Notes under the pieces: model-generated
What the model saw: the letters and a program-made list of their open reading frames with translations, nothing else
What the model was told of the DNA's origin: nothing
Database searches by the model: none
In this document: in pieces, positions 1-64,000 of the stretch
Layout: each line of letters opens with the position of its first letter
Numbering within the stretch: the stretch's first letter is position 1
Made by a program: the position numbers and the translations under genes
NCBI GenBank assembly: GCA_024230295.1
Contig: JAAERN010000009.1
Coordinates: 186,001 to 250,000 of the forward strand
Length of the DNA stretch: 64,000 nucleotides
Direction of reading: 5' to 3'
Origin: Planctomycetota bacterium
GTDB taxonomy: Bacteria > Planctomycetota > Phycisphaerae > Phycisphaerales > SM1A02

Positions 1-645
1 GCGAATTCATCGCTGCCAACTGCGACCCGAGTCGACTGTGTGCGCTACTTGGCCAGCAAAGAGCCGATGCGGGAAGCGACCATCGACCTGAGTATTCAGA
101 GCGGGAACGATCGACTTCATGCAGAGGCGATTCGATGGGCCTCCCCGGTTCGAGCGGTCACACTTGCGAATGCGGGACTCCAAACCGATTCACCCCACGT
201 ACACCGAGCGGCATTCGAAGTGCTGGCTCGGTATGGCGGCGCCGATGCTGTTGGCGAAGTGCGGCACCGTGTCACGCCAAGCACATTGCTCGACATGTTG
301 GAAGCGCAGACGCCAAATGAAGCCAGCGAAGCGAAGTGGGCTGCCGCGCTCGATGGTGGCGATCCGGCTCGCGGCCGGCAACTCGTCGAGCACCACGCCT
401 CGGCTGCCTGTGTTCGTTGTCATATTGTTGAAGGCCGCGGCGGCATTGCCGGGCCATCGTTGATGGGGGTCGGCGAGAGGCTCTCACGCCGGGAGTTGCT
501 GCAGTCAATCATCGATCCGCAGACGGTTGTAGCCGAGGGGTACGGAACGATGTCCGCCATGCCGGAAATGCGTGATGTCCTGACGCCCTTTGAAGCGCGC
601 GACATCGTCGCCTACTTAGCAACATGCGGGGAGCCATCCCAATGA
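1..645 (+). CDS. C-terminal part of a HEAT/cytochrome c (PVC-type haem-binding) protein, 5' truncated
   Basis: The frame is open from base 1, so the gene starts before the window. The visible product has about 110 residues of helical, HEAT-like sequence followed by a single small cytochrome c domain. The haem-attachment motif CVRCH lies at bases 409-423, and a Met-containing segment (SAMPEM) near 550-572 is a plausible source of the axial Met ligand. Proteins of this build in planctomycetes are exported and carry electrons in the periplasm; that role is inferred from the family. The stop overlaps the next start by ATGA at 642-645, so the two genes are almost certainly cotranscribed and translationally coupled. 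The missing N-terminus may carry a PVC dehydrogenase propeller, which I cannot see. Confidence 0.8.
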   Translation, partial: ANSSLPTATRVDCVRYLASKEPMREATIDLSIQSGNDRLHAEAIRWASPVRAVTLANAGLQTDSPHVHRAAFEVLARYGGADAVGEVRHRVTPSTLLDMLEAQTPNEASEAKWAAALDGGDPARGRQLVEHHASAACVRCHIVEGRGGIAGPSLMGVGERLSRRELLQSIIDPQTVVAEGYGTMSAMPEMRDVLTPFEARDIVAYLATCGEPSQ

Positions 646-3600
646 TGGGCATCACCATAGCCCTGGCTATGTGTTGTTCGGTCGACTCGTCACTTCTGCA
701 ACTCGAAGACGGGGACACAATTGCCATCATTGGAAACACGTTCGCCGAGCGCATGCAGCACTACCCGTACTTCGAAGCGGGACTGCGCGCTGCGTATCCA
801 GAGACCGAGTTGCATGTTCGCAATCTTGCCTGGAGCGGCGACGAGGTGGCATTGCAGCCTCGCCCACTCAACTTCGCCGGGATGGCGGCGCATCTGGATC
901 GGGTTGACGCTGACACCATCATCGCCTGCTTTGGAATGAACGAGTCGTATCAAGGCGACGGGGGGCTGCTCCAATTCCGTAGGGATCTCGGAGCCTGGCT
1001 CGACGCGAACCAAGGTCGACGTGTCGTGTTGGTGTCACCGGTAGCTCACGAATCGCTTGGCGGCCGAATGCCGGACGGATCGATCCATACTTTCGATCTC
1101 GGCAGATACACACAGGTCATGCGAGAGGAAGCGGCGAGGCGGGAGGTCGTGTTCGTGGACCTGCACTATCCCTCGCAGCGTTGGATGGCTGGTGGTGACG
1201 ACCTTACGATCAATGGCATTCACCTCAACGATGCTGGATACCGACTCGCCGCCGCGGAGTTGCTTGTTCGGCTTGGCATCGACTCCGAAGGCACCGATGC
1301 GCCACCCGACCGGCTCGACGCGATCCGCGAGAAGAACAGGTTTGTGTTCGAGCGGTTCCGCCCCATCAACACCGAGTACGTCTATGGACGCCGGCACAAC
1401 CCATTTGGTGATGACAACTTCCCAGCCGAAATGACGCGGCTGGAAGACCTCGCTGCTGCCGCCGACGCATCGCTGCTTCTCGGCGAGCCATTCGACGCCA
1501 GCACACTCGCCCTTCAGTTGAAGCCGCTTCCATCACCAAGTATTCCCGAACCAGCATGGGATGCCGTCGCGACGCCGCCGGAAGAGCGTCCGGTGCCATC
1601 CGTGTCCGAACAACTCGGCAACTTCGAGCTGCCCAATGGCTGGTCTATCAACTGTTTTGCGAGCGAAGAGCGGTTCCCGGAACTCGCCAACCCAATCGCC
1701 ATGAACTTTGATGGTGATGGTCGACTCTGGGTTGTCGTGGCCCCGACCTATCCGCATGTTCTGCCTGGCGAGGCGCCCCAAGACAAACTGATCGTGCTCG
1801 AAGACACCAACCGTGATGGTCGGGCCGACACACTGACCGTCTTTGCGGATGACCTTTACATCCCAACCGGGTTCGCAACGAATGGCGATGAAGCATGGGT
1901 TGTGAGTCAGCCCAATCTCCTGCATGTCGCCGATACGGACGGCGATGGCGTATCCGATACTCGGCAGATTGTGCTTCATGGGTTCGGTCCCGAGGACGGC
2001 CACCATGCCATGTCCGCCTTTGCGAGGCCACCTGATGGGAGCATTTATTTTCAGGAAGGTACGTTTCACCACACCCAAATCGAATCGCCGCATGGGCCTG
2101 CACGATCAACGGATGCTGCCGTGTATCGGTACGACCCCGACACCGCGGAGGCCGAAGTCGCATCGTCATGGCCGTGGGCAAATCCATGGGGCCATGTTTT
2201 CGATGAGTGGGGGCGCAGCATCATTACCGATGGCACAAGCGCGACGTCACGGCGTCTGACCCACATTGCCGGCGCCCACCCCTATCCCGATGTTGGCAAG
2301 GGTGGCTCCGATGTTCGCGGCGTGCCTTCGTTTACGCCTGGCAATCGCCGACCTGGTGGTGGCACAGAGATCCTCGGTGGCGATCATCTTCCGCCAAGCG
2401 TCCGAGGTCGCATGGTGATTCCGCAGAACATTGGATATCACGGCTTGCACTGGTATGACCTGCGTGAAGTTGACTCGGGCTTTGCAGCCGATGCGGTCAA
2501 TCCCGATCTTGTGTACTCAACTGACCCAACGTGCCGCCCGGTTGATGTTGAGAGTGGGCCCGATGGCGGCATTTATATGCTCGATTGGGCGAATCCAATC
2601 GTCGGTCACATGCAATTCAGCGTTCGTGATCCACGCCGCGACCATTCTCACGGGCGTGTATGGCGAATCACTCAAGACGCCCGACCGCCCAGCACCTGGG
2701 AGCCCGTTCGATCACTTGAGAACCCGGACCTTTTTTCAAACCTCACATCAACATCGCCCTGGAAGATGCGGCGAAGCCGAATTGAGTTGCAGGAGCGGCC
2801 TGCTGATGAGGTGCTTCCTGAAGCAGTGGCTTGGGCGGCGAAGTCTGGCAGCGCGCGTGACGCGCTTGAGGCACTTTGGCTTCATCAGGCTCACGGCGTC
2901 ATCAACGTACCTCTGCTCGATCAAGTGTTGGTGTCCGGCGATCCACGGGCTCGCGCTGCTGCAGTGGCGGTCCTCCGCGATTGGCAGGACGAGGTCGATG
3001 CAATTGCTCGACTTCGGGCCGCTGTACTTGACACCGACCCCGGCGTTCGGCTCGAGGCGATGCTTGCGCTCAGTTATCTGGATGACCCACGTGCTTTGGA
3101 ACTCATGGCGCTGGCGATGCATCAGCCGATGGACGCTGGCATGAAAGCGGTCCGTTCGCGTGCGATCGAAGCGATGAGGCAGTATGGAACGCCGGGTGGC
3201 CCCGGCACAGAGTCGTGGAGGCTCTCGCGTCTCTCGAATGCATCACTTACCGCCGAACCGCTCGGTCATTTTTCAGCAGTCGAGCGGCTTGCTCGCGCGT
3301 CGATGCCCGAGCAGGAACGCCTTGCAGCCGCGGAGTGGCTGGCCGCTCAATCCGGTCAATCCCTGGCGGCCGAGTTGTGGGATGCGGTTCAGGCCGCGCC
3401 AAACGGAGGGGCGGTGACGCTGTTGCTTGATCAAAGTCCTCAGTCGCTGGCGGCCATCGAAGAGCAGTTGATTGCATCTACACAGCATGGATCGGCACCC
3501 CAGCTACTTCGTGAAGCGGCCTGGGCTGCCCGGGCCAGGTTGGCGGGATGGTCTGACGCCTGGAAGTCGGCGACTGCCGAGCGAGGTACCTCGCAGAGGA

Positions 3601-4697
3601 TTGATCTTCTGGCGGCAGCGGCCGAATGGCCGCGCATCGCTGGCGGTGATGGTCGTCGCATGATCCGGTCAATACTTGAGTCCGGCCCTCTGCCGAGCGA
3701 ACCTATTCACGGACGGTTCGTCCGGGTGGAACTCAATGGCCCGGCAACACTCACTCTTGCAGAAGTTGAAGTTATCAGCGGCGGCAAGAACGTGGCGCTC
3801 GGCCGCCCATGTTCACAGTCGTCGACGAACTGGGAAGGTCTCGCTGGCCGCGCTGTTGACGGCGATTCGAATGGCGCGTGGTCGGCAGGTGTCTCGACGC
3901 ATACGATCGAGAATGAACCAGATCCATGGTGGGAAGTTGATCTGGGGTCAACGATGCCGATCGATCGCATTACGCTGCACAACCGCACAGATCGGCCGCA
4001 CCACGAGCGACTCGATGGATTCCACCTCATCGTGCTTGATGAATCTCGTAACGCGGCGTGGATTGCAAAGAATCAACCCGCTCCCGAGTACCGAGCCGAT
4101 GTTGTGCCGGGGGGTGACGCCGATATGCACGTTCGGATTGCGGCGATGCCGTCGCTGGCGTCGGCGGACCCGAGTGAATCATCGATCCGCATTCTGGCGA
4201 CATGGGCGGAGCGTGGTTCAACCGAAGCAATGATGGCTGCTGCGCTGGCGATGGACCAGATTGACGTCGCGTGGCCGTCGGAACTCGAGCATCTGCGACT
4301 CAAGCGTGTTGTGATCAGCACTGTTCCTCACAAGATGGTCTACGATGTCAAGCGATTCGACGTGATCGCCGGGCAACCGACGGAACTTGTGATTGTCAAC
4401 GAGGATGCCATGCCTCACAACCTCATCATCGGGCGTCCTGGATCATTGCGGCAAATCGGTCGTGCTGCCGACGCACAAGGAACCTCCGGGGAGGCGGAGT
4501 CGCGTGGGTATGTCCCCGATGTTGATGGCATTATGCACACATCACCTTTGGTGCTGGAGGGAGCGACCGAGCGCCTGAGATTCATAGCGCCAATGCGGCC
4601 AGGTCGGTATCCATATGTTTGCACGTATCCAGGGCATTGGCAGATGATGAATGGTGTGATGAACGTGAAACGCTCCGCCGCTAGGAGCGACCGCTAA
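642..4697 (+). CDS. Mosaic secreted PVC protein: SGNH hydrolase, membrane-bound-dehydrogenase-type propeller, HEAT, discoidin (F5/8C), cupredoxin
   Basis: The protein is about 1351 residues with a hydrophobic N-terminal segment (MMGITIALAMCC) suggesting export. Domains in order: an SGNH-type hydrolase at about 25-215 (GNTF near 32, GMNES near 98, NGIHLND near 191); a PVC-type dehydrogenase/propeller at about 327-680; HEAT-like repeats at about 700-1000; an F5/8 type C (discoidin) domain at about 1025-1155; and a C-terminal cupredoxin at about 1220-1343. The last has the type-1 copper pattern: His in MPHNLI, then C1327, H1332 and Met1335/1336 in CTYPGHWQMM. The start at 642 is preferred over the ATG at 624 because it gives an ATGA overlap with the cytochrome gene and has GGGGAG about 9 bases upstream. 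Family knowledge suggests periplasmic oxidation of, or binding to, carbohydrate. The substrate is unknown. Confidence 0.85.
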   Translation: MMGITIALAMCCSVDSSLLQLEDGDTIAIIGNTFAERMQHYPYFEAGLRAAYPETELHVRNLAWSGDEVALQPRPLNFAGMAAHLDRVDADTIIACFGMNESYQGDGGLLQFRRDLGAWLDANQGRRVVLVSPVAHESLGGRMPDGSIHTFDLGRYTQVMREEAARREVVFVDLHYPSQRWMAGGDDLTINGIHLNDAGYRLAAAELLVRLGIDSEGTDAPPDRLDAIREKNRFVFERFRPINTEYVYGRRHNPFGDDNFPAEMTRLEDLAAAADASLLLGEPFDASTLALQLKPLPSPSIPEPAWDAVATPPEERPVPSVSEQLGNFELPNGWSINCFASEERFPELANPIAMNFDGDGRLWVVVAPTYPHVLPGEAPQDKLIVLEDTNRDGRADTLTVFADDLYIPTGFATNGDEAWVVSQPNLLHVADTDGDGVSDTRQIVLHGFGPEDGHHAMSAFARPPDGSIYFQEGTFHHTQIESPHGPARSTDAAVYRYDPDTAEAEVASSWPWANPWGHVFDEWGRSIITDGTSATSRRLTHIAGAHPYPDVGKGGSDVRGVPSFTPGNRRPGGGTEILGGDHLPPSVRGRMVIPQNIGYHGLHWYDLREVDSGFAADAVNPDLVYSTDPTCRPVDVESGPDGGIYMLDWANPIVGHMQFSVRDPRRDHSHGRVWRITQDARPPSTWEPVRSLENPDLFSNLTSTSPWKMRRSRIELQERPADEVLPEAVAWAAKSGSARDALEALWLHQAHGVINVPLLDQVLVSGDPRARAAAVAVLRDWQDEVDAIARLRAAVLDTDPGVRLEAMLALSYLDDPRALELMALAMHQPMDAGMKAVRSRAIEAMRQYGTPGGPGTESWRLSRLSNASLTAEPLGHFSAVERLARASMPEQERLAAAEWLAAQSGQSLAAELWDAVQAAPNGGAVTLLLDQSPQSLAAIEEQLIASTQHGSAPQLLREAAWAARARLAGWSDAWKSATAERGTSQRIDLLAAAAEWPRIAGGDGRRMIRSILESGPLPSEPIHGRFVRVELNGPATLTLAEVEVISGGKNVALGRPCSQSSTNWEGLAGRAVDGDSNGAWSAGVSTHTIENEPDPWWEVDLGSTMPIDRITLHNRTDRPHHERLDGFHLIVLDESRNAAWIAKNQPAPEYRADVVPGGDADMHVRIAAMPSLASADPSESSIRILATWAERGSTEAMMAAALAMDQIDVAWPSELEHLRLKRVVISTVPHKMVYDVKRFDVIAGQPTELVIVNEDAMPHNLIIGRPGSLRQIGRAADAQGTSGEAESRGYVPDVDGIMHTSPLVLEGATERLRFIAPMRPGRYPYVCTYPGHWQMMNGVMNVKRSAARSDR

Positions 4698-5419
4698 TGG
4701 GAGAAGTATTCCCATTACTCTGGGGCTTTGGAGCGTTGGTGTTGATCAGTGTTGTTTTCTACTACACCCTTCAACAAGCCAAGAAGCGAACAGCGGCGCT
4801 TCGCGAACTTGCCAGCGAACTCGGACTTCGGTTTTTGGAGGACGATGATCCTAGCCATGACGAACGATTTGCCGACTTTGGGATTTTTTGTCGTGGTACG
4901 AATCGAGCGGCCTACAACACCCTCGGTGGCGAGGCCACCGTGGGCTCGTGCTGGCAGCATGTGGTGATGGGCGACTTCAAATACACAGTTGAAACGGGCT
5001 CCGGGAAGAACCGACGCCGCACGACGAAGCGGTTTAGTTATGTGCTTGTAGCCCTTCCACACGAAGGCGCTCCGGAATTGCTGCTTCGGCGAGAACACTT
5101 GTTCGACCGCGTAACGGACTTCTTCGGATTCGATGACATCGACTTCGAGTCGGTCGAATTCAGCAAGCGATTCCATGTCGCGAGTTCCAACAAGCGATTT
5201 GCTTGGGATCTCATCGATCCAAGGATGATGGAGTTCCTGCTGGCAGAGGAGTCTCCAGTCATCGATATGGAACATGATTGGGTGTGCATCGCCAATGACA
5301 AGGTGTGGCGCGTCGAAGAGTTCCGAGCCCGGTTGGATTTTGTGGGCCGTTTCCTCGATCATTGGCCCGATCACGTGGTGCGAGGGCTCGGTGAAGGCAG
5401 GTACAGGGAGCAGGATTGA
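4697..5419 (+). CDS. Membrane-anchored DUF3137-like protein
   Basis: This 240-residue protein has one N-terminal membrane segment (about 5-25, FGALVLISVVFYYTL) followed by a soluble domain. The body has the look of DUF3137-type proteins: an unusual RFLEDDD segment, a central beta-rich core, and a C-terminal D-W-V-C-I-A strand. No catalytic motif is recognised. The ATG overlaps the TAA of the preceding gene (TAATG) and the next gene, lemA, starts one base after its stop, so it belongs to the same operon. DUF3137-like proteins are often found beside LemA, which supports a shared envelope role, but the function is unknown. Confidence 0.7.
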   Translation: MGEVFPLLWGFGALVLISVVFYYTLQQAKKRTAALRELASELGLRFLEDDDPSHDERFADFGIFCRGTNRAAYNTLGGEATVGSCWQHVVMGDFKYTVETGSGKNRRRTTKRFSYVLVALPHEGAPELLLRREHLFDRVTDFFGFDDIDFESVEFSKRFHVASSNKRFAWDLIDPRMMEFLLAEESPVIDMEHDWVCIANDKVWRVEEFRARLDFVGRFLDHWPDHVVRGLGEGRYREQD

Positions 5420-5420
5420 T

Positions 5421-5981
5421 ATGACATGGATTGTTCCGCTGTGCATTGTGGGGGGCGTCGTACTCGTCGTACTTGTGTGGTACATCGTGATCTACAACCG
5501 GTTTGTGGCGATTCGCAAGCACCTCGAGGAGAGTTGGGCCGATGTCGATGTGGAACTCAAGCGCCGCTATGACCTGATTCCCAATATCGTTCGGACTGTC
5601 AAGGGCTACGCCGCGCACGAGAAAGATGTGTTCGAATCGATCACCAATGCCCGCGCCGCCGCTGTGGCCAATACTGGCGACCCGGCGAAGCAATCCGGCG
5701 ATGAGCAGCGGCTCGTGACACAACTCGGCAAAATCTTCGTCGTTGCCGAGGCCTATCCCGAACTCAAAGCCGACCGCAACTTCCTCAACTTACAAGAGGA
5801 ACTGAGCAACACCGAGGATCGCATTGCTGCGTCGAGACGTTTCTACAATGGCAATGTTCGCGAACTTAACACGCTTCGCGAATCCTTCCCATCGAGCATT
5901 GTGGCGGGCCTTGCAAACGTCGAAGAAGCGGGCTTCTTCGAGGTCACCGATCACGCGGAGCGAGACGTTCCGGCCGTGTGA
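5421..5981 (+). CDS. lemA: LemA family protein
   Basis: The product is 186 residues with one N-terminal transmembrane helix (about 3-23) and a coiled-coil-rich cytoplasmic or periplasmic domain. The family hallmark is the segment ending RRYDLIPNIVRTVKGY, followed by A-H-E-K and later N-L-Q-E-E-L. The longer open frame beginning at 5274 was rejected because the ATG at 5421 gives the typical hydrophobic LemA N-terminus and has GGGAG/CAGG sequence about 8-14 bases upstream. It follows the DUF3137-like gene by one base. LemA proteins are membrane-linked and of unclear biochemical role. A second LemA gene occurs at 26549. Confidence 0.93.
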   Translation: MTWIVPLCIVGGVVLVVLVWYIVIYNRFVAIRKHLEESWADVDVELKRRYDLIPNIVRTVKGYAAHEKDVFESITNARAAAVANTGDPAKQSGDEQRLVTQLGKIFVVAEAYPELKADRNFLNLQEELSNTEDRIAASRRFYNGNVRELNTLRESFPSSIVAGLANVEEAGFFEVTDHAERDVPAV

Positions 5982-6058
5982 AACGGGGTGATTTCTCAAG
6001 GAGCGGCCTGCTGAAGTGGGTTTGGGGGCTGTAAGTAGCCGGCGAACAAAATTGAGCC

Positions 6059-6086
6059 TTGACGAATCGTACGGCCGTGCGATAGT
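6059..6086 (+). promoter_or_regulatory. Probable sigma-70-type promoter for the dockerin-tailed gene at 6118
   Basis: TTGACG at 6059-6064 and GATAGT at 6081-6086 are separated by 16 bases and match the -35 and -10 consensus at 5/6 and 4/6 positions. Transcription would start near 6093, giving a leader of about 25 bases that carries AAGGAG at 6105-6110, 7 bases before the ATG. The good fit of promoter, leader and Shine-Dalgarno supports the call. The preceding lemA operon ends at 5981. Confidence 0.5.
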
Positions 6087-6117
6087 GGCCCCTGAAAGAG
6101 CATCAAGGAGATCGCCA

Positions 6118-6738
6118 ATGTTCGAATCTGCACGTTTAATGTATGGCACCGCGGCATTGACGATCTTTCTGCCCAGTCTGACTGCGGCGCATGCTGCGTG
6201 TTCGCTGACATGGGGGGAGTACGAAGTCACGCCTGATGGAAATGGGTCCGCAGATCTGATGTGGTCGTGCAATGAGTCCATGCTCGCCTTTCAGTTCGAT
6301 GTGTCAGGGCTGGAACTCATCGGACTGCGTGACGGCTGGTGCGGCGAAGGCGGATGGTCACTCTATAACAGTGAGACAACGGCAATCGGTTTCACAATGG
6401 GCCAAGCGCCCATGCCGCCGACGACCGAGCCCGTTCACTTCGTCACAGTCGACTTTGTGGTGACTGGCGAGACGCTGGCCTTTGCCGATGATGTGATCTT
6501 CGTGGCGCCGCCGGATGTAGTCATCGATGTTGATTGGTCTGATGTCGTGGTGCTGAACGATTGCGACGCCGATATTTATCCTGAAGGAGCGGGCGATGGC
6601 GTCGTAGGCGTCGATGAAGTGCTCGCACTTCTTGGAGACTGGGGGGCCTCGGGCAGTCCGTTTGATGTCAACGGAGATGGAATGATCGGGGTCGATGACC
6701 TCCTCGCCGTTCTGGAGGCATGGGGACCGTGTCTATGA
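6118..6738 (+). CDS. Secreted protein with C-terminal dockerin-like (GC-type) tail
   Basis: The protein has 206 residues with a signal peptide (about 1-26, hydrophobic YGTAALTIFLPSLTAAHA), a beta-rich central domain of about 110 residues that resembles cohesin/PEP-CTERM-type carbohydrate-associated folds only loosely, and a dockerin-like C-terminus. That tail has two Ca-binding-type repeats, GDGVVGVDEVLALLGDWG and NGDGMIGVDDLLAVLEAWG, and ends in PCL. AAGGAG lies 7 bases upstream of the ATG, which rules out the earlier in-frame GTG/ATG codons. The stop overlaps the next start (ATGA at 6735-6738). Such tails are common in Phycisphaerales exported proteins; their docking partner or sorting role is inferred, not shown. 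Confidence 0.82.
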   Translation: MFESARLMYGTAALTIFLPSLTAAHAACSLTWGEYEVTPDGNGSADLMWSCNESMLAFQFDVSGLELIGLRDGWCGEGGWSLYNSETTAIGFTMGQAPMPPTTEPVHFVTVDFVVTGETLAFADDVIFVAPPDVVIDVDWSDVVVLNDCDADIYPEGAGDGVVGVDEVLALLGDWGASGSPFDVNGDGMIGVDDLLAVLEAWGPCL

Positions 6739-8105
6739 ATACCGGCATGTTGGGCCTGGTATGTGCGCTAATGCTGCAGGTTCCGAGTCTTGCGGCACCA
6801 TGTGAGATGAACATGGATGTGCCGGACAGTCTTGGGATTGAGTCGATGTTCGGGAATTCGGTGGCATTGGATGGCAATCTGCTTGCAGTCGGAGCACCGC
6901 TTGAAACGGGCGTTGCATGGGCAACCGGCGCGGTCTATGTCTTCCGGCTCGAGGATGGTCGCTGGGTGAATGAGGCAAAACTCATCGTCGACGATGCGAA
7001 CTGGGGTGATATGCTCGGTGTCGATGTTGATTTGCAGGGGGACACGATCATTGCCGGTGCGTGGTTCAATGATGCATATGGGAGCAATTCAGGAGCGGCC
7101 TACGTCTTTACGCGAAACACCTCTGGAATCTGGTCGGAGCCAGAGAAACTGGTGCCACCCGATCCCGGTGCAGAGGATGTATTCGGTCGAACGGTTGCGC
7201 TGGGTGACGGATTCTGTGCCGTGGGCGCACCGCTGGATGATGATCAAGGGAGTTCGTCCGGCTCAATTCATGTATTTGATCGTGGTGTTGATGATTCCTG
7301 GGTCCATGCCGCCAAACTTGTACCACCAGTTCCCGCGGAAGGGCATCAATTGGGACTCGGCCTTGCAGCCGATGGCCTTCGTATTGTTGGCGGATCACCA
7401 TGGGCATATGAGGGGAGAGGAGACATCAGATTGTGGCAGCGATTTGGATCGAATTGGTCCAGTCAGTGGCACATGACCATGGAGTTCGCAGGTAGCCCGG
7501 ACGATTTCTTCGGCTTTGCGGTATCGCTGGAAGGTGGGCGCATGGCGGCAGGGTGTTACCGGGACGACACCTACGGAGAAGATGCTGGAAGCGTTTGGGT
7601 GATGGATCAAGTTTTCGATGGCTGGGCATTCAATCGCTTTGGCCCGGCGGATCCACAGCCAAATGCCCAGTTTGGCGTCTCGGTGACGGTATCGGGAGAT
7701 CATCTGATGGTGGGTTCCAGATACGCTCCAGTGAACGGAGTGGATTCTGGACGTGTTGATGTGTTTGAGGTGCCGTCTTGGAACTTGGCGAACACTCTGA
7801 TTTCACCGCAGCCCGAGCCCGAATCGGAGTTTGGCTGGGCGTGCGACATGCAAGGTGATATCGCGATTGTCGGTGCTCTCTATCAGCCGGATCACGGTGC
7901 GGTTTTCGCCTGGTCCGGCATGAGCAGCCCATGTGGTTGTCAGGGCGACCTTGATGGAGATGGTGAAGTTGGCGTCAACGACATTCTGGCGGTGCTGGAG
8001 GGTTGGGGCGGCGATGGCGATGGGGGTGATGTGAACGGTGATGGCAGTACCGGCATCGATGATTTGCTACTACTCATAGCGCTCTGGGGTCCGTGCAGTC
8101 CGTGA
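6735..8105 (+). CDS. Secreted FG-GAP-repeat protein with dockerin-like C-terminal tail
   Basis: This protein of 456 residues has a signal peptide (MNTGMLGLVCALMLQVPSLAAP) and several FG-GAP-type beta-propeller repeats, visible as recurring FG.SVAL.G..LAVGAP (first near residues 35-55), GAAYVF and FG..V.L.G segments through about residue 390. A Cys pair (CGCQGD) then introduces a dockerin-like tail of two D.NGDG/GIDDLL repeats ending WGPCSP. FG-GAP propellers usually sit extracellularly and bind partners or calcium. The ATG at 6735 couples it to the upstream gene by ATGA. No enzyme motif is visible, so binding or structural function is the best guess. Confidence 0.82.
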   Translation: MNTGMLGLVCALMLQVPSLAAPCEMNMDVPDSLGIESMFGNSVALDGNLLAVGAPLETGVAWATGAVYVFRLEDGRWVNEAKLIVDDANWGDMLGVDVDLQGDTIIAGAWFNDAYGSNSGAAYVFTRNTSGIWSEPEKLVPPDPGAEDVFGRTVALGDGFCAVGAPLDDDQGSSSGSIHVFDRGVDDSWVHAAKLVPPVPAEGHQLGLGLAADGLRIVGGSPWAYEGRGDIRLWQRFGSNWSSQWHMTMEFAGSPDDFFGFAVSLEGGRMAAGCYRDDTYGEDAGSVWVMDQVFDGWAFNRFGPADPQPNAQFGVSVTVSGDHLMVGSRYAPVNGVDSGRVDVFEVPSWNLANTLISPQPEPESEFGWACDMQGDIAIVGALYQPDHGAVFAWSGMSSPCGCQGDLDGDGEVGVNDILAVLEGWGGDGDGGDVNGDGSTGIDDLLLLIALWGPCSP

Positions 8106-8181
8106 TCACCATCATGTTCCACGTGTCGGTATCGTTCAAGATGTACGACAAGGGGTGCCGGATGGAGTGGAGTGTGTAGCC

Positions 8182-8880
8182 ATGACAGAACAGAAACGAG
8201 AGCACTTCCCTCCGACCTTGAACACTTGGATCGGCGAGAGGATGCAGGGCGGCACCATGGCTCGCGAGGAGATCAATCGCCATGTCATGGAGGCGTATGA
8301 AGCCCCGCTTCGCATTTATTACCTAGGCTCGAGTTGGCGAACACTTGGCGAACCCGAAGATATCGTCAATGGATTTCTTGCTGACCGCCTCGACCGTGAA
8401 GAATTCTTCAACAAGTGGCAGTCCAGTGGAAAGCGACTTCGACACTGGCTCATTAACGCGATGCACTTCTATCTCAAGGAACTGTGGCGCAAGGAGCACC
8501 GACACGATGCGGCGAGAATCGATGCCAGTTCCAGAGATGAAGATAACGGTTGCCCTGTAGATTCAGGCGTGCTTGACGGAGAGATGGACCGCATATGGGC
8601 GAGAGCAGTCGTTTCGGCAGCATGCCGAGATGCCGAAGCCTCGTGCCGTGCGGACGGCTTGGGCGATCATTGGCGTCTGTTTCTCCGTCACCACCTTGAC
8701 GGCGTGCCATACCGTCAGTGTTCGACCGAATTTGATGTGAATCCAAAGCGATGTGCCGTCATGGTTCGAACTGCTTCGGCAAGATTCCGTGAAGCCGTGC
8801 AGGAACGCCTGCGACAGGATGGCGTGGCGCCATCGGAATTCGAAGAAGAACTGATGCACTTACAGGAGGTCATTTCATGA
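8182..8880 (+). CDS. ECF-like sigma-70 family RNA polymerase sigma factor
   Basis: The product is 232 residues. The N-terminal half matches sigma region 2: PEDIVNGFLADRL is the D-L/I-V-Q-G-F-F type core-binding segment, followed by a WL.NA..FYLKELWRKE helix that would contact the -10 element. The C-terminal part (about 165-225) has a helix-turn-helix like region 4 (GVPYRQCSTEFDV.PKRC..MV..A..RF). This layout is typical of the planctomycete/acidobacterial ECF-like factors. The ATG at 8182 has GGAGTGGAG upstream; a GTG at 8155 is an alternative. The stop overlaps the next ORF by ATGA. It sits among dockerin-tailed exported proteins, and I infer, without proof, that it may regulate them. Confidence 0.75.
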   Translation: MTEQKREHFPPTLNTWIGERMQGGTMAREEINRHVMEAYEAPLRIYYLGSSWRTLGEPEDIVNGFLADRLDREEFFNKWQSSGKRLRHWLINAMHFYLKELWRKEHRHDAARIDASSRDEDNGCPVDSGVLDGEMDRIWARAVVSAACRDAEASCRADGLGDHWRLFLRHHLDGVPYRQCSTEFDVNPKRCAVMVRTASARFREAVQERLRQDGVAPSEFEEELMHLQEVIS

Positions 8881-9344
8881 ACCGCGAGCCTGAAACCATC
8901 AACATGGGTGATGAAGACGACCCCGCTGTTCGAACACTTCTTGAAATCGCCCGTACACAGGAAACGCGTCCAACAGCCATGCTTCTAAATCGTGCCGCAA
9001 AGGCCGACGGCGACGAGTGGCTCAACGCCGCTTTGGGCAAAACCCCTGAGGGCAACCCTGTGGACGCAAAGACCCTGCTGTGTACTTCCGGATGTGACGT
9101 GGAGTTTCTTCGAATCCAGTATGGCTTCGCCAAGCAATGTTTTCATAGCGCGAGCTGCGAGGATGAACGAATGCGGGGATTGCTTTGGTACTTGCTGTTG
9201 ATTGCTGCTGCTGCTGTTCACCATGATGTATGCCTCCCAAGTCAACCACCGGCAGTCATCAGCGCCGCGCTGCTTGAAGTGGCGCCCGATCTCTCCGATC
9301 CATGGGGCGATCTTCTCGCTCAGGGGGCCATGGTCATGGACTGA
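8877..9344 (+). CDS. Uncharacterised small protein coupled to the sigma factor
   Basis: This 155-residue protein is not recognised. It is acidic and probably mainly helical, with several Cys residues (CTSGCD; CFHSASCED) and one rather hydrophobic helix (LLWYLLLIAAAAVHH) that is short for a membrane span. The ATG overlaps the sigma factor stop (ATGA), so they are translationally coupled. Genes in this position are often anti-sigma factors. This one lacks the usual N-terminal zinc-binding HxxxCxxC motif and a clear membrane helix, so an anti-sigma role is only a positional guess. Confidence 0.6.
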   Translation: MNREPETINMGDEDDPAVRTLLEIARTQETRPTAMLLNRAAKADGDEWLNAALGKTPEGNPVDAKTLLCTSGCDVEFLRIQYGFAKQCFHSASCEDERMRGLLWYLLLIAAAAVHHDVCLPSQPPAVISAALLEVAPDLSDPWGDLLAQGAMVMD

Positions 9345-9354
9345 GTTCGAACGC

Positions 9355-9394
9355 AGCATCCCACCGCAGACCAGAAGGCCTGTGGCGGGATGCT
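9355..9394. terminator. Hairpin between convergent genes, probable bidirectional terminator
   Basis: Arms 9355-9369 and 9380-9394 pair over 15 positions (AGCATCCC.CCGCAG with its complement, one A-C mismatch and one G-T wobble) around a 10-base loop. It lies between the convergent stops at 9344 and 9429, where a bidirectional terminator is expected. No clear U-tract follows on either strand, which lowers confidence. Confidence 0.45.
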
Positions 9395-9428
9395 CGTGCT
9401 GTCCCAGTCAGATGGGTTCGGTGTCAAC

Positions 9429-11501
9429 TCATTCGCAGGTTCCCCACGCTTCAAGGATTCGCATGAGATCCTCCATGCCGACACTGCCGTCACCACTGAC
9501 GTCCTCGGCACAGGAGGTGCCGGGAGGATCGCTGTGGTCACAGTCATCTTCGCTGTTGAAGTCGACGTTGCGATCACTGATGTCGTCGCCACCCATGCCG
9601 ATGATGACGGACTGAGAATCGAATGCTGGGACATCCAGCCAGGTCATGCGAATGCGGCCGTCCTGAAAGAGTTCAAGCTGCATGGTGTTCTGTGGCTGAC
9701 CACCCCACATCGAATAGGCGGGCACGGCGAGCCAACTGAACGCGATGCGATCAGAACGTCTGACAATCCGAACACTGCCACCAGCCGAAGGGTCCAGATC
9801 GGTGTACATCGGAGCGATGCGAGCGGCTGTCGAGAAGTTCTCGACAGAGGGCCCCTCAAAGAGCCACGGTGCGTTGGCGAAGGTCACGCTGCCGTTGCTG
9901 TGGACCTGCACGTCGCGATATGAGCGACCGGCATATTCGAAGTCCCAGTCCAGTTCGATCCAGAATGATGTGTCGTCCTGTAGATTCAGATCGTCGCCAC
10001 CGGACGGGAGCGGAAGTGCTGTGACGTCCTGCTCTGTGCAGATGTTCCAGCCTCTGCCATCAGGCTCAAATGTCGTTGACATGTTGTGCGGCTTGCTCCC
10101 AGAGTGCTGAAGGAGGCCGTAGTTGCTGGGATCGGATGGACCGGCATCCAGCGCGGTGATCGCAGCGGTGGCGTCGAGCATGCCACCGGTTTCGGTTGAA
10201 TACGCAAGCGAATCAAGTGGACGTACAGACGAGAGGATCGCCTGTTTCATCTCAGCCGCAGTGGCATTGCCATTGCTGCGAGCAAGAAGAAGGGCTGCGA
10301 CACCAGCGACATGAGGGGCCGCCATCGAAGTGCCATTGAGCGCCCTGTACTGATTTCCCGCGGTCGAGCTCATGATGCCCCAGCCAGGTGCTGCAAGATC
10401 GACGCCATTGCCATGATTTGAGAATGATGCCAGTTGACCATCGGGCCGCAGCGCGGCGACTGAGATGATGCAGTCGAGGTTGTAGGCAGCCGGATAACCA
10501 CACGAGCCACCATCGTTGCCGGCGGAAATCACGAAGAGATGATCGTGATCTCTACCAGCTGCTTCCATGACGTCATGGAGGCCAGTGTCGTAGCCGCCGC
10601 CGCCCCAACTATTGTTTGAGATCCTGGCGCCGTTGAGCACCGCATATTCAATGGCTTTGATTGCCTCTGAGAGATAGCCGCCGGACTCTCCTATAAATTG
10701 AACCGGCATGATGGTGGCACCGGGGGCGACGCCGATGATGCCGGTGTTGTTGTTCCCTACCGCAGCAATCGTGCCGGAGGTGTGTGTGCCGTGATCCATG
10801 GGGATAGAACCGGCCTGATTGTCACTGAAATTCCAACCATGAACATCATCGATATACCCATTGTTGTCATCATCAACACCGTTGTGGGGATTCTCGCCGG
10901 TGTTGGTCCAGACGATTTCTAGCAGTTCGTCATGCTCAATATCAACACCGTTGTCGATGACTGCAACAACGACGTTGTCCGCACCTGGCTGCATGCCCCA
11001 TGCTTCTTCGGCGCGAATGTCGATGTCAGGCGTACCGGTAATCCAGTAGCCGTTGCTCTCGACATCCTGACCGGTATTCTTGAGACCCCAGAGTTCATCC
11101 CACTTCGGATCATTGCTGTTGTCGGTCTGCATCAGGTAGGAGGGGTGTGAGTATAGAACGCCCTCAGCGCGGCCCCGAGCGGCCTGGAGACCATTGGAAA
11201 CGCTTCCCTGAATATCGAGAACCATCAGGCCGGGAACGAGTTTTGATTCCCACCGAACGCCGCCTCGTGTCTGGCTCAAGATGGAACGCAGCGACTCATT
11301 GGCCTTGGATCGCTTAGAGGTATCGAGTCGAACGACGAGTTGACCGGGATTATGTGCTTTGGATGTGAGTTCCTGGATGGAGGCTGCGTTGACCTTGTTG
11401 TGAGGAGAGGCTGTGGAGGGGGATTGCGTTGCAGCCAACGACAACGTATTGGCCAAGAGAACAAACATGCTCAATGTGGCTGCTGCTTTGAAAGTGTTCA
11501 T
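9429..11501 (-). CDS. Secreted subtilisin-like (S8) serine protease with dockerin-like tail
   Basis: The precursor is 690 residues: signal peptide (about 1-24, MNTFKAAATLSMFVLLANTLS), a fervidolysin-like inhibitor prodomain (about 50-135), and an S8 catalytic domain with the three active-site motifs: Asp in VIDNGVDIEHDEL, His in HGTHTSGT, and Ser in GTSMAAPHVAGVAALL. A beta-rich domain of about 150 residues follows, then a dockerin-like tail (DVSGDGSVGMEDLMRILEAWG) ending TCE. The start at 11501 has AAAGGA about 8 bases upstream and yields the signal peptide; an upstream ATG at 11609 would add 36 non-hydrophobic residues. It is probably exported and autoprocessed, acting on extracellular protein. 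Only one half of the usual dockerin repeat pair is present. Confidence 0.92.
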   Translation of the reverse strand: MNTFKAAATLSMFVLLANTLSLAATQSPSTASPHNKVNAASIQELTSKAHNPGQLVVRLDTSKRSKANESLRSILSQTRGGVRWESKLVPGLMVLDIQGSVSNGLQAARGRAEGVLYSHPSYLMQTDNSNDPKWDELWGLKNTGQDVESNGYWITGTPDIDIRAEEAWGMQPGADNVVVAVIDNGVDIEHDELLEIVWTNTGENPHNGVDDDNNGYIDDVHGWNFSDNQAGSIPMDHGTHTSGTIAAVGNNNTGIIGVAPGATIMPVQFIGESGGYLSEAIKAIEYAVLNGARISNNSWGGGGYDTGLHDVMEAAGRDHDHLFVISAGNDGGSCGYPAAYNLDCIISVAALRPDGQLASFSNHGNGVDLAAPGWGIMSSTAGNQYRALNGTSMAAPHVAGVAALLLARSNGNATAAEMKQAILSSVRPLDSLAYSTETGGMLDATAAITALDAGPSDPSNYGLLQHSGSKPHNMSTTFEPDGRGWNICTEQDVTALPLPSGGDDLNLQDDTSFWIELDWDFEYAGRSYRDVQVHSNGSVTFANAPWLFEGPSVENFSTAARIAPMYTDLDPSAGGSVRIVRRSDRIAFSWLAVPAYSMWGGQPQNTMQLELFQDGRIRMTWLDVPAFDSQSVIIGMGGDDISDRNVDFNSEDDCDHSDPPGTSCAEDVSGDGSVGMEDLMRILEAWGTCE

Positions 11502-11985
11502 GCCGAGTTCCTTTTGCCGTGTATCAGGGCCGTGAGTAGGCCTTTGATCAGAGAGCGGTGAAACCCGGTTTCCTGCAGGAAATACTCTGAATATTTCTGC
11601 CCAACCCACCAGCTGCGGCTTTGTTCATTGATTCAAGGGTGTTTCTAGGGGCTTTGCGGGTCTCACCAGAGTCAAAATTTGAGCATTTGGGTGGTCCAAC
11701 ACGACACCAACAACGATCAAGAGAAGCACATAACAGGGGGTGCGCACATCTCTGCACACAAAGGGGGGCATGGTCCCCTGCTGGCCCAGTTGGTGAGCCA
11801 ATGGGACACACTGCCGGGACCAGTACACAAAGTCAGTCAGGCCGAGTGATACGGCTGATTGCCAGATCGGCCGCCAGAACTGCTAATTGCAAACCATCTC
11901 CATGCAGAATCTGAACAATTGCACACTTACCATTCGCGGCAACTCATTCACCGGGCCATGACGGCTCATCCAAGGAGGCGCGTTC
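11502..11985. other. 484-bp divergent intergenic region (subtilase / porin)
   Basis: No gene is visible. It must hold the promoters of the leftward subtilase and the rightward porin. I could not settle on convincing -35/-10 pairs. It contains two overlapping palindromes near the subtilase side (described separately) and a strong ribosome-binding site AAGGAGG at 11972-11978 for the porin. Confidence 0.6.
11560..11582. promoter_or_regulatory. Overlapping palindromes, candidate operator upstream of the subtilase
   Basis: GAAACC-C-GGTTTC (11560-11572) and the perfect 14-base palindrome TTTCCTGCAGGAAA (11569-11582) share four bases. They lie 59-81 bases upstream of the subtilase start codon, where a repressor or activator could act. 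No regulator is identified, and chance occurrence cannot be excluded. Confidence 0.3.
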
Positions 11986-13422
11986 ATGAAGACATGTGTC
12001 ATCGCATCACTTCTGACCGTGGGTATGGCGGCACCAGCTCACGCACAGGATCAACGGGAGCATGAGATCGCAGAACTGCGATCCATGGTCGAAACCCTTC
12101 GCGGCGAAGTCGATGTGCTTCGCGCCGAGGATTCAGATCAGTGGCTGAGCGAACGCCGCAGCGAGCAGATTCGCGGCATCGTTCAAGATGTGCTTGCAGA
12201 TGCGGATACTCGTGCCAGTTTGCAGGGGGCCGCTGCAACGAGTGGCTACAAGGGGGGGTTCTTTGTTCAGTCGGCGGACGGAAATTGGACGCTCAAACTG
12301 AATGGACAGATCCAGGTCCGGTGGAACTACAACCACGCCCCGAATGGCACGACGACGAATGCCGACGAGGAGTATGGATTCCATATTCGCCGCGCGAAGC
12401 TGAAGTTCAGTGGCAATGTGATCGACCCTTCATGGGGCTACAAGATCACCATTGGCAATGATCGAAACAAGAGCGGGGCCGTCGTTGACAACAACGCCAA
12501 CACATATCTTGAAGATGCGTGGATCAACAAAAAGATGGACGATGGTTGGTACTTCAAGGCCGGCCAATTCAAAGCGCCCTATCTTCGAGAGGAAGTCGTC
12601 AGTTCGAGCGCGCAGTTGACTGTCGAGCGTTCCATGATCAACAACCAATTTACGTATGGTTGGGCGCAGGGTATCGAGCTGGGATCGAAGAACGAAGATC
12701 TGTGGGGCCGCGTTTGGTACGGCGACGGTCCCAACTCACTCAATCAATATGGAAACGACAACGGCATCAACTCGCTTGTCGGGCGATTGGATTACAAGCT
12801 TTCCGGCGACTGGAGAGATTGGAAAACACTGAGTGGCCGCGGCATCAAGAGTGACTCGTATGCCTTTGTCGGTGCCGCGTTCCAGTGGTTCAACATCAGC
12901 CACGATCGCGCGAACAGTGACCACGAGTATGGCGGCGCGGATGCAACCCGCAGCTATGGCTTTACCGTTGACGCTTCGGTAGGCGGGCAAGGCTGGACTG
13001 CCTTCACCTACTTCACTTATGCCGATGGCAAGAACGGCGGTGGCGGCAATCCTGATGATGCTCAAGGTTGGGGCTGGGTCATGCAGGGTGGCATCGACGT
13101 ATGCGACGACGTGCAGATTTTCGGTCGCTATGAACTCGGTGACATTCGCAATTTCAGTAGCGCTTCAGGTGGTGGTATTGCTGCCACCGATCATCGCAAC
13201 GGGCACGACAGCACCGTGACAGTCGGCCTCAACTACTGGCCTGCCAGCATCAGGAACGTCAAGTTCACGGCCGATCTTGGATACGCCTTTTCGTTCATCA
13301 ACAATGGGGGCAGCGTTCCGAGCGCCGACTACACCAGTTCCGGCAACGGCTGGCGTGCCGACGAGGATGGATCCGAAGGAGGCCAGTGGCTGATTCGCAC
13401 ACAGATGCAACTATTGTTCTGA
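11986..13422 (+). CDS. OprO/OprP-type outer-membrane porin
   Basis: The protein is 478 residues with a signal peptide (about 1-20, ASLLTVGMAAPAHAQ), a short coiled-coil (about 22-55, heptad-like EIAELRSMVETLRGEVDVLR) and a long beta-barrel domain. The segment W.LKLNGQIQVRWNYN and FHIRRAKLKFSGNV is typical of phosphate-selective porin O/P family members, and the C-terminus ends in aromatic-rich strands (LIRTQMQLLF) with a terminal Phe as in outer-membrane proteins. AAGGAGGCG lies just upstream of the ATG. Its transport substrate is unknown; polyphosphate/phosphate is the family precedent. The N-terminal coiled-coil may link the barrel to the cell wall or form a trimer. Confidence 0.88.
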   Translation: MKTCVIASLLTVGMAAPAHAQDQREHEIAELRSMVETLRGEVDVLRAEDSDQWLSERRSEQIRGIVQDVLADADTRASLQGAAATSGYKGGFFVQSADGNWTLKLNGQIQVRWNYNHAPNGTTTNADEEYGFHIRRAKLKFSGNVIDPSWGYKITIGNDRNKSGAVVDNNANTYLEDAWINKKMDDGWYFKAGQFKAPYLREEVVSSSAQLTVERSMINNQFTYGWAQGIELGSKNEDLWGRVWYGDGPNSLNQYGNDNGINSLVGRLDYKLSGDWRDWKTLSGRGIKSDSYAFVGAAFQWFNISHDRANSDHEYGGADATRSYGFTVDASVGGQGWTAFTYFTYADGKNGGGGNPDDAQGWGWVMQGGIDVCDDVQIFGRYELGDIRNFSSASGGGIAATDHRNGHDSTVTVGLNYWPASIRNVKFTADLGYAFSFINNGGSVPSADYTSSGNGWRADEDGSEGGQWLIRTQMQLLF

Positions 13423-13471
13423 TCCCCCCGGAAGTCTTGGCTCTTCGAGAACAGAACGATCATCCATCGCT

Positions 13472-13495
13472 CCGCCCCGGTTTGATCCGGGGCGG
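13472..13495. terminator. Terminator hairpin after the porin
   Basis: A perfect 9-bp stem (CCGCCCCGG at 13472-13480 with CCGGGGCGG at 13487-13495) encloses the loop TTTGAT. It lies 50 bases after the porin stop and just before the convergent stop at 13504, so it can serve both strands. The U-tract is poor (GCGTTTGTC). Confidence 0.6.
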
Positions 13496-13503
13496 GGCGT
13501 TTG

Positions 13504-15453
13504 TCAATGGAGTGGGCGTACTGTTGGCATGGGCGACGGCATCAGAACACGCAGCAACTCGGCGACGGACCATGCCTGCGCCGGACATCCATGGGGCTCG
13601 TGAGGCGCATCACCATCATAAACCTCGGCGACCTGCCCAATACACCCGTGCTCAAGTGATACAAGGAGTGCAGCGGTCGCCTCGTTGACTTCAATTTTCG
13701 CTGCGTCTGGGTCATCACAAACCGCTCGCACCGCATCGCAGTATGGACCAATGAGCCATGGCCACACGGTTCCGTTGTGGTAAGCCGTGTCTCGCGAAAC
13801 CATGTCACCATCGAACCGACCTCGGTAGTTTGCATCATCAGGCGAGAGCGTTCGCAATCCATACGGCGTCAACAGTTGGTTGGTGACAACATCCATCATT
13901 CGTCGTGCGTGCGACTTCTCAAGCGGACAATGCGGCAGCGAAGCGGCAAAGACTTGGTTCGGCCTGATCTGTGGATTGCCAGCCCACTTGCCGTCCCGCC
14001 ATTCAAGAAGATCGAAGCAACATCCTTCCCCCTCGTTCCAGAATGCACCGAAGGATCGCCCCGCCATGTCGGCCCAGGAAGTAAGGAAGGACGATTCACC
14101 TGGCAGTAAGTTTGCAAGCAGACGGAGCCCGCTGTGCCAGAGTGCCGAGAGTTCTATTGGCTTGCCGAGGCGAGGTGTGACGGCGACGCCGTCGATGCGA
14201 GCGTCCATCCACGTCAAGGCCTCGCCTTCGATCCCTGCTTCAACAAGACCGTCGGTGCCGATGCGAACGCCCGGACAGCGTCCTTCGATGTGGGCGTAGA
14301 CAACTTCCATCGCTGCTGCGAGAAGAGCTTCTCCGCCTGGCGCTTGAAGTGTTCCACCGGCCTGTTCGACGTAATTTGCAATGGCGTGGAGGAACCAGAG
14401 GCTTGCGTCCGCCGTGTTGTAGTGCGCGTGTGCCGGGTCACGATCATCGAATCGATTTGGAATCAGGCCGTCACAGATCGAACTTGCAAACGTCTCCAGT
14501 ACGAGCCTCGCTTCTTCAATGCGACCAGTTGAGAGCAGCAGCCCACGAAGCGAAATCATTGCGTCGCGACCCCAGTCGGCAAACCATGGATAGCCCGCGA
14601 TGATTGTGGCACCGGCAGTGGATTGATTTGGGCCTGAACGCGCAACGACGAACTGATCGGCCGCGACTACCAATCTGGTGTTGATGGACCCCGTACAACG
14701 GGTGCAGGCATCGGGTGGCAGCGGAACGAAAGCGTCCATCTCGGCAGTCATCTCAAACCATGGATGCTCGCTGCTCAACTCGGCTTCGACCGTTCCTGCG
14801 GCGAGTGACGACTCTCGATGGTCGTATCCACGTTCTTGCTCGACCGGGTACTCGAACTCATGCCACCAACCGGCGTCCTCATGCCACTCGCCGCGAGAGC
14901 AACGCAAGATGAGTTCAATATCGTCTCGACGGGCACGAAGGACGCGCCCAGTTCGTTTCAGTGAGATGCCGTTTGTCAGTGTCTGCAAGGTGTGGAAGTC
15001 GCGGAGCAAGACAAGTGGCCGAACGCGAAGCATTGCTGTATCGGGAAGCGTGTCCACCTGCCAGCGAATCGTGCAGGCATTGAATCCACGCTTCAATGTG
15101 AGCGTTTTGCTGATTGTGATGCCAGAGGGGAGGCTCCACCGCCAGATGGCAGAAGAGAGATCGCAGTCAAAGTTCAGTAGGCGGGTCCAGCCATCTGGAT
15201 TCGGAGTCGGGTCTTCGCGGAACAGAAAACTGGACAGGGGGATCTCCCCAGATCCTGGGAGCGAAATCGTATCGATTGTGCTGTGTAGCGCCACGACTCG
15301 TGCCGTCGGTGGATCAGTGGCGCCTACGAGAAGTCCGTGGTATCGCCGCGTCGGGATTCCGCACGCGGTTCCCATCGCAAAGCCACCGAGTCCGTTTGTA
15401 AGTAACCATTCGCGATCGAGTTCTGGTTTTGATTCGTGGGGACCGTGGCCCAT
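13504..15453 (-). CDS. Glycogen debranching enzyme / amylo-alpha-1,6-glucosidase
   Basis: The product is about 649 residues from the ATG at 15453, which lies 7 bases after the pgi stop. An upstream ATG at 15519 would overlap pgi by 59 bases and has no well-placed Shine-Dalgarno. The N-terminal domain begins with the family signature LTNGLGGFAMGT...PTRRYHGLLV. The C-terminal (alpha/alpha)6 barrel carries YPWFADWGRDAMI and NGTVWPWLIGPY, where the acidic residues are expected to be catalytic. It hydrolyses alpha-1,6 branch points of glycogen or limit dextrin and releases free glucose, which the glucokinase at 17086 in the same operon could phosphorylate. It is likely cytoplasmic, with no signal peptide. 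Confidence 0.9.
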   Translation of the reverse strand: MGHGPHESKPELDREWLLTNGLGGFAMGTACGIPTRRYHGLLVGATDPPTARVVALHSTIDTISLPGSGEIPLSSFLFREDPTPNPDGWTRLLNFDCDLSSAIWRWSLPSGITISKTLTLKRGFNACTIRWQVDTLPDTAMLRVRPLVLLRDFHTLQTLTNGISLKRTGRVLRARRDDIELILRCSRGEWHEDAGWWHEFEYPVEQERGYDHRESSLAAGTVEAELSSEHPWFEMTAEMDAFVPLPPDACTRCTGSINTRLVVAADQFVVARSGPNQSTAGATIIAGYPWFADWGRDAMISLRGLLLSTGRIEEARLVLETFASSICDGLIPNRFDDRDPAHAHYNTADASLWFLHAIANYVEQAGGTLQAPGGEALLAAAMEVVYAHIEGRCPGVRIGTDGLVEAGIEGEALTWMDARIDGVAVTPRLGKPIELSALWHSGLRLLANLLPGESSFLTSWADMAGRSFGAFWNEGEGCCFDLLEWRDGKWAGNPQIRPNQVFAASLPHCPLEKSHARRMMDVVTNQLLTPYGLRTLSPDDANYRGRFDGDMVSRDTAYHNGTVWPWLIGPYCDAVRAVCDDPDAAKIEVNEATAALLVSLEHGCIGQVAEVYDGDAPHEPHGCPAQAWSVAELLRVLMPSPMPTVRPLH

Positions 15454-15460
15454 GGTGTGC

Positions 15461-17089
15461 TCAGATTCGGGATTGGCCGAGGGTGTTGAGATGATCGACG
15501 AGTCGAAGCGTTGTTTCATCTCCCGAAGCAGCGTCGCCGGTCAGTCCAGGGAGAATATCACCCGCAAGCGTCTTTCCAAGTTCGACGCCCCATTGATCGA
15601 ATGAGTCGATGCCCCACACGGCACCTTGCACGAAGACGCGGTGTTCGTAGAGCGCTATCAGGCGTCCAAGTTGAGTGGGGTCGAGACGGGGGTAGAGCAT
15701 CGTTGTTGAAGGCCGGTTGCCGGGCATGACCTTGTGCGGGGCCAATTCACGAATCTGCTCATCGTCGAGTCCGGTTTTCGCGAGGTCGGCAGTTACTTCG
15801 TCGAGCGTCTTCCCCCTCGCAAGGGCTTCGGATTGGGCGAGGCAGTTCGCCAGAAGCATGGCTTGGCGATCGTCGGAGCCCGGGCACTCTGATTGTGCCG
15901 CGACAAGGAAATCACATGGAACCATCGTTGTGCCTTGGTGGAGCATCTGATGGAATGAGTGTTGCCCGTTCGTTCCCGGTTCACCCCATACGACGAACGC
16001 CGTTCCGTGCGTCACCTCGGTGCCATCGATCCGAACATGCTTCCCATTGCTCTCCATTTCCAGTTGCTGCAGATAGGCCGGAAGCCGGTGGAGATGCTGG
16101 TCATAGGGAAGCACTGCTCGACTCTGACATCCCCAACACTCGCGGTACCAGCAGTCCAGAAGCCCAAGAAGCACCGGGATGTTCGTCTCGATCGGTGTGT
16201 CGCGGAAGTGTTGGTCGATCTCGTAAGCGCCTTCGAGCATGGCTTCGAACTGGTCAAAGCCGATGGCCACGGCGATCGAGAGACCGATGGCCGACCACAT
16301 CGAATAGCGTCCGCCGACCCAGTCCCAGAAACCAAACATGTTTTCGGTATCGATTCCAAAGTCCCGTACACGATCCGCGTTCGTTGATACAGCGACGAAA
16401 TGTTTCGATACAGCATCGCTTCCGAGGGCTTCGGTGACCCATCGCCGCGCTGCATGCGCATTGGCGAGCGTTTCTTGCGTACCGAATGTCTTGGAGGCCA
16501 CGATGAACAGCGTCGTTTCGGGGTCGAGTGAGCTCAGCGTGTCGGCCAGATGCGAGGGATCGACATTGGACACAAAGTGTGCTCGGATTCCGCTGGTCCA
16601 CCAGGGCCGAAGTGCTTGGGTTGCCATGACCGGGCCAAGATCTGATCCGCCGATGCCGATGTTGACGACATTCTCGATGCGGCGATCGGTGGCGCCTGTC
16701 CACGAGCCGTCGTGGATTGACTTGCAGAAGGATTGCATATGGCGAAGAACATCGCGAACGCCGGGCATTACGTCCTGGCCATCCGCCTGCATGGGGCGGT
16801 CCGAACAGTTCCGCAAGGCCATATGCATTGCGGCGCGGCCTTCAGTTGTGTTGACCGGCTCGCCGGCGAACATGGCGTCTCGCATCGCTTCAACCTCGCG
16901 TTCCCGGGCCAGCGCCATGAGCAGCGTGAGCGTGTCGGGAGTTGCGAGATGTCTGGTGAGATCAACTGTAAAATCACCGACTGTGTGGACGAAGTCTCTT
17001 GCGCGATCCGGTGCGCGAACGAGATCTCGCAGCGTGACCCCATCGAGTTTCGAGCGGTGGGCATGGAGATCATTCCAGGCTCGGCTCAT
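15461..17089 (-). CDS. pgi: Glucose-6-phosphate isomerase
   Basis: The enzyme is 542 residues, close to the usual large bacterial form. Both PGI signatures are present: VGGRYSMWSAIG and SFDQWGVELGK, the latter with the active-site Lys. The GIGGSDLGP loop binds the sugar phosphate. It interconverts glucose-6-phosphate and fructose-6-phosphate. The ATG at 17089 overlaps the stop of the glucokinase gene (ATGA) and is preferred to the ATG at 17152, which would lie deep inside that gene. It is followed by the debranching enzyme gene. Confidence 0.97.
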   Translation of the reverse strand: MSRAWNDLHAHRSKLDGVTLRDLVRAPDRARDFVHTVGDFTVDLTRHLATPDTLTLLMALAREREVEAMRDAMFAGEPVNTTEGRAAMHMALRNCSDRPMQADGQDVMPGVRDVLRHMQSFCKSIHDGSWTGATDRRIENVVNIGIGGSDLGPVMATQALRPWWTSGIRAHFVSNVDPSHLADTLSSLDPETTLFIVASKTFGTQETLANAHAARRWVTEALGSDAVSKHFVAVSTNADRVRDFGIDTENMFGFWDWVGGRYSMWSAIGLSIAVAIGFDQFEAMLEGAYEIDQHFRDTPIETNIPVLLGLLDCWYRECWGCQSRAVLPYDQHLHRLPAYLQQLEMESNGKHVRIDGTEVTHGTAFVVWGEPGTNGQHSFHQMLHQGTTMVPCDFLVAAQSECPGSDDRQAMLLANCLAQSEALARGKTLDEVTADLAKTGLDDEQIRELAPHKVMPGNRPSTTMLYPRLDPTQLGRLIALYEHRVFVQGAVWGIDSFDQWGVELGKTLAGDILPGLTGDAASGDETTLRLVDHLNTLGQSRI

Positions 17090-17748
17090 GAGTCGTGCTC
17101 CCACATCCTGAATCCGCCGATGAAGGCGTTGAAGTTGTTGCCACGTTCGCATCGTTCCGGGAGATCATCGAGTTTCATGACATTGCCTCCGCCAAGAACC
17201 ACATAGTCTGGGTCGATGGCATCCACGAACTGATCAACAACCTCATAAACGGTATCGCGCCAGACCTCGAAGCCATCTCGGTCGAGGGCGGCCTTGCCGG
17301 TGTGCTCCTCGAACGAGGACTCGCGGAACGGCATGTGCCCGAGTTCCAGAGGCTCAAGTCGATCGTGCTCGATCATGGCCGAACCAAGTCCGGTGCCGAG
17401 GCCGAGAAAGAGCATGCGGCCTCCGTGATAGCTTCCAAGTGCCTGCATCGCCGCATCGTTGAGAATGCGGACGGGGCAGCCGAAGGCCGCTTCATAGTCA
17501 AATCCGACCCACCCGCCACCCAGATTCGATGGGTTGAGGAGGGGCCGCCCACCCACGACGGGGGAGGGGTAGCCGATGGATACACGGTCCCAAGTCCAGT
17601 CCGAACACGTTTCTTGGACCGCCTCGGCCATGTACTCAGCGGAGACATGGGAGCCGGACTTCACCTCTCGCCGGGTTTCTTCACCCGATCGAAGGATCTT
17701 CAGACTCGTACCGCCGACGTCGATCACAAGGATGTCCACAGGAGGCAC
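17086..17748 (-). CDS. ppgK: ROK-family glucokinase, polyphosphate-glucokinase-like
   Basis: The product is about 220 residues from the GTG at 17748. VIDVGGTSLKIL is the N-terminal phosphate-binding loop, WTWDRVSIGYPSPV and NLGGGWVGFDYEAAFG match polyphosphate glucokinases, and ILNDAAMQALGSY plus LFLGLGTGLGSAMI are the ROK active-site and second phosphate loops (catalytic Asp in ND). It phosphorylates glucose to glucose-6-phosphate using polyphosphate and/or ATP; which donor is used cannot be told from sequence. An ATG at 17844 would overlap the divergent rpiB-tal gene and was rejected; GTG 17739 is a further option. It is the first gene of the leftward operon. Confidence 0.82.
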   Translation of the reverse strand: MPPVDILVIDVGGTSLKILRSGEETRREVKSGSHVSAEYMAEAVQETCSDWTWDRVSIGYPSPVVGGRPLLNPSNLGGGWVGFDYEAAFGCPVRILNDAAMQALGSYHGGRMLFLGLGTGLGSAMIEHDRLEPLELGHMPFRESSFEEHTGKAALDRDGFEVWRDTVYEVVDQFVDAIDPDYVVLGGGNVMKLDDLPERCERGNNFNAFIGGFRMWEHDS

Positions 17749-17795
17749 GATAGCCGATGCTCCGGTGTCGTTATCTTGCTCGCTGGAGGCGCGCG

Positions 17796-19313
17796 ATGCA
17801 GATTGCACTGGCGGGAGATCATGCGGGTCTGGAGATGCGGGCACACCTCGCCGAGGTGGTCGGCCAGCTTGGCCACGAGCCTGTGCTGGTTGGCCCCCTA
17901 GAGGGCGAACGAGTCGACTTTCCGGTCGCTGCCGAGGCGGTCTGCCGCGAACTCATGGCAGGGCGTGTGCAGCGAGGGATTCTCCTATGTGGTTCCGGGG
18001 CCGGCATGACGATTGCCGCCAATCGCTTTCCAGGAGTCCGGGCGGCAACAGCGCATGACACCTACACCGCACACCAGATGGTCGAGCATGATGCCGCAAA
18101 TGTGCTGACGCTCGGTACCCGGGTCATCGGCCCGGAGCCAGCAGCGGAGATTGTCACGGCCTACTTGAATGCCGAGTTCCAACCAGTTGAGCGATACCGC
18201 CGCCGGCTCGCGCAGATCATCGACATCGAAAGGAAGCGAACGATGAACCCGCTCCATGATTTGACCGAAGCAGGCCAGGCTGTCTGGCTCGACTACATTC
18301 GCCGGGACATTCTTGATGACGGCACACTGTCGAACTACATCGCCGACAACTGTGTGACCGGACTGACAAGCAATCCATCCATTTTCGACAAGGCGATCTC
18401 CGGAAGCGACTTGTACGACGAGGCGATTGGTACCGGCGATGCCGAAGAAACACTCTTTGATCTGGCACTCGATGACTTGACGCGAGCGGCTGATCTGCTC
18501 CGTACATCGTGGGATGTGAGTGGCGGCACCGATGGGTGTGTGTCGCTTGAGGTCTCGCCACTTCTTGCGGCGGATGCGGCCACGACGATCGAGCAGGGAA
18601 CCGCACTCTTTGAGCGTGCGGGACGACCGAATCTCATGATCAAGGTTCCTGGCACTCCCGAATCACCCGAAGCAATCGAAGAACTGATCTTCAGAGGCGT
18701 TAATGTCAACGTCACATTGATCTTCAATGAAGTTCAGTATCGACGCGCCGCCGAGGCGTACCTTCGTGGCATTGAACGAAGGCTTGCAGCCGGACTCGAC
18801 GCACACGTGTTCTCGGTGGCTTCGGTGTTTGTGTCGCGTTGGGATACCCCGACAGCGAGCCTTGTTGGCGACGATCTTGCCAACCGTCTTGGCATAGCGG
18901 TTGTGACTCAGTGCCACCGCGCCTACGAAGAGATCTTCTCGGGCGATCGATTCAACGCGATCGAGTCCAAGGGAGGCTATCGCCAGAAACTCTTGATGGC
19001 GAGTACCAGTACGAAGGACCCGGCACTTCCAGACACGCTTTACATCACCGGGCTCGTCGCAAAGGACTCCATCAATACGATTCCAGAACCAACACTTCTG
19101 GCGTTTGCGGATCACGGCGAAGTCACCGGAACGCTTGGGCCCGAGAATTGGGCGGAGGCCGACACAGTGGTCGCCGGATTCGAGGCTGCAGGCGTTGATG
19201 TGGCGGCACTGGCCGAGAAACTTCAATCCGATGGTGCTGATGCATTCGTCAAGGCTTGGCGAAACTTGCTCCAGACGATCGAAGATAAGGCCGGCAATTT
19301 GCAGGCCACATAG
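17796..19313 (+). CDS. Fused ribose-5-phosphate isomerase B - transaldolase
   Basis: One uninterrupted frame of 505 residues encodes two pentose-phosphate enzymes. Residues 1-149 are RpiB: GDHAGLEMR near the start, C65 in LLCGSGAG (the catalytic Cys position), and H.A..NVLTLG at about 97-106. Residues 150-505 are transaldolase: GLTSNPSIFDKAI, and the Schiff-base Lys K283 in NLMIKVPGTPES. RpiB interconverts ribose- and ribulose-5-phosphate; transaldolase moves a dihydroxyacetone unit between sugar phosphates. An in-frame ATG at 18243 marks the transaldolase N-terminus and has AAAGGA about 9 bases upstream, so free transaldolase may also be made. It heads the rightward operon with gnd, zwf and pgl. 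Confidence 0.9.
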   Translation: MQIALAGDHAGLEMRAHLAEVVGQLGHEPVLVGPLEGERVDFPVAAEAVCRELMAGRVQRGILLCGSGAGMTIAANRFPGVRAATAHDTYTAHQMVEHDAANVLTLGTRVIGPEPAAEIVTAYLNAEFQPVERYRRRLAQIIDIERKRTMNPLHDLTEAGQAVWLDYIRRDILDDGTLSNYIADNCVTGLTSNPSIFDKAISGSDLYDEAIGTGDAEETLFDLALDDLTRAADLLRTSWDVSGGTDGCVSLEVSPLLAADAATTIEQGTALFERAGRPNLMIKVPGTPESPEAIEELIFRGVNVNVTLIFNEVQYRRAAEAYLRGIERRLAAGLDAHVFSVASVFVSRWDTPTASLVGDDLANRLGIAVVTQCHRAYEEIFSGDRFNAIESKGGYRQKLLMASTSTKDPALPDTLYITGLVAKDSINTIPEPTLLAFADHGEVTGTLGPENWAEADTVVAGFEAAGVDVAALAEKLQSDGADAFVKAWRNLLQTIEDKAGNLQAT

Positions 19314-19329
19314 GCGGGAGCGGAACTCG

Positions 19330-20343
19330 ATGCAGATCGGGATGATTGGTCTTGGAAGAATGGGCGCGGGCATGGTGCGGCGACTGCTCGCTGCGGGCCA
19401 CGAGTGTGTCGTGTGGGATATCAATCAGGATGCCATCTCGGCGCTCGCAGACGACGGGGCTACGCCCGCGAACACGCTTGAAGACATGGCCGCCGCGATG
19501 GCATCGCCGCGAGCCATTTGGATGATGGTTCCGGCCGGGCTCGTGGACACCGTGATCGAAAGTGTTGCGCCGCTTCTCGGCGATGGTGACGTTCTTGTCG
19601 ACGGCGGCAACAGCATGTGGCGTGACGATCTGACTCGGCATGCGGCGCTGGGGGAGCGTGGCATTCGCTACGTGGATGCTGGCGTAAGTGGCGGTGTGTG
19701 GGGACAGGATCGTGGCTACTGCCTGATGGTTGGTGGCGACAGCGAAGCCGTTTTGCATCTGCAGCCTGCGCTTGAGACGCTTGCGCCAGGCGCAGAGTCG
19801 GCAGCGCGCACCCACGGACTCGAAGGATCGCCGCTGCCTGCTGAACAAGGATGGCTGCACTGCGGTCCAAGCGGAGCAGGCCACTTCGTCAAGATGGTTC
19901 ACAACGGGATCGAGTACGGGTTGATGGCCGCCTATGCTGAGGGACTCGGCGTCTTGGCGCACGCGTCCGCGGGGAAGGAATCGCAGCAGCATGATGCGGA
20001 GACGACGCCGCTGCGAACGCCCAAGGCATTCCAATATGAGTTGGATCTTCCGGCGATCACCGAGTTGTGGCGTCGAGGCAGCGTGATTGGTTCATGGCTT
20101 CTCGACCTGACGGCTGCGGCCCTACACGACGATCCGGCGCTCGAGAATTTCAAGGGCCGCGTTTCCGATTCCGGCGAGGGCCGATGGACACTTGAAGCTG
20201 CGATCGAGACGGGATCGCCAGCCCCAGTCCTCGCAGCAGCACTGTTCCAGCGATTCGCCTCACGCGACGAGGATGAGTTTGGACGCAAGGTACTCTCGGC
20301 CATGCGATATCAGTTCGGCGACCATGTCGAGAAACCGGCATGA
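19330..20343 (+). CDS. gnd: 6-phosphogluconate dehydrogenase (decarboxylating), short YqeC-type
   Basis: The enzyme is 337 residues, the short form. The Rossmann motif MIGLGRMGAGMVRRL begins at residue 4, and the substrate loop DAGVSGGVWG and catalytic GHFVKMVHNGIEY are present. It oxidises 6-phosphogluconate to ribulose-5-phosphate and CO2 with NAD(P)+. The ATG at 19330 has GGGAG about 10 bases upstream; the long in-frame extension back to 19105 runs inside the transaldolase coding region and was rejected. The stop overlaps zwf by ATGA at 20340-20343. Confidence 0.95.
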   Translation: MQIGMIGLGRMGAGMVRRLLAAGHECVVWDINQDAISALADDGATPANTLEDMAAAMASPRAIWMMVPAGLVDTVIESVAPLLGDGDVLVDGGNSMWRDDLTRHAALGERGIRYVDAGVSGGVWGQDRGYCLMVGGDSEAVLHLQPALETLAPGAESAARTHGLEGSPLPAEQGWLHCGPSGAGHFVKMVHNGIEYGLMAAYAEGLGVLAHASAGKESQQHDAETTPLRTPKAFQYELDLPAITELWRRGSVIGSWLLDLTAAALHDDPALENFKGRVSDSGEGRWTLEAAIETGSPAPVLAAALFQRFASRDEDEFGRKVLSAMRYQFGDHVEKPA

Positions 20344-21746
20344 GTCGGAAGCATGCCGATGCGCTGGTGATCTTCGGGGTGACCGGCGATCTTGCGCACC
20401 GGAAAATCTTCCCATCGCTGTATGCGCTGGAGCGGCGAGGAGCGCTCAACGTACCTATCGTTGGAATTGCCAGACAAGAGATGACGACCGAGAACCTTCG
20501 CGTCAGAGCAAGAGACGGAATTGAGCGATTTGGCGGTGGCGAAATCGAAGACGAAGTTTTCGAACGACTTGCATCGCGGATCCAATACGTACTCGGCGAC
20601 TATTCAGATCCGGAGAGTTTCAAGCGGCTGCGAATTGCACTTGGTGAGGCGAAGCATCCGCTTCATTACCTCGCCGTGCCGCCCAGCATTTTCGGCATGG
20701 TGACGGCAAATATTGCCGCCGGCGGCTGCGCTGATGGCGCGTCGGTCGTCGTCGAGAAGCCGTTCGGCCGGGATCTTGATTCAGCGGTTCGCTTGAACGA
20801 GGAGCTCCATGCGGTTTTTCCTGAGGAGCGGGTCTATCGAATCGACCACTACCTCGGTAAGGAGCCGCTTCTGAACCTGACGTACTTCAGGTTTGGAAAC
20901 CGGTTTCTGGAGCCGATCTGGAACCGTGAGCACGTCCGCAGTGTGCAAATCACGATCGCTGAAGACTTCGGTGTCGAGGGGCGGGGGGCGTTTTATGACG
21001 AGGCCGGCGCGATTCGCGACGTCGTCCAGAATCACATGCTTCAAATGGTTGCGCTCTTGGCAATGGACCCACCGGCGGCGGCAGATGATGAGTCGCTGCG
21101 TGATGCCAAGGTGCGTGTGTTGAAATCGATGCGATCTCTGACCCCGAACGAAGTTGTGCGAGGCCGCTATCGTGGGTTTCTTCAGGAGGCGGGCGTTCAT
21201 CGTGATTCACGAACCGAAACCTACGCGGCAGTTCGGTTTCATATCGACTCGTGGCGATGGGCGGGCGTTCCATTTCTGGTGCGAGTTGGGAAGAAGATGC
21301 CCGTGACTGCGACCGAAGTACTCGTTGATCTTCGGCGACCACCGCAAGCGTTGTTCGAAGATAGTTCTGACTGCGAGCGGAACTACTTTCGATTTCAGTT
21401 CAAACCATTCACGACGATTTCAATCGGGGCGCGAGCCAAGAAGTCGGGCGAGACGATGATCGGCGAGCAAATCGAAATGCTCGCCGTCCATCAGGAGCCG
21501 GATGAAATGTCCGCGTACGAGCGATTGATTGAGGACGCGATGCAGGGGCAGGCGGGGCTCTTTGCGCGGATCGACGAGGTGGAGACTGCGTGGCGCATCA
21601 TCGATCCGGTATTGGCGGCCAATACACACCTCTATGACTATCAGCCTGGCACATGGGGCCCGCCCGAAGCTTGTAAATTGGTTGTCGGCCAGAACGCATG
21701 GCACAATCCCCTAAGCCCTGTTCAGTCGCATTCCACCGAGCACTGA
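20340..21746 (+). CDS. zwf: Glucose-6-phosphate 1-dehydrogenase
   Basis: The protein is 468 residues. It has the N-terminal nucleotide-binding motif IFGVTGDLAHRKIFPSLY, the EKPFGRDL strand and the active-site signature YRIDHYLGKE (about 166-175, with the catalytic His and substrate Lys). It oxidises glucose-6-phosphate to 6-phosphogluconolactone, the entry to the oxidative pentose phosphate pathway. It overlaps gnd upstream (ATGA) and pgl downstream (TGATG), so the three oxidative enzymes are translated as a unit. Confidence 0.97.
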   Translation: MSRKHADALVIFGVTGDLAHRKIFPSLYALERRGALNVPIVGIARQEMTTENLRVRARDGIERFGGGEIEDEVFERLASRIQYVLGDYSDPESFKRLRIALGEAKHPLHYLAVPPSIFGMVTANIAAGGCADGASVVVEKPFGRDLDSAVRLNEELHAVFPEERVYRIDHYLGKEPLLNLTYFRFGNRFLEPIWNREHVRSVQITIAEDFGVEGRGAFYDEAGAIRDVVQNHMLQMVALLAMDPPAAADDESLRDAKVRVLKSMRSLTPNEVVRGRYRGFLQEAGVHRDSRTETYAAVRFHIDSWRWAGVPFLVRVGKKMPVTATEVLVDLRRPPQALFEDSSDCERNYFRFQFKPFTTISIGARAKKSGETMIGEQIEMLAVHQEPDEMSAYERLIEDAMQGQAGLFARIDEVETAWRIIDPVLAANTHLYDYQPGTWGPPEACKLVVGQNAWHNPLSPVQSHSTEH

Positions 21747-22471
21747 TGGGTGAAGTGGGGACATCATGGGGTGGGGCGGACGAACTTGAAATTGTTGTTT
21801 TTAAGGATGCGGCTTCAATAGCGTCCCACGGTGCCAATTGGCTCGCGTCTGCGCTTGCGGACCTCACCGGTGCCGGCACGGCTGTGCTTGCGGTGAGCGG
21901 CGGACGATCGCCATGGGCCATGTTCAGTGAGTTGGCGGCGCGAAGTGATGTGCGATGGGATCGCGTACATATCGTGCAGGTCGATGAGCGAATTGTACCT
22001 TCGGGGAGTGATGAGCGGAATTGGACGGCAGTGATGCGTGTGTTTGGTCCGGTTGTCCCGAGCGACAACCTCCATCCGATGCCGGTTGAATCTGAGGATG
22101 TGATTGCCGGAGCGGCTTCGTACGATGAGTTGCTGCATGATCTAACGAATGGCCGCGGTCCGGACTTGGTGCATCTTGGTCTTGGCGCCGACGGGCATAC
22201 AGCTTCCCTGTTTCCGGGGGATGAAGCCACCGACACACTCGATCGTGGAGTCGTCGTAACGGCCAAGAAACACATGGGACGAAGGCGCATGACCATGACA
22301 CTTCCAATGGTCTCTTCTTCTCGCCACGTGCTATGGCAGGTGCAGGGTCTGGAGAAGGCTGAGATGCTGGCGCATCTCGTCCGTGGGGACGAATCGATTC
22401 CCGCCGGACGGGTAAAGCGAGATGGCGCCATTGTGTTGGCGGATGCCGCAGCAGCGAGTCTAATCTCATGA
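21746..22471 (+). CDS. pgl: 6-phosphogluconolactonase
   Basis: The product is 241 residues and matches the DevB/Pgl type: AVSGGRSPWAMF near 50-61, VDERIVPSGSDERNW, and LHLGLGADGHTASLFPG with the catalytic His and phosphate-binding residues. It hydrolyses 6-phosphogluconolactone. The ATG at 21746 shares a base with the zwf stop (TGATG); the earlier ATG at 21698 would lie inside zwf. The stop overlaps the next gene by ATGA. Confidence 0.95.
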   Translation: MGEVGTSWGGADELEIVVFKDAASIASHGANWLASALADLTGAGTAVLAVSGGRSPWAMFSELAARSDVRWDRVHIVQVDERIVPSGSDERNWTAVMRVFGPVVPSDNLHPMPVESEDVIAGAASYDELLHDLTNGRGPDLVHLGLGADGHTASLFPGDEATDTLDRGVVVTAKKHMGRRRMTMTLPMVSSSRHVLWQVQGLEKAEMLAHLVRGDESIPAGRVKRDGAIVLADAAAASLIS

Positions 22472-24333
22472 CGCTTCGGTTGAAACTTCTTGTATTGCTC
22501 GTACTTCCCTTGATAGTTGTGTTTGCGGTCATCGGATACACCCAGTTTGACGCCATGCGCGATCTCGCCATAACAGCTGCGAAGGAGCGAGCGCTCCTGC
22601 TGACGCAGGCGACAGCAAGGGAAATAGACAGCGATTTGGCAAGGACGATGCATGCGGCCCATGCTGGCGCGGCAGCACTCGTCCAAGCTCCAGAACTCAA
22701 GGGCGATCGTGTCTGGGCGATGCTTGAAGAACTTGTCAAGTGGGTTCCGCTTGTGGAGGGTGCGTCCATCGCGTGGAATCCGGAGCACATGAATCACGGT
22801 AGTCCAGCCGCGCCGTATGTGTGGCAGCGGGATGGCGATATGCACCGGCGCGATCTTAAGAAGGCGTACGAGCAAGACGGGCAGCCAAATTACACCGAGC
22901 GGAGTTGGTATCGCATTGCTGAAGATGGGAAGAGTGGGTGGACAGCACCCTATGACGGCCCGATCTTTGGCGGCATTCTTGTGTCCTACTCGGTGCCAGT
23001 GATTCGTTCGGGAGAGGTCGAAGCCGTTGTGTCACTAGACATACCGCTGCTTCCGCTTCAAGAGCGGCTTTCGGTCGGCGAGTTTGCCAACACGCTCGGA
23101 TACCTCGTAGGTCCGGATGATCGGTTCATTTCGAATCCAAATCCTCAGAGCATCATGAAGCCAGTGACGTCGGGAGGTGGACCCGCCGCACTGACAAACG
23201 CAGAGCCGGCGACGCTAATTCGTGAACCGGCTTGGCCCAATGGGTTGCCGCATATCGTCGCCATAGAGCCTATTCCTACTGCCGATTGGACTTTTGCAGC
23301 AGCCATGTCGGAGCAGGAAGTGCTTGGCCCGGTCAGGTGGCAGTTAGCGCGTAATGTCGCCATGCTGCTGCTCGGCGGATTGATCATGGCGGCAATCGTC
23401 TTGGTGACAGGGCTTCACCTCACCGGTGATGTCCGGCGTCTTGGCTCCGCAGTTGGCCGCGTCTCGGCTGGTGAACTTGACGCCACCGTCGATCACATTC
23501 GCCGATCGGATGAGCTTGGCGTCCTAGCTCGCGATTTCAATACGATGACTCGCAAGCTTGAGGCCACCGTACATGAGGTTGCTGCGGCCGAGACTGCAAG
23601 ACAGCGGGTGGAGCAGGAACTCGACGTGGCGCGCGAGATTCAAGAACAGATGCTCCCGCATGACGATCCTGTGCTACCTGAGCATCCAGAAGTTGATCTC
23701 TTTGCGATCAACGTTGCGGCGCGTCATGTTGCTGGCGACTTCTACGACTACTGGGTCCGAGATGGCGTGTTGACAATTGTGCTCGCCGACGTCGCTGGCT
23801 CGGGGATGCCCGCGGCATTGGTGATGGTCCGTGCTATGACACTGCTCCGCCAGTTCGATGACTCCGAGGTCCCGCTCATCGATGTCGTAGCCCGCACCAA
23901 TGTGGAGTTGTGCAACAACAATGAACGACAAGTCTTCGTGACGGGCGTGATCGCGCGATATGACTTGAGCGAAGGATCATTCGAACTCGTCTCGGCTGGT
24001 CATCTGCCGCCATTGATCAATTCCAGCGGGGTTCTGAGTGAGGAAGGTGACTCGACCGGGCCGCTGCTCGGTGTTGTGGCAGACGGGCAGTGGTCATCTC
24101 GGCGGGGCAATTTGGTTGCGGGCGACTGGTTGGCCTTCTATACGGACGGAATTACGGAAGCCCGAAGTCCGGATGGAGAAATGCTCGGCACCAAAGGGCT
24201 CGCGGCGGGGCTACGCACGCATCTTCAGAAGGATGCGCAATCGGTGGCTCAACAGGGCATTACGATTGCAGGGCAGTGGCATGGCGGCCATGTTGACGAT
24301 GATCTGAGCATGCTGGTCCTTCGCCGCACCTGA
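22468..24333 (+). CDS. Membrane sensor with HAMP and SpoIIE/RsbU-type PP2C serine phosphatase domain
   Basis: The protein is 621 residues. A transmembrane helix at about 5-25 and a second at about 293-315 flank a periplasmic sensor region of about 265 residues resembling a Cache domain. HAMP (about 315-370) and a coiled coil with the AREIQEQMLP motif link to a PP2C/SpoIIE domain at about 400-620. Metal-binding acidic residues are visible in GDFYDYW, LADVAGSG, TDGITEARSPDG and HVDDDLSML. Such proteins dephosphorylate anti-sigma-antagonist (STAS) partners in partner switching. No STAS or anti-sigma kinase gene is in the window. It is coupled by ATGA to pgl, an odd location for a signalling protein. 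Confidence 0.9.
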   Translation: MTLRLKLLVLLVLPLIVVFAVIGYTQFDAMRDLAITAAKERALLLTQATAREIDSDLARTMHAAHAGAAALVQAPELKGDRVWAMLEELVKWVPLVEGASIAWNPEHMNHGSPAAPYVWQRDGDMHRRDLKKAYEQDGQPNYTERSWYRIAEDGKSGWTAPYDGPIFGGILVSYSVPVIRSGEVEAVVSLDIPLLPLQERLSVGEFANTLGYLVGPDDRFISNPNPQSIMKPVTSGGGPAALTNAEPATLIREPAWPNGLPHIVAIEPIPTADWTFAAAMSEQEVLGPVRWQLARNVAMLLLGGLIMAAIVLVTGLHLTGDVRRLGSAVGRVSAGELDATVDHIRRSDELGVLARDFNTMTRKLEATVHEVAAAETARQRVEQELDVAREIQEQMLPHDDPVLPEHPEVDLFAINVAARHVAGDFYDYWVRDGVLTIVLADVAGSGMPAALVMVRAMTLLRQFDDSEVPLIDVVARTNVELCNNNERQVFVTGVIARYDLSEGSFELVSAGHLPPLINSSGVLSEEGDSTGPLLGVVADGQWSSRRGNLVAGDWLAFYTDGITEARSPDGEMLGTKGLAAGLRTHLQKDAQSVAQQGITIAGQWHGGHVDDDLSMLVLRRT

Positions 24334-24432
24334 AACTAGCGCAGACCCCTTCCCAATAAGGTCAGTGGTAAACTGATTCTTGCGCGGATCAGTTTTCGCG
24401 TTGGGTTGAGGGAGATCTAAGGAGAACATCCA

Positions 24433-26505
24433 ATGTTGAAGCGAGCTGTATTTGTCGGATCTGCCATTGCGGCGGGGCTGTGGGCTGTTCCTGAGGTTTC
24501 TGCTGATGCCCCCGTCACTGACGCAATAGTCTTCTACTCGGCGGGCGTCGACAGCATTTTGGCCAATCCCAAGGATGCGAATTTGCATGCCGCGCTGGTC
24601 ATGATGGAGAAGAACGGCCTGAGCCTCCCCCCCGATGTGGGCGATGACGACGCAGCGATCATCAATTTTCTAGCGTCGGTGATCCTGAGCGAACTGGATG
24701 TGCGGATGACAGTTCCGAGCGTGCCACAGGGTCAGATGCCGTTTGGGATCTCTGTTTCCTCCAAAGGCAATGCTGGAGCATCGCCGGATGTGCTCATGGA
24801 TCGCTTGCACGCAGCCCTGAAGGGGGCGAATGCGCGCACCGCTCCATCGAAGACACGCGACGGATTCATGACCATGGCCTCACAGTACGGTCCGCCCACG
24901 CTGTTTGGCATCGAGGATGGCAGCGCTGTCTTTGCGATCAATGGTGATGTGAACATGGAGTCCATTGATTGGTCCGGCTGTGGGCTGCCCGCCGGCGTCG
25001 ATCCACTGATGGGCGGGATCATCGACTTCAATGCCATGCAGCCGTTTCTCGGCATGGCGGCAATGTTCCAACCCCAGGCCGCCGCGATGATGGGCAACTT
25101 CGGCATCATGGGCCCGGACGCGATACGCCTCGAGTTTGCGATGGGCCGAGGCGAGAATCACATGCACCTTGGCGGGCGCATTGCCAATTACGGGAAGCAT
25201 TTCGGAACAGATCTCGTGGCCGAAGGCGTTCGAGCCGCCGATCTGAAGGTCGTTCCGACCGACGCAGTAGATATGCAAGTGACCCGGTTCAACCTCGTAA
25301 CATTCCTCGACGGAATATTGATGATGGCTGACAGTATGGCACCGCCCATGGGCGCGGATCCAGACGGCAAGCCGATCAAAGCGTCGGACATGGTTCGTCA
25401 GCAGGCGAAGATGATGCTTGGAGTGGACATCAAGACGGAATTGATCGACTATCTCGGCGACTCGTTCGTCGTGTACCGGTCGATTTCGACCGGCGGTGGG
25501 GGACTCACGAGTTTGGTTACGGCGATCAACTTGTCAAATCCCGATGGGATGGCAACATCGTTGGGCAATCTCTCGGCACGCGTTAATGCTATGGCGATGC
25601 CGATGACGCAGGGCTACGTGCAACTCTCAAGTTGGTCTCACCGCGAATGCGGTGAGGTCATCTCACTGACATTTCCCGGCGTGCCGATTCCTTTGGAGCT
25701 CTCGCTTGTTGTGAAGGGCGACTGGCTTCTTGCGACGCTAACACCGCAGGCCATGGTCGCTGCCTGCCGTCAACTTGACGGCACGACGTCCGTTCTGAAC
25801 AACCCTCGATTCGCCAGTGCGGTCGGGAGTGATGGGATCGGAGCAGTTCAGGTGAGTTTCACCGATCTGCCCAGTCAACTTGCCGACGGGTACGGCATCG
25901 CCACCGGCATCATGAATGCGATCTCGAACTACACAAGGCCGCGAGAAAATGCCACTGCTGGTATTCCATTGGTGATGCCGCCCTACTTCGATCTGATTGC
26001 TGGTGCGAGCCCGTGTGTTGTGATCGCTCGGATCGATGGTGATGATTTGGTCTACTCGGGATCGGCCGACTCAAGTATCAATGTCTTGATCACGGGTGCC
26101 GCCGCAAACATCGTATCGATGCTTCCGTTTGTTGCCCCGATGGCAGTCGCCGTGACCCTCCCGGCCATCACGCGTGCTCAAGAGGTTGCGAAGACTACGC
26201 GTGCCAAGACGCAGGCCAAGTCGTTGGCAATGGCTTGTCAGACCTATAGGACGGACAACGGGGCGTGGCCCGAATCGCTGAACGTTCTGGTTGAAGAATA
26301 TTACATCGACTCCTCGATGCTTGAGAACGCGGCCCAGCCCGGGACAGGGTGGAAGTACCGCCGTCCAGGCGAGAATTCGCAGGAGTCTGACGTTCTGATC
26401 CACGGTATTGTGACATCAGGGTCATCTCATGACGTTCCGGCGGCGATGATTGACGGCTCGGCCACTATGATGCCGTCGTACTTGCTGCAAAATGATGATC
26501 AATGA
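24433..26505 (+). CDS. Secreted protein of unknown function with C-terminal pseudopilin-like segment
   Basis: This 690-residue protein has a signal peptide (about 1-25, VFVGSAIAAGLWAVPEVSA) and a long body with alternating hydrophobic Met-rich stretches, like DUF3352-type exported proteins. Near the C-terminus a hydrophobic helix is followed by ARAKTQAKSLAMACQTYRTD-type sequence and NGAWPESLNVLVEEYYID, which resembles the C-terminal part of type II secretion major pseudopilins (GspG). AAGGAG lies before the ATG at 24433. The function is not known; a role in envelope or secretion is only a guess. It stands between the phosphatase gene and the LemA-M48 pair with separate spacing. Confidence 0.7.
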   Translation: MLKRAVFVGSAIAAGLWAVPEVSADAPVTDAIVFYSAGVDSILANPKDANLHAALVMMEKNGLSLPPDVGDDDAAIINFLASVILSELDVRMTVPSVPQGQMPFGISVSSKGNAGASPDVLMDRLHAALKGANARTAPSKTRDGFMTMASQYGPPTLFGIEDGSAVFAINGDVNMESIDWSGCGLPAGVDPLMGGIIDFNAMQPFLGMAAMFQPQAAAMMGNFGIMGPDAIRLEFAMGRGENHMHLGGRIANYGKHFGTDLVAEGVRAADLKVVPTDAVDMQVTRFNLVTFLDGILMMADSMAPPMGADPDGKPIKASDMVRQQAKMMLGVDIKTELIDYLGDSFVVYRSISTGGGGLTSLVTAINLSNPDGMATSLGNLSARVNAMAMPMTQGYVQLSSWSHRECGEVISLTFPGVPIPLELSLVVKGDWLLATLTPQAMVAACRQLDGTTSVLNNPRFASAVGSDGIGAVQVSFTDLPSQLADGYGIATGIMNAISNYTRPRENATAGIPLVMPPYFDLIAGASPCVVIARIDGDDLVYSGSADSSINVLITGAAANIVSMLPFVAPMAVAVTLPAITRAQEVAKTTRAKTQAKSLAMACQTYRTDNGAWPESLNVLVEEYYIDSSMLENAAQPGTGWKYRRPGENSQESDVLIHGIVTSGSSHDVPAAMIDGSATMMPSYLLQNDDQ

Positions 26506-26548
26506 AATCGTTGACCCAGTAAGGTGCAGAGCAGAAAGGTGATTTGAA

Positions 26549-27175
26549 ATGTTGACGACTCCCATGTTGGCACTCGCAGCGATTGCGATGGTGTTCATCG
26601 TTCTTGGCGGGCTTCTACTCGTTCTGATTGTCATGATCATCGGGATCTACAACGGCCTTGTGTCACTGCGTAACCGAGTCAAGAATGCGTGGGCGCAAAT
26701 TGACGTGCAACTCAAGCGACGGTACGACCTGATTCCGAATCTGGTCGAGACCGCCAAGGGGTACATGAAGCACGAATCTGGGACGCTCGAAGCAGTGACC
26801 GAGGCGAGGAATCAAGCTTTGGCGGCCGCGAAGGCGGTCGGTCTTGATCCGACCGATGGCGCTGCAATGAAGAGTCTCTCCGGCGCGGAAGGTGCACTGT
26901 CCAGCGCGCTTGGAAGTCTGAATGTGGCCGTCGAGGCATACCCGGATCTCAAGGCCAGCGCGAACATGATGCAGGTCCAGGAAGAACTCACCAGCACCGA
27001 GAATAAGGTGGCCTTCTCCAGGCAGGCCTACAACGACTCGGTCATGGTCTACAACACCAAGCGAGAGGTTTTCCCCTCCAACATCATTGCAGGCATGTTC
27101 AACTTCTCTGAAGCATCCTCGTTTGAAATTGAGGACGCGGCTGAGAAGGCTGCCCCGAAAGTACAGTTCACCTGA
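26549..27175 (+). CDS. lemA: LemA family protein (second copy)
   Basis: The protein is 208 residues with one N-terminal membrane helix (about 8-36) and the LemA core VKNAWAQIDVQLKRR followed by YDLIPNLVETAKGY. AAAGGTGA is placed just upstream of the ATG. It is followed 22 bases later by an M48 membrane peptidase, a very common genomic partnership. Compared with the copy at 5421 it is longer at both ends and its partner differs, so the two are not a simple tandem duplication. Confidence 0.95.
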   Translation: MLTTPMLALAAIAMVFIVLGGLLLVLIVMIIGIYNGLVSLRNRVKNAWAQIDVQLKRRYDLIPNLVETAKGYMKHESGTLEAVTEARNQALAAAKAVGLDPTDGAAMKSLSGAEGALSSALGSLNVAVEAYPDLKASANMMQVQEELTSTENKVAFSRQAYNDSVMVYNTKREVFPSNIIAGMFNFSEASSFEIEDAAEKAAPKVQFT

Positions 27176-27197
27176 TTCTTGACACGAGGGTGAAACC

Positions 27198-29198
27198 ATG
27201 AACTTCTTCGAGGCGCAGGACCGCGCGCACAAGAAGACCGGCATGCTTATCTGGTCGCTTGTGCTTGGTTTGGTCGGCATGACGATTGGCCTGTACTTCA
27301 TCACTATGCTGGCGGTGCAGGCTGCCGGGATTTATGAGCAGGTGCAGGATCGGGAGGCAGCGAGCCAGGGCCAGACGATTCACCACAACGAAGCCGAGCG
27401 GTGGGCCGAACTTGAGGTCGGATCCTGGTGGGATCTGGACCTCGCACTCATATCGTTCGGAATCATGCTTGTCCTAGTCGGCGGTGGATTTCTCTATCGC
27501 TACATGCAACTGCGAGGCGGCGGCGAAGCCGTTGCGGAAATGCTCGGCGGTGTTCGGATTGAACCGGACACAAGCAATCCGGCTGAGCGAAGAGCACTCA
27601 ATGTAGTTGAGGAAATGGCGATCGCCTCGGGCATCCCCGTGCCGCCGGTCTTCGCCATACCGTCCGACTCAATCAATGCATTTGCCGCGGGGCACACGGT
27701 GGATCAGGCTGCTATCGGGTTGACCCATGGGTGTATTGAACTCCCCCGCGATGAACTGCAGGGCGTGGTGGCACACGAGTTCAGTCACGTCTTCAATGGC
27801 GACATGCGTCTCAACATGAGGCTGATCGCCATTATCAAAGGCGTGATGGTCTTGGGGATCACGGGGCTGTTGTTGATTCGAGTCGTGGGGTACTCGCTGC
27901 TCTTCGGCGGTCGGCGAAGTAGTAATGACAAGGGTGGCGGCGCAGCGTTGGCGCTGGGCATTATCGTCTTTGGGGCGCTGGTTGCAGCCGTAGGGTTTCT
28001 CGGCACATTGATGGCAAGGCTTATTCAGGCAGCAGTTTCCCGGCAGCGGGAGTTCCTTGCCGACGCATCTGCGGTGCAGTACACCCGAAACCCAGAGGGC
28101 ATCGCCGGGGCACTCAAACGCATTGGCGGATCGACCGCGAAGCCCCGATTTGTCACTGAGGCCAGTCAGTTCAATCACATGTTCTTCTCGCAGGCGATGC
28201 CGGCGGTGTTTGCTACGCACCCGCCGCTTACGGAGCGCGTTCGGAGGATCACGGGTTCAACCGGCGATCCCGATATGACGCCCACTCGCATCATTGCTGA
28301 GCCTTCAACGCCCACCCCAAGTGAGAAATCGAGTGTTGGAGCCGCAGTAGTCGGCGCAGCGGTTGGCGCTGTGACGATCGGACGCATTCAGGATTCGCTT
28401 GCGCATGCCGGTGAGCTTGACGCAATATCGATGGAGTGGACTCGTCAGATTCTCAACAGCATTCCAGATGACCTGCGATTGGCTGCGAGATCGCCCCGGT
28501 CGGCTCGTGCCCTGATCGCGTCTATGCTCATGGTGGAAGGGGGGACCGACAACGCTGCAGCCAAAGTGCAAATGGAGGCGGTTCGATCGATGTTGCCCGA
28601 CGAGGAAGTTACTCGTGTGGAGCGGATGGTTCCCATGCTGAAGGCGCTCGACGTGGCTGCGAGAGTGCCACTGCTAGATCTTACATCCCCGGCGTTGCAG
28701 TCACTCTCACCAAGTCAGGCAAACGAGTTGCAGGCCTTAGTCGAGGCGTTGGTTGCGGCAGACAATCATGTCAGCAGATTCGAGTGGATTGTCACTATTC
28801 TGGTTGACGCAATGCTTGATCGATCCGGGTCTGCCAGCCATCGAACTCACGCGACGGTGAAGTCGGTTGCACAATCAGTGATTGTGATGTTGTCCGTGAC
28901 GGCAGTGGCGGGAACAGAGGACCGGAAAGTTGCCGGCGAAGCTGTTCAGAAGGCGTGCGATGCGCTGGGAATATCCGCGCCGGAAGGCGGGTTGGCAACA
29001 ATGTCGATCAAAGGAATAAATACCGCGGTTCACGAGCTTCGTACTCTGTCATTTGCAGAGCGAAAGCGGCTGCTTGTGGCAATTGTCGGCATTGTTAATC
29101 ACGACGATCAAACCACAGTTGATGAGTCTGAGATGGTGAGGGCCGTTGCGGAAATGCTCGCGGTTCCAATGCCACCGGTCATGCCGGACGCTGCGTAA
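27198..29198 (+). CDS. M48 family membrane metallopeptidase with C-terminal extension
   Basis: The product is 666 residues. Four hydrophobic segments lie at about 14-40, 75-98, 213-238 and 252-278, the HtpX-like arrangement. The zinc motif HEFSH occurs in GVVAHEFSHVFNGD (about 193-206) and the third ligand Glu in REFLADASAV. Beyond the peptidase domain (about residue 370) is a 290-residue helical extension without recognised motifs. M48 enzymes of this type degrade misfolded membrane proteins. It follows lemA, and its stop lies 9 bases from the convergent M24 gene stop. Confidence 0.92.
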   Translation: MNFFEAQDRAHKKTGMLIWSLVLGLVGMTIGLYFITMLAVQAAGIYEQVQDREAASQGQTIHHNEAERWAELEVGSWWDLDLALISFGIMLVLVGGGFLYRYMQLRGGGEAVAEMLGGVRIEPDTSNPAERRALNVVEEMAIASGIPVPPVFAIPSDSINAFAAGHTVDQAAIGLTHGCIELPRDELQGVVAHEFSHVFNGDMRLNMRLIAIIKGVMVLGITGLLLIRVVGYSLLFGGRRSSNDKGGGAALALGIIVFGALVAAVGFLGTLMARLIQAAVSRQREFLADASAVQYTRNPEGIAGALKRIGGSTAKPRFVTEASQFNHMFFSQAMPAVFATHPPLTERVRRITGSTGDPDMTPTRIIAEPSTPTPSEKSSVGAAVVGAAVGAVTIGRIQDSLAHAGELDAISMEWTRQILNSIPDDLRLAARSPRSARALIASMLMVEGGTDNAAAKVQMEAVRSMLPDEEVTRVERMVPMLKALDVAARVPLLDLTSPALQSLSPSQANELQALVEALVAADNHVSRFEWIVTILVDAMLDRSGSASHRTHATVKSVAQSVIVMLSVTAVAGTEDRKVAGEAVQKACDALGISAPEGGLATMSIKGINTAVHELRTLSFAERKRLLVAIVGIVNHDDQTTVDESEMVRAVAEMLAVPMPPVMPDAA

Positions 29199-29207
29199 CT
29201 CGTGAAC

Positions 29208-30347
29208 TCAGCCCCAGGTCAGGGCAAGTTGTAGGCCCGAGCCGAGATCTTCGCATCCGTCCTCGGTGACGACGACCATATCCTCGAGTCGAAGTCCGCC
29301 GACGGCCGGGCCATAGAGCCCCGGCTCAATCGTGATGACGTCGCCTGCAACAAGGGGGGGACCGCCGCGATCAAGGAGTGGTGGTTCGTGCACCGCCAGT
29401 CCCACACCGTGACCTGTCCCATGCACCATGGCGACGCGTCCGGGGTCTGCGCCCTCTTCGGGCAAGCCGAGCTCGTAGCCGTGCTCCACAATGACTGCGG
29501 TGGTTGCCGCGTTGACGGCTTCACCGGTGATGCCGGCCTTGGCCACGTTCTCGCCGGCGATCTTTGCTGCGAGCACGGCCGCGTGCATCCGCTCGACGGC
29601 GGGTGGAACCTCGCCATGTACGACCATCCGGGTGCAGTCTCCGTTGTACCGCGTGGACTTTGATCGCGGAAAGACATCAATAATGATTGGTTCGCTGGTG
29701 CGGAGTGCGCCATGACCGTGGTTGTGGCAATCGGCACCCTGTGGACCGCCCGCGACAATGCAGGTCGGGTTCTCGTAGCCCCGCTCAAGTAGGCAGATGT
29801 CGATAAGCGTTCTGACTCGCTCGGCCGTCAGGACGTCACCATCACGCATTAAGAGCCCTTGGGCATCCGGTGATGCTGCCGCAATCGTCTCGCATGCTGT
29901 GGCGATGGCCGTCTGGGTGTCGGCTTGCGCGGTGCGCAGCGCATCGAGTTCTTCCGCATCCTTGCTTCGCCGTGATGTGACGCCAAGATCTTGGTCGTAC
30001 ATTGTCTTAATACCCGAATCGCGAAGCGCTGCGAGAAACGATAGGGGCAGCGTCCGGTCGGCGGTGACCTCGGCGATGTCAGACCGGCGAATCGCCTCAG
30101 CGGCGGCTTGGGCTGTAGCGGTTTCCCGATCTCCGGAAAGGCCGCCCTCAGGCGCAAAGTCCGCTGGACACGCAACTCGATCGACTCGAGCGCTCTTTCG
30201 AGCGCGGTCCATTTCAATGTCGCGGATGATGAGAAGCCGTTCACTTCCGAAGTCAATCAGGGCGGCGGGATCGCCTGCGCCGAATCGAATGGCGTGAAAC
30301 AGCGTGTCGTTGGCGCTTGGAATACCGGCGATCAGCGTGGTGCTCAT
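29208..30347 (-). CDS. M24 family metallopeptidase (Xaa-Pro aminopeptidase-like)
   Basis: The product is 379 residues. The C-terminal pita-bread domain has all five metal-ligand positions: Asp in IIIDVFPR and GDCTRMV, His in VHGTGHGVGLAVHE, and Glu in TIEPGLY and RLEDMV. The N-terminal creatinase-like domain is short. The start at 30347 (MSTTLIAG) is preferred because the frame further upstream runs into the terminator of the neighbouring gene and reads as low-complexity sequence. It cleaves N-terminal dipeptides ending in Pro or acts as a proline dipeptidase; the exact specificity cannot be told. Confidence 0.9.
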   Translation of the reverse strand: MSTTLIAGIPSANDTLFHAIRFGAGDPAALIDFGSERLLIIRDIEMDRARKSARVDRVACPADFAPEGGLSGDRETATAQAAAEAIRRSDIAEVTADRTLPLSFLAALRDSGIKTMYDQDLGVTSRRSKDAEELDALRTAQADTQTAIATACETIAAASPDAQGLLMRDGDVLTAERVRTLIDICLLERGYENPTCIVAGGPQGADCHNHGHGALRTSEPIIIDVFPRSKSTRYNGDCTRMVVHGEVPPAVERMHAAVLAAKIAGENVAKAGITGEAVNAATTAVIVEHGYELGLPEEGADPGRVAMVHGTGHGVGLAVHEPPLLDRGGPPLVAGDVITIEPGLYGPAVGGLRLEDMVVVTEDGCEDLGSGLQLALTWG

Positions 30348-30386
30348 GCAGGCAAGATATCGTGAGATTGATTTTAGGAAAAGAAC

Positions 30387-30414
30387 AGCGGGCTCACCAA
30401 GAGGTGAGCCCGCT
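30387..30414 (-). terminator. Rho-independent terminator for the Met-zincin gene
   Basis: A perfect 12-bp stem (30387-30398 with 30403-30414, AGCGGGCTCACC arm) with a 4-base loop lies 28 bases after the minus-strand stop at 30442. Read on the minus strand it is followed by GTTCTTTTCC, an acceptable U-rich tract. It lies only 40 bases upstream of the M24 gene start and so also isolates that gene. Confidence 0.85.
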
Positions 30415-30441
30415 GCCTCATCTACCGTCAGAAGACGGGTG

Positions 30442-33400
30442 TCAGTTCGATGTGATCTCATCGGCGGGCTGTCCCATGAATGGGAACATGATTCCGCCAC
30501 CGCCGGCACTGATGTCGTCGGTGTTGTAAAGGTATTGAGCATTGAGGGCTCGATCAATGAGCGAACTCGCTTCGGCGAGGTGTGCTCGTGAGTATGGATC
30601 GAGATCTGATCCTTTTCGCCGCATGGCACTGTCGATCGTTCCCTTGAGTTCACGGAGCTGCATACGGCTGAGGTTTGAGACCGGAGCCGTATACCAACCA
30701 CTTCCCGTTGGCATGCTCAGATCGATGAGTCGACCGAGATGCTCCCGTTGGGCGTTGCGGCGAAGACTGGTGATATAGGGCGACCTCGCTGAGTACGAAC
30801 CCTGGGGTCCACCGTCGAGTTCGCCCCACACTGCATCCCGCACCGTGGCAAGTACTTCGGGAACGGTCAGGACATCCTCTTCCTCTTCGGCGCGGAACTC
30901 ATTGTCGTAGACGCGGTTCAACGTTTGAGGATTCAAGATGCTGTTCATTGCCATCGCCTGGATGCCTGCGATCTTGTCGTGGACTGGATAGGTCTCGTCC
31001 TCGAAGATGTAGCGTTGCCCGCCATCATCCCACCACTTGTCGACCGTCATGCGGCGGAGAAGTTTCGGGGATAGGCCGAAGGCATCATCCCGCATGGTGT
31101 TGTCGAGCACGATCTTCATGGCTCGCCGCTGCATGTCAGCTTCAATCGGGGTGATGGGTTCACGGTCACCCTTGTCGCCCTTCTTGTCGCGGTTGAGATA
31201 ACTGCCGCCGATCCAGTTCGACGCGATGTTGATGGCGCCGAGATGCTTGTGGAGCAACATATCGTAGGCCTTGCGCGCCTCTGCCCAACTCTCGCCATCT
31301 TCGACCATATCTTCGAGAATCTGCTCTCGGAGATGATTGGCAAGACCGATCTGCGACTCCGCGAACGTGAGCGGGTTCTCACCGTTGTCAAAACGACGAG
31401 CGCGGGGATCGGGTCCCCAAGTGTCCTCGTCGGTTGCGTAGATGAGTTCGGGGTTGGAGACGCGTTTGAGAACCTTCTCAGGCTTGCGATCGATATAGCC
31501 GTACTCGATTGCCCACATGTCGTAGGGGCCGATCGACATCTGCGTCCAGTCGCCCTGATTTTCGCCAAGTTCATAGTTGATGTTGATGGGGAGGTAGTCC
31601 ATCACCGAGCCCGAGTGGGCATTGCTTTCGAAGTCATCAGAGTTGATTTCGGCAAGCGTGTGAATCGTGCTGCCCTTGAAGTTGTGACGCAGTCCGAGCG
31701 TATGCCCGACTTCATGCATGACAACTTCCTTCAAGAGCGGACCAATAAATTCTTCCGGGACACCGTCGAGATACTGCTCCCCATCCTTGGAGCCCTTCTC
31801 TGCTGTTTTCTCGGAGTCTTCCTCAGCATCATCTGAGTCCTCGTCAGCATCGGCGACTTCTTCGGTGTCTTCGTCATCTGCGGCGAGGTCACCGTCGTCA
31901 TCGGCGGTGTCTTCTGCCTCTTCACCTTTCGCAACGCCGTCGCTGTTGGACCGAGTTGCAGTCAATACCATTGACATTGGGCCATCGGTGACGCCACCAG
32001 TCATCTTGCCGTCCTCGATTGTGAGAACAAGTGGCGGGGATTGCATTTCCTCGTCTGCGGCATTGAGTGTCAGGCGGTGTTCAACTGGGGCCCACTCGCC
32101 CACAAGTTCGAACGATCCCACCGGGTCCATATCAACCGAGCCCTCGACAGCATTGTCCTTGTCCATTGTCAGTTCAAGGGTGAGGGCCATGGATTGACTT
32201 TCACCGTCTGGGCCGGTCGCTTCCATGGTCCCATACCAGATGCCCGAGACGGGATCGTTGGAATCTGCCATGGCTTTGCTTGGCTTGTTCAGATTCATGA
32301 TGAGTTCGGGGTTGAGTCGAACCATCGCGACTTCCATTGCCTTGCACGCGGCATGACGGCAGTTGCCGTTCACCTGACTCACGCGGCCAATGAGGCCATC
32401 GAACTGCTCATCGCCAATGAGATCGGTTTTGACAGTTGGAGATGCAAAGCCGGGCAGCATGCCCGAGGCGCGAAGCATCGACTCGCGGTTGATCTGTTGA
32501 CGGACGTCACTTCGCTTTGAGCGGCTTGCAAGCAGCACGCGAGGATGCCATTCCGGTCGCTCAGCGAGCCAAGCGAGGGATTCAGGGCCCCAGCCCTCAA
32601 GCGCTGTCTCAGGAACGAGGTCCTTCCACGTTTTCGACCAGCCGTTGATGAACCCTTCGTCCATCACGATGTCGGCGTCGAGAATCTCGCCTGTCTTGGG
32701 ATGTACGCGGCTGGGGCCGATGGCAAAGCCCATATCGGCATTGGTCCAGAGGAAGAAGTTGTACCGAGCATCCTCGGAGTCCTTCTCCATGTGGGCGCCG
32801 GTGTCGGCGTCCTGCTGGTAAACCTCGATCGCGTTGACGATACCGACGTTTTCAAAGGCCTTATTCCATTCAAGAATGCCGTCGCGGACCCAGCGGCGGT
32901 ACCGCACGGGTGTTGTGTGCTCGATGTAGAAGACGATGGGCTTCTTGGGCGGGCTCATCTTGAGCTTTGGATCGGCCTTCTGGATATTCCATCGGTTGAT
33001 GTAGCGAATCCACGGATCTTCCTTGGAGGCGTCACCAATATCACGGTGCGCTGTCGTGAAGAATCCGACGCGCTCGTCGGCTAGTCGTGGTTTGTAGCCG
33101 GTGTTCTCTGGAATCTCCGCAATGGAGTAGGCCAGCGTTCCAAGCTTGCCGCCGCGGAGGGGCATCTGGAATGCAAGTTCGATGTTGTTCGGGAAGGCTT
33201 TGGCCTTCTCAATAATCGCGAGCCTCGTGTTGGCACCGCTGGTCATTCCTCCGAAGAACTTGCTCGACTGCTTGACAAGCAGATCAGAGAGATCGATGAC
33301 GGGTCCGCCGCCAGGGCCCATGGTCTTGATCGGCACATCGAGAATTACGCGATCGGTGAAGACGCGTTTGGTACCGGCTCTTGACTGCTTGTCGCCGCTC

Positions 33401-33813
33401 GATCGAACCGCATAGTTCGGTTGAATGAGCGCCAGGCGCTTGCCGAACTTCTTCCACTTGGCATACATGTCGCCCGCTTGGACGCCGGCGGTCGGAATAC
33501 CACCGGAAATGGTGTATGCGAAGAAGATGTTCTGCTTGCCGAAGTTCCGTGGCAGTTCGGCCAGCACATCGCCACTCTTGTGATCGATATACAGCGTGTA
33601 CATGCCCGGCTTGCCGTCAGCCGTTGAGACGACCTTCTTATAGGTGTCCTTGACGACGGAGTCGAACTTCGGGAAGTCCGATTTTTTGCTGCCACTGGTC
33701 GCGGCAACACGTGTATCGATCTGGGTATTTGCCTGATCGACGGCATCAGCAACGAGTGTGGCTGCGGCAATGCCGAGGCCGCCGATGGCGACCATGGTGA
33801 TTGGAATTCGCAT
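30442..33813 (-). CDS. Zinc-dependent metalloprotease (Met-zincin; DUF5117/DUF4953 type) with insert before the active site
   Basis: This large protein of about 1123 residues has a signal peptide (about 1-25, IPITMVAIGGLGIAAATLVADA). The N-terminal half (DUF5118/5117-type) contains the usual WIKPLD/YVEPTTP-like core segments (e.g. IEHTTPVRYRRWVRDGILEWN). The zinc motif is HEVGHTLGLRHNFKGS at about 699-714 and the Met-turn is SVMDYLP. Between about 516 and 680 is an extra domain: a beta-rich piece (SNDPVSGIWYGTMEA...GSFELVGEWAP) followed by a strongly acidic, probably disordered, stretch rich in Asp/Glu. ATG at 33813 has AGGAG 8 bases upstream. It is presumably exported; substrate unknown. Confidence 0.9.
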   Translation of the reverse strand: MRIPITMVAIGGLGIAAATLVADAVDQANTQIDTRVAATSGSKKSDFPKFDSVVKDTYKKVVSTADGKPGMYTLYIDHKSGDVLAELPRNFGKQNIFFAYTISGGIPTAGVQAGDMYAKWKKFGKRLALIQPNYAVRSSGDKQSRAGTKRVFTDRVILDVPIKTMGPGGGPVIDLSDLLVKQSSKFFGGMTSGANTRLAIIEKAKAFPNNIELAFQMPLRGGKLGTLAYSIAEIPENTGYKPRLADERVGFFTTAHRDIGDASKEDPWIRYINRWNIQKADPKLKMSPPKKPIVFYIEHTTPVRYRRWVRDGILEWNKAFENVGIVNAIEVYQQDADTGAHMEKDSEDARYNFFLWTNADMGFAIGPSRVHPKTGEILDADIVMDEGFINGWSKTWKDLVPETALEGWGPESLAWLAERPEWHPRVLLASRSKRSDVRQQINRESMLRASGMLPGFASPTVKTDLIGDEQFDGLIGRVSQVNGNCRHAACKAMEVAMVRLNPELIMNLNKPSKAMADSNDPVSGIWYGTMEATGPDGESQSMALTLELTMDKDNAVEGSVDMDPVGSFELVGEWAPVEHRLTLNAADEEMQSPPLVLTIEDGKMTGGVTDGPMSMVLTATRSNSDGVAKGEEAEDTADDDGDLAADDEDTEEVADADEDSDDAEEDSEKTAEKGSKDGEQYLDGVPEEFIGPLLKEVVMHEVGHTLGLRHNFKGSTIHTLAEINSDDFESNAHSGSVMDYLPININYELGENQGDWTQMSIGPYDMWAIEYGYIDRKPEKVLKRVSNPELIYATDEDTWGPDPRARRFDNGENPLTFAESQIGLANHLREQILEDMVEDGESWAEARKAYDMLLHKHLGAINIASNWIGGSYLNRDKKGDKGDREPITPIEADMQRRAMKIVLDNTMRDDAFGLSPKLLRRMTVDKWWDDGGQRYIFEDETYPVHDKIAGIQAMAMNSILNPQTLNRVYDNEFRAEEEEDVLTVPEVLATVRDAVWGELDGGPQGSYSARSPYITSLRRNAQREHLGRLIDLSMPTGSGWYTAPVSNLSRMQLRELKGTIDSAMRRKGSDLDPYSRAHLAEASSLIDRALNAQYLYNTDDISAGGGGIMFPFMGQPADEITSN

Positions 33814-33941
33814 GTTGTGTCTCCTGAACACGAGGTGGATGAGTCCCCCTAGAAACTGACAGCGGCAATCCTACCCCCTTCGGCCGGCGCAGACTGCCTC
33901 AAAGAGGCTACGTTGGTTTCTGGCAGCAAGTTCAGGCCTTG

Positions 33942-35276
33942 TCAGGTCGAATAAACAGCCTCGCGGCCCGGATCCCATCGGAGGACCCGATCGTCCTTCC
34001 ACGCAGCCACCCCCATGGCGATGGCGACCATTGTGGCGCATCCAAGATCGACATTGCAGGCGAGTGGATCGCCCTTTTTGACAGCATCAAGGAAGTTGCC
34101 CATGTGATCACGGCGTTCCTCGCCCGGAAGAGAAACCGTCGCATGGCCCGGTTTGGGCAGCACTTTCTCGCCGCCATGCCCATCATCGGATGCCGTGGAA
34201 GCAATGCTGTTGGCGGTTCGGAATTCTTCCCACCAGGGCGCCTGCTCATTGATCGTGATGCCCTCGCCGAACTGCATGGTGCCGTACTGGCCGCGGATGA
34301 CGCTCGGCCACGTGTCGTTGTTGGTCATGACGCTTGAGAGGCATACCGTGTGCTCGCCCGGGTAATCCACCATCATGAAGAAGGTGTCGGGGATGTCTCG
34401 TTCATCCTTTTCGAGATATCGACCCCCACTGGCAACGACTCGCTTCGGATACGCGCCGTCCAGCCCTTCGATTGCCAGGAGCAGGGGTGCAAGTCGGTGG
34501 TAGAGCAGGTCGGTCGCCAGACCGCCGTTGTAGGCGAGGTACTTGCGAAAGCGAAAGAAGTGGTCTGCGTTCCAGTCGATCTTCGGTGCGAGCCCATGCT
34601 TGTGCCCCAGCCACTGATCCCACCACACATAGCCAGCCTGATCACGTGCGTTCTGTGGTCCTGCGTCCGGGTCAATGTGCCAGTTGAACTGACCGCCACG
34701 CGAGTTGCGGCAATAGGCCCCTTGGCTCCACGTGGGCTTGCCGATACGCCCCTCGGCGATGGCCCGCCGGGCGGCCCAGAAGTTTCCGTTGCTTGTTCCC
34801 TGTGGTCCGACCTGCAACGTTCGTCCTGTTCGGTGTACGGCGTCGCGGCAAGCGAGTGCCTGGGGAATGGTGTGCGAGAGTGGCTTCTCGCAGTACACAT
34901 CTTTGCCGGCCTCCATGGCTTCGACGGCAATCTTGGTGTGCCAATGATCGGGCGTGGCAATGACAACTGCTTCGATGTCCGGGTCGTCGAGAACCCGGCG
35001 GTACTCCATCGTTGCTTTGCCCGTAGGCAGAGACGCAATTTTCGCAGCCCGCTCAAGCCGCCGGCGGTACACATCGCAGACTTGGGATACAACGATGTTC
35101 TCGTCCCCCGCACGATCAACCAATTGGCTGAGATGGCCTGTTCCCATACCCCCCGTTCCGATGACGGCCATGTTGAGCCTGTCGTTAGCTCCGAGCACGC
35201 GGCCCCATGATGCGGCGGGCAAGATCAGTGGTGCGAGGGCGGCAGTTTGTACAACAGTTCGTCGGGTCATCGACAT
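33942..35276 (-). CDS. Gfo/Idh/MocA family oxidoreductase with Tat-type signal
   Basis: The protein is 444 residues. The N-terminus MSMTRRTVVQTAALAPLILPA is a twin-arginine signal (R-R-T-V-V), followed by the Rossmann motif VIGTGGMGTGH. EKPLSHT, typical of the family, is present at about 125. Planctomycetes carry many exported members of this family acting on unknown sugars or sugar derivatives. GGAG is located 9 bases upstream of the ATG. It is followed by 128 bases before the Met-zincin gene and is probably an independent unit or operon end. Confidence 0.9.
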   Translation of the reverse strand: MSMTRRTVVQTAALAPLILPAASWGRVLGANDRLNMAVIGTGGMGTGHLSQLVDRAGDENIVVSQVCDVYRRRLERAAKIASLPTGKATMEYRRVLDDPDIEAVVIATPDHWHTKIAVEAMEAGKDVYCEKPLSHTIPQALACRDAVHRTGRTLQVGPQGTSNGNFWAARRAIAEGRIGKPTWSQGAYCRNSRGGQFNWHIDPDAGPQNARDQAGYVWWDQWLGHKHGLAPKIDWNADHFFRFRKYLAYNGGLATDLLYHRLAPLLLAIEGLDGAYPKRVVASGGRYLEKDERDIPDTFFMMVDYPGEHTVCLSSVMTNNDTWPSVIRGQYGTMQFGEGITINEQAPWWEEFRTANSIASTASDDGHGGEKVLPKPGHATVSLPGEERRDHMGNFLDAVKKGDPLACNVDLGCATMVAIAMGVAAWKDDRVLRWDPGREAVYST

Positions 35277-35332
35277 AGGGAGAATCTCCAGTTGGACCGA
35301 AGCCTACCGCGAGTGTCTGTAATGGCATAGCA

Positions 35333-36085
35333 CTACCCGAGAGAAGCTCCTTGAGATTCATAATATGAGCGATCTCCGGTCCGGCGAGGAGAGGCGAAGA
35401 ACTGCTCCATTTGCCCGATCCAGCGGCGACCGGAGGCGCCACGCTTCTCGTAGTACGCCGCCATATCGTCGTCATACGCCTTCATCATTCCAAGCATTGC
35501 CGCATCGTCGGGGTACCGATCGTCAAACAGTACGGCGTCGATTGGAAGGCGGGGACGTTGCCACGGCGACTCGTCGGCGCGGCCGATGCACAGGCCAAAG
35601 AGCGGATAGACACCCTTGGGAAGATCGAGCAATTCACCAACGGCCTGGAGATCGTTGCGCAAGCCGCCGATGAAGCACGTGCCCCATCCGAGCGATTCAA
35701 CTGCAAGGGCGAGGTTTTGCGCGAAGAGCGATGCGTCGACGACGCACAACAGGAAGGACTCCAAGTTTTCAGTGCACTGCTCAGAGGCGGCCTCTGCGAG
35801 CAGGCGATGCCGCCGCATATCGCCACAGATAACAAGGAATGTTCCTGCTTGGGCAACCTTCTCTTGACCACCGGTCAACTCAACGAGTTTCTGAAGTGAT
35901 TCCGTCTTGGTAACGCGGATCACGCTGTACACCTGAATGTTCGCGCTCGTTGCGGCTTGCTGCGCCGCTTCGACAGCTGTGCCAAGATCGGAATCAGATA
36001 TCGCCTCGCTCGTGTATTTTCGAATCGAGCGATGCGCGTGCATTTGGTCGAGTGTTGGGTTCATACGGAGAATGGTAGTGGTCAC
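35333..36085 (-). CDS. Nitroreductase family protein (NADPH-dependent flavin enzyme)
   Basis: The protein is 250 residues. It has the FMN-binding N-terminal motif HAHRSIRKY and the C-terminal half typical of NfsA-like nitroreductases/FMN reductases: SLGWGTCFIGGLRNDL, VYPLFGLCIGRADESP and PRLPIDAVLF. It probably reduces flavins or nitro- and quinone compounds. The GTG at 36085 overlaps the ThiF stop (GTGA); the ATG at 36064 is the alternative start. No Shine-Dalgarno is visible for either, and coupling suggests the GTG. Confidence 0.88.
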   Translation of the reverse strand: MTTTILRMNPTLDQMHAHRSIRKYTSEAISDSDLGTAVEAAQQAATSANIQVYSVIRVTKTESLQKLVELTGGQEKVAQAGTFLVICGDMRRHRLLAEAASEQCTENLESFLLCVVDASLFAQNLALAVESLGWGTCFIGGLRNDLQAVGELLDLPKGVYPLFGLCIGRADESPWQRPRLPIDAVLFDDRYPDDAAMLGMMKAYDDDMAAYYEKRGASGRRWIGQMEQFFASPRRTGDRSYYESQGASLG

Positions 36086-37149
36086 GAACCCACGAAGCGG
36101 TCATACAGCGTTCGGGCGAGAATCGGATCACCAACTCCGACAAGCGCGCGGCTGTCTTCGAAGACCGTGAGCCGTACGCCTTCCTGCTCCAAGTCGACCC
36201 GAACTGCGCCGTCGGCGTGGACCACACTCCCGTGTGCCTGGAGTCGCTGTGCGAGTGCTCCGAGATCCACCGAATCGACTCCCGTTGGGAGCACTTGAAC
36301 TGTATTGCGGCCGCAGAGCGCCTCTTCGTGCAGTTCATTGGCTCCGCTGAGCCAATCGAAGATGTGGTTTTTGCAACACGGGCAGTCATCCCGCGGCGCA
36401 CCTGTCTCAGTGCGCCGATCTTCCCCTCGCCACGGATCGATGGAGTGCATGGAGCGATCAAAGCCTTGCAGTCGACCCACGATCAGCGACATAGCGATGG
36501 CGGCCTGTTGGGCGGTGACAGCTGCGATCGTTGGGCCCATCACGCCGACAGTGTCACATGTCGGTGTCGATCCGGCTGGTGGAGGTTGCGGGAACACGCA
36601 TCGCAGGCAGGGTGTTGTCAGTGACTCGTCCCATACGATGGATTGTGATCGGCCTCCTCCGCGAGGAAGGATCGGCATGACAAGCCCACCGGTTCCCACG
36701 GCGCCCGCATAGATGTATGGGATACGCAACTTCACTGCGAGATCATTGAGCAGATACCGCGTGGCGAAGTTATCGAGGCCGTCGAGTAACAGGTGCATAT
36801 CAGACGCAATGTGTTCGGCATTGCTGGCGCGGAAGTCGTCCACGATGGCTTCTATGGTGATGGCGGGGTTGATCTCTCGAACGCGTTCAGCCGCCGCCAC
36901 AGCCTTGGGTCGGCTGGCATCGGCGTCGGCCTGATCGAACAGCACCTGCCGCTGCAGGTTTGTTTCCTCGACAACATCACGATCAACGATTCGAAGTGTT
37001 CCGACGCCTGCCCTGGCAAGCAAGTCCGCCACACCACACCCGAGTGCGCCGCAGCCGACGATCAAGACACGAGCCTCGCCGAGCGCACGCTGCCCAGCCT
37101 CGCCGATGTCGGGTAGGAGTTTTTGACGGTGGTATCGATCGCCACTCAT
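36082..37149 (-). CDS. ThiF/MoeB/HesA-type adenylyltransferase (sulfur-carrier activating, E1-like)
   Basis: The product is 355 residues from the ATG at 37149 (MSGDRYHRQK). The nucleotide-binding motif VGCGALGCG, DRDVVEETNLQRQVL, the adenylation DGLDNFATR strand and CXXC pairs for structural zinc (CLRC; CPCC) identify an E1-like enzyme; CDTVGVMGPT is near the active-site Cys region. The last 90 residues form the C-terminal domain often seen in planctomycete members (GRNTVQV...TVFEDSRALVGV). It probably activates the C-terminus of a ThiS/MoaD-like carrier, but none is encoded nearby. It follows rpsG by 71 bases. Confidence 0.88.
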   Translation of the reverse strand: MSGDRYHRQKLLPDIGEAGQRALGEARVLIVGCGALGCGVADLLARAGVGTLRIVDRDVVEETNLQRQVLFDQADADASRPKAVAAAERVREINPAITIEAIVDDFRASNAEHIASDMHLLLDGLDNFATRYLLNDLAVKLRIPYIYAGAVGTGGLVMPILPRGGGRSQSIVWDESLTTPCLRCVFPQPPPAGSTPTCDTVGVMGPTIAAVTAQQAAIAMSLIVGRLQGFDRSMHSIDPWRGEDRRTETGAPRDDCPCCKNHIFDWLSGANELHEEALCGRNTVQVLPTGVDSVDLGALAQRLQAHGSVVHADGAVRVDLEQEGVRLTVFEDSRALVGVGDPILARTLYDRFVGS

Positions 37150-37162
37150 GTCGTAGATGCTA

Positions 37163-37194
37163 CAGCGAGCCACGGAGTGGTCCGCGGCTCGCTG
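37163..37194 (-). terminator. Strong hairpin after rpsG, possible terminator or attenuator
   Basis: Arms 37163-37176 and 37181-37194 pair over 14 positions with one A-C mismatch, around a GTGG loop. It lies 27 bases after the rpsG stop on the minus strand and just before the ThiF gene. No U-tract follows, so it may be a 3'-end stabilising structure or a partial terminator separating ribosomal genes from ThiF. Confidence 0.5.
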
Positions 37195-37220
37195 GAATCG
37201 ATCTTATGTATCCCGCTTCG

Positions 37221-37715
37221 CTACCAAGCGAAGTGCGAGAACGCCTTATTGGCCTCGGCCATGCGGTGGGTCTGCTCGCGGGTGTTGCAAGCCTTGCCCT
37301 CGCCATTGGCGGCGTCATAGAGTTCCTTGGCCAATCGATCGGCCAGGGGCTTTCCCTTCTCGGAACGAACCGCCGTGATAATCCAGCGGAAGGCTAGGCT
37401 TTGACGGCGTCGCTGCGTGACTGGCATTGGCACCTGATAGTTGGCACCACCGACTCGCTTGGAACGAACTTCGACGTTCGGCTTGACGTTGTCAATCGCT
37501 CGGCGGAATGCGTCGATCGCCGTGTCCGGCATGCCTTCCCGCTTGTCCTTTTCCATGCGTTTCTTCATCTTGTCGAGCGCCTCGTAAACAACACGCTGCG
37601 CGACGGCTTTTTTGCCGTCGAGCATGACGCAGTTGATGAACTTGGCGAGAACCTTGTCACCGAATCGGGGATCCGGTTGAAGTTGCTTTTCTGATGCTGT
37701 GATCCGACCGGCCAT
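37221..37715 (-). CDS. rpsG: 30S ribosomal protein S7
   Basis: The protein is 164 residues. Family segments are clear: LAKFINCVMLDGKKAVA, the long RRAIDNVKPNVEVRSKRVGG motif, YQVPMPVT and RKxR..A.RW. It binds the 3' major domain of 16S rRNA in the small subunit. An excellent Shine-Dalgarno, AAGGAGGT, precedes the ATG. It follows rpsL by 116 bases; the usual next genes, fusA and tuf, are not here. Confidence 0.97.
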   Translation of the reverse strand: MAGRITASEKQLQPDPRFGDKVLAKFINCVMLDGKKAVAQRVVYEALDKMKKRMEKDKREGMPDTAIDAFRRAIDNVKPNVEVRSKRVGGANYQVPMPVTQRRRQSLAFRWIITAVRSEKGKPLADRLAKELYDAANGEGKACNTREQTHRMAEANKAFSHFAW

Positions 37716-37831
37716 GACTGACCTCCTTCTGGCTCATCCGCCCGATGTTCGGGCACTGTGTTCACTGGCGGGGGTCGAGCCTCGCCGGTTACTTGCCTGC
37801 ATTCAAGTGGTGAATGCTTTGATTGTCGACC

Positions 37832-38206
37832 CTACTTCTTGGGTCGCTTGGTTCCGTACTTGGAGCGTCCCTTGGCTCGACCGTCCACCCCCAGCGTGTC
37901 GTGGCTGCCACGAACAACGTGGTACCTGACGCCGGGAAGGTCACGGACTCGGCCGCCACGAACCAGAACGATCGAGTGCTCCTGAAGGTTGTGTCCTTCG
38001 CCGCCGATATAGGCGGTGACTTCCTTGCCATTCGAGAGGCGAACACGAGCGACCTTTCGAAGTGCCGAGTTTGGCTTCTTCGGAGTCACTGTGCGGACTT
38101 GCAGGCACACGCCTCGTTTTTGAGGACATGCCGCAAGGTCACGGACATAGGACTTGGCCTTCGGGCTTCGTCTGGGCTTGCGAACGAGTTGGTTGATCGT
38201 GGGCAT
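37832..38206 (-). CDS. rpsL: 30S ribosomal protein S12
   Basis: The product is 124 residues and starts [12 protein letters not shown]. The conserved core [27 protein letters not shown] and GVRYHVVRG is present, with the Lys positions altered in streptomycin-resistant mutants (PKKPNS, GRVKDLPGV region, here GRVRDLPGV). The ATG at 38206 has CGGAG 7 bases upstream. The frame stays open further upstream to 38548, but no family similarity extends there. The Arg in GRVRDLPG replaces the usual Lys. Confidence 0.97.
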
Positions 38207-38567
38207 GGGAACTCCGTTGTCGCCAATCAGGCGAGCCGAGTAGTGTATCAGGACGGGCGATTCTGGCAAGGTTGGAGGGTCCAGGTGGAACCAGTTGCGG
38301 CCCTGTCCCAAGCATCCGAGGCCCTCACAAGGCCGCTGGAGGGCAGGGCGGACTGGACCGATACGGACACACAAGTACATGTGATATCGGACTTTGCCGA
38401 AGATGTGCGGCGGCTTTTTGCCCAGCCAACTTGTGGATAAGTGGTGGATTGGTTCACATGGGCTTGGGCGGATTATGGCTTTATAGGGCCCTGGAGGTAG
38501 GTTTTGTGGATGATCCCCCCATTTTGGGGATTCTGAATAGACTGCCACCCTCCATGGAGGCCCCTCG
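38207..38567. other. 361-bp divergent intergenic region (rpsL / rnhA) with DnaA-box-like sites
   Basis: No gene is visible. It must contain the rpsL promoter (minus). TGTGGATAA at 38432-38440 matches the DnaA box consensus perfectly (TTATCCACA on the minus strand) and TGTGGATGA at 38505-38513 differs at one base. TTGGTT at 38449-38454 and ATTATG at 38472-38477 (17-base spacing) could be a promoter for rnhA, overlapping the first box closely. These calls are tentative. Confidence 0.4.
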
Positions 38568-39029
38568 TTGACCCAGACAAGTGTTCATGTCGAGCTCCAT
38601 GCCGATGGGGCTTGCCTTGGAAACCCCGGACCAGGTGGCTGGGCGTGCATCCTGAGGCCCACCGATGGTGGAGACGAAACCGTCTTGGTGGGTGGCGAGG
38701 CCACCACCACGAATAACCGCATGGAACTTCGCGCGGTCCTCGAGGGCCTTCAGGCACTGCCCGATGGCAGCCATGTTGAGTTGACGGCAGACAGCCAATA
38801 TGTCCTGAAGGGACTGGGTGAGTGGTTGGATAACTGGAAACGGCGGGGGTGGCGAACTTCGTCGCGTAAACCTGTCAAGAACGATGACCTTTGGCGGCTC
38901 CTCGATGTGGAACGAGCGCGGCTTGTGTTGTCGTACAACTGGGTGGAAGGTCATACCGGTCATCCGGACAATGAACGCTGCGACATGCTGGCAAAGCAGC
39001 AGGCAGAGATGATGCAGCAGGAGAACTGA
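38568..39029 (+). CDS. rnhA: Ribonuclease HI
   Basis: The product is 153 residues, the normal length. Active-site Asp/Glu positions are visible: [15 protein letters not shown] (first Asp), [13 protein letters not shown] (Glu), [11 protein letters not shown] (Asp) and [12 protein letters not shown] (His and last Asp). It cleaves RNA in RNA-DNA hybrids. The start is an unusual TTG at 38568 with GGAGG 7 bases upstream; no ATG/GTG that keeps the first strand is available. The next gene, purL, begins one base after the stop. Confidence 0.95.
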
Positions 39030-39030
39030 T

Positions 39031-41943
39031 GTGAGCGTGCATCGAGTGGAAGTACGACCGCGAACCGAAGCAGGCGATCCGGCTGGACGTGCTGCGGTAG
39101 CCAGTATCAAGTCGATTGATCGAACTGCAGTTCCAACTGCCATTGAGACTGCCAATGTCTATCTCATCGAAGGTGATCTTGATGAGTCGGACGTTCTTCG
39201 CATCGCCGAGGAGCTACTTGCTCATCCGGTGACCGATCGGGTTGTCATCGGCGCAGCGGCTCCGCTCGCGACAGCGCTGATCGAAGTGCATCCGCTTCCA
39301 GGCGTGATGGATCCTGAAGCCGAAGCCGTTGAAGCCGCCATCGACTCGCTTGTCGATACGACTGTTCGGGTTCGAACCGCCGTCAGATACGACATGCACG
39401 GTGTTGGTGACGAGGAAGGCCGCGTGATTGCCTCGACGTGCTTGGCAAATCCACTCATCCACGATGTTCATGTCGGCGCCTCACACCCAGATGCGCTTCC
39501 TCATGGCCACGCCCACGATATGACTGTGCGTGAGGTACCACTTCGGAACCTTGACGAAGCGTCGATGGAGAAACTCAGCCGGGACGCCCACTTGTTCCTC
39601 TCGCTCGGCGAGATGCAGGCGGTGCGAGACCACTTCATCGGGCTTGGCCGCGAACCGCGAGAGATTGAGTTGGAGACTATTGCGCAGACATGGTCGGAGC
39701 ACTGTGTTCACAAGACGCTCAAGGCCACGATCGACTACGAAGGTGAGCTTCCCGGAGCCGACGAGATTCCCGGAGCCGAGCGGCTTCCAGACGGCCGCCT
39801 TCGGATTCACAATCTCTTGAAGTCGACGGTTGCGGCTGCGACACATCGGCTTATGGATGAGGGGTTGTCCGATTGGTGCCTTTCGGTGTTTGTCGACAAT
39901 GCCGGCATCGTCGGCTTCGACGAAGAGAACGCCGTGTGTTTCAAGGTCGAGACGCACAATCACCCGTCAGCGCTCGAGCCATACGGCGGCGCCGCAACCG
40001 GGATTGGTGGCTGCATTCGTGATGTCATCGGCACGGGCTTGGCGGCACGTCCGATTGCCGCAACAGACGTCTTCTGTGTGGCACCGCTTGATACGCAAGA
40101 AGTTCCAGCGGGATGCTTGCATCCGCGGCGTACTCTTTCTCGCGTGGTCGAAGGCGTTCGTGACTATGGCAACAGGATGGGAATTCCCACCCTGGATGGG
40201 ACTGTCTGGTTCGACGAGGGCCATATTGGGAACCCGCTGGTGTACTGCGGCTGCGTCGGGGTTATGCCGAGGGATCGTGTTGCGGGCGATCCTCAACCTG
40301 GGGACAGGATCATCGCAATGGGAGGCCGGACAGGACGTGATGGCATCCACGGCGCCACCTTCTCGTCGGCGGAACTCACGGATACGCACGCGGACGAGTT
40401 TTCGCACGCCGTTCAGATCGGCAACCCGATCACCGAGAAGAAAGTGCTCGATGCGATCTTGGCCGCTCGTGATCATGAAGACGGATGCCTCTTCAGCGCC
40501 ATCACTGATTGCGGCGCAGGTGGTTTCAGCAGCGCCGTTGGTGAGATGGGCGAGCAACTCGGCGGTGAAGTTCATCTGGACCGCGCGCCGTTGAAATATG
40601 CCGGTCTGACGCCGACCGAGATCTGGATCAGCGAGGCGCAGGAACGCATGGTTCTGGCTGTTCCAGAGGATCGGCTCGAGATACTCGCGGCCATCTGTGA
40701 AGCGCACGAAGTGGAATGGTGTGACCTCGGTACGTTCGGGACCGAGGATCGCTCGCTGATCCTCAAGTATGACGGCGATGAAATCGGACGACTCTCGATG
40801 GAATTCATGCATGAGGGACTTCCCGGCCGCGTCCGCGAAGCGGCATGGACGCCTTCCATTACCGCAGCGACTACGCCGTCATCTCGTAGTGAAACTGATA
40901 TCGCCGAGACACTCGTCGCGCTGCTCTCGCATCCAAACATCGCGTCCAAGCAGGACATCGTTCGGCAGTACGACCACGAAGTACAAGGTCGCACTATCGT
41001 TAAGCCATTCGTTGGCCCAGGCGGCGACGGGCCCGGCGATGCCGCGGTCATTACACCTGTCCGTGGTTCAACGCGTGGCCTTGCCATCGGGACCGGGCTG
41101 GCGACCGGATGGTGCGATGACCCATACCTCATGGTTTTGGCTGCTGTGGATGAGTGTGTCCGCAATCTGGTGTGCGTCGGCGCCAATCCGGAACGCATCG
41201 CCATTCTTGATAATTACTGCTGGCCCGGATGTGAGAATCCTCAGCGGATGGCAGAGTTGGTTCGCGCTTCTGTTGGGTGTCTGCATGCAGGATTGGCGTA
41301 CCAAACACCGTTCATCAGCGGCAAAGACTCGCTCAACAATCAATTCACCACCGACTCGGGCGAGACAATTCATATTCCTCCGACCATGCTCATTAGTGGG
41401 TTTGGCATCGTCCCGGACATCAATCGCTGTGTGACTATGGATGCCAAGCAATGTGGCAATGTCGTACTGCTTGTGGGCGAGACGACAGGAGACATCGGCG
41501 GAAGCCACCTACTTCGTGTGGCGCCAGATGCACCGGGACAGATTGCGTTGCCAGTGACGGATATCAATGCCGGCGCGAGCCGGGCCCGCGCTGTTGCCAC
41601 GATCATTGCAGACGGTCTGGTGGCCGCGGCGCACGACTGCAGTGAGGGCGGGCTACTTGTTGCCGCTGCTGAGATGGCGGGCGCTGGTGGACTTGGGCTT
41701 TCTCTCGACGCGGCAGCAATCGCTGGCGAGCACGATTTGGTGACGGCGTGCTTTGCTGAAACGCCATCTCGATATCTGCTTGAGGTTCGCCCGGACAATG
41801 TGGACGCAGTTGCCGAGCGGCTTTGCGAGCATCCATTCTGTGTCATCGGAACCGTGACCGAGTCACCGACCCTAACCCTTGGCGAACTCAACTTGCCGGT
41901 GTCCGAGTTGTACTCGGCTTGGAGGCATGGACTGAAACTATGA
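39031..41943 (+). CDS. purL: Phosphoribosylformylglycinamidine synthase with fused PurS-like repeats (PurS-PurS-PurL)
   Basis: The protein is 970 residues, far longer than a stand-alone small PurL (about 730). Residues about 4-75 and 82-155 each look like a PurS fold (RVEVRPR..GDPAGRA, LAHPVTDRV; and LIEVHPLPGVMDPEAEA, LANPLIHDVHVG). From about 170 it is PurL: LSLGEMQAVRDHF, TWSEHCVHKT, NHPSALEPYGGAATGIGG, ISDCGAGG-type AITDCGAGGFSSA, and C-terminal ATP-binding motif HDCSEGGLLVA. It converts FGAR to FGAM with ATP and ammonia delivered by PurQ, encoded 39 bases downstream. GTG is the start. Confidence 0.95.
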   Translation: MSVHRVEVRPRTEAGDPAGRAAVASIKSIDRTAVPTAIETANVYLIEGDLDESDVLRIAEELLAHPVTDRVVIGAAAPLATALIEVHPLPGVMDPEAEAVEAAIDSLVDTTVRVRTAVRYDMHGVGDEEGRVIASTCLANPLIHDVHVGASHPDALPHGHAHDMTVREVPLRNLDEASMEKLSRDAHLFLSLGEMQAVRDHFIGLGREPREIELETIAQTWSEHCVHKTLKATIDYEGELPGADEIPGAERLPDGRLRIHNLLKSTVAAATHRLMDEGLSDWCLSVFVDNAGIVGFDEENAVCFKVETHNHPSALEPYGGAATGIGGCIRDVIGTGLAARPIAATDVFCVAPLDTQEVPAGCLHPRRTLSRVVEGVRDYGNRMGIPTLDGTVWFDEGHIGNPLVYCGCVGVMPRDRVAGDPQPGDRIIAMGGRTGRDGIHGATFSSAELTDTHADEFSHAVQIGNPITEKKVLDAILAARDHEDGCLFSAITDCGAGGFSSAVGEMGEQLGGEVHLDRAPLKYAGLTPTEIWISEAQERMVLAVPEDRLEILAAICEAHEVEWCDLGTFGTEDRSLILKYDGDEIGRLSMEFMHEGLPGRVREAAWTPSITAATTPSSRSETDIAETLVALLSHPNIASKQDIVRQYDHEVQGRTIVKPFVGPGGDGPGDAAVITPVRGSTRGLAIGTGLATGWCDDPYLMVLAAVDECVRNLVCVGANPERIAILDNYCWPGCENPQRMAELVRASVGCLHAGLAYQTPFISGKDSLNNQFTTDSGETIHIPPTMLISGFGIVPDINRCVTMDAKQCGNVVLLVGETTGDIGGSHLLRVAPDAPGQIALPVTDINAGASRARAVATIIADGLVAAAHDCSEGGLLVAAAEMAGAGGLGLSLDAAAIAGEHDLVTACFAETPSRYLLEVRPDNVDAVAERLCEHPFCVIGTVTESPTLTLGELNLPVSELYSAWRHGLKL

Positions 41944-41982
41944 CTCGCGAGGCACGTGGGTCTCTTCGCATATCATGCCATT

Positions 41983-42771
41983 ATGCGACCGCGAGCACTC
42001 GTATTGACCGCCCCCGGAATCAACTGCGACCTTGAGCTTGCAGAAGCTTTTGATCTTGCGGGCGCAGACGCGGTGCGGATGCATCTCAACGAGATTGCAG
42101 CGGATCCATCGCGCATCGATGAATTCGACCTGATCGGGCTGCCCGGCGGTTTTTCATATGGCGATGCCATCGCGGCTGGACGAATCTTGGCGGTGATGCT
42201 TCGCGCCACCGTTCTTGATCGCCTTCACGCCGCCGTCGACCGTGGAGTTCCGATGATTGCCCCGTGCAACGGTTTCCAAATCGCCGTGCAGGCAGGACTG
42301 CTTCCCGGCCCACGCCCCGATGCACCAGCCACGACCGAGGCGGCGCTTCTAGAGAACGACGGTGGACGTTTTGTTGATCGGTGGGTTCGTGTGGAGTATC
42401 CCTCTTCGAAGTGCATCTGGACGCAGGGTCTGGAATCAAGCGGTGCAGCCGCGGTGTTGCCTATTGCGCACGGTGAGGGTCGGTTTCATACAAGTGACGC
42501 GACGTTGGCGCGACTGAGCGCGGACGAGTGCATTGCTGTGCGGTACGCCGCTGGCGACGACCCGAACGGGTCGCTTGGACGCGTCGCGGGTGTTTGCGAT
42601 CACACGGGATTAGTTCTGGGACTGATGCCACATCCCGAGCGGTATCTCCATTGGTCGCAGCATCCATCATGGACTCGTATGACACCACCAACCAACGAAC
42701 CACCCGGCCTACAGATGTTCCGAAGTGCTGTATCGCACGTGCTGGCCAACAGGGCATCCGCAACGGCATGA
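41983..42771 (+). CDS. purQ: Phosphoribosylformylglycinamidine synthase, glutaminase subunit
   Basis: The product is 262 residues and is a class-I glutamine amidotransferase. Catalytic Cys lies in APCNGFQI (nucleophile elbow, C near residue 98) and His/Glu in LMPHPERYLHW. It begins ALVLTAPGINCDLELAEAF, the PurQ-specific N-terminus. It supplies ammonia to PurL. The ATG at 41983 is preferred over the GTG at 41956 because it starts directly at the conserved beta-strand. With a separate purS absent, the PurS function is fused to PurL. Confidence 0.96.
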   Translation: MRPRALVLTAPGINCDLELAEAFDLAGADAVRMHLNEIAADPSRIDEFDLIGLPGGFSYGDAIAAGRILAVMLRATVLDRLHAAVDRGVPMIAPCNGFQIAVQAGLLPGPRPDAPATTEAALLENDGGRFVDRWVRVEYPSSKCIWTQGLESSGAAAVLPIAHGEGRFHTSDATLARLSADECIAVRYAAGDDPNGSLGRVAGVCDHTGLVLGLMPHPERYLHWSQHPSWTRMTPPTNEPPGLQMFRSAVSHVLANRASATA

Positions 42772-42787
42772 CCCGGCGGGAGGACAC

Positions 42788-43939
42788 GTGCCCCCGATAG
42801 ACCCATTCAAATACAGTGGTAGTGGTCCAAACCTGGAGCCGCGTCTGTGTTCGAAGTGCGGGTACGACCTTCGCAGATTGCACTCGGCGCGGCCATGTCC
42901 CGAATGCGGGCAAGTACAAACATCCAACGCACCTGTGCCGGATCGCTCAACTTCCGGAATGGCCTGTGTGAAGTGCGGCACACCGACTCCCGGACTACCG
43001 CTCGGTGCTATGTGCCGTGAGTGTGCCCAGAAGCTCCCACCTCCACCCGAAACACCGGCGGACATGGGTGGGCTCGATTCCGGATCAAGGATGACCGGCG
43101 CCACATGCCAGTCGTGCGGCTACTCCATGCGTGGCTTACCGCCGATGCAGCCGTGCCCCGAGTGCGGAAGCGTTCCGCCAAGCCCTCGAACCGAGGGACA
43201 CGTGACCAAGTCCCGACCGACGATTTTGGCGGCTGGCGAAATATCGATACGAATCACCAATCAATGGCGGTGCTCGCTTGTATTTCGTGGTGCCATGTTG
43301 ACCGTGCTTCTGGGCGTCATAGCTGTTGGAGTCATCGGCATCATTTCGATGATCGAGTTGCCGCGTGCCCAGTATTGCAAGGCGCTGGCGATAACTGCGG
43401 CGGCTGTTGCAATTGCGGCATGGGCCTTGACGCCAGCGGGTTTGGATCGAGAGCGGCCCGCTTGGATCATGGTGCGGTGGGGCGCACGCATTGGCCTGCT
43501 GTTGTGGCCACTCGGTTTGTGGTCTGCAGCGGACCCGGCAGCCAACCAGTGGGAGTCGGTTGTATTGCAGTTCGTCGGAATTGTTGGCGCAATGCTCTTT
43601 CTTGCCACGCTGGCATCGATCGCTCGCGAAGTGGAGTTGCTGTACACCTCCCGGCGACTGACGACCCTCGCATTCTTGGCAATTCCAGTTGGCATCTTTA
43701 CGTGGATCATGCCGTTCCCTGAGTCTCGGCTTGTCATACCGGACGGCCCCATCGGGATGATCGGCATGGTGTTCTTGATTGTGTCGATACTGCCTTGGTA
43801 TTGGTTTCTCGTGCAAGTTGGACGCTCAGCCCAGGACCTCCTCTCGGAGAGTGGGTGGGCCGCTCGAGCCCGCCTGGATCGTGTGAGGCGGGATGCGGCA
43901 TTTCGAGCTCGGATGGATCGCGAGGAATTCGGAGATTGA
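42788..43939 (+). CDS. Zinc-ribbon multi-pass membrane protein
   Basis: The product is 383 residues from a GTG preceded by GGGAGG. The N-terminal 140 residues carry several CxxC zinc-ribbon modules: CSKCGYDLRRL...CPECG, CVKCG...CREC, and CQSCGYSMRGLP...CPECG. The rest has about five hydrophobic segments (about 184-205, 217-236, 253-272, 284-302, 318-336 and 345-362). The CGYDLR/CPECG unit is common in planctomycete membrane proteins of unknown function. It follows purQ by 16 bases, so it is probably cotranscribed with the purine genes without evident functional link. Confidence 0.75.
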   Translation: MPPIDPFKYSGSGPNLEPRLCSKCGYDLRRLHSARPCPECGQVQTSNAPVPDRSTSGMACVKCGTPTPGLPLGAMCRECAQKLPPPPETPADMGGLDSGSRMTGATCQSCGYSMRGLPPMQPCPECGSVPPSPRTEGHVTKSRPTILAAGEISIRITNQWRCSLVFRGAMLTVLLGVIAVGVIGIISMIELPRAQYCKALAITAAAVAIAAWALTPAGLDRERPAWIMVRWGARIGLLLWPLGLWSAADPAANQWESVVLQFVGIVGAMLFLATLASIAREVELLYTSRRLTTLAFLAIPVGIFTWIMPFPESRLVIPDGPIGMIGMVFLIVSILPWYWFLVQVGRSAQDLLSESGWAARARLDRVRRDAAFRARMDREEFGD

Positions 43940-43993
43940 TCGCGGCATCGCCCTGTGGTGTTTACCATGTCCGGCTGAATCGGGAGAGTTGTG

Positions 43994-45025
43994 ATGACAG
44001 ACAAGACACTTCGCTGCGCCGTGATCGGCGTCGGTCGCATGGGCCGTCACCATGCTCGCGTGTACGCTCAAATGTCCGGTGCCGAGTTGGTCGGGGTGGT
44101 TGACCACGACGCCGGCCGGGCCGCGAACATCGTCGAGGAGTGGGGCGGCGAGGCGTTTGCTTCGATCGAAGAACTGCTCGCGCACGGCGTTGATGCCGTC
44201 ACGATCGCAACGCCGACAATTCACCACCGCGCTGCGGCAGAGCAGTTGCTTACTGCGGGTGTCGCCTGCCTGATCGAAAAGCCGCTGGCGCCGACGGCCG
44301 AAGATGCCGCCGCGATTGCTGCTGCCGCGGGCGCTGCAGGCGTGGCGCTTCAGGTGGGACACGTGGTTCGGTATGACCCGGTCATGCAGGCGATCAAGTC
44401 ACTTGGTGAGTTGAATCCCCGGCATCTTGAGTTGCATCGAATCAGCCCAATGACATTCCGGAGCGTGGACGTCGGCGTCGTGCTCGACATGATGATTCAC
44501 GATCTCGACCTGCTGACGATGCTCGTTGGCGAGGCGCCAGAAGATGTGCAGGCAAGCGCCGTGGCAGTACTTGGCGAAGCCGAAGATGTGTGCAATGTCA
44601 GGATGACCTATCCCGCTTCAGCAGACGGACACCGGTGCGTTGCAAATATCACGGCGTCGCGTCTGGCGATGAAGACCGAGCGAACACTCCGGATCATCTC
44701 CGAGGACATCTACATCTCGGCCGACTTTGTGGAGCGGACGGTGAAGGTCATTCGCAAGGCTGCCAACGCAGAACAAATCGCTGCGCTGCGAACACAACTC
44801 GCCGCCGGTGAGGATCTCAGCAACGTGAACTATCTCGATCTCGTGCAGTTCGAAGATCTTGAGATTGAAGATGCCGAGCCGCTCAAATTGCAGGCCGAGG
44901 ACTTTCTTCGCAGTGTGCGAACCGGCGAGCGACCGCCAGTTGATGCCGAGGCTGGCTCGCTAGCGGTGCAGGTGGCCGAGCGCATCGTTGAAACGGCGCG
45001 TGGGGGTCAGTTGAGCCTGACTTGA
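43994..45025 (+). CDS. Gfo/Idh/MocA family oxidoreductase (cytoplasmic)
   Basis: The product is 343 residues with an N-terminal Rossmann motif VIGVGRMGRHHARVY and EKPLAPTAEDA. MIHDLDLL carries the conserved HD of the catalytic region. Unlike the copy at 33942 it has no export signal. The substrate is unknown. In many bacteria a relative with this length sits beside lipid A or UDP-sugar genes (WbpB-like), but no such neighbour is seen. GGGAGAG lies before the ATG, and rlmE follows by 10 bases. Confidence 0.88.
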   Translation: MTDKTLRCAVIGVGRMGRHHARVYAQMSGAELVGVVDHDAGRAANIVEEWGGEAFASIEELLAHGVDAVTIATPTIHHRAAAEQLLTAGVACLIEKPLAPTAEDAAAIAAAAGAAGVALQVGHVVRYDPVMQAIKSLGELNPRHLELHRISPMTFRSVDVGVVLDMMIHDLDLLTMLVGEAPEDVQASAVAVLGEAEDVCNVRMTYPASADGHRCVANITASRLAMKTERTLRIISEDIYISADFVERTVKVIRKAANAEQIAALRTQLAAGEDLSNVNYLDLVQFEDLEIEDAEPLKLQAEDFLRSVRTGERPPVDAEAGSLAVQVAERIVETARGGQLSLT

Positions 45026-45035
45026 CGCGCATCCG

Positions 45036-45692
45036 ATGGCCGAGCGAGAGATTCACGATCACTGGTCCCGTGAGGCAAAGCGGAAACGCTATCGCTCGCG
45101 AGCGGCGTTCAAACTCAAGCAGATTGATGATCGCCGCGGTGTCCTAAAGAAGGGCGATCAGGTGCTCGACCTTGGATGCGCGCCGGGTTCGTGGTTGCAG
45201 GTCATCGCTGAACGTATCGGACCGAAAGGCCGTGGATGGGGCATTGACCTTCAGCCTGTGTCGGGTGGCTTGCCCGAGAACGTCACGGCCTTGGAGGGCA
45301 ACGCGGAAGACCCCGAAGGCGCTGGCGTCCCGGCGGAGATGCAATTTGATGTGTTGCTCTCGGACATGATGCCTTCAACGACCGGAAGCCGCGACACTGA
45401 TCACTTCCGCAGTCTGGCGGTGTGCGAACTGGCGTTGGATCTCTGTCCGCGTTGGCTCAAGCCAGGCGGCGTGCTTGTGATGAAGTTGCTCGAAGGATCT
45501 GCGATGCCGCAGCTTCTTGCGACTACGCGTGAGCGATTCGAGCGGGTCAAGCCCTTCAAGCCAGAGGCCTCGCGTAAGGAGTCCACCGAGATCTTCGTCA
45601 TCGCGCATGGCTACAAGCCACCTCCCGATGACCCACACGATGACGCCCCTTCGACCGCTGGCGGTCCACCACCGGTGCCGGAAGGGTGGTGA
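45036..45692 (+). CDS. rlmE: 23S rRNA (uridine-2'-O)-methyltransferase RlmE/FtsJ
   Basis: The product is 218 residues. Family features: the N-terminal YRSRAAFKL (catalytic Lys), SAM motif VLDLGCAPGSWLQV, LLSDMMPS (catalytic Asp), LVMKLLEG (second Lys) and ESTEIFVIA (Glu), completing the K-D-K-E tetrad. It methylates U2552 in the A-loop of 23S rRNA. The C-terminal tail (YKPPPDDPHDD...PPVPEGW) is Pro/Asp-rich, and its coding sequence is duplicated just downstream (45717-45800). Confidence 0.95.
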   Translation: MAEREIHDHWSREAKRKRYRSRAAFKLKQIDDRRGVLKKGDQVLDLGCAPGSWLQVIAERIGPKGRGWGIDLQPVSGGLPENVTALEGNAEDPEGAGVPAEMQFDVLLSDMMPSTTGSRDTDHFRSLAVCELALDLCPRWLKPGGVLVMKLLEGSAMPQLLATTRERFERVKPFKPEASRKESTEIFVIAHGYKPPPDDPHDDAPSTAGGPPPVPEGW

Positions 45693-45800
45693 CTTGGCGC
45701 ACGCTGCAAGCAATGGATGGCTACAAGCCACCTCCCGATGACCCACGCGATGACGCCCCTTTGACCGCTGGCGGTCCACTACCGGTGCCCGAGGGGTGGT
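45607..45800 (+). repeat. Tandem direct repeat duplicating the rlmE 3' end (2 x 84 bp, 110-bp period)
   Basis: Bases 45607-45690 (end of rlmE) and 45717-45800 are about 95% identical, with only a few substitutions (for example CACACGA vs CACGCGA, TTCGACC vs TTTGACC, CCACCAC vs CCACTAC). The spacer is 26 bp. In the second copy the frame is broken relative to rlmE, so it encodes nothing visible. It sits directly before the thiC riboswitch and looks like a recent duplication. Confidence 0.95.
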
Positions 45801-45802
45801 AG

Positions 45803-45888
45803 GCTGTCCTTGCCTCGGGGCGCCGCGCGGACGTGGCTGAGATGAACCCGTCAAACCTGATCCGGTTCGTACCGGCGGAGGGAAGGCC
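45803..45888 (+). promoter_or_regulatory. TPP riboswitch (THI element) upstream of thiC
   Basis: The conserved TPP aptamer strings are all present in order: CGGGGCGCC, GGCTGAGAT, ACCCGTCAAACCTGATC, then a CCGGTTCGTACCGG hairpin and GGAGGGAA. The RNA would bind thiamine pyrophosphate. The only good ribosome-binding sequence for thiC (GGAGGGAAGG, about 45877-45886) is inside the 3' part of the aptamer, so ligand binding should block translation start directly. An in-frame ATG at 45842 lies within the aptamer and was rejected as the start. Confidence 0.93.
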
Positions 45889-45892
45889 AACT

Positions 45893-47794
45893 ATGCCGAA
45901 GAACACACACACCGCACACAACTCCGACATCAACCTGACGACCGCGGCCCCTGCTGACTTCCTGCAGTCGCTGCCAATGGATGGGGCCACGAGCCCCGCC
46001 ACTGTGGCTGCGGGCACAACACCAGGATCATTCGCTCGCCGGGCAGACCTCGGCGGGCCGCTGATGTACGCAAGCCCCGATACGCCAGGCATGCCCCCGC
46101 CAAGCGAGAAGACGGCGTGGGACTTTCTTCCTGATGAGTGGTCGATTCAGGCAGACGAAAGTGGCTGCGCCGGACACAATCAGGACGCGCCGAGAATTGT
46201 GGCCGTACCTCCGTCCGGATTCGTCCCTGTAACGCAACTCGAGCATGCGCGCCTCGGCACCGTTACGGAGGCCATGCGGCGTGTTGCCGAGCGTGAGTTG
46301 CATCTGAGCGCCGAGCAGATCAGAGATGAGATTGCTGCGGGCCGCATGGTGATTCCCGCCAACATCCACCACCTAAGCGGACAGCTCGATCCGATGTGCA
46401 TCGGCCGGTCCAGCCTGACCAAGGTCAATGCCAATATGGGCGCTTCACCCGTGTCGAGCGGTACGGATGAAGAACTGGAAAAGCTTGATTGGGCGCTCAG
46501 GTGGGGCGCCGACACGGTCATGGACCTATCAACGGGAGGAGATGTCGATGCGTGCCGCGAGGCGATCATCGGCGCTTCCAAGGCACCCATCGGAACAGTT
46601 CCAATCTACGCAATGATTCTTGATCGGCCGCTCGAAGACCTCGATCGCCAGATCATTCTGGAACACATAGAGCATCAGGCCGAGCAGGGTGTCGACTACA
46701 TGACGGTTCACGCAGGACTTCGGCGCGCCCATGTGCCGATGGTCCGGGATCGACTCATTGGAATCGTCTCTCGCGGCGGATCACTTCTTGCCAAGTGGAT
46801 GATCACCCATGGGGCCGAAAATCCTATGTACGAGGCGTGGGACGAGATCTGCGACATTCTTCGACGCCATGACGTGACCTTCAGCATCGGGGACGGATTG
46901 AGGCCGGGTGGGCTGGCCGATGCGACCGACCAGGCGCAGCTCGGTGAGTTGGAGACAATCGGTGAGTTGACCGAGCGTGCATGGCGGCGCGGCGTGCAAG
47001 TGATGGTCGAGGGACCGGGTCATGTGCCGTTCGATCAGATCGAATTCAATATGAAACTCCAGCGGCGTCGATGTCACGGAGCGCCGTTCTACGTACTTGG
47101 TCCGCTCGTGACCGACATCTTCCCTGGCTATGACCACATCACGTCCTGCATCGGTGCGACGGCGGCGGCATGGCACGGCGCTGCCATGCTCTGCTACGTG
47201 ACACCGAAGGAGCACCTCGGTCTTCCGAAGAAGGACGACGTCAAGCAAGGGTGCATCGCGTACAAAATTGCGGCGCATGCTGCCGATGTGGCGCTGGGGA
47301 TTCCAGGAACGCGAGATCGGGACGATGAACTCACCAAGGCCAGGGCGGCCCTTAATTGGCAGAAACACTTCGACCTCTCATTCGATCCGGAGTTTGCCCG
47401 GGCGATGCACGACGAGGATCTCGATGTGGACACCGACTTCTGCGCGATGTGCGGGCACGACTGGTGTTCGGTACGCATCAGCAAGGAGATTCAGGAGTTC
47501 GCCTCAGGCAAGGACGCGAAGTTTGTTCGTGAGAAGCCGGAGATCAGTGCTGCTCTGACGCCAGAGCAAGCGGCAATTTTGGAGCAGCGGGGTGTGCTCG
47601 ATCCTGAAGTTATTCATAGGCTTGCCGCCAAGACACGGAAACAGGTAGACGCCGATGGGCAAATGGCCTCCTGCCACAGTCAGCGATCTGACGAGGACGA
47701 CGCCGTGGCGTCGCAGCGTGCCCGGGGTGTCGATATGGTCCAACTCGGGACCCGTGAGTTGACAGGAGTGCCGGACCACGATTCGGTGATCTGA
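45893..47794 (+). CDS. thiC: Phosphomethylpyrimidine synthase ThiC
   Basis: The product is 633 residues from ATG 45893, just after the riboswitch. It is a radical-SAM-like enzyme converting aminoimidazole ribotide to HMP-phosphate for thiamin synthesis. The C-terminal [4Fe-4S] motif CAMCGHDWC (CX2CX4C, about residues 517-525) is intact. Core segments include [44 protein letters not shown] and [25 protein letters not shown] (shortened here as motifs). The end is somewhat longer than usual, with a polar tail. Confidence 0.97.
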
Positions 47795-47807
47795 CGAGTC
47801 AGGATGT

Positions 47808-48368
47808 ATGCACGCTATTGAGTCACAGATAGATCAGGAGCCACCGAGCAGACCAGCCGTTCTGTTCCCGAGCCTGTATCTGTGGCTGGTTTTCTTTGGA
47901 TCGCTGGACATCATGCTCACGCGGCTCATCCTGTTTTTCAGCGGCGTCGAACTCAATCCAATCGCCCAGATGATACTTGAGTCGTGGGGGGTACCCGGGA
48001 TCAGTGTGTTCAAGTTCAGCGTGATCGCTTTCGTCATTATCGTCTGCGAGATCGTCGGTCGGGCGCAGATCAAGACCGCCAAGGGGTTAGCATTGTTTGC
48101 GGTCATCGTTACGGCCTTTCCGGTGATCTGGTCCTCTGTTCTTCTGATCTCTGTGATGTTGAGTGGGGAGCTGCCGCCAACCGAAAATGAGCCACCTGAC
48201 ATCCGCCGGGCTGTCGGATACGCTGCGCCTCGTCTTGTTGCGTCGGCGTTGGTTGTCGACGGATTTGGCACGGCTCAGGAAGGTGGACCATGCAATCTGG
48301 AACCAGCAGGAAGAGAATCGTCGTTCTCGGCGGGGGCTTTGGCGGTGCCTATCTCGCCAGAGAACTGA
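47808..48368 (+). CDS. DUF5658-like membrane protein
   Basis: The product is 186 residues with three or four hydrophobic helices (about 20-45, 63-83, 92-118) and the DUF5658-type pattern D.M.TR...FFSGVELNP.A near residues 38-57. Function unknown. The last 79 bases overlap the start of the next gene in another frame, which is much more than usual; the C-terminal 30 residues (CNLEPAGRESS...) look non-conserved and could be the by-product of the overlap. AGGA is close to the ATG. Confidence 0.65.
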   Translation: MHAIESQIDQEPPSRPAVLFPSLYLWLVFFGSLDIMLTRLILFFSGVELNPIAQMILESWGVPGISVFKFSVIAFVIIVCEIVGRAQIKTAKGLALFAVIVTAFPVIWSSVLLISVMLSGELPPTENEPPDIRRAVGYAAPRLVASALVVDGFGTAQEGGPCNLEPAGRESSFSAGALAVPISPEN

Positions 48369-49648
48369 CCCGCCGGAGGCTTGGCTTCGATGCTGAAGTT
48401 GTTGTTATCGATCGAAACAACTTCTTTATCTTCTACCCGCTCCTTATCGAGGCGGGATGTGGCTCGATAGAGCCGCGGCATTGCACGGTTCCGATTCGAG
48501 ATTTCTCACCGAAGTCGGAACTACTCATGGCGGAAATCTCCGGGCTGGATGTTGAAAACAGTTGTGTGCACTTTCAACTCGTCGGAGATGACGAACTCCG
48601 TTCGATTCAATACGACCACCTGGTCGTTGCTCTAGGAAGCGTGACGCGGATTCCTCCAGAAAGTAGTGTCAGCGGCGTTCGGGAACATGCCTTCTTCATG
48701 AAGCACATGTCCGATGCTGTTGAGATTCGAGATCGCGCCGTGGAACTTCTGGAATTGGCCAACACCATCGACGACATTGATGAGCGGCGGCGGCTGCTGC
48801 ACTTTGTGATCGTCGGAGGCAACGTGACGGGAATCGAAGTTGTTGGAGAACTTGAAGTTTTTGTTCGCGAAGCCTCGGCGCAGTACCACAACATTTCAGA
48901 TGAGGACATCACGTTCTCGATCTATGAGCTCCACAATCGACTCCTCGGTATTCTTCCAGAACGTCTTTCGGTGTGGGCGACCAAGCAATTGGCGAATCGC
49001 GGTATCAGGATTAATACAGGTGTAACGGTCCAACATGTGCATGCCGATTACATTGTGGACAGTGAAAACAATACGGTTCCATGTTCAACGGTGATTTGGA
49101 CGGCGGGAATCGCGCCCAACCCAGTCTTGAAGGAATTAGATGGACTGCCACTGAATAAGTTCGGTGGCCTTCAGTGCGAGGGCGACTACCGCGCTGTCGG
49201 AACTGAAAATATTTGGGGTTTGGGAGATTGTGCGGCTGTGCCCGGACCCGACGGCAAGCCGATGCCGCCGCTGGCGCAGATCGCCATTCGTCAAGCGCCG
49301 CAACTTGCCCGCAATATTGCAGCGGTGGAGGCCGGCCGGCAGACCACACCAGGTGAAGTGCATTTGCAGGGTGTGTTGGTTCCACTTGGACGGCACCGTG
49401 GCGTGGCGGACCTCAAGGCAATCTGCATTCATGGTTTCTTTGCGTGGGTGATGTGGCGCGCGATCTATCTGATCAAGACGCCGAAGTTGTCGAGGCGTAT
49501 TCGGGTTCTCGCGGACTGGCTTCTCAACGCGTTCTTCCGCAAGGACTATTCGCAACTCGGAATGAACGAAGCATCCAACCATGGAATGCGGCACTGTGAT
49601 CCCGCCGCGACATGTGAGCAGCACGAGAAGTCGGATCAATCGGGCTGA
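48290..49648 (+). CDS. ndh: Type II NADH:quinone oxidoreductase (NDH-2 family)
   Basis: The product is 452 residues. The FAD Rossmann motif IVVLGGGFGGAYLA is at about 10-23; DRNNFFIFYPLL follows; the NADH Rossmann motif lies in FVIVGGNVTGIEVVGEL (about 163-179); and WGLGDCAAVP is the second FAD segment. A C-terminal amphipathic region (FFAWVMWRAIYLIKTP) fits membrane attachment. It passes electrons from NADH to quinone without proton pumping. The start must be 48290 to keep the FAD motif, so the overlap with the preceding gene is real. Confidence 0.93.
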   Translation: MQSGTSRKRIVVLGGGFGGAYLARELTRRRLGFDAEVVVIDRNNFFIFYPLLIEAGCGSIEPRHCTVPIRDFSPKSELLMAEISGLDVENSCVHFQLVGDDELRSIQYDHLVVALGSVTRIPPESSVSGVREHAFFMKHMSDAVEIRDRAVELLELANTIDDIDERRRLLHFVIVGGNVTGIEVVGELEVFVREASAQYHNISDEDITFSIYELHNRLLGILPERLSVWATKQLANRGIRINTGVTVQHVHADYIVDSENNTVPCSTVIWTAGIAPNPVLKELDGLPLNKFGGLQCEGDYRAVGTENIWGLGDCAAVPGPDGKPMPPLAQIAIRQAPQLARNIAAVEAGRQTTPGEVHLQGVLVPLGRHRGVADLKAICIHGFFAWVMWRAIYLIKTPKLSRRIRVLADWLLNAFFRKDYSQLGMNEASNHGMRHCDPAATCEQHEKSDQSG

Positions 49649-50328
49649 ATCAGCGAGAGTCCGCGCGAGCCCTGTACCGGTCCATCGAACGCGGCATCAT
49701 CATCGGCACCGTCCAGTTCATTGAGCCATTTTTTGGTCGTATGCGCGGCTTCTGTCCCACGAGATCGCAGGCGGTCGATGATTGGCGTGCGATCCTCGCC
49801 GATGTCGAGGAGGTGGTGTACGAGGCCATGGTCGAAGAGTGAGTCGGCGGTGTGAATCTCCCCGCCCATCAGCAGGGTTCTGGCGAGGCCGCCAGCAGCG
49901 GGGAGTAGCACGGGAATTGTCACGGCCGGTGAAATGCCGAGCGCGTGAACGGGATAGCCGAGCACCGAGCCACGCCGAGCGATCAACACATCGGCAGTTA
50001 CAGCAAGCGCGCAGCCTCCTGCGATCGCTGCGCCTTGAACATCCACGAGAACGGTGGCCGGGCATCTGCGAAGTGCACGGCAGGTTTGGCTGAGTGACTC
50101 AACAAGCGCGTCCACGGCGTCCGCACCCCGCTTCATCATGTTCACATTGAATCCCGCACAGAATGTGGGACCTTCGCCTGTTAGCACGAGTACTAATGCG
50201 TCCGATGCTTGCGCGGCGGCATCTCGAATGGCTTCGAGTATGTGGAGATCGAGGGCGTTGCGGCGATCGGCGGCCCGCATGGTCGCTGTGACGACATTCG
50301 TTTCGCGATTGATGTCAACGTCGCTCAT
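49636..50328 (-). CDS. Enoyl-CoA hydratase/isomerase family protein
   Basis: The product is 230 residues, slightly short for the family (about 260). The oxyanion-hole segments are FCAGFNVNMM and VQGAAIAGGCALAVTADVLIAR. The usual Glu pair for hydratase activity is not clearly present, so it might be an isomerase or other crotonase. It overlaps the ndh stop by 13 bases on the opposite strand, and its start overlaps the transporter gene stop (ATGA at 50325-50328), so it is cotranscribed with a short-chain fatty acid transporter, which fits fatty-acid use. Confidence 0.85.
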   Translation of the reverse strand: MSDVDINRETNVVTATMRAADRRNALDLHILEAIRDAAAQASDALVLVLTGEGPTFCAGFNVNMMKRGADAVDALVESLSQTCRALRRCPATVLVDVQGAAIAGGCALAVTADVLIARRGSVLGYPVHALGISPAVTIPVLLPAAGGLARTLLMGGEIHTADSLFDHGLVHHLLDIGEDRTPIIDRLRSRGTEAAHTTKKWLNELDGADDDAAFDGPVQGSRGLSLIQPD

Positions 50329-51725
50329 TGGATGAGTAGCCAGAGTGTCATCCAGCCCCCCGCGACGACCATGACGATGGCGGTGTATCCGACAATGTCC
50401 CGTGCGCGAACTCCGGTGACAGCGAGCAGCGGCAGAGCCCAGAATGGTTGCAGCATGTTTGTGAGTTCATCGCCATACGCGACGGCCATGACCATCGACC
50501 CAGTTCCTATGCCGGCTTCTTGCGCTGCTTGCAGGGCAATCGGACCCTGCACCGCCCATTGGCCGCCGCCGCTTGGAACCAGAATGTTGACGATACCTGC
50601 AGAGACCATCGTCCAGAATTCGAGTGTCTGAGGAGTGGCCAGCGCCAACAACGCTTCCGTCATTGTCTGCACGAGCCCCGAAGCGACCATAAGCCCCATG
50701 ATTCCGGCGTAGAGCGGGAACTGCACGATGATTCCAGCGCAGCCAGCCGCCGCGCGGGCGGCTGCGTCCATGAATGCTTCGGGCGAGCGGTGCATCAGGA
50801 ACGCTGCGGCGAGCAGAATCATGATGACCGTATTGAGCCCGATGCGATCGATTCCGCTCTCCACCACCGACGACACGCCCGCAACCAAGAGGGCCGCGCC
50901 GAGCAGGAGGGTGATCCAGCGCGTGTGATTCAGGAAGTCGGGCAGGGTGTTTGTTGGAGGCGTCGCTGGTGTTTCAAGTGAACTGGCTGGAGCAAACCGG
51001 GTGATCGGCTCGGACAGTTCGTTGGAGGGAGCCATGAATCTCAGTAGGAGCGGCACGATGATCAGCAGGCCGCCTGTCACGAGGAGGTTCTCAAGTGAGA
51101 AAATAGTCTGCCCGAGTGGTGTGATGATGGCGTCACCGACGAGCTCGGCAGGAAGGACTTTTTCAGCACCCGCCGCCGTCGTCATGGACAGTGGCGCCGA
51201 TCCAGAGAGCCCGCCGTGCCAGACAAGAAGTCCGGTGTATCCGGCGGCTGCGAGGAGTGGGTAGTGAGAGGGGATGCCACGCCGAGCGAGTGATCGCCCC
51301 GCCTCGCGGGCTAGGACGGCCCCACCGATGAGCCCGAGGCCCCAGTTGAGGATTCCAAGCAGCATGGCAACGAGCGCGACGATGGCTGCGGCGGACGCCC
51401 CCGACCTCGGAAGATCTCCGACCTTGGAGAGGATGCGCCGCACCGGAGGTGCCTCTGCAAGGATGTGTCCACCGAGCAGAATGAGGCACATCTGCATGGC
51501 AAAGGCGAGCAGTTTCCAGAGTCCGTTTCCGCCTCGCCAGGCGGAGATGAGCCAGTCCGAGCGGTTTATGACGCCATCGACGCCTTCTGGGAACCGCCCG
51601 AACACAATTGCCGCGATGAAGACGCCGAGCGTTAGCAGCACCGCGATGACGAGCGGGTCGGGAACGACCCGGCGGAATACGGCGGTGACGAGATATCCGA
51701 AGTGTCGAACCATGCAAGGCAACAT
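50325..51725 (-). CDS. Short-chain fatty acid transporter, AtoE-like
   Basis: The product is 466 residues with about 11-12 hydrophobic helices. It matches the AtoE/TIGR00366 family: VRRVVPDPLV near the start, NWGLGLIGGAVLAREAGR, and LVPSGGGQWAVQGPI near the C-terminus. It probably imports short-chain fatty acids such as butyrate/acetoacetate. The ATG at 51725 is preferred (GGTGGG upstream); the ATG at 51713 or the ATG at 51818 are alternatives. It is coupled to the enoyl-CoA hydratase gene. Confidence 0.9.
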   Translation of the reverse strand: MLPCMVRHFGYLVTAVFRRVVPDPLVIAVLLTLGVFIAAIVFGRFPEGVDGVINRSDWLISAWRGGNGLWKLLAFAMQMCLILLGGHILAEAPPVRRILSKVGDLPRSGASAAAIVALVAMLLGILNWGLGLIGGAVLAREAGRSLARRGIPSHYPLLAAAGYTGLLVWHGGLSGSAPLSMTTAAGAEKVLPAELVGDAIITPLGQTIFSLENLLVTGGLLIIVPLLLRFMAPSNELSEPITRFAPASSLETPATPPTNTLPDFLNHTRWITLLLGAALLVAGVSSVVESGIDRIGLNTVIMILLAAAFLMHRSPEAFMDAAARAAAGCAGIIVQFPLYAGIMGLMVASGLVQTMTEALLALATPQTLEFWTMVSAGIVNILVPSGGGQWAVQGPIALQAAQEAGIGTGSMVMAVAYGDELTNMLQPFWALPLLAVTGVRARDIVGYTAIVMVVAGGWMTLWLLIQ

Positions 51726-51747
51726 AGCGAGTCCCACCACAACGCCA

Positions 51748-51782
51748 CCACCCCCACGGCGGGCGGTCCGTCGCGGGGGTGG
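51748..51782 (-). terminator. GC-rich hairpin between the unknown gene and the transporter
   Basis: CCACCCCC at 51748-51755 pairs with GGGGGTGG at 51775-51782, and a further 6-bp inner stem (C57-G73 etc., one mismatch between) extends it. It lies 55 bases after the minus-strand stop at 51838 and 23 bases before the transporter start, so it may terminate the first transcript or act in the transporter leader. No strong U-tract follows. Confidence 0.4.
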
Positions 51783-51837
51783 GGCTTGTTGGTGGACTCC
51801 GTACGAACGGGTCCACACAGCAGAGAGGAAGTCGTTG

Positions 51838-52464
51838 TTAGTCCGTATGCCAACTTCCGGTCACACGGTCCAGAATCAAACTGCGAGAAGCCGCTGCCCC
51901 TTCGTGGTCGGCATCCGAGATGCCGATGTCGAGGAATCCAGGAAAGACTTCTGTTTCCAGTCCACGCAGAGCCAGCCCCGTTTTGGCTATGACCGCAGCC
52001 ACGACGCCGGGGGTTGGCAGGGCAAGACTCTCTGTAGGCTGGCGCAGGGCCTCGGCTGCATGTGAGCGGAGCAAGGCTCCAGCCAGCGACAGCACGATGT
52101 CTTCCTGATCGCTTGAGAATGAGATGCCGTGGTCGTCTTCAGTGAGGAAGACGTCGCCACGGATCTCAAACTCAAGCGGATCATCGCCCCGAGCGATAGC
52201 GGTTCGGATTGCGGCGCGATCACGGTGCTCAATCGGCCCCTGAACGCGGCAGGACCACTTCAGATTTGTGGCATCGCCATGTAGCCAGGAAGCGGAGGGG
52301 GAGGCTTCAAGGCTCTGTACGAGCGGTCGCATGACTGATCCTCTGACGATGCCGCGGATGAGTCGCCCCGAGCGATTCGTGGTGATCGAACGGGTTGTGA
52401 GCATCGCGGCCAGACCGAAGTCAGGGAGATGGGAGGGGCTCAACGGTTCGTTGCCGGGGGGCAT
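51838..52464 (-). CDS. Uncharacterised protein
   Basis: The product is 208 residues, soluble, without signal peptide or membrane segment. The middle (about 65-125: WSCRVQGPIEHRDRAAIRTAI, FEIRGDVFLTEDDHG) looks like a compact alpha/beta domain, but I do not recognise the family. GGAGAA about 8-10 bases before the ATG at 52464 supports the start. It precedes the fatty-acid transporter on the same strand, separated by a hairpin. Confidence 0.5.
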   Translation of the reverse strand: MPPGNEPLSPSHLPDFGLAAMLTTRSITTNRSGRLIRGIVRGSVMRPLVQSLEASPSASWLHGDATNLKWSCRVQGPIEHRDRAAIRTAIARGDDPLEFEIRGDVFLTEDDHGISFSSDQEDIVLSLAGALLRSHAAEALRQPTESLALPTPGVVAAVIAKTGLALRGLETEVFPGFLDIGISDADHEGAAASRSLILDRVTGSWHTD

Positions 52465-52814
52465 GGCTGTGTTCTCCAGAAGGGGACAAGCGGTGGGAAG
52501 GGGTTTCAGATCACTGTTTTCTTACAAATGACAAACGCCCCGCCAAGTGGCGGGGCGTCGCAGGTGGTTTCCTTGGAATCGAGTCCTCAGTCTCCTCGGG
52601 CGAGCCCCGCTGTCATCGCGTTCCAGACGCGGCAGCAAGTGCCGGTGCAGAAACCCGTAACAATGGTGAGTCCGTGGCGAAGCGGCGAATACGCTGGCGT
52701 TATCGGCGTGGCGAGTACGCGCGGGGCATCGGACCGATCAAAGCGGGAGTTGCATCTAGAATAGGTGCGGCGCCGTTCAGATTGGTTTGGGTGCCCAAGC
52801 ATGAGTACCCCAGT
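52465..52814. other. 350-bp divergent intergenic region with an orphan minus-strand terminator
   Basis: No confident gene is visible. It contains a minus-strand terminator at 52535-52558 (listed separately). On the minus strand a short frame of 71 residues (52587-52802) ends 28 bases before it with Cys-bearing VTGFCTGTCCRVW near its C-terminus; it is only a candidate. The helicase on the plus strand starts at 52815. The promoter for the gene at 51838 should lie within 52465-52534 (TTGTCA on the minus strand is a weak -35 candidate). Confidence 0.35.
52535..52558 (-). terminator. Rho-independent terminator without an assigned upstream gene (minus strand)
   Basis: A perfect 10-bp stem (ACGCCCCGCC at 52535-52544 with its complement at 52549-52558) has a 4-base loop. 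On the minus strand it runs into TTTGTCATTTG, a fair U-tract; on the plus strand no U-tract follows. No minus-strand gene is recognised just upstream of it, so the transcript it ends is unknown. Confidence 0.6.
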
Positions 52815-54176
52815 ATGGCACGATCCAAACACCCGGACCACGAAACTCCCCAAAAAGCAGCAAGATTGAATAGCGAAGATTCCTTCGGCGGTCTCGGCAT
52901 TGGGCCGATTCTGGTCAATCGCCTCTCCAGCCAGGGAATGGAACGCCCCAGAGCAGTGCAGGCTCAGGTGATACCGGCTGTCTTGGAAGGCCGAGATGTG
53001 CTCTCCTTGGCCGAGACGGGGAGTGGCAAGACGGCGGCGTTTCTCGCCCCGGTTCTGCAGAAGATTCTCGCCGACCGCCCCGCGAAAGGTCAGACGCTGT
53101 CCCCGGCGGCAAGATTGCGAGGGCTCGTCATCTGCCCAACCCGTGAACTGGCCGATCAGACCGGTGCATTGGCCGAGCAACTTGCGCGGGGTACGGTGCT
53201 TCGTACCGCGGTGGCCGTTGGAACCGTGGCAATCACACCGCAAAGACGGGCGCTGGCGAGCGGAGTCGATCTTCTTGTTGGGACTCCCGGGCGACTGAAC
53301 GAACTCATCGCTGATGGAGCGCTTCAGACCGACGCGGTCCAATCCATCGTTCTTGACGAGGCCGATCGGATGTTTGATATGGGGTTCGCGCCACAGATTG
53401 AGCGCATTCTCAGTCAACTTCCCGGGAATCGGCAGATGCTGCTGTTCACCGCAACGATGCCCAAGGATGTGTTGCAGTTGGCAAACCATCATCTTCGCGG
53501 AGCCGTGCGGATCGAAACACATCCCCATACAACAGCTGCGACCCACGTGACCCAGCATGCGGTTCTGGTTGAGCAGGACAGCCGCATTGATCTTCTTTTG
53601 CATCTCATTCGGGAGGGGGGAGCCCGGCGGATGCTGATCTTCTGTCGAACGCGGCGGCGTACCGGGTGGGTTGCTTCAGCCTTGTCTCGGCATGGTCTCA
53701 AAACCGGTCAATTGCATGGTGACCGTTCGCAAGCTCAGCGGCGGCGGGCGCTCGATCGTTTTGCAAGCGGCGAGATTGACGTGCTGGTGGCTACCGATGT
53801 CGGGAGCCGAGGATTGCACATCAAGGGCGTGCCGACCGTCGTCAACTACGACTTGCCTGGGTCGGCTGAGGACCTTGTTCACCGAGCAGGCCGGGCCTCA
53901 CACGGCACCAGGAAAAAGGGTGATGCGTGGACTCTCTTAGGACCAAAGGATCTCGACCGCTGGTATGAGCTGGCGCCGCAGGCTGGAGTGGCTGCGGATC
54001 CGGAAAGGATCCCGGGTTTTTCACCAAGCGAGGACACCAAGAGGCCACGTGGGAGCCTTCCAAATAGGCATGAGACGCGGCATCGTCCGGGACCTGGGAG
54101 GCGCAAGCGCGCTTCCAGGCCCATTCCCAAGGACCAGAAACCGGGCCGCGGTGTGAGGCGACCGAAGGCCGACTGA
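52815..54176 (+). CDS. DEAD-box RNA helicase
   Basis: The product is 453 residues from ATG 52815. The helicase motifs are in order: Q-motif region MERPRAVQAQVIP, Walker A AETGSGKT (about 66-73), PTRELADQ (Ia), GTPGRLNEL (Ib), DEAD (about 181-184), FTATMP (III), HGDRSQAQRRRAL, and HRAGRASHGTRK (VI). Motif III is TAT rather than the usual SAT. A basic C-terminal tail (rich in R, K and P) probably binds RNA. An earlier ATG at 52674 would add 47 residues of non-conserved sequence and was rejected. Confidence 0.93.
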   Translation: MARSKHPDHETPQKAARLNSEDSFGGLGIGPILVNRLSSQGMERPRAVQAQVIPAVLEGRDVLSLAETGSGKTAAFLAPVLQKILADRPAKGQTLSPAARLRGLVICPTRELADQTGALAEQLARGTVLRTAVAVGTVAITPQRRALASGVDLLVGTPGRLNELIADGALQTDAVQSIVLDEADRMFDMGFAPQIERILSQLPGNRQMLLFTATMPKDVLQLANHHLRGAVRIETHPHTTAATHVTQHAVLVEQDSRIDLLLHLIREGGARRMLIFCRTRRRTGWVASALSRHGLKTGQLHGDRSQAQRRRALDRFASGEIDVLVATDVGSRGLHIKGVPTVVNYDLPGSAEDLVHRAGRASHGTRKKGDAWTLLGPKDLDRWYELAPQAGVAADPERIPGFSPSEDTKRPRGSLPNRHETRHRPGPGRRKRASRPIPKDQKPGRGVRRPKAD

Positions 54177-54190
54177 TCCCTATCCGAGAC

Positions 54191-54240
54191 ACTGGTGTTG
54201 AATGAGAAGCCCTACCGGGCTTCTCATTCAACACACCAGT
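54191..54240. repeat. Long near-perfect inverted repeat (22-bp arms) just before ubiB
   Basis: Arms 54191-54212 and 54217-54240 are complementary over 22 pairs with one 2-base bulge and a 4-base loop (TACC). It starts 15 bases after the helicase stop and ends 4 bases before the first ATG of the next gene. It could terminate helicase transcription or act in the leader of ubiB. No U-tract follows, so simple rho-independent termination is not certain. Confidence 0.8.
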
Positions 54241-54243
54241 ACC

Positions 54244-55950
54244 ATGCCGACCATGTCGATGCTTCAACTTGTCCGGCACGCGAATCGCTACCGAGAGATT
54301 CTCTCGGTTCTCGTCAAATTCGGGTTCAAGGAGTTCTTTGAGGACGCCAAACTCGACCTGTTGCTTGAGAAGGGCCAGAGGATCTTTTTCAAGGCGACGG
54401 CTACATCGGTAGCCACGGTCAGCCGTCCGGCTCGGCTTCGGCTCGCACTTGAGGAACTTGGCCCGACCTTCATCAAACTGGGCCAGATTCTGAGTACTCG
54501 GCCAGATCTCTTGCCGCCGGAGTACATCGAAGAGCTCCAGAAGTTGCAGGCCGATGTACCCGCGGTGGAGTGGCCGAAGATAAAGGCGCAACTCGAGGAG
54601 GATCTTGGCGATCTGGCCGAGATTTTTGAGTCGATTGATGAAGTCCCAATGGCGGCGGCATCCATGGCACAGGCGCACCGCGCCGTACTTCGTGATGGAA
54701 GCCAGCCAATTGTGTTGAAAGTACTCCGCCCGGGCATCGACCGGATCGTCAATGCCGATGTGGAGATCCTTGAGGCGGTAGCGGAATGGGTCAGCCGCCA
54801 TGCGACGAATCTGCCAATGGATCCCATTGCCGTCGTTGCGGAGTTCTCCGAAGCGATTGGGCACGAACTGAACTTTCTGCACGAGGGCCGCAATACCGAT
54901 CTCTTCCGCGCCAACCTCGAAGAAGGTGAACAGGCTTGGTTCCCGCTCGTGTACTGGGATATCACACGGCGGCGAGTGCTCGGGCTCGAAGGGATCAAGG
55001 GCGTGCTTCTCTCCAAGTGGCGGGAAGCCAAACTAACCGATGATCAGCGAGAGACTCTGGTTCGAAACGGCGCTTATACGGTGCTCCGCCAGGTGCTTGA
55101 CATCGGATTCTTTCACGCCGATCCGCACCCCGGAAATCTGTTTCTGCTCGACGACGGCCGATTGTGCTTCATTGACTGCGGCATGGCAGGCCGAGTCGAC
55201 AAGGAGACTGTCACGGATCTTGCAAATCTGATTCACGGCGTAGCCAGTAGCGACATCGATAAGTTGTATGACGCCTTCATTGCGCTTGGGCAGGTTGACG
55301 AAGATTCGATCAATCGCCGCGGCGTTCGCAAGGACCTGCAGAGCTTCCTCGATGAGTTCACGGGTATCTCATTCGACAAGTTGGATATGGGTGCGATGCT
55401 TCGGACATTTACCGAAGGACTTCGAAAGCACCATATTCAATGTCCGGCAGACATCGTGTTGATGATCAAGGCGCTGACGACCATCGAAGGTGTGGCCGAA
55501 GACATCGACCCCGATTTTGACCTTGTGGGGTTTGCAAAACCCCATGTCGAGCGGCTGATCAAGCAGCAGTACTCGTGGCGGGCGATTCAAAATCGGATCA
55601 AGCGGAATGCGGGGAAATGGGTCACGCTGAGCGATCGGCTTCCTGGTCGGCTCACCACGCTGCTGGACCGGATCGGCAGCAGCAAGTTCCGAATCGGTCT
55701 GGAGATGGATGGCGTCGAGAGCATGGAGCGGACGGTCTACCACTCCAGCCGCCAGATCTCCTACTCGGTGCTTATTGCCTCGATGATCCTGGCCTCGGCC
55801 GTGCTGGTGCTCGCGTCCTCGCGCGGCGGAAGCACGACGCTGGGTTGGATCGGGTTCATTGGCTTCATAGTGTCGTTTTTCATGGCACTGTTGATTGTGC
55901 TTGAGAACGTGTGGGCCAAGTTGCAGGCTCGTAAGCATAATCGCCGCTGA
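54244..55950 (+). CDS. ABC1/UbiB family atypical kinase
   Basis: The product is about 568 residues. Family hallmarks: FIKLGQILSTRPDLLP (KxGQ motif), AAASMAQAHRAVL (A-rich nucleotide loop), VLKVLRPG (Lys), and HADPHPGNLFLLDDG...FIDCGMAG (catalytic Asp and metal-binding). Two C-terminal membrane segments (about 508-527 and 533-555) fit membrane attachment. UbiB proteins support quinone biosynthesis or membrane lipid handling. Three in-frame ATG codons (54244, 54253, 54259) are possible starts, with no Shine-Dalgarno; all lie right after the large hairpin. Confidence 0.9.
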   Translation: MPTMSMLQLVRHANRYREILSVLVKFGFKEFFEDAKLDLLLEKGQRIFFKATATSVATVSRPARLRLALEELGPTFIKLGQILSTRPDLLPPEYIEELQKLQADVPAVEWPKIKAQLEEDLGDLAEIFESIDEVPMAAASMAQAHRAVLRDGSQPIVLKVLRPGIDRIVNADVEILEAVAEWVSRHATNLPMDPIAVVAEFSEAIGHELNFLHEGRNTDLFRANLEEGEQAWFPLVYWDITRRRVLGLEGIKGVLLSKWREAKLTDDQRETLVRNGAYTVLRQVLDIGFFHADPHPGNLFLLDDGRLCFIDCGMAGRVDKETVTDLANLIHGVASSDIDKLYDAFIALGQVDEDSINRRGVRKDLQSFLDEFTGISFDKLDMGAMLRTFTEGLRKHHIQCPADIVLMIKALTTIEGVAEDIDPDFDLVGFAKPHVERLIKQQYSWRAIQNRIKRNAGKWVTLSDRLPGRLTTLLDRIGSSKFRIGLEMDGVESMERTVYHSSRQISYSVLIASMILASAVLVLASSRGGSTTLGWIGFIGFIVSFFMALLIVLENVWAKLQARKHNRR

Positions 55951-56421
55951 TCAATCTTGGCTGGAACTTCTTGGCGGCGCCCGCCGATGCCGTGAGGCTG
56001 TTTTGCTGTCCCATCGATGGTGATATGAGGCAATTGGCGTATCAAGAAATGACGATTTGCAGTTGTAGCACTGCAGCGACTCCGGCGATAACAGGAGAAT
56101 CGCGATATCGAGCCCAAGCACCACCAGCATTGCTGTCAGGAAGGGAATTCCTGAGGTGACTCCGAGGATGCCAGCAAGGCCGAGCGCTAGGGCCAGCACG
56201 ATGATGAATCCGGTGACCTGTGGAAAGCGGCGGTGGCGGTAGAGGGAGTCCCCCCCGCATAGGGGGCAGCGTCGGAGTTGCCCTCCATCGTCGAGCGCGG
56301 CTTCCCATTGCAGGAACACTTCATGACCGCGATCCGTGCATATTTTGACAGGCGTATTGCCGTCCTCAACCGTTGCGTGCCCGAGATTCTGGCGATTCGC
56401 ATTGCGGAGGATCATCCTCAT
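55951..56421 (-). CDS. Small membrane protein with split zinc ribbon
   Basis: The product is about 156 residues from ATG 56421 (starting MRMILRNANRQN); a start at 56490 is possible and would lie 2 bases from the divergent tmk start. It has CPLCGG (about 56-61), two hydrophobic helices (about 73-95 and 97-115), and CYNCKSS after them, i.e. one zinc-binding pair on either side of the membrane hairpin. A polar, basic tail follows. Function unknown. Its stop abuts the ubiB stop (convergent). Confidence 0.6.
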   Translation of the reverse strand: MRMILRNANRQNLGHATVEDGNTPVKICTDRGHEVFLQWEAALDDGGQLRRCPLCGGDSLYRHRRFPQVTGFIIVLALALGLAGILGVTSGIPFLTAMLVVLGLDIAILLLSPESLQCYNCKSSFLDTPIASYHHRWDSKTASRHRRAPPRSSSQD

Positions 56422-56492
56422 GGCCGCTGATAGTACGACTTCGGGGCCATCTTTGAATTGACCCCGGGCCGCCGAAAGCGGACACTCCACGA

Positions 56493-57125
56493 ATGCAAGG
56501 ACTGCTGAGGGAGAAATTCATCGTCTTCGAAGGGCCCGACGGGTCTGGGAAGTCTTCGCAGCTGGTCCGGTTTGCCCGGACGGCAAGAGGTGCTGGCATG
56601 GAGGTCGTTGAGGTGCGCGAGCCCGGAGGCACTTCGGTTGGAGAGCAAGTGCGCGATGTCTTGCTCGATCCAGCCAACACCGACATGACGGTGCGCTGCG
56701 AGATGCTTCTCTATATGGCAAGCCGCGCTCAACTCGTTGAGCAGACAATCTCACCCGCTTTGAAACGTGGAGCACTCGTATTGGCAGATCGGTTCGTGGC
56801 CTCGACGTGTGCGTATCAGGGAACCGCGGGCGGAGTGCCGATGAAAGACATCTTGGATGTCGCCGAAGTGGCAACAGGTCACCGGATGCCCGATCTGACT
56901 GTCGTCTTTGATGTCGATGAGGAAACTGCCGCAAAGCGACTCAACCCGCTTCTCGATCGAATGGAACAGAAGGGGGCGGCTTTCCATCGCCGGGTTCGAG
57001 ATGGATACCACCGGTTGGCAAAGGAAGATCCCGAGCACGTTCTCTTGATCGATGCGACGGCGCCGGAGGATGTAGTGGAGCGCGTTGCCACCGCCGCGAT
57101 CCTCGATCGCCTCGCGTCCATTTGA
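56493..57125 (+). CDS. tmk: Thymidylate kinase
   Basis: The product is 210 residues. FEGPDGSGKSSQ is the P-loop, EVREPGGT the dTMP-binding segment, and LADRFVASTCAYQG the DR(Y/F) motif with the catalytic Arg. It phosphorylates dTMP to dTDP in dTTP synthesis. There is no strong Shine-Dalgarno, and it is divergent from the small zinc-ribbon gene. Confidence 0.94.
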   Translation: MQGLLREKFIVFEGPDGSGKSSQLVRFARTARGAGMEVVEVREPGGTSVGEQVRDVLLDPANTDMTVRCEMLLYMASRAQLVEQTISPALKRGALVLADRFVASTCAYQGTAGGVPMKDILDVAEVATGHRMPDLTVVFDVDEETAAKRLNPLLDRMEQKGAAFHRRVRDGYHRLAKEDPEHVLLIDATAPEDVVERVATAAILDRLASI

Positions 57126-57141
57126 CCGGGCTGTGATCAGC

Positions 57142-58287
57142 CTACGACTTGCACGACACGCCAGCCTCGCCGAGCCACGGTTCGCCAGTGACTGCGAGGA
57201 GCCCCTCGACGACTTTGTGAGGATCTCCCCGCCTCAAAACTTGCCGCTGCCGCTGCGCGCCGTTGCCTTCCTGAAGAATCTCATCGCAATACCCAAGTTC
57301 AGTGGCGCAACCGAGGTGGTCTGCAACGGGCCTGCAGAGATCGAGGGTTCGCCTCGCCATCTGCCGCGCCGAAGCTGCCAGCATTGTGTCCGGATCGACA
57401 AGCGTTGCTTCCAGCCCATACCGCACTGCGTGCCACTTGTTTTGGCGAGCAATCATTGGATGGCAATCGACGAGGTACGCGCCACGGTCGATTTCAGCTG
57501 AAATCCCACAGACTACGCACTGCACCATGGCGACCAGTCCGAGCAGTTGCCGCATGCTCATGGGTGTATCCATGATGCGAACTTCAACGGTGCCAAATCG
57601 TGCGACCGGCCGCACATCCCACCAGATCTCTCGGGAGGAATGAATGAAGTCTGTTGACTGAAGGTGGTCAACGAGCCAGTTGTACTCCGACCAGTTTCGC
57701 ATCGTCTCCGGGAGGCCCGCTGTTGGGAGCGACTCCATGATCTTCGAGCGGTACGACGCAAGCCCCGTGTCGTGGCCGTTCCAGCACGGGGAGTTCGCGG
57801 AGAGTGCAAGCATGACTGGCAGATGCCTCATCATTCGATCGCACATTTGAATAGCTTTGTCACCGCTGTCAACGCCGACGTGGACGTGCAGCCCGAAGCA
57901 AACGAGCCGGCGGGCGACAAACTGCATGGTGTCCATCAGCCATTGGTAGCGATCATCTGGTGTCAGGAGTTGCTGATCCCAGCGAGAGAACGGATGCGTA
58001 CCACTCCACAGGAAGGTCGCATCCATTTCTCTTGCGACCGAATAGCCCCACTCAAGTTTCTCCTGAAGATCGCGCCGGACATCATCGACCGTGTTGCAGA
58101 CTCCCGTATTGATTTCAAGATAACCCTGCATGAACTCGGGCTTGACGGCCTCTCCCCAGTGTTCCGGGACTCGCTTCAGAATGTCCGCCGCAAGTGGAAC
58201 GAGTTCAAGTGAGTCTCGATTGATAATGCCAAGTTCGATCTCGACCCCGAGCGTCGGGTTACTACTGGCGTTGAATTGAATCGGCAT
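57142..58287 (-). CDS. Glutamate-cysteine ligase family 2 (YbdK-type carboxylate-amine ligase)
   Basis: The product is 381 residues. LGVEIELGIIN at the N-terminus provides the acidic metal/ATP residues, FGLHVHVGVD is the mid-domain signature, and RPVARFGTVEVRIMDTP is the C-terminal one. The family has weak glutamate-cysteine ligase activity in vitro and unclear role in cells. AGGAA is located about 6 bases before the ATG. It follows the M20 gene by 27 bases on the same strand, and may be the last gene of the alaS operon. Confidence 0.9.
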   Translation of the reverse strand: MPIQFNASSNPTLGVEIELGIINRDSLELVPLAADILKRVPEHWGEAVKPEFMQGYLEINTGVCNTVDDVRRDLQEKLEWGYSVAREMDATFLWSGTHPFSRWDQQLLTPDDRYQWLMDTMQFVARRLVCFGLHVHVGVDSGDKAIQMCDRMMRHLPVMLALSANSPCWNGHDTGLASYRSKIMESLPTAGLPETMRNWSEYNWLVDHLQSTDFIHSSREIWWDVRPVARFGTVEVRIMDTPMSMRQLLGLVAMVQCVVCGISAEIDRGAYLVDCHPMIARQNKWHAVRYGLEATLVDPDTMLAASARQMARRTLDLCRPVADHLGCATELGYCDEILQEGNGAQRQRQVLRRGDPHKVVEGLLAVTGEPWLGEAGVSCKS

Positions 58288-58314
58288 TTGGATTCCTGGT
58301 GTAGCGGTGTGGGT

Positions 58315-59553
58315 TCACAGGATGTGTCGAATAGCAGCACGGGCAAAGAGTCGGCTTCCAACAAGGAGGGCCGACTCCTCAATATCAAAGAGCCCAGAAT
58401 GCAGTCCGTGTCGTTCATCCATCGGGCCATGGCCGGTGCCCAGCCTCGCCATGGCACCCGGGACCTGCTGTTGATAGAGCGCGAAGTCTTCACCGCCCAA
58501 ACTCGGAAGCTCGAGGCGAATGACGCCGTCGCTTCCGACGACATCGCAGGCCGCCTCGGCAATGAACTCGGTCACAAGTGGATCGTTGTTTGTTGCGGGC
58601 GCTTCATGTGGGAACTCGATATGTGGCGTGCATCCGGTGGCAATACACACCGCATCGACACACTGCGAGACCATCTGTCGAAGTTGTACCGCTTCTTCCA
58701 GACGAGCAGCCCGGATCGTACCGCTGACTTCGGCCGAATCCGGTATCGCGTTGATTGCCTCGCCAGCCCGTATCGATGTCACTGTGACGCAGTGCGCCCG
58801 CCGACTATCAACACTGCGAGGCCCGAGTTGGTAGAGCAGCGAAACAAGATTGACAGCTGCCGGAACAGGGTCGATTGCTTCGTGGGGACGGGCGCTATGA
58901 CCTCCACGTCCCGAGAGAAGAATTCGGAAAGACATAAGGTTTGCGGTGATCGGACCAGCGCGAAGCCCGATACGCCCGGTATCAATGAACGGCTCGCAAT
59001 GCAACGCGATGATGCTGTCGACTCCGTCCAGAGCACCGCGGCCGATCATGTCAATGGCGCCGGTTGCGGCCTCTTCAGCCGGTTGAAAGATGAATCGCAG
59101 GTTGTGTCGTGGAGAAGCGCCACGAATGGAACTTGCCTCTCGGGCAATCGCCATGGCAGCGTATGTAGCCATCGTCGTGTGCGCATCATGGCCACATGCA
59201 TGGCAGCAGCCGTCGGTCTCCGATCGCCACGGAACGTCCTTTTCGTCGGGGATCTCCACGCAATCCAGGTCGGCGCGAATGGCAAGTCTTGAGGCGTCCA
59301 CGCCCGCCATGTCGATGTCCACGATCAGGCCGGTCGAATTTGGAATCATCCGGGGCTTGAGTCCAGTTTGCTCAATACACTCCCTGACAATGTTCGTTGT
59401 GCGAACTTCTTCACCAGCAGGTTCCGGATGGCTGTGAAAATCACGGCGCATCGCGATCATCGCGGGGAGGGACTCGGTGAGCCAACTGTCGCTGCGGTGC
59501 CAAATACCTGCAATCGCCTCGCTGGTAACGTTGTCTGTGTGATTCAGTTCCAC
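58315..59553 (-). CDS. M20 family metallo-amidohydrolase (amino-acid/peptide deacylase)
   Basis: The product is 412 residues. MRRDFHSHPEPAGEE, ADLDCVEIPDE and CHACGHDAHTTM carry the metal-ligand residues of the hippurate hydrolase/IAA-amino-acid hydrolase type. It hydrolyses N-acyl amino acids or similar; specificity unknown. The GTG start overlaps the preceding gene by 10 bases and has AAGGTG about 8 bases upstream. Confidence 0.93.
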   Translation of the reverse strand: MELNHTDNVTSEAIAGIWHRSDSWLTESLPAMIAMRRDFHSHPEPAGEEVRTTNIVRECIEQTGLKPRMIPNSTGLIVDIDMAGVDASRLAIRADLDCVEIPDEKDVPWRSETDGCCHACGHDAHTTMATYAAMAIAREASSIRGASPRHNLRFIFQPAEEAATGAIDMIGRGALDGVDSIIALHCEPFIDTGRIGLRAGPITANLMSFRILLSGRGGHSARPHEAIDPVPAAVNLVSLLYQLGPRSVDSRRAHCVTVTSIRAGEAINAIPDSAEVSGTIRAARLEEAVQLRQMVSQCVDAVCIATGCTPHIEFPHEAPATNNDPLVTEFIAEAACDVVGSDGVIRLELPSLGGEDFALYQQQVPGAMARLGTGHGPMDERHGLHSGLFDIEESALLVGSRLFARAAIRHIL

Positions 59554-60575
59554 TTGATCAGCACCTTGCCAAATTGCTCTCCGGATTCGATTCGCTCAAC
59601 GGCGGTGACGCCATCCTCAAAGGGTACGACGCGATCGATCACCGGTGCGATGAGACCACGCTCCAGCAGCGAAATTGCTTGTCGAAATTCGTCCATGTCG
59701 CCCATTGTGGATCCGAGGACTTCCAGCTGACTCCAGAATAGCCGCGCGAGGTCTGTCGGCGGATTCGGTCCCGTCGTGCAGCCACACGTGACGAATCGGC
59801 CAGCTCGGGCAAGCGATTTGAGGCAGGCGGTGTGCACGGCCGCGCCGATCGAGTCGGCGCAGATGTCGACGCCCCGCCCTTTGGTATGGCGCCGTACTTG
59901 ACGACTCCAATCCTCGCCTTCGTCCAAGATGGTGTGATCCGCCCCGAGTTCTACTGCACGATCGAGCTTCCACTGGTGTCTACTCGTAACGATTGTTCGG
60001 CATCCGAGGTGAGAGGCGATGCTGAGACACGCAAGGGCAACACCTCCGCCGATTCCCGTCACGAGGACCGTATCACCTTCGCGGAGTCGTGCTCGTGTGC
60101 GGAGCATTCTCCATGCCGTGAGGTGCGTGAGGGCATAGGCGGCCGCGTTCAGCGGATCGATGGATTCATCAATCGCCAGCACGTTTGAAACCGGTGCAAC
60201 GAATTTCTGAGCATGCGTTCCGGGTGAGTGCTCTCCGATCACATGAATGTCCCGGCCAGACGGCGTCACACCGGGGCTCGGAGGCGCGTGCTGCTCCCAC
60301 GCAGCATTCAAGACAACCTGCGCTCCGATCCAAGAGGCATCGACGTCATCGCCGACGCCTATGACACGGCCGCACCCATCAGAACCACCGGTCCGAGGCC
60401 ACGGCGTATCAATTCCTGGTAGTCCTCGACCTACCCAGAGATCGAGGTGGTTCATGGCGCTCGCATGTGTTTCCACCAGCACTTGTCCCGCCGCCGGTTC
60501 CGGATCGGGCAACTCAAGCAGTTCAACATTGGGTGCAACCGGGTTTCCTTGTTGCGTGACACAAAGCGCCTTCAT
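59544..60575 (-). CDS. Zinc-independent MDR-type alcohol dehydrogenase / quinone oxidoreductase
   Basis: The product is 343 residues. NHLDLWVGRGLPG is the N-terminal catalytic-domain segment and GDTVLVTGIGGGVALACLSIA the NADP-binding Rossmann motif. TGGSDGCGRV and the Cys/His pattern suggest it may retain a catalytic zinc in a modified site. The substrate is unknown. AAGGAAAG precedes the ATG. It overlaps the TIM-barrel gene upstream (ATGA) and the M20 gene downstream by 10 bases. Confidence 0.9.
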   Translation of the reverse strand: MKALCVTQQGNPVAPNVELLELPDPEPAAGQVLVETHASAMNHLDLWVGRGLPGIDTPWPRTGGSDGCGRVIGVGDDVDASWIGAQVVLNAAWEQHAPPSPGVTPSGRDIHVIGEHSPGTHAQKFVAPVSNVLAIDESIDPLNAAAYALTHLTAWRMLRTRARLREGDTVLVTGIGGGVALACLSIASHLGCRTIVTSRHQWKLDRAVELGADHTILDEGEDWSRQVRRHTKGRGVDICADSIGAAVHTACLKSLARAGRFVTCGCTTGPNPPTDLARLFWSQLEVLGSTMGDMDEFRQAISLLERGLIAPVIDRVVPFEDGVTAVERIESGEQFGKVLIKWN

Positions 60576-61516
60576 GAACTCTTTCCTTCTGAACTGAGTA
60601 CACAGCCCTGACGAATCAGCAGGTCTCGCGTCTTCTTGATTCCATCTCCCTCAGAGATCGAGTCGCCCTCGTATTCGACTCCAACCCAACCCTGGTATTT
60701 GTGCTTCCGAACGAGTGAGAACACCCGCTCGTAGTCCGTGTGAACTTCATTGCCCTGCTCGTCAAAGTCGTGACTCTTGGCACTGAGCGCCTTGGCGAAC
60801 GGGAGCAACTCATCGAGACCGAGATAGCGATCGTACATTTCGCGTGTGTCCCAGTCGAGAATGAAGTTTCCAAAGTCGGGAAGCGTTCCGAGTCGCGGGT
60901 GGTCGACCTTGCGAATAAGTGAGGCCAGCCACGCACCATTACTCGAGAGGCCCCCATGGTTCTCGATCATGACATTGAGTTTGGCGGCGTCCGCATGAAC
61001 CAAGAGGTCGGCCAACCCAAGTGCGCAGCGATCCAGTTGTTCCTCGGGCGTTCCCTCGGACGGCACATTGACGCGAATACCGTGGCAGCCGAGAGCCTCT
61101 GCCGCGTGGAGCCATCGTCGGTGGTTGGCAACGGCCTCGGATCGACCTTTTTCAGAAGAGTCGCCGAGTGCGCCCTCGCCATCGACCATGATGAGAAGGC
61201 TGGTGACCTCGGAATCCTCGCATCGTTTGCGGAGCGCAGCGAGCCATGTGTCGTCGGTTGATCGCTCTTTGAAGAAACTGTTGACATACTCAACGCCCGA
61301 AATACCGAACTGTTCACGCGTGAACGCCGGGAAGTCCTCCGCCGCGAGTTCGCCAGCACGGAGCGTACGGTGCAGGGACCATTGGGCAAGTGAAATGGGC
61401 CAGTGGTGATCACTCATCGGTTGATGTTCCTCATCGTGTGGAAGCGTATCGAATCCAAGTAGTGGCGCTGTTGCGGCCACGAGTCCGGCTTGAATCACAC
61501 TTCGCCGATCGATCAT
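60572..61516 (-). CDS. Sugar phosphate isomerase/epimerase (TIM barrel) with Tat-like signal
   Basis: The product is 314 residues. The N-terminus MIDRRSVIQAGLVAATAPLLG looks like a twin-arginine export signal (D-R-R-S-V). The rest is an AP-endonuclease-2-like TIM barrel with metal-binding Glu/His/Asp positions in MIENHGGLSSN, LPDFGNF and VEYEGDSISEGDG. Planctomycetes carry many exported members, probably for sugar turnover. The start and stop overlap the neighbouring genes by ATGA. Confidence 0.88.
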   Translation of the reverse strand: MIDRRSVIQAGLVAATAPLLGFDTLPHDEEHQPMSDHHWPISLAQWSLHRTLRAGELAAEDFPAFTREQFGISGVEYVNSFFKERSTDDTWLAALRKRCEDSEVTSLLIMVDGEGALGDSSEKGRSEAVANHRRWLHAAEALGCHGIRVNVPSEGTPEEQLDRCALGLADLLVHADAAKLNVMIENHGGLSSNGAWLASLIRKVDHPRLGTLPDFGNFILDWDTREMYDRYLGLDELLPFAKALSAKSHDFDEQGNEVHTDYERVFSLVRKHKYQGWVGVEYEGDSISEGDGIKKTRDLLIRQGCVLSSEGKSS

Positions 61517-61896
61517 CCCTCGGCCTGCTCCTCGGCGGCATCCTGTTCGTCTTCAAGTCGAAGTACCGTGTGAAAGCCGAGGAAACCTTCTCGTCGGCCC
61601 TGATCCTCGTCATTTGCTTCGGCGGCTTCCGAATGAGCAACCTGCAGAATGTCTCGAATGGCTTCAATCTGATCGCTCGTCAACGGGATCGAGACGACGC
61701 GATCGTTCCGAACACCAGGAACCAGCGTTGTGAGAGCCGCGACTGCACCGTCTTCCTGCAGGGCGGAGAGGACGTGCTCGCCGACTTGTCGCTCGACTGT
61801 CTGAATCAATGCTACGTGGTGTCGAGGTGTCTCTGGTTCGGAAGTCGGTGGCTCTTCCTGATCCGAAGTGGAGTCTGGTTGTTCTTCCGAATTCAT
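61513..61896 (-). CDS. Uncharacterised 127-residue protein in the alaS operon
   Basis: The product is 127 residues with acidic, disordered-looking ends (about 1-25 and 98-127, rich in Glu/Asp/Gln) and one compact region (about 28-85, HVALIQTVERQVGEHVLSALQEDG). No family recognised. It overlaps alaS upstream (ATGA, 61893-61896) and the TIM-barrel gene downstream, so it is translated with alanyl-tRNA synthetase. That coupling is the only functional clue. Confidence 0.55.
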   Translation of the reverse strand: MNSEEQPDSTSDQEEPPTSEPETPRHHVALIQTVERQVGEHVLSALQEDGAVAALTTLVPGVRNDRVVSIPLTSDQIEAIRDILQVAHSEAAEANDEDQGRREGFLGFHTVLRLEDEQDAAEEQAEG

Positions 61897-64000
61897 GTCA
61901 GGGTCTCCTTGGCAAATGCTCGGGCGGCACAGAGTGCCTCTGGAAGTTTCTCAGGTTCCTTCCCGCCAGCCTGCGCTGCATCGGGTCTTCCGCCGCCGCC
62001 GCCGCCACATGCCTGTGCGGTGACACGGACCCAATCGCCCGCCTTCAGACCTTGGGAGATGAGTGCATCGGGAACTCTCGCCGCGATGATGACCTTGCCG
62101 GTGTCTTCGGGTCGGCATGCAAGGAGACACGCTGCGTCTGGTGCGGCGGCACGAACGGTATCCATCCCTGCAAGCAGAGAGTCGCGATCGGTAGCGGCAA
62201 CTTCTCCAATGACGAAACCCTCATCGGCGTCCGCGGCGATTGCTTTCGCGTCTTCCACGGCCGCATTCTTCGCAGCGCCAGCCGCTGCCTTTCTTGCTGT
62301 CTTGGCCGTATTACGCAGTGACGCCAACTGCGATTCCACTTCGCGCCGATGGACTAATCCAAGCTCCATGTTGGGGATTTCGCGTGAAATGGCATCAACC
62401 TGATCAGGAAGTTCGGCTGGATCGAGTGTTGCCATTGCAGCGAGCCGCTTGAGGATCTGCTCGCCGCGGGAACGAACGTCAGAGGCGTCGGTTCCAGTAG
62501 CGGCGGTGATTCGTCGAATGCCTGCAGCGAGTCCTTGTTCTTGAAGAATCATGAAGTCGTCGATCTGGGCCGTGCTGGCAAGATGCGTGCCACCACAGAA
62601 CTCAATTGACAGATTCTGCCATGCGGGGCTATCAGGCGTCTCGACAAGGTCCGGAACATCAGCACCAACGCAGACGACGCGGACGGGATCCGGATACTTC
62701 TCTCCGAACATCGCCCGCACGCCATTGATCTGCATGGCCGCGTCGAGCGGAGCTTCCTGTGCACTTACTGCGAGGTCTTTCGTGACGTCCTCTCGAACAC
62801 ATTGCTCGACGCGAGCCATGTCTTTGATGTCGGGTGCATTGCTTGCTGCATAGTCGAATCGAAGGCGATCTGCCGCCACGAGCGATCCGCGTTGATCGGC
62901 ACCAGGACCGAATACGGTGCGAAGTGCGCGGTTGAGCAGATGTGTTGCCGTGTGGTTTGCTTCAATGGACTCGTGGTGACCGCGATCGACCCGGGTATCG
63001 ACCGCCGCGCCAAGGTGCAATCGTCCTTCGGTCATGTGTCCGATGTGCAGGACCCATGGACCCGAGCGAGTCGTGTCTTCGACTCGGAAAGTTGCACCGC
63101 CCCGATCATCGCCCTCTGCTTCGCTAACCAACCGTCCGGTATCACCGATCTGACCACCTTGCTCTGCGTAGAACGTGGTCCGGTCAAGCAACACGGCGAC
63201 GTGCTCGCCTTCGCCGATGTGTTCCACCAAATCTTTACCGTTCCAGACTCCCCGAATGTGACCGATGCAGAGTGGCTGCTCATATTTAGGGGAATCGTCG
63301 GTGCCGTGGCCGCCAATCTGTTTGAGTCCGGCGAGTACTTCGGGGGGCAGCGATCTGACAGGGTCGGCTCCTTCGCTGCCACCCTGGCGCGACTTCTCCC
63401 TCGCCGCTTCCATGGCGGCCTCGTACGCGGCGCGATCAAGCCCAAGGCCCTGTTCTTCTGCCATCTGCGCAGTAAGGTCGATTGGGAAGCCATACGTGTC
63501 GTGCAGCAGGAATGCCTGCTCGCCTCCGATCTCTCCACCGCTCTGACGGGCAGAGGCTGCGGCTTCGGCAAAGAGTTTCAGACCGCGATCGAGCGTGGCG
63601 AGGAATGCTTCTTCCTCTCCTTTGATGATCGAAATGATGTCCTTCTGCTGCGATGCGAGTTCGGGAAACGCCTCGCCAAGCACACCAACGACTACAGGAA
63701 CCAACTCGCAGAGCAGAGGCCCATCCGCATTCAACGTCTGACGCGCCATACGCACGCCTCTGCGGAGGATGCGCCTCAACACGTAGCCTCGGCCATCGGA
63801 GCCGGGCCTGGCTCCATCTGCCAAGGCGATCGCGAGGCATCGAACATGGTCGGCGATGACTCGGTAGGCCACATCGCCAGGATCATCAAGCGAGCCACCG
63901 TAGGCGGCCGCTGAGGTTCTCGATTGGATCGCGTCGAAGATCGGTGTCCAAAGATCGGTGTCGTAGTTACTCCGAACACCCTGGAGGATTCGGGCTATCC
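61893..64000 (-). CDS. alaS: Alanine--tRNA ligase, 5' end outside the window
   Basis: The frame is open to the right edge, and about 702 residues of the C-terminal part are visible. They begin in the catalytic domain near RSNYDTDLWTPIFDAI. The editing domain has HTATHLLNRAL (HxxxH) and CGGTHLASTAQID (Cys/His for zinc). The C-Ala domain ends with ACGGGGGGRPDAAQAGG. It charges tRNA-Ala and edits mischarged Ser/Gly. It is the first gene of a leftward operon that continues to about 58315. Confidence 0.97.
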   Translation of the reverse strand, partial: IARILQGVRSNYDTDLWTPIFDAIQSRTSAAAYGGSLDDPGDVAYRVIADHVRCLAIALADGARPGSDGRGYVLRRILRRGVRMARQTLNADGPLLCELVPVVVGVLGEAFPELASQQKDIISIIKGEEEAFLATLDRGLKLFAEAAASARQSGGEIGGEQAFLLHDTYGFPIDLTAQMAEEQGLGLDRAAYEAAMEAAREKSRQGGSEGADPVRSLPPEVLAGLKQIGGHGTDDSPKYEQPLCIGHIRGVWNGKDLVEHIGEGEHVAVLLDRTTFYAEQGGQIGDTGRLVSEAEGDDRGGATFRVEDTTRSGPWVLHIGHMTEGRLHLGAAVDTRVDRGHHESIEANHTATHLLNRALRTVFGPGADQRGSLVAADRLRFDYAASNAPDIKDMARVEQCVREDVTKDLAVSAQEAPLDAAMQINGVRAMFGEKYPDPVRVVCVGADVPDLVETPDSPAWQNLSIEFCGGTHLASTAQIDDFMILQEQGLAAGIRRITAATGTDASDVRSRGEQILKRLAAMATLDPAELPDQVDAISREIPNMELGLVHRREVESQLASLRNTAKTARKAAAGAAKNAAVEDAKAIAADADEGFVIGEVAATDRDSLLAGMDTVRAAAPDAACLLACRPEDTGKVIIAARVPDALISQGLKAGDWVRVTAQACGGGGGGRPDAAQAGGKEPEKLPEALCAARAFAKETLT

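Follow-up and report, generated by a model that had tools for sequence, protein, structure and literature searches.

An RpiB-transaldolase fusion gene of Phycisphaerales with a conserved putative internal start for free transaldolase

The fusion gene and its domains

The window (the whole stretch of DNA analysed, 64,000 nucleotides of contig JAAERN010000009.1 from a bacterium of the Phycisphaerales) carries a gene in which rpiB is joined to tal, next to further genes of the pentose phosphate pathway. The domains were assigned with Pfam and NCBIfam profiles and by alignment to relatives. The features are, in window positions:

15461..17152, minus strand: pgi, stand-alone glucose-6-phosphate isomerase (start uncertain; Pfam/NCBIfam profiles)
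17783..17795, plus strand: Shine-Dalgarno (SD) region (GGAGG) of the full-length product, strong (SD pairing -9.3 kcal/mol)
17796..19313, plus strand: rpiB-tal fusion gene, 505 aa, predicted mass about 54 kDa (frame translation, Pfam/NCBIfam profiles, alignment to relatives)
17796..18236, plus strand: RpiB domain, residues 1-147, with C65 (profiles, alignment; last helix from the predicted structure)
18228..18236, plus strand: putative internal SD region GAAAGGAAG, whose AGG at 18231-18233 encodes Arg146
18243..18245, plus strand: putative internal start codon ATG (Met150, codon 150), in the loop between the domains
18243..19313, plus strand: transaldolase domain, identical with the predicted free transaldolase (356 aa, 38.2 kDa), with K283
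19330..20343, plus strand: gnd, 6-phosphogluconate dehydrogenase (Pfam/NCBIfam profiles)
20340..21746, plus strand: zwf, glucose-6-phosphate dehydrogenase (Pfam/NCBIfam profiles)
21698..22471, plus strand: pgl, 6-phosphogluconolactonase (start uncertain; Pfam/NCBIfam profiles)

An earlier note, made from this sequence alone, had described a single open frame encoding RpiB and then transaldolase, and this description holds: no stop occurs before the end of the frame, and Pfam places LacAB_rpiB at residues 3-141 (E 3e-42) and TAL_FSA at residues 163-495 (E 6e-69). A longer ORF exists from an ATG at 17757, but the alignment of relatives begins at 17796, the start that follows the strong SD. The cut-offs of the RpiB/LacA/LacB family were passed (PF02502 144.2 bits vs 24.7; NF004051 159.9 vs 135; TIGR00689 130.6 vs 88.3), those of the RpiB equivalogs were not reached (TIGR01120 114.7 vs 138.65; TIGR02133 118 vs 168.2), and the predicted RpiB activity therefore rests on the broader family. 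The transaldolase part passed the cut-offs for the mycobacterial type (NF002881 394.9 vs 367; TIGR00876 249.1 vs 233.75). C65 and K283, which we take to be the catalytic residues (the active-site cysteine of RpiB and the Schiff-base lysine of transaldolase), are intact as the note had it: C65 lies in LLCGSG (the CGSG/CGTG loop) and aligns with the cysteine of the solved RpiB 3he8, and K283 lies in IKVPG and aligns with the lysine of the solved transaldolase 7oey.

In the structure predicted from 16 sequences (mean pLDDT 89.8 for the best model, 70.5 to 89.8 over five models), the final helix of RpiB spans residues 132-147 and the first helix of transaldolase residues 152-158, with Met150 in the four-residue loop 148-151 between them. 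Thus, a protein started at Met150 would be a whole transaldolase, and the claim that the in-frame ATG lies at the transaldolase N-terminus was confirmed.

Neighbouring genes and gene content

Downstream of the fusion, a simple ORF script found gnd in seven and zwf in eight of ten loci; neither was seen in L022 or in L015, where long antisense ORFs could have masked them. In five loci (L007, L011, L013, L014, L015) another large ORF stops no more than about 70 bases before the fusion begins, and this ORF, read from its sequence without a profile, looks like a transketolase. Upstream of the fusion in the window lies a ROK-family kinase gene (17086-17844, minus strand), for which the best NCBIfam match, polyphosphate-glucose phosphotransferase, reached 62.6 of 250 bits and is thus far below the cut-off. 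Directly after pgl, at 22468-24333, follows a gene for a SpoIIE-type phosphatase with HAMP and Cache-like domains; a similar gene is found near the fusion, on either strand, in seven of ten loci examined.

The fusion query had a single match in its own genome, and in each of the at least 16 fused genomes of the family the fusion was the only match among the matches listed. RpiA was found in none of the nine genomes of the genus (the control was positive in 8 of 14). Since RpiA was not found in this set and the genome has one fusion match, both activities seem to come from the fusion gene alone.

The internal start site in this genome

The earlier note had also seen AAAGGA upstream of the internal ATG; it is located at 18229-18234, eight bases from the ATG. 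In predicted pairing energies, for which the tail of the genome's own 16S rRNA may differ, the internal SD reaches -5.9 kcal/mol, so that the SD of the full-length start is the stronger of the two. The genome does use SDs, since -6 kcal/mol is reached by 33.5% of 182 first ATGs vs 11.7% of internal ATGs, and the SDs of zwf (-3.0) and of the pgl ORF (-2.7) are weaker than the internal one. An SD as strong as this precedes 13.1% of the 1529 internal in-frame ATGs in 327 kb of the genome, and SD strength in a single genome was therefore rejected as proof of an internal start. As its strength in this genome is ordinary, the site exceeds chance only through its conservation.

When codons were synonymously recoded, the native site paired more strongly than the mean of the null in all 14 fusions that have a start at codon 150, with P between 0.011 and 0.21 and below 0.05 in eight; the per-sequence test alone is not decisive. 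In two relatives, L008 and L047, the internal SD is weak (-3.5 kcal/mol). Local mRNA folding at the internal start gave a mean z of 0.12 (n = 14), a value reached or exceeded in 9 of 58 background columns. Open mRNA structure as a feature of the start is thus unsupported: folding is more open in the four start-less fusions tested (mean z 1.43).

Codon conservation at the internal start

For the codon counts, 31 fused loci were reduced to 18 distinct sequences by removing duplicates from two collections; four of these lack a start at codon 150 and were excluded, leaving 14. Twelve of the 14 have ATG at codon 150 and two have GTG, so the ability to start, as read from the codons, is kept while the residue changes. 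The arginine codon at positions -12 to -10, that of Arg146, is AGG in all 14. AGG makes up 35 of the 464 arginine codons in these genes, 14 of them at Arg146, and elsewhere it is used in 21 of 450 (4.7%). In the 18 other arginine columns conserved in at least 12 of the 14 sequences codons are mixed, with at most eight sequences alike.

Pairwise synonymous codon identity among the 14 is 0.23-0.45, where saturation would give 0.27. Common descent does not explain the uniform AGG, because synonymous sites are nearly saturated. Among 177 columns that have one degenerate residue in all 14 sequences Arg146 is the most extreme, with a binomial probability of 2e-19 (next column 6e-6); this value is naive in assuming independent sequences, an assumption that near-saturation makes nearly but not exactly fair. 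The residue itself is invariant in all 16 fusions aligned, including two without Met or Val as start at codon 150, and is by this alignment also kept for protein reasons. Both the SD and the start codon are conserved beyond protein constraint, a pattern by which genes with an internal start and two products are recognised. What the earlier note had guessed from one sequence, that the gene may yield a bifunctional enzyme as well as free transaldolase, is backed by these counts at codons 146 and 150.

The same saturation bears on the idea that the site is a functionless relic of the unfused operon. Although rpiB and tal are adjacent or overlapping in unfused relatives, such a relic would have decayed, and AGG would not still be present in every sequence; we regard this explanation as very improbable. 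The codons around the start bear on another alternative, in which an SD-like site would stimulate a +1 frameshift; ribosomes would then reach the TGA that overlaps the start (ATGA/GTGA) and release free RpiB, not free transaldolase. The release factor 2 gene, in which an SD stimulates +1 shifting, provides a precedent, and all 14 sequences have the TGA at this place. This TGA, however, arises automatically from ATG or GTG followed by a codon beginning with A, and the codon before the start varies (ACG, CAC, ACC, ACT, TTC) and offers no slippery run, so that we give the frameshift hardly any weight.

Fusions and RpiB genes without the start

Comparison was extended to 93 distinct RpiB sequences, 23 of which are fused. 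None of the nine fusions that lack a start at codon 150 has AGG at the Arg146 position; six have arginine (CGC in five, AGA in one) and three alanine. In L201, one of the alanine cases, the codon just before position 150 is an ATG, and no AGG stands upstream of it at the usual spacing. The start-less fusions include one entire fused genus (L013, L087). Among the 70 RpiB sequences not fused to transaldolase, arginine occurs at this position in 17 and AGG in three, and one of these three AGG codons directly precedes an overlapping tal start. That the arginine is the same while its codon differs with the presence of the start fits selection on a ribosome-binding site, not protein constraint. Since the 14 form one clade, the association of AGG with the start counts as a single evolutionary contrast and not as 23 independent ones.

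These sequences also speak to the possibility that AGG acts as a rare arginine codon, or as an SD-like pause, slowing the ribosome so that RpiB folds first, with no internal initiation. AGG is indeed among the rarest arginine codons in these genes and sits at the domain boundary. However, the six start-less fusions with the same boundary and an arginine do without AGG, AGA, which is also rare (27 of 464), never replaces AGG in the 14, and the changes from ATG to GTG preserve the ability to start. A folding pause is thus unlikely, and very probably selection maintains an internal ribosome-binding site in rpiB-tal.

Distribution and origin of the fusion

The earlier note had proposed a search in related genomes, and the uninterrupted fusion was found in at least 16 of the family's 181 genomes, spread over four genera (labelled g1, g17, g5 and g294): at least six of nine genomes of its own genus, and all six, at least two of three and both of two genomes of the three further genera. 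The three genomes of its own genus that have no match among the matches listed are 83-91% complete. In 397 genomes drawn from the class the fusion occurs in at least three, all from the same family, among the matches listed. The note had further asked for a frameshift in the assembly to be excluded. Many of the genomes are draft MAGs, but the same uninterrupted frame in independent assemblies of four genera, together with similar fusions in other phyla, refutes an assembly error, which we consider next to impossible. An apparent in-frame TGA inside the transaldolase matches of one genus was dismissed as well: the transaldolase ORFs in G353 and G267, two of the genomes concerned, are open, and by its coordinates the TGA is the ORF's own stop, at the end of the match.

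Outside the family, L014, a MAG labelled Alphaproteobacteria, encodes RpiB-Tal-PGI in one frame of 1022 aa (5001-8069), clustered with gnd, zwf and pgl. As no other of the 17 genomes of its order has this fusion, the gene may have been transferred or misbinned. Among 301 genomes from the phylum to which L017 (titled Chloroflexi) belongs, we counted at least three triple fusions (G789, G853, G892) and at least two double fusions (G877, G861), lower bounds because two candidates were scored per genome. L022, a MAG labelled Actinobacteria, joins RpiB to a degenerate transaldolase; no other fusion of this kind is among the matches listed for 148 genomes of its order.

On a transaldolase tree of 99 rows, built with a quick method after removal of identical duplicates and of hits under 240 aa (hence of the partial L208), a minimum of five changes of the fused state is required, and the 16 Phycisphaerales fusions form one clade with a support of 95. 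The pairing with RpiB, which had been thought less common than that with glucose-6-phosphate isomerase, is thus uncommon yet recurrent, with 23 distinct fused sequences. Unfused, adjacent rpiB and tal genes are found in 14 of the 99 rows; at unfused junctions the two genes overlap in an ATGA, stand further apart, or are separated by a single in-frame stop. An ATGA overlap of separate genes is seen in the five Chloroflexi loci L017-L021, where a run rich in purines occupies the corresponding position of the alignment. Since unfused rpiB and tal adjoin or overlap in relatives, fusion by stop loss or a one-base shift would be a short step.

Two further observations concern the same sequences. In L208, a partial locus from the same family, rpiB and tal share a reading frame and are separated by a single TGA, and tal has what looks like a GTG start; this unfused arrangement is close to the fusion. 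The catalytic lysine of transaldolase is lost in three of the 99 domains (L022, L165 and L201, with E, Q and A), all fused to RpiB (3 of 23 fused vs 0 of 76 unfused); detection bias is likely here because the RpiB part helps to find degenerate partners.

Discussion

Taken together, we consider it likely that rpiB-tal is one gene with two products, the 505-aa RpiB-transaldolase and a free 356-aa transaldolase. Initiation at 17796 would yield the former, and initiation at ATG 18243 with the internal SD the latter. Most likely, neighbouring rpiB and tal genes in a pentose-phosphate operon became fused through loss of the stop that separated them; the former ribosome-binding site of tal would have stayed within the fused frame and would have been kept by selection in three genera. 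RpiB and transaldolase do not catalyse consecutive steps, and direct substrate channelling is therefore not an obvious reason for the fusion. A likely benefit of the internal start would be transaldolase in excess of RpiB, since the fusion gene is the only detected source of either enzyme in the genome.

Fusions of transaldolase with PGI are known in many bacteria, according to excerpts of PMC4062416 and PMC6191907, which name the bifunctional enzyme in Gluconobacter and Sulfobacillus. The Tal/PGI enzyme (NF007080) likewise joins transaldolase to another sugar-phosphate isomerase, and Tal-PGI rows are branches neighbouring the fusions on the transaldolase tree. In our gene, by contrast, RpiB is N-terminal and PGI is encoded separately on the opposite strand; the transaldolase scores 344.4 bits with NF007080, below the 712-bit cut-off, and the chain contains no PGI domain. 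The triple RpiB-Tal-PGI fusions (L014, L151, L165, L201) share the RpiB-Tal order and a similar short join, but differ in their third domain and in having no start at codon 150, and two of the four have lost the transaldolase lysine.

Genes that yield a second, shorter product through internal in-frame initiation are known, Cas11 being a well-documented example. They include the Cas8/Cas11 and Cas10/Cas11 genes, for which the authors, in the excerpts of PMC11899642, argue for more of the C-terminal product and back the Cas11 start by mass spectrometry and start-codon mutation. As in these genes, one frame would yield two products in rpiB-tal; the Cas11 cases, however, belong to a defence complex, whereas rpiB-tal belongs to metabolism and its internal start is supported by codon conservation only. 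Repeated fusion inside the pentose phosphate pathway is also seen for G6PDH-6PGL, which arose independently and repeatedly in eukaryotes (PMC3148214), but those fusions involve other enzymes, the first two steps of the pathway, and no internal start in the excerpts of that paper. No report of an RpiB-transaldolase fusion was found in the titles and abstract openings listed from one open-access library, nor in the excerpts of PMC4470864. Each part is thus of a known kind, and the combination, the recurrence and the nucleotide-level evidence appear to us to be new as far as this literature search goes.

A wider and tentative view, which we hold to be possible but rather doubtful, is that rpiB-tal(-pgi) displays a series from overlapping operon genes over double to triple fusions. 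One clade would keep the inner ribosome-binding site under purifying selection and thereby set the ratio of bifunctional to free transaldolase, and free copies may join fused ones in a mixed complex. The gene offers a clean natural test, in central metabolism, of what becomes of a gene's own start after fusion, and the codon signature (an unchanged amino acid, always in one rare codon, amid saturated neighbours) could reveal other fused genes with two products from genomes alone.
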